DNA of 36,860 nucleotides from Pseudomonadota bacterium (lineage in GTDB: Bacteria; Pseudomonadota; Gammaproteobacteria; Francisellales; Francisellaceae): NCBI GenBank assembly GCA_027621155.1, contig JAQCCA010000003.1, positions 1-36,860 on the forward strand, read 5' to 3'. Shown piece after piece: positions 1-36,860 of the stretch. The notes under the pieces are model-generated. The model saw only the letters and a program-made list of their open reading frames with translations, searched no databases and was not told where the DNA came from. Positions within the stretch are counted from its first letter, which is position 1. Each line of letters begins with the position of its first letter. A program made the translations under genes and the position numbers.

Positions 1-2
1 AA

Positions 3-155
3 ACATTAAATCGAGAAAAATTGCCAAAAATTACGATTTATCAAAATCTAACCTGCTGGGTAGTTACGAAATTATTTGACTTATATATCGACTACGTTCG
101 TCAAAGCAAGATTAACAACGACACAGATCAACCACAAATCTTTATGATTAAATAG
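3..155 (+). CDS. 3' end of an unidentified ORF (partial, enters from the left edge)
   Basis: Open frame from base 3 to TAG at 153-155 (…WVVTKLFDLYIDYVRQSKINNDTDQPQIFMIK*); convergent with lpxK; family not recognised. Confidence 0.4.
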   Translation, partial: TLNREKLPKITIYQNLTCWVVTKLFDLYIDYVRQSKINNDTDQPQIFMIK

Positions 156-197
156 GCAAAAGAAAACCAAAAATAACTGATCAAACAAGTTTCTCTG

Positions 198-1220
198 TTA
201 GAGTTTTCCTCCCTCCTTTCCCCTCTCTAGCAGAGAGAGTTTCTGGCTTAGCGCTTCAAAAAATTCCGCTTCAATTTCAGGCAATATCGCTAAGTAATAC
301 CAATTATCTTTGGCAAATCCTTGGCATTTTACCGCATCTTTGTACGTCATAATCACAGGCTTTTCATCATCCATCGTTTTAAAATCATCAAGTGTAAAGC
401 TGTGATGATCTTTAAAGGCATGCGCCTCAACAATAAAGCCTAGATTGTTTAAGGTATTAAAAAATCGCTTAGGATTACCAATACCTGCCACAGCATAGCA
501 TGTACTCCCCTCGAACTTCAGTAATTGATCAATAGCAAATTGTTGACATGTTGCTAAACTCACTAAGCTTTGTGGCATTAACTGCATATCATATTGTGCT
601 TGATTGCCTACCTTCACCCTGCCACCACCATTGATAACCATCATATCAACTTCTTTTAAACGTGTAATCGGCTCACGCAAAGGACCTGCTGGCAGGCATA
701 GACCATTACCAAATTGACGCTGACCATCAATCACCGCAATTTCTATATCTCGATGCATTGCATAATGCTGTAAACCATCATCGCTGATAATGACATCAAC
801 TGTTTTAAGTTTCTCTTCGATATCTTGAATCGCTTCAACACGCTTAGGCGAAATAACAATCGGAATATCTTGTAGTAATTGATGCAGCATAAAAGGCTCA
901 TCACCACAGATATTTGCTGTCGTTGTCTGATCTATCATAAAAGGATAGTGCCTGGCTTTACCACCATAACCACGAGTAATAATCGCTGGATGATAGCCCC
1001 GCTTTTTTAAATACTGGCAAATGGCCTGCACCACAGGGGTTTTGCCCGTGCCACCAACAGCAATATTGCCAACGACAATCAGCGATAATTTACTGTGATA
1101 AGCATTTTTTTGTAGCTTAACTCTGCGTTTCTTAACAATGTATGAAAAAAGCCATGACAAGGGTGTTAAGATCATTGCGCGCCAAGTCTTATGCGCTGTG
1201 TACCAATCCTTTTGCATCAC
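198..1220 (-). CDS. lpxK: Tetraacyldisaccharide 4'-kinase LpxK
   Basis: VVGNIAVGGTGKTPVVQAI P-loop, ITRGYGGK, DDGLQHY motifs; adjacent to msbA. Confidence 0.95.
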   Translation of the reverse strand: MMQKDWYTAHKTWRAMILTPLSWLFSYIVKKRRVKLQKNAYHSKLSLIVVGNIAVGGTGKTPVVQAICQYLKKRGYHPAIITRGYGGKARHYPFMIDQTTTANICGDEPFMLHQLLQDIPIVISPKRVEAIQDIEEKLKTVDVIISDDGLQHYAMHRDIEIAVIDGQRQFGNGLCLPAGPLREPITRLKEVDMMVINGGGRVKVGNQAQYDMQLMPQSLVSLATCQQFAIDQLLKFEGSTCYAVAGIGNPKRFFNTLNNLGFIVEAHAFKDHHSFTLDDFKTMDDEKPVIMTYKDAVKCQGFAKDNWYYLAILPEIEAEFFEALSQKLSLLERGKEGGKL

Positions 1221-1230
1221 TTAGGACTCT

Positions 1231-2991
1231 TTAATGCAGCGATTGATGATAAAGCTGATAATATAAGCCGTTTTCATTTTGCAATAATGCTTTGTGACTA
1301 CCCATCTCAACAATCTCACCGCCATCCATCACCACGATCTGATCAGCGTGTTCAACCGTTGATAATCTATGGGCGACAACAAACGTCGTGCGATCTTTCA
1401 TTAAGCGCTCTAATGCCTGCTGGACGATGCGCTCAGACTCATTATCCAATGCACTGGTTGCTTCATCTAGGATTAATACCGGCGCATTTTTCAAAAGGGC
1501 TCGAGCAATTGCAACGCGTTGGCGCTGCCCACCAGATAGGCTTAGACCATTTTGACCCACTTCGGTATATAGACCTTTAGGTAACTTCTCAATAAAATCC
1601 CAAGCATTGGCTGCTTTTGCCGCTTGAATCACCTCCTCTTCACTGACCTCGCCATCACGACCGTAAGCGATGTTATGAAAGAGTGTATCATCAAACAGAT
1701 TAACGTGCTGTGACACTAGTGAAATATGACTACGCAGGTTTGCTAAAGTCAGTGATTGCATATCTTCATTATCTAGAAGGATCTGCCCCTTTGTCGGTTG
1801 GTAGAAGCGCGCTAACAAGTTCACCATCGTGGTTTTGCCACCACCCGAGCGCCCAACCAAAGCAATGGTTTGCCCAGGTTTTGCGATTAAATTAATATGT
1901 TTTAATACCACTTGCTGAGACTCTGGGTAAGAGAAGCTTAAATCTTTAAATTCAACTTGCCCTTTGACATGTGATAATTGCTTGGTACCCTTATCTTCTT
2001 CAGATTTTGCATCCAAGATCTCAAAGATATCTTCGGTTGCCGCAATCGCCTTTTGAATGGTTGAGTTAACATTAGTTAAATTTTTAATCGGTTTTAAAAT
2101 CGCCATCATGGATGCAAAAAAAGCAACGAAACCACCGGCATCAAGCCAGCCACCTTCCTTTAAGCCATAGGTTGCCACGATAAACAAAATCACCGCGATA
2201 ACAATCGCACCAATAAATTGAATGATTGGTGAAGATAAACCATCAAGCATCAAGGTTTTGATTTGCTGACGATAGGTGTAGCTTAGATTGTGATCAAACT
2301 TTTGCAGTTGATATTTTTGCCCACCAAAGACGCGGATTTCTTTGTAATTAATCAAGGCTTCTTCGGCAAAGTGTGTTACCGAGCCCATTGCTGATTGGGT
2401 ATTACGGCTATAATGGCGGAATTTTTTACTGATCCATGTGATAAAAACTGCAAGAAAAGGGGCAACAACAATCACCGTAATTGATAATTGCCAACTGGTT
2501 ACGACCATCACAATAATCAATCCAATGACAAAGGTGCCATCTTGCACAACAGTAATAATCGCTGAACCTGTCGCACTGGTTACCTGATCGACGTTATATA
2601 AAAGCTTAGAGAGTAATTTACCTGATGAGGTTTTATCATAATAATGCGCGGGCAGATCTAAAAACTTACCAAACATTCGTTTACGAAAACGATAAACAAC
2701 TTGCGCACCAAGCTTACCCATAAAAAACGATGATAAGAACGAGCCAACACCACGCAAGGTAAACAAAAGCAAAAACACCAAAGCGATGCCCTTTAAAAAC
2801 TCACCCCCTGTTGGCGTAAATCCTTTATTCAATAACGGTTTAATCAAATACATTGCATAGGCATCACACGCCGAATAGATAATACTACCAACGACAGAGA
2901 TCAATAGCAGTGGCCATAATGATCGGACTTCCCATAGTAGTCTTTTGTACAAACTATAGGTTTTCTTATTCGCATTTTCAGAAACGTGCAT
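1231..2991 (-). CDS. msbA: Lipid A export ABC transporter ATP-binding/permease MsbA
   Basis: Six-TM ABC exporter domain, Walker A GRSGGGKTT, signature LSGGQRQRVAIARALL, Walker B LILDEATSALD; paired with lpxK. Confidence 0.95.
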   Translation of the reverse strand: MHVSENANKKTYSLYKRLLWEVRSLWPLLLISVVGSIIYSACDAYAMYLIKPLLNKGFTPTGGEFLKGIALVFLLLFTLRGVGSFLSSFFMGKLGAQVVYRFRKRMFGKFLDLPAHYYDKTSSGKLLSKLLYNVDQVTSATGSAIITVVQDGTFVIGLIIVMVVTSWQLSITVIVVAPFLAVFITWISKKFRHYSRNTQSAMGSVTHFAEEALINYKEIRVFGGQKYQLQKFDHNLSYTYRQQIKTLMLDGLSSPIIQFIGAIVIAVILFIVATYGLKEGGWLDAGGFVAFFASMMAILKPIKNLTNVNSTIQKAIAATEDIFEILDAKSEEDKGTKQLSHVKGQVEFKDLSFSYPESQQVVLKHINLIAKPGQTIALVGRSGGGKTTMVNLLARFYQPTKGQILLDNEDMQSLTLANLRSHISLVSQHVNLFDDTLFHNIAYGRDGEVSEEEVIQAAKAANAWDFIEKLPKGLYTEVGQNGLSLSGGQRQRVAIARALLKNAPVLILDEATSALDNESERIVQQALERLMKDRTTFVVAHRLSTVEHADQIVVMDGGEIVEMGSHKALLQNENGLYYQLYHQSLH

Positions 2992-3089
2992 ATTTTTATC
3001 TTTATTTTATTTAAGAAGCCAAATTGTCACAGAGTTTACCTAAATTTACTGATAACATAAAGAATAAGCTCGCTTAAGCTACAATAAAC

Positions 3090-4211
3090 ATGCAAACGTA
3101 TTTAGTCGGCGGCGCTGTCCGCGATCAATTATTGGACCTCCCTGTCGAGGATCATGACTGGCTTGTGATTAATGCCAAGCCATTAGACATGCTAAAGCTT
3201 GGGTTTATTCAGGTTGGTAAGAATTTCCCCGTGTTTTTGCATCCTGAAACACATGAGGAATATGCACTAGCGCGCACGGAAATTAAAACAGGTCGTGGCT
3301 ATCAAGCCTTTACGTTTAACACGAATGAAGTGTCATTGATTGAAGATTTAAAGCGGCGAGATCTCACGATTAACGCCATGGCAATTGATGAAAATGGGCA
3401 ACTACACGATCCTTTTAATGGTCAAGAAGATATCAAAAACAAAAAGCTTCGTCATGTTAGTGATGCTTTTTGTGAGGATCCTTTGCGCGTGCTGCGTGTT
3501 GCACGCTTTACTGCCAAGCTTCATTACCTTGGATTTACCGTTGCTGATGAAACGTTGAAACTTATGCACGCCATTATTGCTAATAACGAGCTTGAAGCAT
3601 TATCTCACGAGCGCATTTTGCAAGAGTTTGCGCGCGCATTGAACACGCCAAACTTCGAGGTTTTCTTATCGACATTGCAACAATTAGGTGCCTTTGAACA
3701 TATTCTTAAGCCCTTACAAACATTAGCTATAAGTAGACTTAAACCATTATTAGATGCAATTCAATTACAATGTAAAAATCATGACATTTTGTTTGCTCTA
3801 TTGTTGGTGCATTTAGACAGCGAGCAAGCACTTATAGAGGTATTGAATGAGCTTAAACCGCCGAAAAGCACGCAAACACTCAGCCTTAGACTTTATCGTC
3901 ATCATAGGTTTTTCAGCACATTACAACAGTACTCAGAAAAAGATATTTTAAAAGCATTCAAGGCAATTGATGCACTGCGCAATAAATCAGCATTTAATGA
4001 TTTTCAAATAGCACTAAGACATCTTTATCAAAACTCAGCGCATGCCATATTAAATATATCCTTGAGTGACCAAATTCAAAAAGCGTTAACCGAATATGAC
4101 TATGGTTTAGCACTGAAAAATATTCGCAATAAGCAAACGATTGCCAAAACGGTGATGAAGCTACAGTTACAGCTGATCAATGAAATAATCAAGAGCGACT
4201 TACCAAATTAA
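3090..4211 (+). CDS. cca: CCA tRNA nucleotidyltransferase
   Basis: MQTYLVGGAVRDQLLDLPVEDHDWLV, RRDLTINAMA, DPLRVLRVARF motifs. Confidence 0.95.
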   Translation: MQTYLVGGAVRDQLLDLPVEDHDWLVINAKPLDMLKLGFIQVGKNFPVFLHPETHEEYALARTEIKTGRGYQAFTFNTNEVSLIEDLKRRDLTINAMAIDENGQLHDPFNGQEDIKNKKLRHVSDAFCEDPLRVLRVARFTAKLHYLGFTVADETLKLMHAIIANNELEALSHERILQEFARALNTPNFEVFLSTLQQLGAFEHILKPLQTLAISRLKPLLDAIQLQCKNHDILFALLLVHLDSEQALIEVLNELKPPKSTQTLSLRLYRHHRFFSTLQQYSEKDILKAFKAIDALRNKSAFNDFQIALRHLYQNSAHAILNISLSDQIQKALTEYDYGLALKNIRNKQTIAKTVMKLQLQLINEIIKSDLPN

Positions 4212-4218
4212 GTGAAAA

Positions 4219-4236
4219 TAAAGCCTTCGCTTTTTT
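4219..4236 (+). terminator. Possible Rho-independent terminator after cca
   Basis: aaagc-cttc-gcttt followed by a T run; short stem. Confidence 0.45.
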
Positions 4237-4275
4237 ACGCTAAAAACTATAGAATCCTATCTTACACATCGCTAA

Positions 4276-4468
4276 TGGTTTGCGCGAATTTGCGCAACGC
4301 AAGAGGGAATCTGGTGTAACTCCAGAGCTGGCCCGCAGCGGTAATTGGAAACGAACGATACACATTGATTCTTAATCTCTGGGAGTCAATGAAACGCACT
4401 GATTGAAACAATTGGGAAGCAGTATCTAGTAGGTGTTTAAACGCGTCCATAAGCCCGAATATCTGCCA
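4276..4468 (+). promoter_or_regulatory. Cobalamin (B12/adenosylcobalamin) riboswitch upstream of nrdAB
   Basis: Ordered conserved blocks: agaGGGAAtctGGTGtaacTCCagagCTGgCCCGCagcgGTAA … CACTGattgaaacaattGGGAAGc … agcCcGaAtatCTGCCat, spanning about 190 nt and ending about 170 nt before the nrdA ATG. Confidence 0.88.
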
Positions 4469-4639
4469 TTGGTTAATTGATTTATATGTTAAAAAAGCTT
4501 TCGTGGAACAAAGCACACATAGAGTAAAGATACTTGATATTGGTTAATAAACAATAATCAATAGCAACACATTTCTTGCTAACTTATGTCCTTGTTCCCG
4601 ATTGCTTAGTTTAAATTAATCGCGGATAGAGGATAAAAA

Positions 4640-6928
4640 ATGAATGTAAATGTCACCAAACGCTCAGGACGTTTAGAGCCTGTTAATCTGGATAAAATTC
4701 ATCGCGTGATCACTTGGGCTGCTGAAGGTTTAGAGAATGTATCTGTTTCTCAAGTTGAGCTGCAATCGCATATTCAATTATATGAAGGCATGAAAACAGC
4801 GGATATTCAGGCGATTATTATCAAAACGGCTGCTGATTTAATCTCTGAAGAAACACCTGATTATCAATATATGGCAGCGCGCTTAGCGATCTTTCATTTG
4901 CGTAAATTAGCTTATGGCGAATTTGAACCGCCGCATTTATATGATCATGTTAAAACACTGGTCAAAGCAAAAAAATATGATAGTCATTTACTTGATGACT
5001 ATTCTCGTGCTGAGTTCGAGCAAATGAATACGCATATTGATCATTGGCGTGATATGAACTTCACCTATGCTGCGGTGAATCAAATGCAAGGCAAATATCT
5101 TGTGCAAAATCGCGTTACTGGCAAGATATACGAAACACCACAAATGCTTTATATGCTGGTGAGTGCTTGTTTGTTTTCAGAGCATAACAAAGCAACACGC
5201 ATGCAATATGTGCTTAATTTTTATGATGCGATTAGTCAATTTAAGCTCTCTCTACCCACCCCAATTATGGCAGGAGTACGCACACCGACACGACAATTTA
5301 GCTCATGCGTGCTTATTGATACCGATGATAGCTTAGATTCAATCAATGCCTCCGCATCGGCAATTGTCAAGTACGTCTCACAGCGCGCAGGTATTGGCAT
5401 TAATGCCGGCAAAATCCGCGCATTAGGTAGTGAGATTCGTCAAGGTGAAGCACTACACACTGGCTGCATTCCATTTTATAAACATTTCCAAACGGCAGTT
5501 AAATCATGCTCACAAGGGGGTGTGCGTGGTGGTGCGGCTACCTTGTTTTACCCACTGTGGCATTTAGAGGTTGAGTCTCTCTTAGTGCTTAAAAATAACC
5601 GTGGGGTCGAGGATAACCGCATCCGCCACTTAGATTATGGTGTGCAAATCAATCGCTTAATGTACCAACGCTTAATCGAACAAAAGGATATCACATTGTT
5701 TAGCCCCAGTGATGTACCTGGATTATATGATGCTTTTTTTGCTGATCAAAGTGAGTTTGAGAAGCTTTATATTGCTGCAGAAAACACACCCAATATCCGC
5801 AGAAAAACGCTTAAAGCAAGCGAGCTTTTCGCCCTTTTAATGCAGGAGCGTGCGCAAACTGGGCGTATTTACATTCAAAACGTTGATCATTGCAATACGC
5901 ATTCAGCATTTAATGCGCAACTTGCACCGATTAAACAATCTAATTTATGTATGGAGATTACCTTACCCACCAAACCACTTGAGCATATTTTTGATGAAAA
6001 TGGTGAGATTGCACTATGTACTTTATCCGCATTTAATTTAGGCACCATTGACTCTCTTGATGAGCTAGCGTCTTTAGCCACTTTAATTGTCACGGCCTTA
6101 GATCATCTATTAGATTATCAAAACTATCCATTAGCATCGGCTGAAATTCCCGCAAAAGCGCGCCGCAGTTTAGGGGTTGGCGTCATTAACTTTGCTTATT
6201 ACTTGGCTAAAAATCATGTCAAATATAGTGATGGCAGTGCCAATAAGCTAACACATCAAACTTTTGAAGCTATTCAATATTATCTACTTAAAGCATCCAA
6301 TCAGTTAGCCAAAGAAAAAGGCGTTTGCACATACTTCAACGAAACAAGCTATGCCCAAGGATTGCTCCCCATTGATCACTATAAGAAAAGTATCGATGGG
6401 TTTGCTGATTTTTCACTGCAATATGACTGGGAAGCCTTACGCCAAGACATTCAACAACATGGCTTACGCAACTCCACCTTAAGTGCGATCATGCCATCAG
6501 AAACCTCCTCACAAATATCCAACGCCACTAATGGTATTGAACCACCACGTGGTTTGGTCTCGATCAAACAAAGCAAAGACGGGGTATTAAAACAGGTCGT
6601 GCCTGAGATTCAGCGTTTAAAATCTCAATATGAGTTGTTATGGCAAATGCCTAATAATACCGGTTATTTACAGCTATGCGCGATTATTCAGAAATTTATC
6701 GATCAATCAATTTCTGCTAATACCAACTATGATCCACTTAAATTTAATGATCAAAAAGTGCCAATGCAAACATTGATGTCTGATTTATTAATCGCTTATA
6801 AATATGGTTTAAAAACGCTTTACTATCACAACACACGCGATCATGCCAAAGAAAGCAAAGAGCCAACTAATCATACAATCGAGATAGCAGATATCGACGA
6901 ATGCGAATCAGGGGCATGTAAAATATGA
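4640..6928 (+). CDS. nrdA: Ribonucleoside-diphosphate reductase class Ia, alpha subunit
   Basis: 762 aa, collinear with E. coli NrdA; N-terminal ATP-cone ([23 protein letters not shown]), NLCMEI active-site region, C-terminal Cys pair (ECESGACKI). Confidence 0.97.
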
Positions 6929-8076
6929 CACAAAGTTACCATTACTCGACCTTTCAAACGACATCAAATAACCAACTGCATGAACCAATGTTTTTTGGCA
7001 CATCAGTTAATGTCTCACGCTTTGATCAACAAAAGCACCCTATTTTTGAACGCTTGATTGAAAAGCAGCTGTCTTTTTTCTGGCGTCCTGAGGAGATTGA
7101 TTTAAGTCGCGATCGTGTTGATTTTCAAAAGTTCAATGCCATTGAAAAGCACATTTTTTTATCTAATCTACAATACCAAACCTTGTTAGACTCAGTGCAA
7201 GGACGCAGTCCAAATATTGCGTTTTTACCGCTTGTCTCGCTACCTGAACTTGAAACGTGGATTGAAACCTGGAGCTTCTTTGAGACAATTCATAGCCGCT
7301 CATACACACATATGGTGCGATCACTTATGGATGATCCAAGCCCTGTATTTAATGCCATTGTTGATAATCCTGAGATCAGAAAACGCGCTGAAAACATTAC
7401 CTATTATTACGATCAGCTGATTATGCAAACACAGCTGTTACAAACACAAGGCACTGGAAGCTATCACATTGATGGTAAAATCATTGAAGTAAGTCAACAG
7501 AGCATTAAAAAAGCACTTTACTTGGCTCTGCATGCTGTTAATGCCCTTGAAGCCATCCGCTTTTATGTCAGCTTTGCCTGCACGTTTGCCTTTTCCGAGC
7601 AGAAGAAACTTGAAGGCTGTGGCAAAATTATGAAGCTGATTGCGCGCGATGAATCGGTGCATTTAACAAGCACTCAGCATATGATTAATATCATTCTCTC
7701 AGGCAAAGATGGCGATCCTGAGTTAACCGAGATTGCTCACAATCTACATGATGAAGCGCAAGCGATTTTCAAAGAAGCCATCGCACAAGAGAAAGCATGG
7801 GCAAAGTATCTGTTTTCACAAGGCTCTATACTGGGATTAAATGAGCAAATCCTTTGTCAATATATTGACTACTTAGCCAAAGAGCGTATGCAAGCTGTAG
7901 GACTTAATACCGATGATATTATCGCGCCCAAAGGCAATCCCATACCGTGGATTAATCATTATCTTAACTCAGATAACGTCCAAGTCGCACCACAAGAAAC
8001 CGAGATTAGCTCGTATCTTGTCGGTCAAATAGATAGTAATGTTGCTGATAATGCCTTTAGTGGTTTTGAACTATAA
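6925..8076 (+). CDS. nrdB: Ribonucleoside-diphosphate reductase class Ia, beta subunit
   Basis: [58 protein letters not shown]; 4-nt overlap with nrdA. Confidence 0.97.
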
Positions 8077-8078
8077 CA

Positions 8079-8306
8079 ATGGTTCGTATTAAGCTTAATG
8101 ATCAAATTATAACGATTGATAATAATGAATTAACGATACTTGAATATCTTGAACAACAAGGCATTGCTGCCAACTTTCAGTGCCGCAATGGCGTGTGCGG
8201 TACTTGTCGCTGTCAATTAATCTCAGGGGATATCCAATACATCAAAGAACCATTGGCTTTTATTAAAGACGATGAGGTGCTTATTTGTATTGCTAGAACT
8301 CAGTAA
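8079..8306 (+). CDS. yfaE: 2Fe-2S ferredoxin-like protein of the nrd operon (YfaE-like diferric-tyrosyl radical maintenance)
   Basis: 75 aa with C-x4-C-x2-C (CRNGVCGTCRC) plus a distal Cys; directly follows nrdB. Confidence 0.88.
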   Translation: MVRIKLNDQIITIDNNELTILEYLEQQGIAANFQCRNGVCGTCRCQLISGDIQYIKEPLAFIKDDEVLICIARTQ

Positions 8307-8309
8307 TAC

Positions 8310-8408
8310 TTAACGCCCAATATGTGCAAGGCGTTTGCCTGATTTCAAATTTTGTTCTATTTGCTCTAATGAAACCCCTTTTGTTTCAGGTACAAAGAAT
8401 TTAGTAAA
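8310..8408 (-). pseudogene. 3' remnant of an MFS sugar porter (XylE/GalP/AraE family)
   Basis: Minus-strand reading …FTKFFVPETKGVSLEQIEQNLKSGKRLAHIGR* matches the conserved PETKG…LE-IE-NL C-terminus; no start or TM region present. Confidence 0.8.
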
Positions 8409-8421
8409 GTGATGTACCACC

Positions 8422-8637
8422 TACCCAGGCTTACAGTTATACACCGCAAACTTTTTAAGCGACTGTAATGGCAAGTATGATGAAATATACCAACCATATT
8501 GCGCTGTCTGCTTAGAAACACATGACTATCCCGATGCGCCAAATCATGCTGATTTTCCAAGTATTATCACACCGGCGCATCACTTAAGGAAACATAGCAG
8601 CCGTTATGTATTTTCAACTGCTTTAGCAAAAACATAA
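8422..8637 (+). pseudogene. galM: 3' remnant of aldose 1-epimerase (galM)
   Basis: Plus-strand reading YPGLQLYTANFLSDCNGKYDEIYQPYCAVCLETHDYPDAPNHADFPSIITPAHHLRKHSSRYVFSTALAKT* matches the GalM C-terminus (PGLQ-YT-NFL, CLE-Q-PD-PNH--FPS); in-frame stop at 8410-8412, so 5'-truncated. Confidence 0.82.
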
Positions 8638-9845
8638 TGATCGGGCACACACGTGTTTCTCCCATTTTGCAATTTCTTTAAAAAATAAAGCGCAAAGAGC
8701 GCGCCTGGAATGGACAGCAAACCACCCAAGGTAAACAATACGCCATAACCTAAATGTGCTGCTAAAAACCCACTTATGATCATGCCTGAAATATATATCA
8801 GTAATTCTGCACACACTAGCACGGTAAAGTCAGTTCCCGCCTGCTTTTTCGAGCAATACTCTGTAAATATCGTATAAAGTACAACCATCTCCATTAAGCG
8901 TGATGCCATATTTACAAGCACAACACTAAAGATCAAAACACTTGAATTGATCCCACTTAACGCAATTCCGCCTAAAGAGAAATAACATACACCACGAATA
9001 ATTGCCAACAACCCCAGCATTTTCATGCCTCCTAAGGGCTTAAATAAACAGCTTGCTGTTGTCGCACCTACTAATCCAATCACCGCAGAGCCTATACCCA
9101 TAACAATGCCAATTGTGCTTAAGGGAATCTCAAGATCGACCAAAAAAGCTGACTGCATACCCATAACCAAGCCTTCACAAGCCCGATATATCAAACAGAT
9201 TAAAAGTAACAGTTTAGTTTCTCGGCGTTTAAAAAATGCCATTAATGAAGGCTTATGCTCCTGTACTAATTCAGTGGTATTTTTATTTTCAGTGATAAAA
9301 AACATATAACAGACGATAAACACACAAAGCACTGCCAATAAAGAGGTCACCGCCTGCCAGCCAAGGGTATGGTATAACGATATCAAGAGTGCTCCGCCAA
9401 GCATACTCCCCAGTGTTGTTCCTGCTACTCTAGCAAGGTTTCCCCAATGGAAATGATCTTTATCCAACTGCTCCACTAAGAAGCCATCAATTGCAATATC
9501 CTGTGTTGCCGCAACAGCTGACAACAAAAAGGCTAATAGAAAAATGACGAGCCAATACTCTCTTGGTGTAAATAATGAAAAGATCAATAGCATTACAATC
9601 GTGACAAATTGCAACCCCATAAACCAGCTTTTTCTCTTGCCAATTCTCTTAATATAATAGCGATCGACAAAAGGTGCCCACATAAACTTCACAACCCATG
9701 GCAGCAACAATAACCCGAGCATGCCAATCATCTGTAAGGATATTCCCTCTGCCCTTAATACTGTCGGTAAAGCAAAGGTACAAAAATACAATGGAATGGC
9801 TTGCGCTAAATATAAAACGCCTAAGTTTATAAAACGCTTATTCAT
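8604..9845 (-). CDS. MFS/AmpG-like transporter, RhtX/FptX-type siderophore transporter
   Basis: About 12 TM helices; MNKRFINLGVLYLAQAIPLYFCTFALPTVLRAEG and TQDIAIDGFLVEQL resemble the RhtX/FptX/AmpG family; last gene of the siderophore operon. Confidence 0.8.
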   Translation of the reverse strand: MNKRFINLGVLYLAQAIPLYFCTFALPTVLRAEGISLQMIGMLGLLLLPWVVKFMWAPFVDRYYIKRIGKRKSWFMGLQFVTIVMLLIFSLFTPREYWLVIFLLAFLLSAVAATQDIAIDGFLVEQLDKDHFHWGNLARVAGTTLGSMLGGALLISLYHTLGWQAVTSLLAVLCVFIVCYMFFITENKNTTELVQEHKPSLMAFFKRRETKLLLLICLIYRACEGLVMGMQSAFLVDLEIPLSTIGIVMGIGSAVIGLVGATTASCLFKPLGGMKMLGLLAIIRGVCYFSLGGIALSGINSSVLIFSVVLVNMASRLMEMVVLYTIFTEYCSKKQAGTDFTVLVCAELLIYISGMIISGFLAAHLGYGVLFTLGGLLSIPGALFALYFLKKLQNGRNTCVPDHYVFAKAVENT

Positions 9846-9869
9846 CTGATACCCTCTTATGCCCGTTAT

Positions 9870-10256
9870 CTATAAACCATGTTGCTGTAGTAACTTATGC
9901 GCCTGTTGATAGGCTGTCACAACATCGCGCACTGCAATACATTGAAAAGGCATGCCTTTACGCATCGCCGGAGATTGAAGCTTTGCTATCATCGTAGGGT
10001 CTTCTGTGACACGAAACATCCCCAAGCAATATTTTGCCAGATCATTTTTGACTGTTTTAAACCACACTGCCTGTTTTTTACGAGCGTCATGCGTGAATTG
10101 ATAATGTGCTTCAAATGTACTGATCAGTAAAAAAGGTATTTTCCTTTTAAGCAAACTATCACAATCATTAAGCCAATGAATCACCTCATCATAGTGTGGA
10201 TAGTTATGAAAATGCATGCGCACAATAGGCCAATCTTGAATATCACATTGGATCAT
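9870..10256 (-). CDS. Small conserved-looking protein (128 aa) of the siderophore operon
   Basis: ORF overlapping the upstream synthetase gene by 4 nt (translational coupling); possible STAS/SpoIIAA-like fold, uncertain. Confidence 0.7.
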   Translation of the reverse strand: MIQCDIQDWPIVRMHFHNYPHYDEVIHWLNDCDSLLKRKIPFLLISTFEAHYQFTHDARKKQAVWFKTVKNDLAKYCLGMFRVTEDPTMIAKLQSPAMRKGMPFQCIAVRDVVTAYQQAHKLLQQHGL

Positions 10257-12709
10257 ATTAAGACCTCTTTTTCTGCTTTTTCTGCTTTTTCTGCTTTTTC
10301 TGCTTTTCCTACTTTTTCTACACTTCCTGTATTTATTTCATCGGTTGCATTTATTACTTGAGCTTTATCATTTTGCTTAAATTTATCAGCCTCACAGATA
10401 AAAACATATGCTGTTTTCTCAGGTAGCTGAATCTGCCCATACTTTTTGTAGCCGAGCTTCACTGTGATTTTTTCTAATGCCACAACACTAACATCTGGCT
10501 CACACAACACACGATAAGCATTTAGCTGATCAAAGCAATATGCAGTTAATGCCCGCACAATCAAATGCCCATAACCCTGCCTAATAACATGTGACTTACC
10601 GATAAGGACATGCCAACCATAATCGAATTCACCCACTGGATAATATTGTGCAATCCGATCAGCACAAGCCTTGTAAATTTCAGCATAGCCAATCTCAACA
10701 TTATTGACACTTATAATAAATAGCTGTTGATGTCCCGTTGATAATGCCTGACAAAAATGACGACTTAATTCAATTTTTGATTTAGCTAAACGCCAGTGCT
10801 TAGCAACATGCGGCTCATTCATCCAGCAATAGAGTTTATCAATATCCTGAGATAGATTTAGCGCACGTAAGCTCACACATCCTTTTGTATAATGCTTACA
10901 TGTATCCTCGTAAACTTTAGCTAAATATAATGGATTGACAAGCTGATCCGTTGGCAGCACTTTAGGTCGTGATTTGGCATCACCATAGCCTACTTCAATC
11001 ACTCGCAGACGATTTAAACACAGTTTGGCATAATGCGGCTGATACAAATCAAAGCGTTTAAAACGTTCTTTTAACTCTGGGTGCTGCTTCTGATAACTTG
11101 CAATGCATTGATGTAACTTTTGATAAAACCGAATTTCAGGATAATGTAACTTATTAGACAAGATTTCAGATAAATAGCGATAGTGCACAACAAACAAGCC
11201 CGTTTGAATAAACTGCAACAAGTAATCATCTTCAACCTGTGGAATCGCCGCCTTGACTGACAATGGCAGGCTTGCTAATTCTAGCACAGGGTTTTGGCAA
11301 ATATTAATATCATCAACAAAGTCTTTCATTGCTAGCCCAACGGGCAAGCCATTATTTAAGAGCAAAATACTATTCTCACCATGTGGTGAAAAAACCATAC
11401 CATAGCGATATAAGAAATGAAGAAGTGGCGGCACAGTATTGGCAAAGTAAGCGTTAAGCCAATCATCAAGATCAACACCACTGTGCTTGATCATCTCATG
11501 GACTAAGGCGTTGCCATATTGATCTTGATGCACTAATGACGCCATCGTGATCGCTTTTTCATGTGTCTGAAGTTTACTAGTAATGCTTTCTCGCCAAATA
11601 CCCCCTAACTGCTCGCTAAACTGATAAGGCGCGCCATCAAAGTCACTGTAAAAAGGGTGTTTAACATAAATACTAGCCAACTCCCCTAACAAAATAAAGC
11701 GACAATCCTGACTTAAGAACACATCATTTTGTGCTATCGTTTGCACCCACTCTGTTAATAGTGGCGCAACCTGAGTCTGCTTTTTAGGAAGACCGCGATA
11801 TACTGCCGTATTAAAAATACTCAATGGCAATTTAACGCTATACTTGCTACTATCTGTGGTATTAGCAAAAGTCCGAATCGATTGCATCGCAAGATAATTA
11901 TCATCTGATTCGCCTAAATAAACGATCTCATTCTTTGCCAACATACAGCTAAATTGCTGCAAAATGACATTTTGCCACTGCCATTGATGCACAGGGACGA
12001 AAACATATAAATCCGGATTAAGCCCTTGTTTTATCAATTTTTCCTTAAATTGCATGTGCATATCATCAGATAGCTCATGCTTTAATATATCCTGATAGCA
12101 CATCGATGAGACCGCGCTAAAAGTAACCTTCTCCTTAACAACCGCCAAATAGTGTAACTTTTGTACTTGTTGCATTTCTGGGGCATATAGCGCATAGTCT
12201 TTGGCATTAAAACCAATACGCCCTTTATTGATCACAAACCATGGGTGCCCGTGCATATCACCCTCAATATCAGCATAGGGCTTATGATAAATCTCTTTTG
12301 CTGAAATCCCTGAGTTTTCAAGCTTTAGCCTGATATTCATATCTGCATACAGAGTATTATTGAGCTCTTTGATAAAGTGTGCAGCGGTGATAGAATCAAT
12401 ACCCGTTAAAGCCAAGGTGTCCACCACAAATTCAATAGCATCTAGCGCAGGATCAGCTTTGCCATTGATACATTTAATAATACTACCTGAAACAATATCA
12501 AGGTTACCAAAGATGCGTTTGATCGCCTGAAATTGATAATATTGATTAGGCGCAACATCAAGTCGATAGCATTTATCATTTTGAGCATCACAAACGGGCT
12601 TGAGTAACCCCTCGTAGCTAAATTCCTCAATTATTTTTTGAAGCAATGCAGTACTTGCCTTAACATAGTGCTTTTGGTTTTGCTGATTAAACAGCTCTGC
12701 GATCATCAT
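10253..12709 (-). CDS. Fusion protein: NIS siderophore synthetase (IucA/IucC family) + C-terminal siderophore N-acetyltransferase (IucB/RhbD-like)
   Basis: N-terminal IucA/IucC signatures (HPWFVINKGRIGF, YAPE, FSPHGENSILLL, DFVDDINI); C-terminal about 180 aa resembles the siderophore acetyltransferase (MNEPHVAKHWR…GYAEIYKACADRIAQYYPVGEFDYGWHVLIG…GYGHLIVRAL). Reading frame extends to 12754, but start at 12709 (MMIAELF) has an AAGGA SD. Confidence 0.87.
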   Translation of the reverse strand: MMIAELFNQQNQKHYVKASTALLQKIIEEFSYEGLLKPVCDAQNDKCYRLDVAPNQYYQFQAIKRIFGNLDIVSGSIIKCINGKADPALDAIEFVVDTLALTGIDSITAAHFIKELNNTLYADMNIRLKLENSGISAKEIYHKPYADIEGDMHGHPWFVINKGRIGFNAKDYALYAPEMQQVQKLHYLAVVKEKVTFSAVSSMCYQDILKHELSDDMHMQFKEKLIKQGLNPDLYVFVPVHQWQWQNVILQQFSCMLAKNEIVYLGESDDNYLAMQSIRTFANTTDSSKYSVKLPLSIFNTAVYRGLPKKQTQVAPLLTEWVQTIAQNDVFLSQDCRFILLGELASIYVKHPFYSDFDGAPYQFSEQLGGIWRESITSKLQTHEKAITMASLVHQDQYGNALVHEMIKHSGVDLDDWLNAYFANTVPPLLHFLYRYGMVFSPHGENSILLLNNGLPVGLAMKDFVDDINICQNPVLELASLPLSVKAAIPQVEDDYLLQFIQTGLFVVHYRYLSEILSNKLHYPEIRFYQKLHQCIASYQKQHPELKERFKRFDLYQPHYAKLCLNRLRVIEVGYGDAKSRPKVLPTDQLVNPLYLAKVYEDTCKHYTKGCVSLRALNLSQDIDKLYCWMNEPHVAKHWRLAKSKIELSRHFCQALSTGHQQLFIISVNNVEIGYAEIYKACADRIAQYYPVGEFDYGWHVLIGKSHVIRQGYGHLIVRALTAYCFDQLNAYRVLCEPDVSVVALEKITVKLGYKKYGQIQLPEKTAYVFICEADKFKQNDKAQVINATDEINTGSVEKVGKAEKAEKAEKAEKEVLI
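10268..10321. repeat. 9-bp in-frame tandem repeat (4 perfect copies of tttttctgc plus 2 degenerate copies)
   Basis: Encodes the KAEKAEKAEKAEK tail of the fusion synthetase on the minus strand. Confidence 0.9.
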
Positions 12710-12755
12710 CTTTTTACATATCCTTTTCTTTGTTCTATACCCATCACAAGCCAAT

Positions 12756-14156
12756 TTACAGCATTTCTGCCATTGCTTCTTCGCCCTGCTTCACTTCTTT
12801 TTGTGCACTCTCTTGTGTTTTCTTTTGCTCTTTAAGATAACGTGCAGGCACGCCAAAATGCGTCAAACCATGTTGTGAGGCAAATTGATAATGTTTATAC
12901 CCAAGCAATTGATTGGCAATCAATGCACTGCGATAGGCACCAAGGGTTAAATCAGGGGCGCCAACACCATGGCTATGCATTTCAGCATTTTGTACAAAGG
13001 CACGTAACTCATGCACGTGTGCATGTTGCAGTTGATAGTTTTTATCGATCAAATAATTACCTGAATCATCAAGCGCAAAGACATCCGCCACCGTTTTTAA
13101 CCAGCACGATAAATTATCCTCATAACCCGTGGCAGCGATAATATGATCTGTTTCAACCATAAATGATTGCGCTTGATCACGTTGGTGATAATGGCATCTT
13201 AATGCTTGCTGCTGCTCACTTGAATAGCAGGGCTCAACATCAACAAGCTCGCTATTGCTAATAACTTCAAATGAGTGATCACCATATATCTTTCTTTGAT
13301 AGAGAAGCGCGTAGATTTCCTTAAGCGTCTCGCCACTAATACCTTTATGCAGCAAGCCCTGCTCAGTGACTAACTTTGCCTTTTTTTCTTTGGATAAATC
13401 ATAAAAGTAATCAATATAATCTGGTGAGAAATGCTCCAAGGCAAGTGGGGTATGCTCCATTGGGGAAAAGCTTTTGCTGCGCGTAATCCAAGTTAACTTT
13501 GTTGATATGTGCTTTGTAGACATCAAGTCTAAAAATATCTCAGCTGCACTTTGCCCTGAACCAATTAAAGTAATATGTTTTTTTGATAACAAGCTATCTT
13601 TTATATCAAGATACTGTGCACTGTGATGAATATTTTCCTTTATTTGCTGTGATGCGTCCCTTAAGGCTTGGGGTAGCTGTGGCACCGAACCCACGCCAAA
13701 GATGAGATTTTCAGTTGTCAGTTGCTTTACAAAGCCATTACCATCTTTAATCGCTACCTGCCAAATATATTTATTTTGCCGCTTTAGCACCTTAATTCTC
13801 ACTACCTCCATTGCAAAATGACAACTTGAGAGTTGTGCGATAACCCAGCGGCAATACTCATTATATTCTTTGCGTAGCATAAAAAAGCTCTCTTTAAAGA
13901 AAAACGGATAGAGCAAGCCTTGCGTTTTAAGATAATTTAAAAAACTAAAACGATTTGTCGGATCCGCCATCGTCACGAGATCCGCCATAAACGGCACCTG
14001 TAAAGTAGTTGTTGGCATCATAACTCCTGCATGCCAATTAAATTGAGCCTTTTTGTCAACAAACATACATTTTAATGACTTATCAGCTAATAGCGCGGCC
14101 AGGCTTAAATTAAATGGTCCAACACCAGCACCTATCACATCATAATGCTGCATCAT
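12756..14156 (-). CDS. L-lysine/L-ornithine/diamine N-monooxygenase (IucD/RhbE family)
   Basis: FAD motif GAGVGPFNLSLAALL, NADPH motif GSGQSAAEIFLDL, C-terminal AATGYEDNL. Confidence 0.9.
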   Translation of the reverse strand: MMQHYDVIGAGVGPFNLSLAALLADKSLKCMFVDKKAQFNWHAGVMMPTTTLQVPFMADLVTMADPTNRFSFLNYLKTQGLLYPFFFKESFFMLRKEYNEYCRWVIAQLSSCHFAMEVVRIKVLKRQNKYIWQVAIKDGNGFVKQLTTENLIFGVGSVPQLPQALRDASQQIKENIHHSAQYLDIKDSLLSKKHITLIGSGQSAAEIFLDLMSTKHISTKLTWITRSKSFSPMEHTPLALEHFSPDYIDYFYDLSKEKKAKLVTEQGLLHKGISGETLKEIYALLYQRKIYGDHSFEVISNSELVDVEPCYSSEQQQALRCHYHQRDQAQSFMVETDHIIAATGYEDNLSCWLKTVADVFALDDSGNYLIDKNYQLQHAHVHELRAFVQNAEMHSHGVGAPDLTLGAYRSALIANQLLGYKHYQFASQHGLTHFGVPARYLKEQKKTQESAQKEVKQGEEAMAEML

Positions 14157-15870
14157 ACACCTCCGCCATCAAGGGATTATTGATCTGGGTATACACTGAT
14201 TGCTGCTCTAATGGTGCTTGCAATTCGTCCAGACCGTTAAGACGCGTTAATAAGTTTGCTTTACTTGGTAGCGTCTCTGCTGTTAATAAATACTGACAAA
14301 ACCGATTGTTTGTTTGGTAAGTACTTGAGAAGCTCTCTAAAAAACAGATCACCTTATTAATTAATATTTCTTCTTCAATCTCGGCAGGAATTGCTAGAGC
14401 CTCAATAACTGCCAACAGTTGATTGACAATAAAATAATAACAAAAATGATGATCAATAAATGCTTCATTACCGTCACATAGATGAATCAACTGCTCGTTA
14501 GTGGCAACATGATGCAAATTTGGATGATCGTGAATATAGTAATAGCCCTGACTATCACGATAAAATCCCGCAACAGGTAAAGCATCTTCAAAGCGCACCA
14601 ATAAGTTCTGCTGGTGAGCCTCTAACGCTATACCGTATTCACTATAAAGCCATAACACTGGCGCAATCACACACTTAAGATAAGCATTTAGCCATTTTAC
14701 TGCTGCCTCTGGCAATGATGTTTTATCCTTTCGCGCATGATAAGCCACCATCTGATTTAAGCGGCAAATAGATTGCATCGGATGCAGACTGGTTAAACTC
14801 GCAATACAGCTAACGTCATCTTTAAGCGAGAAAGGATTATGCCGCACGATGCATATACTTGGCTCATACAACTTGGCACCCACTGTCAATCCCGCAAAAG
14901 CTGGATCTGTAATCAAAGAAAAACATGGAAATTTCCCTGCTAAAACATCCTTTAATTTGCCCCTTGCCAATACATCAACAGCGATACTGCGATAACACTC
15001 TCTTGTGGCATTAACACGCACTGAATTCGTAATCGCAATGTTAAGTGAAAATTTAAACATCACATCCACCTCTGGACTATAAACTGTGCGCACTGAGGTT
15101 GTCGCATAAAACCATGGTCCTAAAGTGCCTAAATCAAGTATTTTCCCAGCTCTAAGATATGCTTGAATCGCAGGCTGCTGCAATAGATAGCTAGCTTGCC
15201 ATGGATGAGTGACAAATAGCGTTTGACTGTCAACGAGTGTGATCCTAGGTTCGTTTTTTAAAAAGCACACAATAATTTCTGTCACTGAACGATCAAGGTT
15301 TGAGTGCATATCTATAATTGAGCAATCAACAATAAAATAATGGAGCTTAAACCCGCTTTGTGTTTCAGGTGAGTAATCAATCAGCTCTTGTTTATTAAAA
15401 CCCTCTCGCGACTTGCCATCAGGCTGTAAACGGTGCCCTAATAGATGATTTTGTTCACTTAATAGAAAATTAGACTGAACATCGAGCATATGATCGAGAC
15501 TAGACTGTCGATATGCCAAAATCGTAGCCAACTGCTCGGCGGAGTTAATAGTACGTCTTAATGTATCATCCAGATGCGTAAGTGAAATCGGCTCCGGCAA
15601 AGCCAATAAGATCAAATGAATTGCAAATAATGGGGTAATGTTTATCTGTTCATTAACCGTTTGATAACTTATTGGCAACTGCCAAGCTGGTGACTTAAGT
15701 CTTGATGACAAATGAACATTAATCAGTAAACAAGTGTTTTTTTCTTTGCATGGAATTTTTAAGCAATATTGATCATTGCTAATTTTCCTAAGCATATAAT
15801 GATATTTAAATTCACGGTAATAACAATTTAGTAAATGTTTTAAAGTCTCTTCATATGCACGCATTAGCAT
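14140..15870 (-). CDS. NIS siderophore synthetase (IucA/IucC family, RhbC/IucA-like)
   Basis: GHRLQPDGKSREGF (GHP-HP-PKSR-like), YSPE, LFVTHPWQ, QNLLVRF motifs; first gene of the operon; 17-nt overlap with the monooxygenase gene. Confidence 0.85.
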   Translation of the reverse strand: MLMRAYEETLKHLLNCYYREFKYHYMLRKISNDQYCLKIPCKEKNTCLLINVHLSSRLKSPAWQLPISYQTVNEQINITPLFAIHLILLALPEPISLTHLDDTLRRTINSAEQLATILAYRQSSLDHMLDVQSNFLLSEQNHLLGHRLQPDGKSREGFNKQELIDYSPETQSGFKLHYFIVDCSIIDMHSNLDRSVTEIIVCFLKNEPRITLVDSQTLFVTHPWQASYLLQQPAIQAYLRAGKILDLGTLGPWFYATTSVRTVYSPEVDVMFKFSLNIAITNSVRVNATRECYRSIAVDVLARGKLKDVLAGKFPCFSLITDPAFAGLTVGAKLYEPSICIVRHNPFSLKDDVSCIASLTSLHPMQSICRLNQMVAYHARKDKTSLPEAAVKWLNAYLKCVIAPVLWLYSEYGIALEAHQQNLLVRFEDALPVAGFYRDSQGYYYIHDHPNLHHVATNEQLIHLCDGNEAFIDHHFCYYFIVNQLLAVIEALAIPAEIEEEILINKVICFLESFSSTYQTNNRFCQYLLTAETLPSKANLLTRLNGLDELQAPLEQQSVYTQINNPLMAEVYDAAL

Positions 15871-15909
15871 GATTACTTTCCTTTTTAAACGTCGGGATAA
15901 CCAAGAAAT

Positions 15910-15938
15910 ATTATACTGATAATAAATATCATTATCAA
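15910..15938 (-). promoter_or_regulatory. Sigma-70 promoter TTGATA-17-TATAAT for the siderophore operon
   Basis: Minus strand: TTGATA (15938-15933), 17-bp spacer, TATAAT (15915-15910), about 40 nt before the first ATG. Confidence 0.8.
15918..15936. promoter_or_regulatory. Fur box
   Basis: gataataaatatcattatc matches 16/19 of GATAATGATAATCATTATC and overlaps the promoter spacer and -35. Confidence 0.85.
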
Positions 15939-16079
15939 TACTTTACAGCAAAACTGCACCACCAAGCAAAGCAATAAATACTGTAAAATGGTTTGCGGCT
16001 GGTATACAATGCTTGATAGTTTTTAACACCTCGCTTTGTTATGTATCAAAGCGATTAATTAGGCATAAACAAACTTAAC

Positions 16080-17033
16080 ATGCAGCTGTTACGATTTGCA
16101 GATTTACATAACAATAAAAATCAAATACCAAGTATTGTCACCATTGGTAACTTTGATGGCATGCATTTGGGGCATCAGTATATTATTAAACATGTACAGC
16201 AACTTGCTAAAACCAATAGCGCCAAAGCGACAGTGGTGACATTTGAGCCGCAACCAAAAGAGTTTTTTTTAAAAGAGAAGGCACCTTTGCGCATAACGCC
16301 TTTTCGTGACAAAATCCAAGCATTTAAAGCACTCAATATCGATCAGGTATTGTGCCTGCAGTTTAATCAAAAGCTTGCGATATTATCAGCTGAAGCCTTT
16401 GTTAAAGCAGTTCTTGTCGATGGTCTTAATGCTCAGCATGTCATTATTGGTGATGACTTTCGTTTTGGTTATCAGCGTCAAGGTGATTTTAAGCTACTCC
16501 AAGACTTAGGACAAAAATATGGCTTTAGCGTAGAAAGCCTCCCTTCTTATACTTTAGATAACACACGCATTAGCAGCAGCCATATCCGCCAACTACTGAG
16601 TAATGGTCAATTCAATGATGCAGCGCATTTTTTAGGGCACAGCTACTCGCTAAGTGGTCGTGTGCATCATGGTGATCAAAATGGGCGTAAAATTGGTTTC
16701 CCAACCATTAACATCCTAATGCCAACAGCCGTCGTCGTTTCAGGGGTTTATGTTGTGAACGTGCATGTTCACGGTAAAATATATCACGGCATTGCCAATA
16801 TCGGCATTCGCCCAACAGTTGGCGGCAGATTACGTTTATTAGAGACACATATTTTTGATTTCACACATGACTTATATGGGCAATATGTTACGATTAAGTT
16901 TTTGCATTTTGTGCGTAGCGAGAAAAAATTTGCAAACTTTGACGCACTCAAAGCACAAATAAATGATGATAAACTAGCAGCCCTTACGTGGCTTGGAAAA
17001 CATATAAAAAGAATAAATAAGGTAACGGGTTAA
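16080..17033 (+). CDS. ribF: Bifunctional riboflavin kinase/FAD synthetase
   Basis: VTIGNFDGMHLGH, SSSHIRQLL, GRKIGFPTINI, GIANIGIRPT motifs. Confidence 0.96.
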   Translation: MQLLRFADLHNNKNQIPSIVTIGNFDGMHLGHQYIIKHVQQLAKTNSAKATVVTFEPQPKEFFLKEKAPLRITPFRDKIQAFKALNIDQVLCLQFNQKLAILSAEAFVKAVLVDGLNAQHVIIGDDFRFGYQRQGDFKLLQDLGQKYGFSVESLPSYTLDNTRISSSHIRQLLSNGQFNDAAHFLGHSYSLSGRVHHGDQNGRKIGFPTINILMPTAVVVSGVYVVNVHVHGKIYHGIANIGIRPTVGGRLRLLETHIFDFTHDLYGQYVTIKFLHFVRSEKKFANFDALKAQINDDKLAALTWLGKHIKRINKVTG

Positions 17034-17043
17034 AGGGTAAAAT

Positions 17044-19851
17044 ATGGCAGATTATAAAAGCACATTAAACTTGCCGAAAACATCATTTTCAATGAAGGCA
17101 AACCTTGCGCAAAAAGAACCGATGCGCTTAAAAAAATGGTATAGCGATGAGGCTTATCAACAGATTCGCGAGCATTTCGCCGGTAGAGACAAGTTTATTT
17201 TGCACGATGGTCCTCCGTATGCCAATGGCGATATTCACGTCGGTCACGCAGTCAATAAGATTTTGAAAGATATGGTGATACGCTCAAAAACGCTTTCAGG
17301 TTTTGACGCACCTTATGTCCCAGGCTGGGATTGTCATGGTCTACCGATTGAGTTGCAAGTTGAGAAAAAACATGGCAAAGCAGGTGCCAAAATCAGTGCT
17401 AATGCTTTTCGTAAAGAGTGTCGTAAATATGCCGCTAAACAAGTAGAACGTCAGGCAACTGACTTTAAACGCTTAGGAGTTTTAGGCGATTGGGATAAGC
17501 CTTACTTAACCATGAACTTTGACTACGAAGCCAATATGGTGAGAACTTTAGGTAAGATCATTGAAAATGGTCACTTAACCAAAGGCTTCAAACCAGTACA
17601 CTGGTGCCCTGAGTGTGGCTCAGCACTTGCTGAAGCAGAAGTCGAATACAAAGATAAAGTTTCACCTGCTATCGATGTTAAATTTGCCATCATTGAGCCA
17701 AACACTTGGGCAGATCGCTTTGGTTTAGATGCTTTACCTGCAAACACTTCTGCGGTTATTTGGACAACAACACCGTGGACATTGCCCGCCAATCAGGCAA
17801 TTGCCGTGCATAATGAAATAAGCTATGCCGTAGTTAACTTCAATCATGATCAATATATTATTGTTGCAACCGAGCTGGTTGAATTGATTATGAAACGCGC
17901 TGGTATTGAAGAATATCATATCCTTGCCAGTGTCTCAGGTGATCAGTTGACTGATTTAAAAGCACATCACCCTTTTTATAACCGTATTGTGCCCGTGCTT
18001 CATGGTGATCATGTTACCGTTGATTCCGGGACTGGTCTTGTCCATACCGCGCCGGCCCACGGGGTTGAGGATTTCGCGTTAGGTAAACTACATGATCTAC
18101 CCGTTGACAACCCTGTCAACAACAATGGCTGCTATCACAGTAACACTGAGCTTTTTGCTAATGAATTTGTCTTTAAAGCCAATGATCATGTGATTGAAGT
18201 GTTAACACAAAAGAATGCCCTCCTTAACTTAAATAAATTGGAGCACAGCTATCCACACTGCTGGCGCCATAAGACACCACTTATTTTCCGTGCCACGCCA
18301 CAATGGTTTATCAGTATGGAAAAAAATAAACTGCGTGCACGCGCTGAAGAAACGATTAAAGAAGTGAAATGGGTGCCAAGCTGGGGACAAAGCCGTATTG
18401 AAGCGATGATGCAAGATCGCCCTGATTGGTGTATCTCACGTCAACGTACTTGGGGGGTGCCTATTCCTTTGTTTATTCACAAGGAAACCGAAGAATTACA
18501 CCCACAAACGCAAGACATTATTGAGAAAGTTGCTAATGCCATTGCCAAAGGTGGAGTGGAGGCTTGGTTTGATTCTGATGACAGTCAATTCATTACTGAA
18601 ACCGAAGATTATCAACGCGTCACCGACACACTTGATGTCTGGTTTGACTCAGGCTGCTCAAATGCTTGTGTGCTTGAGCATAATGAAGATTTACAATTCC
18701 CTGCTGATTTATATCTTGAAGGTTCTGATCAGCATCGTGGTTGGTTTCAAACTTCACTCCTAACAAGTTTAGCGCGTCGCGATCAAGCGCCCTTTAAGCA
18801 AGTACTAACCCACGGATTTACCGTTGACGCCCATGGCAAGAAGATGTCCAAATCCCTTGGTAACGTTGTCTCACCGCAGGATGTTGTCAACACATTAGGT
18901 GCTGATATCTTAAGATTATGGGTTGCAGCAACTGATTATCGCACTGAGATGACTGTATCTGATGAGATTCTCAAGCGTAATGCCGATACCTATCGCCGTT
19001 TGCGTAATACCGCGCGCTTTTTATTATCAAATCTTGAAGGCTTTAATCCACAAACTGATTTAATCGACTTTGATCAGTTAGTTGCATTGGATCAATGGGC
19101 AATTGCCAAGGCAGATGAAGTGCAACAGAAAATTATTAAAGCGTATGATGAGTATAACTTTCATGTCGTGGCACAGCAGATTCATCATTTTTGCTCAATT
19201 GATATGGGCAGCTTTTATCTTGATGTCATTAAGGATCGTCAATACACCGCAAAAGCTAATGGTTTGGCACGCAAATCTGCACAAACAGCAATGTATCATA
19301 TCATTCATGCTTTAGTACGTTGGATGTCACCGATTTTATGCTTCACAGCTGATGAAATTTACGATGCAATCCCAGGTGAAAAGACACCTTTTGTTAGCTG
19401 TGAATGGTATCAAGGCTTATCACAAATGCCGCAATCCGCTGAGCTTGATCTGCCCTTTTGGCAAACGATTCAAGAGGTGCGTACCGAATGCAACAAACTA
19501 CTTGAAGCCAAACGTGCTGAGGGTGTATTAGGCGCGTCCCTTGAGGCAAATGTCACGCTTTATGCTAACGATGCCTTACTAGTGCAATTAGCTAAGCTTA
19601 AAGATGAGCTACGCTTTGCATTGATCGTTTCTGATGCGCGTATTAAGCCATTAACTGAAAATCCTGAGTTTGCACATGATTCAGGTATCAAAGGCTTAAG
19701 CATTGTTGTGGAGAAATCCACTGCACAAAAATGTGAGCGTTGCTGGCATCGACGCGAGGATGTTGGCAGTCATAGCGAATATGCTGATATTTGCGGCAGA
19801 TGCGTTGAAAACATCACTACTGAAGAAGGAGAGCTACGTGAGTTTGCGTAA
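17044..19851 (+). CDS. ileS: Isoleucine-tRNA ligase
   Basis: [23 protein letters not shown] (HIGH), KKMSKSLGN (KMSKS), C-terminal zinc motif CERCWHRR…CGRC. Confidence 0.98.
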
Positions 19852-20317
19852 CAATCAACTGCGTTGGGTTATTTTAAGTATTATTGTCATTATTATTGAC
19901 CTTGGTACAAAATACCTTGCCTCGCAAAATCTAACTTATGGACAACCGTTTGAAATCCTGCCCTTTTTCAACTTAACCTTATTGCATAATTATGGTGCGG
20001 CATTTAGCTTTCTAAGTAATGCCAACACCACATGGCAAGTGGTTGTCCTCTCTGCTATTGTGCTTATCGTCGCTATTGTGATCTTGATATGGTTAGCGCG
20101 TTTGCCTAAAAACAAAAATCTAACCGCTTGTGCTTTAGCACTTATTCTGGGTGGCGCATTAGGTAATGTTTATGACCGCATGATCCACGGTTATGTCGTT
20201 GATTTTCTTGATTTTCATATCAACAATTACCATTGGCCAGCATTTAATATCGCAGATTCTGCCATTTCCATCGGTGCCGTGATTTTGATTTTAATGAGTT
20301 TTAAATCTAAAAAATAA
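19838..20317 (+). CDS. lspA: Lipoprotein signal peptidase (prolipoprotein signal peptidase II)
   Basis: Likely GTG start at 19838 after GGAGAG, overlapping ileS by 14 nt; [22 protein letters not shown] and [11 protein letters not shown] motifs. Confidence 0.94.
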
Positions 20318-20337
20318 CATCTTCCTGCTGAATAAAC

Positions 20338-20398
20338 GTTGGCTGAGCGTTAGTCGAAGCCTTTTTGATACTACTGCTCCCTTCGACTTCGCTCAGGG
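20338..20398. repeat. Dispersed inverted-repeat (REP-like) hairpin, copy A
   Basis: gttggctgagcgttagtcgaagcc … cccttcgacttcgctcaggg; same core occurs at 32396-32577. Confidence 0.8.
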
Positions 20399-20407
20399 TA
20401 AGATATT

Positions 20408-20468
20408 AAAAATTGCAAACTGAGTTTGCAATTTGCATGTAGATTTGCAAATACCATTTGCAATTTTT
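20408..20468. terminator. Nested hairpins between convergent lspA and the cellulase gene (probable bidirectional terminator)
   Basis: aattgcaaac-tga-gtttgcaatt perfect 10-bp stem (20411-20433), plus outer aaaaattgcaaa … tttgcaattttt. Confidence 0.6.
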
Positions 20469-20480
20469 GGGGTCAACATC

Positions 20481-21983
20481 CTATTTTACAAAATATTCTT
20501 TAATAACATTATCTTCCCAATCATTTGGTGTGATATTGAGATTATAATCACCCCAGCCATGCCCTGTACTCCAAGCTGTCCAGCCAACAAAACCATAACC
20601 GTTTGTCTCAGTATACGCATGTGATTTCATATACGCTAAGAAGTCACCTAATGGTTTAGCGCAGCTAGCTTGATCCTTCCCTACGCCAAACTCAGTAACT
20701 ATTGCTTTAAATTTATTAGCCTTTAAGTAACTGACAAAAGCATCTAAGTTAAAGCCATTGTCACCTGTTGTTGTAATATCTTGTAAGCACTGATCATGCG
20801 TACCACTAAAATCACTATCTAAGTATTGATGCACATTGATAATTACTTGATTATCCAAAACTTCGCTACTGACACCCGCATTAAGAAAATTTTGACGCGT
20901 AAAGACTATTGCATTGCCGGCAGCATCCCAACTATGCAAGCCTGAAAAGTGAACACCTTCAACTAACAATTTACCTTTAAATCCCATACCTGTGAGGCTC
21001 TTAATAACGGCAACTTCCATATCAAATGCTTGTTGAGCTGTTAAGCTTTCTCCAGAAGCCGCTGATGGTTCATTCACTAAATCAAACATTAAATATTGCT
21101 CATTAATAGCAGGATCTTGCTTAATAGCACTGTATAACTTATTCCAGATATTGACATAATATTTTGGATCTGTGACTAAACTCCCTTGTGGACATTGCCC
21201 CTGCCCTGTACAACCAGCAACCTCACTACCTATTGTGCCGTAATGCATATAGCTATGTAGATCTACAATAGCGTAATATTTATGTGATGTAATTGTTGCT
21301 AATGTTGGTGCCACTAAATAATCCTGAAATGCTGTTTGATTATTAGAACTATTAATATCTTGATACCCATATGGCTGCAAATATGCCCAGCGCACTGGCA
21401 CACGAATAGTATTTGCTCCTTGATTTAAAAATTCAATGGTTGGCTTGTTATCCGCCCCATCATCAGATAAATCAGGAATAACACTGGCATTTGGCATTGT
21501 TGAGAATTCAAGCCCCGATAAATTAATACCTGTATACCAATCATCTGTTACTCGAGTATTAGTTGGGAAGCTGCTACCTGCGGGTAATATTTTAGTAAAA
21601 GCAACTTTACCATTAAATACATTATTGGTAATACTATAATCTGTTAGCTGAATATGTGAGTTGTCGGCAGGCTTATATTTAACATCACTACCACTTACAT
21701 CTAACCAACCTAAATAAATATCACTATCTGCGCATCCCCCTAAACGTAATGAAGCACCAAAATAGTATTTATTACCACTAATTGCGTTCGGGTCAAACTT
21801 TTCTCCATGCTTCCATTCAGTAAATTTACCGTCTGAATCTTTAACACATAAAAGTGGCTGCTGTGCTTGTGGCAATAAGGTTTCATCATACAAGCCGCTG
21901 ATATTATTTGTCATCATTGCAGCAAAACTATGACTTGCAGCTAAAACAGTTGCAATGGCTATTCCTTTGGCTAAAAATTTCAT
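20481..21983 (-). CDS. Secreted glycoside hydrolase family 5 endoglucanase (GH5_5-like) with an N-terminal extension
   Basis: Signal peptide MKFLAKGIAIATVLAASHSFAA; GINLSGLEF, ANTIRVPVRWAYLQP, DLVNEPSA (acid/base Glu), VHQYLDSDFSGTHDQC, IVTEFGVG (nucleophile Glu), GFVGWTAW; SD AGGAGA. Confidence 0.9.
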   Translation of the reverse strand: MKFLAKGIAIATVLAASHSFAAMMTNNISGLYDETLLPQAQQPLLCVKDSDGKFTEWKHGEKFDPNAISGNKYYFGASLRLGGCADSDIYLGWLDVSGSDVKYKPADNSHIQLTDYSITNNVFNGKVAFTKILPAGSSFPTNTRVTDDWYTGINLSGLEFSTMPNASVIPDLSDDGADNKPTIEFLNQGANTIRVPVRWAYLQPYGYQDINSSNNQTAFQDYLVAPTLATITSHKYYAIVDLHSYMHYGTIGSEVAGCTGQGQCPQGSLVTDPKYYVNIWNKLYSAIKQDPAINEQYLMFDLVNEPSAASGESLTAQQAFDMEVAVIKSLTGMGFKGKLLVEGVHFSGLHSWDAAGNAIVFTRQNFLNAGVSSEVLDNQVIINVHQYLDSDFSGTHDQCLQDITTTGDNGFNLDAFVSYLKANKFKAIVTEFGVGKDQASCAKPLGDFLAYMKSHAYTETNGYGFVGWTAWSTGHGWGDYNLNITPNDWEDNVIKEYFVK

Positions 21984-22234
21984 GAGTCTATCTCCTGTTG
22001 TTATTTAAATCCCTTGCAATTATATGCATTAACAGATCAAACTAAATATAGTTCATATGACTAAAAATGACTGGTTTTTTAACTAAATTATCAGAAAATC
22101 TTTAAGCCTACCTCTTAAAGATAAAATTCATCGGTATCAAAATAAATATCAGTTGTTACTTATTTGAAACAGACAACAGAATAATAAATGCATATAATCC
22201 GCATCTATTTCAAACAAAAAAAGATGCCACCACC

Positions 22235-22420
22235 ATGAAAACAATACTTTTTGTCACTGCAAAAATGATAGCGATGATTACGCTAACAGAAAATGCTTAT
22301 GCCATATATAACAGTGGTTATCCTGCGTATAAAGTAGAAAACATTAAGCGTGAAGATACCAACATAGATCAGAAAACTACTTATCCAGCATATGCAAGTA
22401 CAGAAGAGATAAAAATCTAA
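22235..22420 (+). CDS. Small putative secreted peptide (61 aa)
   Basis: Signal-peptide-like MKTILFVTAKMIAMITLTENAYA followed by a short Tyr/Pro-containing mature part with two YPAY motifs; convergent with ribH. Confidence 0.4.
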   Translation: MKTILFVTAKMIAMITLTENAYAIYNSGYPAYKVENIKREDTNIDQKTTYPAYASTEEIKI

Positions 22421-22424
22421 TGGA

Positions 22425-22859
22425 TTAGGCGTTGATGTCTTTTTTAAGTTTAATCATATCCAATGCGGCTTTCAGCGCATACTTACCTTTGTGCCCTTTC
22501 TCACCACCGACACGCGCTAATGCTTGATCCTTGTTATGCGTTGTCAACACCCCAAAAATTACCGGCAAGTCATAGCTCATCATCACATCTTGTGTGCCTT
22601 GTGACACTTGCATACACACGTAATCATAGTGATCAGTTTGTCCGCGAATAACACAACCTAGCAGTACAATAGCGTCATATTTCTTAGTTTTAGCTAGCTG
22701 CTTTGCCGCATAAGGCAGCTCAACCGCTCCTGGTACTTTGTAAACTTTTGGCGTTTTTATCGCCTGATTTTGCGCCTCTTCAAGTGCGCCTTCCAATAAC
22801 TTATCGGTAATTAACGCGTTAAACTCACTCACAACAATCGCAATCTTTGGCATCTTCAC
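22425..22859 (-). CDS. ribH: 6,7-dimethyl-8-ribityllumazine synthase
   Basis: IAIVVSEFNALITDKLLEGA, VPGAVELPYAAKQL, LLGCVIRGQTDHYDYVC, PVIFGVLTT. Confidence 0.96.
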   Translation of the reverse strand: MKMPKIAIVVSEFNALITDKLLEGALEEAQNQAIKTPKVYKVPGAVELPYAAKQLAKTKKYDAIVLLGCVIRGQTDHYDYVCMQVSQGTQDVMMSYDLPVIFGVLTTHNKDQALARVGGEKGHKGKYALKAALDMIKLKKDINA

Positions 22860-24064
22860 ACTCCTTTTATGCTATGGTTTAGCCGTTGTTTTTTAGTTTG
22901 TAAATATCCTTTATTATGCTCATGCACATCTGACTCAGATAGTAAGACTTGCACTGCAATATTCGCCTTTTGCAAAGCCTGCACTTTTTCAGGATTATTT
23001 GATAATAATTGACATTGCTTTATATCATAATATTTAAGCACTTGCAGCGCATGATCATAGCGACGATTATCTATTGGCAAATTAAGCGCTTTGTTGGCTT
23101 CAATCGTATCCAAGTGCTTTGTTCGCTGCAGCTCATAGGCTTTAAGCTTATTCACCAAGCCAATATCGCGCCCCTCTTGCTCAAGATAAATCAAAATCCC
23201 GCCATGCTCGGCAATCTCATGCAATGCATGATGCAATTGTGATTGGCAATCACATTTTAGCGAGCCGAATAAATCTCCCGTAATACACGATGAGTGAATA
23301 CGCACGAGTGGATTGCCTTTAATGTCTTTGCTAATGACTTTGATTTCACTTTGGGTCACCGGATCGATAAAAACACTCATCTCAAGCTCGCCATAATCAC
23401 GAAAAGGAATAAGGCTACTTGCCGCTTTTGTAATGAGTTTTTCAGTTGCTAGACGATATAAACGCAGCTCCTCAATGCTCAGTATCGGCAAATCATGCGC
23501 CAAAGCAAAGCGCTCAATTTCTTCACCTTTCATCATGCTGCCATCTTTATTCATTAGCTCACACAAGACTGCTGCCGGATGAAAGCCTGCCATTTTAACC
23601 AAGTCAACACTTGCCTCTGTGTGTCCTTGACGTCCTAATACCCCATAATCATTTGCAACTAATGGAAAAATATGACCCGGACGGCTAATATCACTAGGAT
23701 CAACCTCAGGGTTTGATGCCACTTGAATCGTATGCGCGCGATCTTTAGCCGACACACCTGTCGTCACCCCCTCTTTCGCCTCAATAGTAATAGTAAAAGG
23801 CGTTGTAAATTGACTGGTGTTTAAATCTGCCGGCACCATCGGATTTAATTGCAAGCGTTTGGCATGCGCTTTTGACATTGCCAAACAGACAATACCACTG
23901 GCATGCTGTAGCATTAAGTTGACATTCTCAACATTCGCAAGCTGCCCTGGGAAGATTAAATCACCCTCATTCTCGCGATCTTCATCATCAGTGACGATAA
24001 TGCTTTTGCCTTGCTTTAAGGCATTAATCGCTGCTTCAACGCGTGTTTTAATTTTTTGAAACAT
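22856..24064 (-). CDS. ribBA: Bifunctional DHBP synthase / GTP cyclohydrolase II-like protein (RibBA)
   Basis: DDEDRENEGDLIFP, RPGHIFPL, GHTEASVDLVKMAG (RibB); RIHSSCITGDLFGSLKCDCQSQL, EQEGRDIGLVNKLKAY (RibA). Probable start MFQKIKTRVE at 24064. Confidence 0.95.
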   Translation of the reverse strand: MFQKIKTRVEAAINALKQGKSIIVTDDEDRENEGDLIFPGQLANVENVNLMLQHASGIVCLAMSKAHAKRLQLNPMVPADLNTSQFTTPFTITIEAKEGVTTGVSAKDRAHTIQVASNPEVDPSDISRPGHIFPLVANDYGVLGRQGHTEASVDLVKMAGFHPAAVLCELMNKDGSMMKGEEIERFALAHDLPILSIEELRLYRLATEKLITKAASSLIPFRDYGELEMSVFIDPVTQSEIKVISKDIKGNPLVRIHSSCITGDLFGSLKCDCQSQLHHALHEIAEHGGILIYLEQEGRDIGLVNKLKAYELQRTKHLDTIEANKALNLPIDNRRYDHALQVLKYYDIKQCQLLSNNPEKVQALQKANIAVQVLLSESDVHEHNKGYLQTKKQRLNHSIKGV

Positions 24065-24656
24065 GTTGTATTTTCTCCATGTAATGATGAATGTGTTTAC
24101 CAATAGGATCCGCTTCAAGGTTGACCTTGGTGCCCACTTGATAATTCTTAACAATAGTGGCATCAATCGTATGTGGAATAAAAGTGACCGTAAAATAGCC
24201 GTCTCTTACTTCAATCACAGTAATGCTCATACCATCAATGGTGATAAATCCCTTATTGACTAAATATCTTAATATCTCTGAAGGAGCAGAAATAGCTACA
24301 AGCCAAGCTTCTGCCTCATGGGTAATCGATTTCACTTCACCGACACCATCAACATGACCTTGCACCATGTGCCCGCCGATGAAATCATTTAAACGTAACG
24401 ACAGCTCAAGATTAACATGCGATCCAGCAACGAGCTGTCCCAAGGTTGTTTTACGTAACGTTTCAGGCACCGCCTCAAAACTGACCAAACCCTTGACTTT
24501 ATCCAAAGTAACGATCGTTAAGCACACACCATTAATGGCAATGCTATCGCCTATTTTACAACTGGCTAACTGCTCTGAGCGAATCACCAATCTCATTAGA
24601 TCAGATCCTAACACAGACTCAACCGTTGCCACCTCCTGTACAATACCACTAAACAT
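24048..24656 (-). CDS. ribE: Riboflavin synthase alpha subunit
   Basis: MFSGIVQEVATVES, GDSIAINGVCLT, GGHMVQGHVDGVG repeated lumazine-binding domains. Confidence 0.95.
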   Translation of the reverse strand: MFSGIVQEVATVESVLGSDLMRLVIRSEQLASCKIGDSIAINGVCLTIVTLDKVKGLVSFEAVPETLRKTTLGQLVAGSHVNLELSLRLNDFIGGHMVQGHVDGVGEVKSITHEAEAWLVAISAPSEILRYLVNKGFITIDGMSITVIEVRDGYFTVTFIPHTIDATIVKNYQVGTKVNLEADPIGKHIHHYMEKIQHVSKN

Positions 24657-24665
24657 AATTACCCC

Positions 24666-25751
24666 TTACGACCTCTTATTTCCTATTGTTCCTGCTTTTT
24701 CTATGCTACCCATACAATAATAATCATCATTCAAAAACCCATTGTCTTTGATATTAATACGCTTCTTGTGCTTAAAATCGGCAATGATCATCGGTGCTAC
24801 ATAACTTTGCACTTCATCGACTAACTGAGCCTCAAAAAAAGCATTCAGTAATGTTCTGCCACCCTCAACTAAGACACTGGTAATACCTCTTTGCGCCAAT
24901 ACTTCTAATACTTTTGCAAGGCCAATCTCGCCCTGATTTAATGATACCTTAATGCACTCAATACCTTTATACGCCAATGCATCAAGCGTATCTTGATCCG
25001 CCAAATCACTGGTAATCACAACACTCTCAATACCATCATTAAAAAGCGTTGCATCACATGGTAACTGGCACGTTTTTGATAACACAATACGTAATGGATG
25101 CTTAATAAACTCTGCATCTGAAACTCTTACGGTAAGACTTGGATTATCTTCAATCAACGTCTCACGCCCAATCATAATCGCATCAACGCTATTACGTAGA
25201 TTATGCACTTGATGTTGTGATGTTTTATTAGTAATTTGTTTATTATCTTGTGGATGCGTCACCATCTGACCATCGAGTGACATACCCCATTTGGCAATGA
25301 CATATGGGCGTTTATACTTATGATAATGAAAAAATATTTTATTCATGACAGTCGCTTGATGACACATAAGTCCTGATTCAACGACAATACCTGCTTGTTG
25401 TAAACGCTTAATCCCTTTCCCTGCTACTTGCGGGTTAGGATCAATACTGGCGACAACGACTTTAGCAACCTGTTCCGTGATCAAGCGCTCGGTACACGCT
25501 CCCGTTCTGCCAACATGGCAACATGGCTCAAGAGTGACATAAACAGTCGCACCTTGCGCGCTATCCCCTGCTTGATCTAAGGCATGAATCTCAGCATGTT
25601 TATCGCCAGCAAAGCGATGCCAACCTTCACCAATAATTTGACCATTTTTAACAATCACACAGCCAACCATTGGGTTAGGCGACACACTCAAAGCGCCACG
25701 CCTTGCCAACATCAGCGCTTGAGACATATAAAAATAATCCGCTTGAAACAC
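24666..25751 (-). CDS. ribD: Bifunctional riboflavin deaminase/reductase RibD (GTG start)
   Basis: PNPMVGCVIVKNGQIIGEGWHRFAGDKHAEIHAL, TVYVTLEPCCHVGRTGACTERLI, AKWGMSLDGQ. Confidence 0.95.
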   Translation of the reverse strand: MFQADYFYMSQALMLARRGALSVSPNPMVGCVIVKNGQIIGEGWHRFAGDKHAEIHALDQAGDSAQGATVYVTLEPCCHVGRTGACTERLITEQVAKVVVASIDPNPQVAGKGIKRLQQAGIVVESGLMCHQATVMNKIFFHYHKYKRPYVIAKWGMSLDGQMVTHPQDNKQITNKTSQHQVHNLRNSVDAIMIGRETLIEDNPSLTVRVSDAEFIKHPLRIVLSKTCQLPCDATLFNDGIESVVITSDLADQDTLDALAYKGIECIKVSLNQGEIGLAKVLEVLAQRGITSVLVEGGRTLLNAFFEAQLVDEVQSYVAPMIIADFKHKKRINIKDNGFLNDDYYCMGSIEKAGTIGNKRS

Positions 25752-25849
25752 TTGTAATAATCACCCTTTCATTAATTTACTTAACTTCAGGGGCAAGCAA
25801 AAGAAATAAACATATGCAAAATGGGCAAGAGCAGCACATTGATGATAGG

Positions 25850-25912
25850 TTCAACATTCAACATTCAACATTCAACATTCAACATTCAACATTCAACATT
25901 CAACATTCAACA
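25850..25912. repeat. Perfect tandem repeat, 9 x 7 bp (ttcaaca)n
   Basis: Direct count of identical heptamers; lies between the FMN riboswitch and ribD. Confidence 0.97.
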
Positions 25913-25967
25913 TTTTAAAATATAATGCACTTGCACTTTACACATATGTTAATCACATGACTTCTTC

Positions 25968-26105
25968 TTTCATCCGGACTATAACCGTCGGCTCTGGAAT
26001 CTCACCAGATCTGCTGACCTTTGACCTTTAAGCCAAAGCGCTCGTGGGCTTTTCTAAATGTTTATAGAATTACCACCGGTGGGGAGTTTCACCCCGCCCT
26101 GAAGA
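25968..26105 (-). promoter_or_regulatory. FMN riboswitch (RFN element) controlling ribD-ribE-ribBA-ribH
   Basis: Minus strand: CTTCAGGGCGGGGTGAAACTCCCCACCGGTGGT … AGCCCACGAGCGCTTTGGC … GTCAGCAGATCTGGTGAGATTCCAGAGCCGACGGTTATAGTCCGGATGAAAGA. Confidence 0.96.
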
Positions 26106-26181
26106 ACTATGACTGGATTCTACGTTGTTTTAAATGAAAAATCCAGAAGTGATAAGCACTTCAGCTGATAACTTATAGGAA

Positions 26182-27888
<1,707 letters not shown>

Positions 27889-27987
27889 TTAAATTTATGA
27901 TAAAGCATTGATGAATTATCCGTATGCCTAATTTAACGTCTAAACCCACATAAGCTTAAAAACAAAAAGCACGTATTTTGAGTCAGG

Positions 27988-29430
27988 TTATATAGCATCT
28001 TGCATTATTTTCTCAATCGCAGAAATCGCTTTTGCAACATTAGCAACTGCCGTACCACCCATGGCTGTTTTGCTATTCACTGCTGAGTCAATGCTTAATA
28101 TTTGATAAACATCGTTATCAATCATCACTGAAAAATGCTGAAACTCAGAGAGCGTTAAATCAGTTAATGACTTATTTTCACTTAAAGCATACGCGGTAAT
28201 TTCTCCGACGATATGATGCGCTTTTCTAAAGGCAATACCTTTTTTAGAGAGATAATCAGCAAGCTCCGTTGCCACACAAAAACTACCATCATAGTTTTTA
28301 TCTTTATTTATCGCTAAGCTTTCAACAGTTATCGTTGTTACTTTCAGTAAGTCACTCACGGTATCAACGGCTGCAAAGAGCGCCTCTTTGTCCTCTTGCA
28401 GATCTTTGTTATACCCCGATGGCAAGGCTTTAACGGTTGTTAATAGTGCAACTAAATAGCCATTTAAACGTCCTGCTTTACCACGAACCAACTCCATCGC
28501 ATCAGGGTTTTTCTTCTGCGGCATGAGTGATGAACCTGTCGTGACTAAATCACTCATTTCAACCAAGTCAAACTCAGTCGTTGAATAGATAATCATATCC
28601 TCAGCAAAGCGACTTAAATGTGTCCCAATAAGGCTAATCGCAGATAATAGTTCAATAATGTAATCGCGATCACTCACTGCATCTAGGCTATTTTGGGCAA
28701 TTTCATTAAACCCTAACGCATCTGCCATTTTTTGGCGATCTAATGCCCAAGCATTGCCAGCAATCGCCCCCATACCTAAAGGCGAGACATTAACGCGTTT
28801 TTTAATATCAATAAGTCTCTCATAATCGCGTTTAAGCATCTCATAAAAAGATAAGAAATAATGTCCCCAAGTGATTGGTTGCGCTTGTTGCAAATGGGTA
28901 TAACCCATCACAAACGCATCAATATTTGCTTTAGCTTGCGCGACAAAAGCTGCTTGCAAGGCTTTAATCAAATCACATAAATGCTCAATATGCTCAAGCA
29001 CCCATAACCTTGTTGCACAAGAGACCTGTTCATTGCGCGATCTTCCAGTATTGGCTTTATAGGCAAGATCACCTATTTTATCCACCAGTGATTGCTCAAC
29101 AAAGGTATGAATATCTTCAACACCATCATTGATTGCCTGCTGAATAAGATACGGATTATCATTAACCTCATGCTCGATCTCTGCTAAGGCTTGATGTAAC
29201 GCCTGTAACTCGCTATCAGATAAAACATTGATATCGCATAGTGCTTCCGTAAACGCTTTTGTTGCTTTGATATCATAAGGGAGCAGCCGATAATCAAAAC
29301 TCAATGATTCATTAAAGCGTACAAACAAGGGATTATTATCATCGCTAAAACGCCCACCCCAGAGTTTTTGTTTTCTTTGCATTTCTAAGCCATTACTTTG
29401 TTGCATTAATTTATCTGTTACTTCTGCCAT
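27988..29430 (-). CDS. argH: Argininosuccinate lyase
   Basis: KLWGGRF, TGRSRNEQV, GSSLMPQKKNPDAMELVRGK; 13-nt overlap with the upstream argE-like gene. Confidence 0.96.
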   Translation of the reverse strand: MAEVTDKLMQQSNGLEMQRKQKLWGGRFSDDNNPLFVRFNESLSFDYRLLPYDIKATKAFTEALCDINVLSDSELQALHQALAEIEHEVNDNPYLIQQAINDGVEDIHTFVEQSLVDKIGDLAYKANTGRSRNEQVSCATRLWVLEHIEHLCDLIKALQAAFVAQAKANIDAFVMGYTHLQQAQPITWGHYFLSFYEMLKRDYERLIDIKKRVNVSPLGMGAIAGNAWALDRQKMADALGFNEIAQNSLDAVSDRDYIIELLSAISLIGTHLSRFAEDMIIYSTTEFDLVEMSDLVTTGSSLMPQKKNPDAMELVRGKAGRLNGYLVALLTTVKALPSGYNKDLQEDKEALFAAVDTVSDLLKVTTITVESLAINKDKNYDGSFCVATELADYLSKKGIAFRKAHHIVGEITAYALSENKSLTDLTLSEFQHFSVMIDNDVYQILSIDSAVNSKTAMGGTAVANVAKAISAIEKIMQDAI

Positions 29431-30536
29431 GGCTTATCCTTTAATTCATTAAAAAATGTGATAAAAAATAGAACTCCCTCGTTGATTTGCTCTACATAAA
29501 TAAATTCATCGGTACTGTGGGAGCGCTTTGAATCTCCTGGTGAGAACTTAACACTTGGACAATTCACAATTGCCTGATCTGACGTCGTTGGAGAACCATA
29601 ACTATTGATACCTTTTGCTAATAATGCTTGCATTAATGGATGATCAAGTGGCGTTTTACTGGGCTTAATACGTAGTGATGTAGGTGTAATTTCTGATGCC
29701 ATATACTGGCGCATAATATGCAGTACATCCTCATTGCCATAGGCATCAGTCGATCTAACATCAACAACAAAATGACATTTTTCAGGGACAACATTGTGCT
29801 TTACGCCAGCGTTGATCATCGTCACACTCATTTTCACATCACCCAATGTCTCTGAAGTTTGTGCAAAATGATAATTATTAATCCAATTGATATCTTCAAC
29901 AGCTTTTAATATTGCATTATCTCCTTCATTGCGTGCAGCGTGTCCCGTCTTGCCATGGGCGACACAATCACAAACCATTAAACCCTTTTCGCTAATCGCA
30001 AGCTCCATGCTCGTCGGCTCACCAACGATCGCAAAATCAATAGCATCAAAAAATGTTAGCGCCAACTCAGCACCATTTCGCCCTGAGATCTCCTCTTCCG
30101 CAGCCGCGCATAGCAACAGATTAAAAGGTAAATCTGCCCTTTGATAAAAATAACTAAAAGTCGCTACCATACTCACCAATGCGCCACCGGCATCATTGGA
30201 TCCCAATCCATATAACTTACCATCAATAATTTCAGCACTATAAGGATCACGGGTATAGCTCTTACTCGGTGGCACAGTATCGTGATGCGAAATCAGTAAA
30301 ACAGACGGTTTATTATCATCAAAATATTTATTTTTAGCACACACATTATTACCAACTAAAGTACTAGTAATACCGCGTTCAAACAGCCATTGTTGAATAA
30401 ATGCCGCACTTTGTGCCTCGTCTTTTGAAATCGATGGAATTTCAATTAAACACTTCAGTAATTCCAAGGCTTCCGCTTGTTTATGTGTTATATCTTCAAT
30501 CAACACATCAGAATGCATACTTATATCATTTATCAT
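29418..30536 (-). CDS. M20 deacylase, ArgE-like (predicted N-succinyl/N-acetyl-citrulline or -ornithine deacylase)
   Basis: LLISHHDTVP, LYGLGSNDAGGALVSM, EEEISGRNGAE, IVGEPTSMELAISEKGLM; resembles the Bacteroidetes operonic ArgE. Confidence 0.85.
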   Translation of the reverse strand: MINDISMHSDVLIEDITHKQAEALELLKCLIEIPSISKDEAQSAAFIQQWLFERGITSTLVGNNVCAKNKYFDDNKPSVLLISHHDTVPPSKSYTRDPYSAEIIDGKLYGLGSNDAGGALVSMVATFSYFYQRADLPFNLLLCAAAEEEISGRNGAELALTFFDAIDFAIVGEPTSMELAISEKGLMVCDCVAHGKTGHAARNEGDNAILKAVEDINWINNYHFAQTSETLGDVKMSVTMINAGVKHNVVPEKCHFVVDVRSTDAYGNEDVLHIMRQYMASEITPTSLRIKPSKTPLDHPLMQALLAKGINSYGSPTTSDQAIVNCPSVKFSPGDSKRSHSTDEFIYVEQINEGVLFFITFFNELKDKPWQK

Positions 30537-31367
30537 CTAGTGCACCTCCTCTGCCAATCTGATTGTCGTTACTTTAGCTTTCTCACCTTGCAAGGTATGA
30601 GCAATATTATCCGCATTACTAATTACCACTTGATTAACGTTAGAAGCTAGCGCGTCAAAGCAATTCTCAAGCTTAACCAACATGCCTTGTTGGATCTTGC
30701 CTTTTGTTTTTAAATGTTGATAGACATTTAAATCTAAGGCTTCAATCAATGAATGTGGATTAGCAATATCCTCATAAACCCCTGCTAAATCCATACAGTA
30801 ATATAAATTAACCTGATATTGATGCGCTAAGGCTTTTGCGATTTCATATGCTACTGTGTCAGCATTGGTATTTAAAAGCTGCCCATTACCATCATGCGTA
30901 ATCGGTGCAATGACAGGTAAAAAGTCATTATTGATCAAATCAATTAATACATTACGATTAACTGCTTTAACATCACCAACAAAGCCAAAGTCATGCATCT
31001 GAGCTTCACGCTTGTTACTTAGTAGCAAATCAGCATCGACACCACTTAGCCCCAATGCATTAACACCATAAGCTTGCAACTTAGCAACTATTTGTTTATT
31101 GATAACTCCGGCTAGCATCATCGTTACAAGATCTAATGACGCTTTATCAGTCACACGCCGACCATTAATAAAGGTAGATTCAACACCTAGACGCTCGGCT
31201 AACTCGCTAACTTGATCGCCTCCGCCATGCACGATAACGCATGGATCACTTTGCTGTGAAATAGCATGTAATAATCCATTGAGCTTACTGTCATCATCGA
31301 TTACACGCCCACCTATTTTGATGATATTAAGCGTTTTATGCAACTTCATCGGCATAGACCTTTGCAT
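30537..31367 (-). CDS. argB: N-acetyl/N-succinyl-glutamate kinase
   Basis: LNIIKIGGRVIDD, VIVHGGG, NGRRVTDKASLDLVTMMLAG, LSGVDADLL. Real start possibly MKLHKTLN (31349). Confidence 0.92.
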   Translation of the reverse strand: MQRSMPMKLHKTLNIIKIGGRVIDDDSKLNGLLHAISQQSDPCVIVHGGGDQVSELAERLGVESTFINGRRVTDKASLDLVTMMLAGVINKQIVAKLQAYGVNALGLSGVDADLLLSNKREAQMHDFGFVGDVKAVNRNVLIDLINNDFLPVIAPITHDGNGQLLNTNADTVAYEIAKALAHQYQVNLYYCMDLAGVYEDIANPHSLIEALDLNVYQHLKTKGKIQQGMLVKLENCFDALASNVNQVVISNADNIAHTLQGEKAKVTTIRLAEEVH

Positions 31368-32349
31368 TTAATAATGGTGCTTTTGACGTTTGTAGCTTTA
31401 AAGTTTTAACAAGTTCGGATAGCACATATTGCGCGGCATAGAGTCGATTCTCAGCTTGCTCAATAACAATTGAGCATTCAGAATCAAGCACGTCATCAGC
31501 GATCACAAGATTGCGTCTCACGGGCAAGCAATGCATCACCTTGGCATTGGGGGCATTTTTTAGCTTTTCTTGAGTAATCATCCACTTGTCATCGGCATTG
31601 ATCACCTTGCCGTATTCTTTAGTGCTTGACCAATTTTTGACATAGATAAAATCGGCATCTTTAAACGCCTCATCCTGGTCATATATCACTTGAGCATCAC
31701 CGATAAATTCTGAATCCAATTCATAGCCTTCAGGATGTGTCACTACAAACTCATAATCCATCAATTGCATACCTTCAGCAAACGAATTTGCTACTGCATG
31801 TGGCAAGGGATTAACATGTGGCGCCCAGCTTAACACAACTTTTGGTTTTTTAGGATAATCTGGCTTTTTATGCTCTTCAATCGTTAGTATATCAGCCAGA
31901 CTTTGCAAAGGGTGACGCAAGGCTGATTCTAAATTCACTATTGGACAATCCGTATATTTTTTAAATGCATTAAAAATTTGCTCTTGATAATCTTGCTCTT
32001 TGTCATTGAGCTTGGCAAAGGAGCGAATTGCGACAATGTCACAATAACTTGCAATAACTTGGGCGGCCTCTTTGATATGCTCAGGTTTATCAGTATTCAT
32101 CACCACACCTTCGTTAAACTCCAGTGCCCAACCATTATTCACATCAATTGGTAATACATTTAAACCAATATTTTGTGCCGCTTTTATCGTTGAGATTTTA
32201 GTGCGTAAACTTGGATGTAAAAAAATAATGCCTAAAGTTTTATGTGCACCTAATTTATCATTCGCATATGGATTTTGCTTAATCTCAATACATGATTGAA
32301 TCGCTTCTTGGATATTATCAATATCCTTAATACTTAAATACTGCTGCAT
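31336..32349 (-). CDS. argF': N-succinylornithine carbamoyltransferase-type transcarbamylase (ArgF', SOTCase/AOTCase subfamily)
   Basis: FLHPSLRTKISTIKAA, NEGVVMNTDKPEHIKEA, RHPLQSLADILTIEE, WAPHVNPLPHAVANSFAE, HCLPVRRN; much closer to recalled B. fragilis SOTCase than to canonical OTCase. Confidence 0.87.
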   Translation of the reverse strand: MQQYLSIKDIDNIQEAIQSCIEIKQNPYANDKLGAHKTLGIIFLHPSLRTKISTIKAAQNIGLNVLPIDVNNGWALEFNEGVVMNTDKPEHIKEAAQVIASYCDIVAIRSFAKLNDKEQDYQEQIFNAFKKYTDCPIVNLESALRHPLQSLADILTIEEHKKPDYPKKPKVVLSWAPHVNPLPHAVANSFAEGMQLMDYEFVVTHPEGYELDSEFIGDAQVIYDQDEAFKDADFIYVKNWSSTKEYGKVINADDKWMITQEKLKNAPNAKVMHCLPVRRNLVIADDVLDSECSIVIEQAENRLYAAQYVLSELVKTLKLQTSKAPLLNAKVYADEVA

Positions 32350-32395
32350 GTTTTTACTCCTAGAAACTGTGTTTCTTTTATCTTATAAATTCTCT

Positions 32396-32577
32396 GTTGG
32401 CTGAGCGTTAGTCGAAGCCCTTACATTTGCGTTGGCTGAGCATGAGTCGAAGCCATTACAAATGTTACCCCTCACCCGCGCAGCCCAAGCTGCACGAGCA
32501 ATCCCGCAAGGGGAGAGGTGCCAGTTGATGAAGCTTATGCTGTCTTATTATTAGACTATCCTTCGACTTTGCTCAAG
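32396..32577. repeat. Dispersed inverted-repeat element, copy B (compound, within the arg operon)
   Basis: Two direct copies gttggctgagcgttagtcgaagcc (32396) and gttggctgagcatgagtcgaagcc (32431), inverted ccttcgactttgctcaagg near 32559-32577; internal CCCCTCACCC…GGGGAGAGG. Confidence 0.78.
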
Positions 32578-33731
32578 GTGCGGTTAACACTTTTAGATGA
32601 GTGTTCAGCTGCAATCACTTCTTTTAATACCAAAATAAATGCATCAATATGCGATTGCTGAATCGTCAGTGCAGGCAGTAATCTCATCACTTGTCCGGCT
32701 TGAGCAACACCTGTAAATATATACTTTTGCTTTAAAAGTGCATCACGAAGCGCTTTGCAATCTAAACTAAATTCAACACCTAGCATAAGCCCACGCCCCC
32801 GTACAACTGTTACTTCAGGGATTTGTAGTAATTGCTCTTTTAAATACTCCCCTTGGTGCTTGGCATTATCAATAAGCGCTTCATCGTCAATGACTTCAAG
32901 CACAGCTAACATCGCAGCACAGGCAAGATAACTACCACCAAAAGTTGTGCCTAACATATTTTTCAATACCGGGATATTATCTTTGATCAACACCCCGCCA
33001 ACAGGAAAACCATTACCCGCCCCCTTGGCAAAGGTAATTAAATCCGGTTCAATGCCTGATTGCTGGAAACTAAAAAACTCCCCTGTGCGTCCGAAGCCAG
33101 ATTGAATCTCATCAACGATTAACTTTGAACCGTGCGATTGAGATAACTCACTTGCAGTCTGTAGAAAATGTATATCCGGTTCATAGATGCCGGCAATGCC
33201 TTGAACCCCTTCAATAATCACCGCTGCGACGTCATTATCCATCGCTTCTTTCAATGCATCTATATCATTTAACGGCACACTAATGACTTGAAAACCATTT
33301 GAAAATGGTGACTGTATAGCAGGATTATCAGTAACTGCCAAGGCAAGATTTGTGCGCCCATGAAAGCTATTACTAATGCTAATTATCTTGTTACGTTGAG
33401 TGACAACTCCGGCAAGTTTAAGCGCATTTTCTACCGCTTCCGCCCCTGAATTAACTAGAAATAACTGGTAATTATCACAAGCACTTAACTGTGCCAATTT
33501 ATCTGCCAGATGTTGCTGCATCGGCATCTCAACACTATTGGAATAAAAGCCAATATATTGCAACTGTTGAGTGAGTTTCTCAATATAATGCGGATGACTA
33601 TGCCCAATCGAGATCACCGCATGCCCACCGTATAGATCAAGATATTGTTGAGCATTTTCATCCCAAACATATAAATCTTGAGCTTTATTTAATGTAATAG
33701 GATAACGCTCATATACTTCATATAAATTCAT
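32556..33731 (-). CDS. argD: Acetylornithine/succinylornithine aminotransferase
   Basis: LYGGHAVISIGHSHP, NSGAEAVENALKLA, VDEIQSGFGRTG, TFAKGAGNGFPVG (PLP Lys). Confidence 0.95.
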   Translation of the reverse strand: MNLYEVYERYPITLNKAQDLYVWDENAQQYLDLYGGHAVISIGHSHPHYIEKLTQQLQYIGFYSNSVEMPMQQHLADKLAQLSACDNYQLFLVNSGAEAVENALKLAGVVTQRNKIISISNSFHGRTNLALAVTDNPAIQSPFSNGFQVISVPLNDIDALKEAMDNDVAAVIIEGVQGIAGIYEPDIHFLQTASELSQSHGSKLIVDEIQSGFGRTGEFFSFQQSGIEPDLITFAKGAGNGFPVGGVLIKDNIPVLKNMLGTTFGGSYLACAAMLAVLEVIDDEALIDNAKHQGEYLKEQLLQIPEVTVVRGRGLMLGVEFSLDCKALRDALLKQKYIFTGVAQAGQVMRLLPALTIQQSHIDAFILVLKEVIAAEHSSKSVNRTLSKVEG

Positions 33732-33740
33732 AAAATCACC

Positions 33741-34712
33741 TTAAAAAACACTGGCTTTGAGTGACAAACCTGACTCACAAGGCAAGCCAAACATAAGATT
33801 CATATTCTGTAGAGCTTGCCCTGAAGCCCCTTTAATCAAGTTATCAATGACACTGACAACATGCAGATACTCACCATGTTTTTTCACGGATAATAAACAA
33901 GCATTAGTATTAACAACCATTTTTAAATCTGGTTCATGGTCAAGTACTTTGACAAAGGCACTTTGCTCGTAAAATGCTTGCAAAATTTGTTGTGCCTTTA
34001 TTTCAGTGAGATCTGATTTAAAGTAAATTGAGGCAAAAATACCACGACTAAAATTCCCTCGCATTGGCACAAATAATATTTGATTGTTTGCTGATAATTT
34101 CAACGCTTGCTTAATTTCAGCTAGATGCTGATGCGAGAATGCTTTATAGACAGACATATTATTGCTGCGCCAGCTAAAGTGTGAAGTTCCACTGGGCATC
34201 ACACCGGCTCCGGTTGAGCCGGTAATGGCATTGATATGAACATCTCCATCAACATAATGACAAAAAGGCATTAATGCCAGAATAATAGTAGTCGCAAAGC
34301 AACCAGGATTAGCAATCTTAGATGCAACTGCAATCTCACTTTGCTTAATATCCGCCAAACCATAGACAAACTCTGGATTTGCCTGAGTATCTCGATGATC
34401 CTGACTTAAATCAATTATCTTAGTCCCCTGCTTGAATTGTTGGGATTTAAGCACTTCTTTGGCTTGCCCGTGCCCCACACATAAAAACACAACATCGACA
34501 TTATAATTTATCTCTTTATCGAATACGCGTTTATTATCGACCAGATAGAAATCATGATGGGTTTTAGCGATTAACTCACCGGCTTGTGAGGTACTATGTA
34601 TGAATTGAATATCCACCTGCGGGTGATATGTAAGTAGTCGCAAAAGCTCACCTGCGGTATAACCCGCACCGCCTAAAATACCGACCTTTATTTTTTTGTT
34701 ATGCTCGATCAT
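33741..34712 (-). CDS. argC: N-acetyl-gamma-glutamyl-phosphate reductase
   Basis: KVGILGGAGYTAGELLRLL, NPGCFATTIILAL, GLPCESGL C-terminus. Confidence 0.95.
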   Translation of the reverse strand: MIEHNKKIKVGILGGAGYTAGELLRLLTYHPQVDIQFIHSTSQAGELIAKTHHDFYLVDNKRVFDKEINYNVDVVFLCVGHGQAKEVLKSQQFKQGTKIIDLSQDHRDTQANPEFVYGLADIKQSEIAVASKIANPGCFATTIILALMPFCHYVDGDVHINAITGSTGAGVMPSGTSHFSWRSNNMSVYKAFSHQHLAEIKQALKLSANNQILFVPMRGNFSRGIFASIYFKSDLTEIKAQQILQAFYEQSAFVKVLDHEPDLKMVVNTNACLLSVKKHGEYLHVVSVIDNLIKGASGQALQNMNLMFGLPCESGLSLKASVF

Positions 34713-34718
34713 AAAACC

Positions 34719-36593
34719 TCACCCTGTCACCGCTGCTTTGATTGAGCTTAATTGCGTTGTCTTGACTGACTTATCTTTATTTTGCAATTGATAATAAGCA
34801 GCAAGTTGTGTGCTCATCACCTTAGTAAATCCTTTGACATCATCACCACTGAAACTTGCATTTTCCTCACCATATTTGGCATTTTGCGCCTGCATTAAAT
34901 CATGGTCAGACTGTATACCCAACAGTACGAAATGAAGTGGATAAAGCTTCACAAATACATCTCCTGTGACCTTTCCCTGAGTCGATAATAACAAGGCTTC
35001 AATATCACGCGCCGCCGGATCAAGAAATTGTCCTTCATGCACCATCTCAGCATAGGTATCACTTAAGCTTGTTTTAATTTTAAGCTGTGCTTTAGTTAAC
35101 ACATGCTTTTCTAATAAGTGATGTGCCTTTATCAGAATCAACGGTGCAGGGGCTTCAAAACCTACCCGCCCTTTGATATTGATAATAGTGTCACCAACAT
35201 GAATGTCGCGTCCAATACCATATTGACTGGCAAGATCGTTAAGCTTCTGAATCACTTGAATTGAATTTGATAACTCGTCATTTAAGGCAATTGGCTCACC
35301 ATTGATAAAGGTAATCTTTAGCGTTTCTTCTTCCTCTTGCGCTTTAGCTATCTTAGTTGGCCAAGCCTCATCATTTAGATATAAATGTGAACTTAAGGTC
35401 TCAGCACCGCCAACAGAGGTGCCCCATAAGCCTTTATTAATCGAATAGTTTTTGCTACTTTCGCTGCAACTTGCACCATGCTTGATCAGATATTCCTGAG
35501 TAGCAGCACGCGATAATTTCAAATCTCGAATGGGCGTGATAATTTGAGCTTCTGGAGATAATATATGAAACATCAGATCAAAGCGCACTTGATCATTGCC
35601 GGCTCCCGTGCAGCCATGTGCAATCTTAGTGATCCCCATCGTATTTGCTACCTTGGCAATCGTCATTGCTTGAAAAGCACGCTCAGCACTGACAGATAAA
35701 GGATAACAATTATTTTTTAGTGCATTAGCAAAGATCAGAAACTTAACACACTCCTGATAAAAATCTTTTGTGACGTCAATGCTTTGATGCGTTTTCGCAC
35801 CCAGCTGATAAGCCCTGCGTTCAATCTGTGCTAACTCAATTGGGGTAAAACCACCCGTATTAACAGTCACAGTATGCACTTCTAGATCATGCTCCTGCTG
35901 TAAATACTTAACACAGAAGCTTGTATCCAACCCTCCACTAAACGCGACAATAACCTTCATTGATTGCTCCCTTTTATTATTTTTATTACCTTTATTATTT
36001 TGTAATATACCTTGCTCTTTTTGCTCTTGCTGTTCTTTTTGCTTTTGTTTTCTTTGCGGATCGTACAGCATCCCTGTGCATAAACAATTTTGATATTCTT
36101 TGGCTTGCAAAATAGTAAAGTTTACGCAACTCGCACATCCCTGCCAAAATGTCTTATCTGTCGTTAAGCCAGTAAAGGCAGCCGGCTCATAACCCAACTC
36201 ATAATTAATACGCATCACCTGCGGATTAGTCGTTAACCCAAAGATCTTGGCATTAGGATAATATTCACGCGCTAACATAAATGCTTTTAACTTTAAGGCT
36301 TTGGATAAACCTAAGTTGCGATATTCTGGGAAAACAATTAAGCCTGAATTAGACACATAAGCTTTGTCTTGCCATGATTCAATATAACAAAAGCCTACGA
36401 TTTGATTAAGTAAGCGATCAATCGCAATAACTGCATGTTTTGAGCGTATTTTTTCCTGCAAATAGTTCACACTGCGCTTGGCAATACCGGTCTTTCTTTG
36501 CTTAGCACTTTCTTCAATCTGTACGGCAATGGCACTGGCAAAATGGCAATGCGTACTATTAGCAATAACAATGTCGACATGACTTAGCTTCAT
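34719..36593 (-). CDS. argG: In-frame GNAT N-acyltransferase (N-terminal) + argininosuccinate synthase (C-terminal); ArgG may also start internally at 35960
   Basis: GNAT features (IVFPEYRNLGLSKALKLKAF) in about aa 1-180; Lys/Gln/Glu/Asn-rich linker; MKVIVAFSGGLDTSFCVKYL (ArgG N-terminus) preceded by GGGAG 6 nt before an internal ATG at 35960. No stop between the parts. Confidence 0.88.
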   Translation of the reverse strand: MKLSHVDIVIANSTHCHFASAIAVQIEESAKQRKTGIAKRSVNYLQEKIRSKHAVIAIDRLLNQIVGFCYIESWQDKAYVSNSGLIVFPEYRNLGLSKALKLKAFMLAREYYPNAKIFGLTTNPQVMRINYELGYEPAAFTGLTTDKTFWQGCASCVNFTILQAKEYQNCLCTGMLYDPQRKQKQKEQQEQKEQGILQNNKGNKNNKREQSMKVIVAFSGGLDTSFCVKYLQQEHDLEVHTVTVNTGGFTPIELAQIERRAYQLGAKTHQSIDVTKDFYQECVKFLIFANALKNNCYPLSVSAERAFQAMTIAKVANTMGITKIAHGCTGAGNDQVRFDLMFHILSPEAQIITPIRDLKLSRAATQEYLIKHGASCSESSKNYSINKGLWGTSVGGAETLSSHLYLNDEAWPTKIAKAQEEEETLKITFINGEPIALNDELSNSIQVIQKLNDLASQYGIGRDIHVGDTIINIKGRVGFEAPAPLILIKAHHLLEKHVLTKAQLKIKTSLSDTYAEMVHEGQFLDPAARDIEALLLSTQGKVTGDVFVKLYPLHFVLLGIQSDHDLMQAQNAKYGEENASFSGDDVKGFTKVMSTQLAAYYQLQNKDKSVKTTQLSSIKAAVTG

Positions 36594-36717
36594 CTAGGTG
36601 CTTTTTTGTTAATCCAAACGAAGCTCAACGATAGCAAAGCCTTAATGATAGATAAAATTCATTTTTTATATGTTTCAATGAATTAAATTCATCAAAACAT
36701 GGTTTTCCATTTGAGGA

Positions 36718-36860
36718 TTAATTAAAAGCTTCCATTGCTTTAGCGATTTTTGCAGCAATCACTTGATGCGTTTCTTCTGTTGGGTGTACGGTGTCTTCAA
36801 ATAAATGTTTTTTGTTATCAGCTTGCGGTGTACACAGCAGTGCAGAATTAGTCAAAGCTG
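36718..36860 (-). CDS. C-terminal fragment of an SGNH/GDSL-type esterase/lipase (cut by the window edge)
   Basis: Minus-strand …ALTNSALLCTPQADNKKHLFEDTVHPTEETHQVIAAKIAKAMEAFN*; D-x-x-HPT block V with catalytic His. Confidence 0.7.
   Translation of the reverse strand, partial: ALTNSALLCTPQADNKKHLFEDTVHPTEETHQVIAAKIAKAMEAFN

Follow-up and report, generated by a model that had tools for sequence, protein, structure and literature searches.

In the Francisellaceae bacterium studied here, a cobalamin riboswitch, probably one that senses adenosylcobalamin, very likely is the OFF switch of the nrdA-nrdB-yfaE operon, which encodes an E. coli-type class Ia ribonucleotide reductase. The reading already proposed in an earlier note, that B12 shuts the class I enzyme when the B12-dependent class II enzyme NrdJ can serve, appears the most likely one. 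The aptamer, the operon, NrdJ, the adenosyltransferase, the neighbourhood of the receptor and the family-wide co-occurrence, all described below, are read from the sequence itself.

The nrdA leader and its operon

The window, that is the whole stretch of 36,860 nucleotides that was analysed, contains one cobalamin riboswitch in the Rfam scan (cmscan, Rfam 15). The match to RF00174 (Cobalamin) lies at 4259-4484 on the + strand, scores 88.6 bits (E 8.5e-21) against a gathering score of 31.5 bits, and covers the full length of the model (positions 1-189 of 189). This covariance-model search was one of the checks that the earlier note had proposed, and the leader element upstream of nrdA is confirmed, as far as sequence can do so, as a genuine cobalamin riboswitch. 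The note had placed the riboswitch at 4276-4640, an interval that leaves out the aptamer's initial 17 nt and takes in the remainder of the leader as far as the start of nrdA (4640); the aptamer itself is real, and it ends 155 nt before nrdA. Its P5/L5 hairpin, recognized from the sequence as GCUG-GCCCG-CAGC, spans 4327-4339 (+), with a loop at 4331-4335 that presumably forms the kissing contact with L13. The B12 box GCCCGAAUAUCUGCC, located from the sequence and the Rfam alignment, occupies 4453-4467 (+) on the 3' side of the aptamer core, and just 3' of the aptamer follows the P13/L13 hairpin GCUUU-CGUGGAAC-AAAGC (4497-4514, +), the presumed kissing-loop partner of L5.

The operon consists of three genes on the + strand: nrdA for the alpha subunit (4640-6928; NF006578, 1450 bits, cut-off 813), nrdB for the beta subunit, which overlaps nrdA by 4 nt (6925-8076; NF006576, 616 bits, cut-off 346), and yfaE for the 2Fe-2S ferredoxin of class I enzyme maintenance (8079-8306; NF007985, 79.7 bits, cut-off 75). 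All three exceed curated cut-offs, which for NrdA and NrdB are equivalog cut-offs that mark an E. coli-type class Ia enzyme, and the assignment of an E. coli-type class Ia nrdA-nrdB-ferredoxin operon made earlier is upheld. Among solved structures, the chains nearest to NrdA belong to ribonucleotide reductase R1 from E. coli (2r1r/1rlr set).

The rest of the window holds an FMN riboswitch (RF00050, 25958-26110, - strand, 121.4 bits) in an ordinary arrangement upstream of ribD (24666-25751), and a siderophore-like cluster at 8604-15870 (-). This cluster encodes two IucA/IucC-type synthetases, of which one carries a GNAT tail, together with proteins resembling a histamine N-monooxygenase and an RhtX/FptX transporter; a further protein of 128 residues has no family match. 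At 20481-21983 (-) lies a gene whose product has a cellulase domain of glycosyl hydrolase family 5.

Partner genes, B12 supply and distribution

The source assembly (2.35 Mb in 286 contigs, 90.5% complete, the window being contig C33) carries the nrdJ gene that had been predicted elsewhere in the genome: NrdJ, class II and B12-dependent, is encoded at C202:13638-15551 with 574.5 bits (cut-off 400) and no internal stop. The riboswitch stands in the 5' leader of the gene for a B12-independent isoenzyme, with NrdJ in the same genome. A supply of adenosylcobalamin is indicated by a PduO-type adenosyltransferase (C108:757-1236, 188.5 bits) and by a receptor gene under a riboswitch of its own, since 28 nt upstream of the gene for a TonB-receptor-like protein there is a second cobalamin riboswitch (C131:559-754). 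Other genomes of genera g1-g4 also have a second riboswitch upstream of a TonB-plug-type protein, and Pfam Plug is found in the receptor homologues of G006 and G009. These homologues, both 490-residue pieces, do not reach the BtuB equivalog cut-off of 599.7 (18.3 for G009, no match for G006), and the receptor behind the second riboswitch is best described as TonB-receptor-like only. The receptor-side riboswitches end 28-60 nt upstream of their genes in 9 of 10 loci and 6 nt upstream in the weak L024 (G008:C42:6679-6894), a 41-bit match whose B12 box lacks the usual CUGCC and which is possibly decayed.

NrdD (PF13597), the corrin-ring marker CbiC (PF02570) and BtuR (PF02572) were each found in none of the 30 family genomes, the control genomes being positive. 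Because these three were not found, B12 is probably scavenged by the source cell, which seems unable to make the corrin ring. The expectation of B12 uptake or synthesis thus stood for uptake, with the riboswitch before the TonB-dependent receptor and the PduO-type adenosyltransferase, but not for synthesis, given the absence of CbiC from the sample. The cell thus appears to scavenge B12 and to have two reductases, of which one depends on oxygen and the other on B12.

The family sample covers 30 genomes from six genera, including Cysteiniphilum, which the NCBI taxonomy places in Fastidiosibacteraceae. NrdA exceeds the NF006578 cut-off in 13 of them, the window's own genome included (the G002 gene lies in two parts on separate contigs), and RF00174 is present in the same 13, in every case with a copy 147-311 nt upstream of nrdA on the same strand. 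NrdJ is above its cut-off in these same 13 genomes and in none of the remaining 17; the PduO-type adenosyltransferase occurs in 12 of the 13 and again in none of the 17, the one NrdA-bearing genome without a match (G001) being 57% complete. None of the 17 genomes of genus g5 has the riboswitch, this NrdA, NrdJ or the adenosyltransferase. Across the 13 genomes and five genera, the nrdA aptamers have a mean identity of 0.74. In a FastTree tree of 28 aptamers and 193 columns, from which L025 (a duplicate of L020) and the weak matches L024 and L176 were excluded, the receptor aptamers and the other nrdA aptamers separate from the nrdA aptamers of the family, with mean identities of 0.51 and 0.53; the tree gives no indication of which group is the parent.

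Outside the family, a cobalamin riboswitch on an E. coli-type NrdA seems unusual. Among 80 named NrdA loci, 8 within the family and 72 outside it (Enterobacterales, Pasteurellales, Aeromonas, Psychrosphaera and others), none of the 72 has a cobalamin riboswitch over the gathering score within the DNA fetched per locus. NrdA exceeds the NF006578 cut-off in 8 of 274 sampled gammaproteobacterial genomes, and a riboswitch upstream of nrdA was found in none of the seven besides the window's own. At three loci an Aggregatibacter sRNA, JA02 (RF02730), was seen immediately before nrdA but on the other strand (L110:2771-2886, L132:2770-2886 and L140:2773-2888, -). The arrangement of a cobalamin riboswitch before a class I nrdA is not special to the family, because it also precedes a longer-type nrdA in other Gammaproteobacteria. 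Such a riboswitch was present in 8 of 13 further nrdA upstream stretches (L164-L167, L172, L173, L175, L176), a count that is no frequency because the stretches were hand-picked, four by listed adjacency and nine from genomes with both riboswitch matches and a listed NrdA. The NrdA behind these riboswitches is longer, of non-E. coli type, and scores about 340 bits or less to NF006578, as against 1450 here. What may be special to the family is the combination of the riboswitch with an E. coli-type NrdA.

How the leader may control nrdA

All 13 family nrdA leaders have a hairpin of the form GCUUU-CGNGG(A/G)AC-AA(A/G)G(C/U) 3' of the aptamer, which is the natural candidate for L13 and the presumed kissing partner of L5. 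The L5 loop is identical among these leaders, and its CCCG core recurs in the receptor leaders, most of which combine L5 CCCG with L13 CGGGG; most of the other nrdA leaders of Gammaproteobacteria have L5 ACGCG with L13 CGCG, whereas the nrdA leaders of the family have GCCCG with CGNGG. L5 and L13 covary between the leader groups, as a paired change. In the nrdA leaders of the family the presumed kissing loop is imperfect, because the central L5 and L13 bases form a C.U or C.A mismatch in 11 of 13, that of the window included, and pair only in the two g2 genomes; most leaders of the other groups are complementary at this place.

Further downstream, a predicted hairpin (4587-4635, +), in which the ribosome-binding site of nrdA (AGGAUA, 4630-4635) is paired to a UAUGUCCUU-like arm lying upstream, is conserved in the six members of the genus. 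The predicted unpaired probability of the site in the window is 0.03, and 4 of 150 shuffles do as well; for the six genus members, 3-19 of 150 shuffles hide the site equally well, and for the seven leaders outside the genus 24-141 of 150 do, which is within chance, the site of the G008 leader being predicted to be open. None of the 18 pairs of this hairpin shows a two-sided (compensatory) change in the genus alignment, and three pairs with such a change occur in the structure upstream of it. Free folding of the entire leader leaves the site clearly more open than does the bound-like fold in 3 of 13 cases only (G000, G003 and G009), so that folding fails to reproduce the switch itself. No intrinsic terminator (a G+C-rich hairpin followed by a T run) was found in 4100-4800, and because of this, together with the ribosome-site hairpin of the genus, a translational output is favoured, as a reading that is probable by a little.

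It is possible, but rather unlikely, that the same OFF switch has a transcriptional output, in which the ligand would expose a Rho site or cause pausing or early termination within the 155-nt platform, translation being affected secondarily. The E. coli btuB riboswitch is reported to use Rho too, and the nrdA platforms, at 147-311 nt, are long and vary in sequence from genus to genus, in contrast to the short spacers of the receptor-side riboswitches; the hiding of the ribosome site, moreover, does not exceed chance outside the window's genus. Within the genus, however, the ribosome-site hairpin is conserved, and the lack of any intrinsic terminator-like site in 4100-4800 also counts against an effect on transcription.

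Other candidate elements of the leader were rejected. An ATG at 4486 opens a frame of 13 codons over P13, and a 1-nt length change breaks this frame in three of the six genus members (G004, G005 and G007); what is conserved is therefore the RNA and not a leader peptide. An NrdR box (consensus ACACWATATATWGTGT) was not seen in the nrdA leader, the sole match with 3 mismatches in the window lying at 15267, at chance level (mean 1.09). An antisequestor formed by L13 and the 3' arm of P13 with CCUUGUUCC of the ribosome-site hairpin is complementary in the window; across the genus the base at its centre is not constant (G, A, G, A, none, C), and it is therefore unsupported there. No consensus promoter match was found on the + strand, and TATAGAAT at 4248-4255 is only suggestive as a promoter element.

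As to the ligand, a corrinoid other than adenosylcobalamin (methyl- or hydroxocobalamin) is improbable, and with it a switch that monitors B12 uptake as a whole instead of the NrdJ cofactor: the adenosyltransferase co-occurs, and a full-length RF00174 element with an extended P6 side, as found here, is typical of adenosylcobalamin-preferring riboswitches. Against this stands the broad response to corrinoids of which cobalamin riboswitches are capable, according to PMC9600662. That chance has preserved a decayed or ligand-blind aptamer is very improbable, for although 11 of 13 leaders have an imperfect kissing loop and the score falls below many RF00174 matches of Gammaproteobacteria, the match reaches 88.6 bits across the full model, is kept in 13 of 13 genomes of five genera with a mean aptamer identity of 0.74 and a conserved P13, and co-occurs with NrdJ and the adenosyltransferase.

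For the preferred reading, an adenosylcobalamin OFF switch acting on translation, we infer the ligand, the direction of regulation and the output. B12 would enter via the TonB-dependent receptor, itself controlled by the second riboswitch, and the PduO-type adenosyltransferase would convert it to adenosylcobalamin. When plentiful, adenosylcobalamin would bind the aptamer and L13 would dock on L5; the docked leader would then settle with the ribosome-binding site paired, NrdAB would fall, and the B12-dependent NrdJ would supply the deoxynucleotides. When B12 is scarce, NrdAB, which needs oxygen, would be made. Since NrdD was not found, the cells should not grow when both oxygen and B12 are lacking.

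Related systems and meaning for the family

Borovok et al. (2006) are said to have found that a B12 riboswitch represses the class Ia nrdABS of Streptomyces, whose genome also has the class II NrdJ. The likeness is close, as here too a cobalamin riboswitch precedes class Ia nrdAB and NrdJ is in the same genome, but the present case differs in its E. coli-type NrdA, its YfaE, the lack of NrdS, the probable scavenging of B12 and its place in the Gammaproteobacteria. The riboswitches before non-E. coli-type nrdA in other Gammaproteobacteria belong to the same aptamer family and occupy the same place, several of their leaders having a visible P13 hairpin with UUCG.G.AACA. In Chlorobium, according to PMC8620254, a cobalamin riboswitch precedes nrdD, likewise a B12-independent reductase, although of class III and not of class Ia as here. 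The btuB switch of E. coli, a Gram-negative adenosylcobalamin OFF switch with an L5-L13 kissing loop (cited in PMC9600662), resembles what is proposed here; it differs in controlling uptake and not an isoenzyme, and here P13 lies more than 110 nt upstream of the ribosome site.

PMC5962746, with reference to Vitreschak 2003 and Borovok 2006, states that B12 riboswitches regulate some ribonucleotide reductases, and it describes the influence of B12 on nrd expression in P. aeruginosa as independent of such a riboswitch. Isozymes of B12-dependent enzymes form one class of cobalamin regulon members in PMC3766115, whose main text does not mention nrd. Among the literature matches listed, which cover few subscription journals, there is no earlier report of a B12-switched nrdA in Cysteiniphilum or Francisella. 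The logic of a B12 riboswitch on class I nrdAB is already known, and the present lineage is a new case of it, in which the switch is attached to an E. coli-type nrdA, a combination absent from all 72 named non-family loci examined.

It is an evenly balanced proposition that the E. coli-type nrdAB was put under B12 control once, in the ancestor of five B12-scavenging genera, and that the riboswitch, nrdAB, NrdJ and the adenosyltransferase form a module gained or lost as a block and absent from the sixth, Francisella-like genus. If this is true, the supply of B12 would decide whether these bacteria can make DNA without oxygen. The lineage, which includes Cysteiniphilum, offers a clean case in which a probably scavenged vitamin would choose between two routes to DNA precursors, and its genomes predict that these bacteria require B12 for anaerobic growth.

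Follow-up and report, generated by a model that had tools for sequence, protein, structure and literature searches.

Which substrate does the transcarbamylase encoded at positions 31336-32349 of this stretch use, and in what version of arginine synthesis? The stretch, referred to here as the window, comprises 36,860 nt of contig JAQCCA010000003.1 from a gammaproteobacterium of the family Francisellaceae. The gene lies on the minus strand as an intact open reading frame of 337 aa with an ATG start at 32349; a plus-strand reading of the same interval was ruled out, its translation being full of stops. The initial annotation had set the protein apart from canonical ornithine carbamoyltransferases (OTCases) and predicted, from a DKPEH motif, that it acts on N-succinyl-L-ornithine. 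Our best reading, to which we assign a probability of roughly 0.75, is that the gene product is an anabolic, knotted N-succinyl-L-ornithine transcarbamylase (SOTCase) working within a Bacteroidota-type succinyl arginine operon, a gene block shared through ancient lateral transfer.

The best PDB match of the protein was the Bacteroides fragilis SOTCase (1JS1; E = 2e-102, ~50% identity, collinear over residues 1-317), with lesser matches to the N-acetylornithine transcarbamylase (AOTCase) of Xanthomonas campestris (~1e-47) and to the best OTCase (2e-23). Among NCBIfam models the nearest curated one was the AOTCase model NF003384 (269.8 bits, below its cut-off of 288), and no SOTCase model appeared among the matches. 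The transcarbamylase motifs SLRT, HPLQ and HCLP are present, and the motifs quoted in the initial annotation were found in the translation (HKTLGIIF, SLRTK, KAAQNIGLNV, DKPEH, RSFAK, RHPLQS, WAPHVNPLPHAVANSFAE and HCLPVRRN). The likeness to the B. fragilis enzyme claimed there held along the collinear region, except that one quoted stretch differs, reading WAPHPRPLPQAV in B. fragilis and WAPHVNPLPHAV in the window, with Arg178 replaced by Asn. The carbamoyl-phosphate loop, as had been noticed, ends in SLRTK rather than SLRTR; this lysine occurs in 9/9 members of the host family, and arginine occupies the position in B. fragilis and in 80/80 FCB loci (in all our counts, FCB stands for Bacteroidota plus one Balneola).

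We used 14 FCB relatives to build an AlphaFold2 model (mean pLDDT 86, with the 80's loop poorly defined at pLDDT < 50). Its top fold match was 2fg6, the SOTCase with N-succinyl-norvaline bound (TM 0.87/0.91), and AOTCase entries came next. Shared with the B. fragilis structures (1JS1, 2FG6, 2FG7) are the knotted-type fold match, the proline-rich loop and an extended 80's loop carrying a Trp, although this last loop is one residue shorter in the window protein. Judged by the WAPHVNPLPHAV loop, Trp75 and the matches of the predicted model to knotted SOTCase and AOTCase entries, the protein is predicted to be a knotted-type transcarbamylase. AOTCase is likewise a knotted enzyme acting on N-acylornithine, which the model matches at TM ~0.8, but its identity to the window protein is only ~30%.

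Three positions discriminate the two enzymes, being Glu92, Asn185 and Lys302 in AOTCase as opposed to A/S/P/V/Q, P and V/I/E in SOTCase (PMC4581275). In the window protein they are Pro, Pro and Val, all SOTCase-like, and all three SOTCase-type residues occur together in 73/80 FCB loci. The contact residues W75, P90, F112, E142, H176, P181, K236, R278 and V282 (B. fragilis numbering) are kept; Val at 282 replaces the Ile of B. fragilis, a change allowed in SOTCases. The exception is position 178, which together with His176 and Arg278 is reported to anchor the succinyl group (PMC4581275). It is Asn in 6/6 genomes of the host genus and Lys in three related genera of the family; in the 80 FCB loci it is Lys in 64 and Arg in 16, and thus basic in 80/80. 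Since Lys is the commonest residue in the FCB loci, Arg itself is not required there, and since AOTCases also carry Lys at this position, a charge at 178 is not a succinyl-specific mark. The neutral and unusual Asn178 nevertheless lowers our confidence in the exact substrate.

The DKPEH motif does place Pro at position 90, as the initial annotation had read it, and this residue is SOTCase-like; as a predictor of specificity it proved not to be decisive when taken alone. Position 90 was non-Glu in 10/14 other gammaproteobacterial knotted transcarbamylases sampled, with Ala, Val or Pro in its place, and the full AOTCase triad was found in only 4. Because SOTCase-like residues occur in such enzymes, the Pro motif by itself is weak evidence of succinyl use, and it is therefore the tree and the operon that carry the succinyl conclusion. 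A set of these gammaproteobacterial enzymes (loci L121, L122, L124, L126 and L128) combines non-Glu90 with Pro181 and Glu/Val282, which would qualify them as SOTCases under the published rule, but forms separate clades. Its members are probably N-acylornithine transcarbamylases that have been under-recognised and whose acyl specificity is uncertain. The natural series of Pro, Ala and Ser at position 90 and of Arg, Lys and Asn at position 178 in close enzymes offers a ready test of the residues that set acyl specificity.

In a maximum-likelihood tree, the window protein grouped with those of five congeners and three further genera (support 100/99), and these host-family proteins fell into an exclusive group with the FCB SOTCases, including that of B. 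fragilis (100/100). Xanthomonas-type AOTCases, the other gammaproteobacterial knotted enzymes and the OTCases (100/99) were all placed apart, which bears out the prediction of a SOTCase. The 80 best matches among GTDB genomes, at 50-57% identity, were from Bacteroidota except for the one Balneola. Within the host genus, the SOTCase is 90-95% identical in five other genomes, and it is 65-69% identical in three other genera; a search of the remaining genomes in even samples of 369 from the class and 399 from the phylum turned up nothing comparable. This distribution strongly indicates lateral transfer between Bacteroidota and the host family. A first reading, with the host family nested in Bacteroidota beside Flavobacteriaceae (89/81), was dropped after AU tests, which did not reject the FCB sequences as one clade (p = 0.53 for the single gene, p = 0.57 for six concatenated proteins). 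The tests are compatible with host-family SOTCases lying within the FCB clade as well as sister to it, and a transfer from Bacteroidota to the host family is thus suggested by parsimony only and is not a result of the tree.

The SOTCase gene is the fourth of seven in a minus-strand cluster ordered GNAT-ArgG fusion, argC, argD, SOTCase, argB, M20 hydrolase, argH, which we infer to be co-transcribed as an operon. The fusion (34719-36593, 624 aa) is followed by argC (33741-34712, 323 aa; N-acyl-gamma-glutamyl-phosphate reductase, TIGR01850 at 281.6 bits, cut-off 233.6), whose median identity is 50% to FCB loci vs 30% to those same-family genomes that carry ArgJ and OTCase. Next come argD (32556-33731, 391 aa; N-acylornithine aminotransferase, TIGR00707 at 355.6 bits, below the cut-off of 410; median identity 50% to FCB) and, beyond the SOTCase, argB (30537-31367, 276 aa; N-acylglutamate kinase, TIGR00761 at 197.9 bits, cut-off 151.3; median 44% to FCB), whose first 32 nt are shared with the end of the SOTCase gene. 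A 372-aa M20 deacylase (29418-30536; Peptidase_M20 and M20_dimer), a candidate N-succinylcitrulline desuccinylase, has a median identity of ~50% to the M20 protein that holds the corresponding place in FCB loci. Altogether, GNAT, ArgG, ArgC, ArgD, ArgB and M20 show median identities of 44-55% to FCB genes, above the other sources compared. Each step that handles an acylated intermediate has its gene in this one Bacteroidota-like cluster. The terminal argH (27988-29430, 480 aa; argininosuccinate lyase, TIGR00838 at 561 bits) is of proteobacterial type, with a median identity of 31% to FCB-cluster ArgH vs 43-48% to gammaproteobacterial ArgH; FCB clusters have an argH of their own in this slot. 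The cluster is therefore a mosaic. Its gene order (GNAT-argG-argC-argD-SOTC-argB-M20-argH) is common to many Bacteroidota loci, for example L040, L050 and L058. In congener G003 and the three other genera argD is missing from the cluster, and the nearest aminotransferases there are only 33-38% identical.

The first gene of the cluster comprises a GNAT domain (~residues 1-179; a weak GNAT match), a Lys/Glu/Gln-rich linker and an argininosuccinate synthase (NCBIfam and Pfam ArgG matches at ~210-604). Its halves are ~51% (GNAT) and ~55% (ArgG) identical to the products of adjacent separate genes in Bacteroidota; a PDB sequence search with the GNAT returned weak, general GNAT matches only. A single open frame (586-630 codons) spans GNAT and ArgG in 9/9 host-family genomes with these genes (four genera; the others are L133-L140). 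In none of the 61 FCB loci with both genes was there such a fusion; the genes there are distinct, and their matched parts lie 38-810 nt apart. In the fused proteins the linker between the matched parts ranges from 3 to 29 residues; because its length varies yet the frame stays open throughout, we argue for selection on the fusion.

At the junction (35958-35975, minus strand), a Shine-Dalgarno-like AAAAGGGAG precedes the in-frame ATG of ArgG, a possible internal start; the window sequence before ArgG reads AAAAGGGAGCAATCA-ATG. Its pairing with the anti-Shine-Dalgarno sequence, -7.6 kcal/mol in the window and in three congeners, is reached by ~1.3% of synonymous recodings. One more genome has a weaker pairing, reached by 2.3% of recodings, and the remaining genomes were not significant. 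Both fused and free ArgG may be made. We tentatively propose, at somewhat less than even odds, a bifunctional enzyme combining N-succinylglutamate synthase (the first step) with argininosuccinate synthase (the next-to-last), with a retained ribosome-binding site and start that would also give free ArgG; it would have been kept in four genera together with a Bacteroidota-type succinyl pathway replacing the ArgJ/OTCase route of another genus of the same family. In a limited literature search we found no published description of a GNAT-ArgG fusion. An ArgH-ArgA bifunctional fusion also exists (NCBIfam PRK12308). The NAGS-NAGK of X. campestris is a further bifunctional arginine-pathway fusion (PMC1865377). 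In all of these an acylglutamate synthase domain is covalently joined to another arginine enzyme, but in the host family the GNAT is of the ArgA2/BT3761 type and the partner is ArgG. By tying an ArgA2-type GNAT to an arginine enzyme, the fusion supports N-succinylglutamate synthase as the predicted role of the GNAT.

Besides the SOTCase-like protein, the only transcarbamylase of the genome is the aspartate carbamoyltransferase PyrB, so that the separate canonical argF for which the initial annotation advised a search is absent. ArgJ is lacking from 9/9 genomes carrying the SOTCase, and none of the 14 genomes examined has a classical ArgA (NAGS) gene above cut-off; a second small amino-acid kinase of the host genome was considered as a NAGS and rejected, being an aspartokinase. 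The genome is a draft that is 90% complete, and these absences therefore lean on its sister genomes, which are 95-99% complete. The SOTCase block is conserved in six genomes of the host genus and in three further genera. Another genus of the same family (L142 and L143; genomes G009, G013 and G022) has ArgJ and an ordinary OTCase, and a third genus (g3) has neither ArgJ nor OTCase. Judging by gene content, there are two variants of the arginine route within the family.

In Bacteroidota, succinyl use is supported biochemically, and the GNAT and M20 proteins are implicated genetically (PMC7311316, PMC9026213). B. fragilis ArgB is an N-succinylglutamate kinase, and mutant fitness data tie the GNAT BT3761 and the M20 protein BT3549 of B. 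thetaiotaomicron to arginine synthesis, as probable N-succinylglutamate synthase and probable N-succinylcitrulline desuccinylase, respectively (PMC7311316); a second study likewise predicted the GNAT to act as ArgA2 (PMC9026213). The window encodes the same enzyme set as this pathway (BT3758-BT3761, BT3717 and BT3549; GapMind), in an order found in many Bacteroidota, but in a gammaproteobacterial host, with the GNAT fused to ArgG and an argH of proteobacterial type. Because gene order and identity give this same set, the transcarbamylase most likely carbamoylates N-succinylornithine, and succinyl is the best reading of the acyl group from sequence class, gene order and homology. By comparison with the FCB-cluster GNATs at the same place (~51%), the window GNAT is a probable N-succinylglutamate synthase of the ArgA2/BT3761 type. 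The GNAT half of the fusion would thus form N-succinylglutamate, which ArgB, ArgC and ArgD would convert to N-succinylornithine; the SOTCase would combine this with carbamoyl phosphate to yield N-succinylcitrulline and phosphate, the M20 hydrolase would strip off succinate, and ArgG and ArgH would complete arginine. The genome has carA, so carbamoyl phosphate is probably made. The block would have been shared with Bacteroidota by ancient lateral transfer, its terminal argH being proteobacterial in origin. Weighing against this reading, the GNAT and M20 roles rest on homology to enzymes assigned by genetics.

The most direct competitor is a Xanthomonas-type AOTCase in an operon working on acetylated intermediates. 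AOTCase is indeed the nearest NCBIfam model, and loss of the basic residue at 178 could weaken succinyl-group binding, but Glu92, Asn185 and Lys302 are all absent, Xanthomonas-type AOTCases fall into a clade of their own, and the neighbouring genes correspond to those of Bacteroidota succinyl-pathway loci. Single-residue work, as cited in PMC7311316, found the succinyl substrate to be preferred when residue 90 is Ser, Pro, Ala or Val. We regard this competitor as unlikely. The same Asn178, present in 6/6 members of the genus and in no other SOTCase examined, could instead mean that the host-genus enzyme has drifted towards looser acyl specificity or another acyl group, in an otherwise SOTCase-like pocket. 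His176, Arg278, Lys236, Glu142, Trp75 and Phe112 are all retained, however, the Lys of AOTCases shows that charge at 178 is not confined to succinyl enzymes, and the remaining operon would need to follow, making such drift quite improbable.

That Bacteroidota-like arg genes lie inside an otherwise gammaproteobacterial genome bin might also suggest that the contig or the arg block is contamination from a Bacteroidota. This is very improbable, since the gammaproteobacterial-type argH directly adjoins the block on the same contig, the block recurs in the five other genus genomes and the three other genera, GC is flat (37-43%) across the window, and the fusion is absent from the 61 FCB loci compared. 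As to an ordinary argF, Pfam OTCace domains do match, as they do in all transcarbamylases, but OTCase models score the protein at 134-157 bits (cut-offs 281-306; TIGR00658, ArgF, at 134 against 281), OTCases lack both the proline-rich loop and Trp75, and their clade is separate; we give this possibility almost no weight, and the claim that the ORF is not a canonical OTCase stands.

Elsewhere in the window, a likely siderophore locus (8604-15870) includes a fusion of an IucA/IucC-type synthetase with a GNAT (10253-12754), a lysine/ornithine-type N-monooxygenase (12756-14156; nearest to a histamine N-monooxygenase model, below cut-off), a second IucA/IucC synthetase (14140-15870), an MFS transporter and a 128-aa protein without a Pfam match. 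A glycosyl hydrolase family 5 (cellulase) protein with an apparent signal peptide (20481-21983) stands alone amid housekeeping genes.

The succinyl arginine route has been documented for Bacteroidota and has suffered misannotation in databases (PMC7311316); we found no report of it in the host's family. Its use by a gammaproteobacterial family would show that the complete route passes from phylum to phylum as one block. Automatic annotation would label such bacteria as acetyl-pathway users or as auxotrophs.
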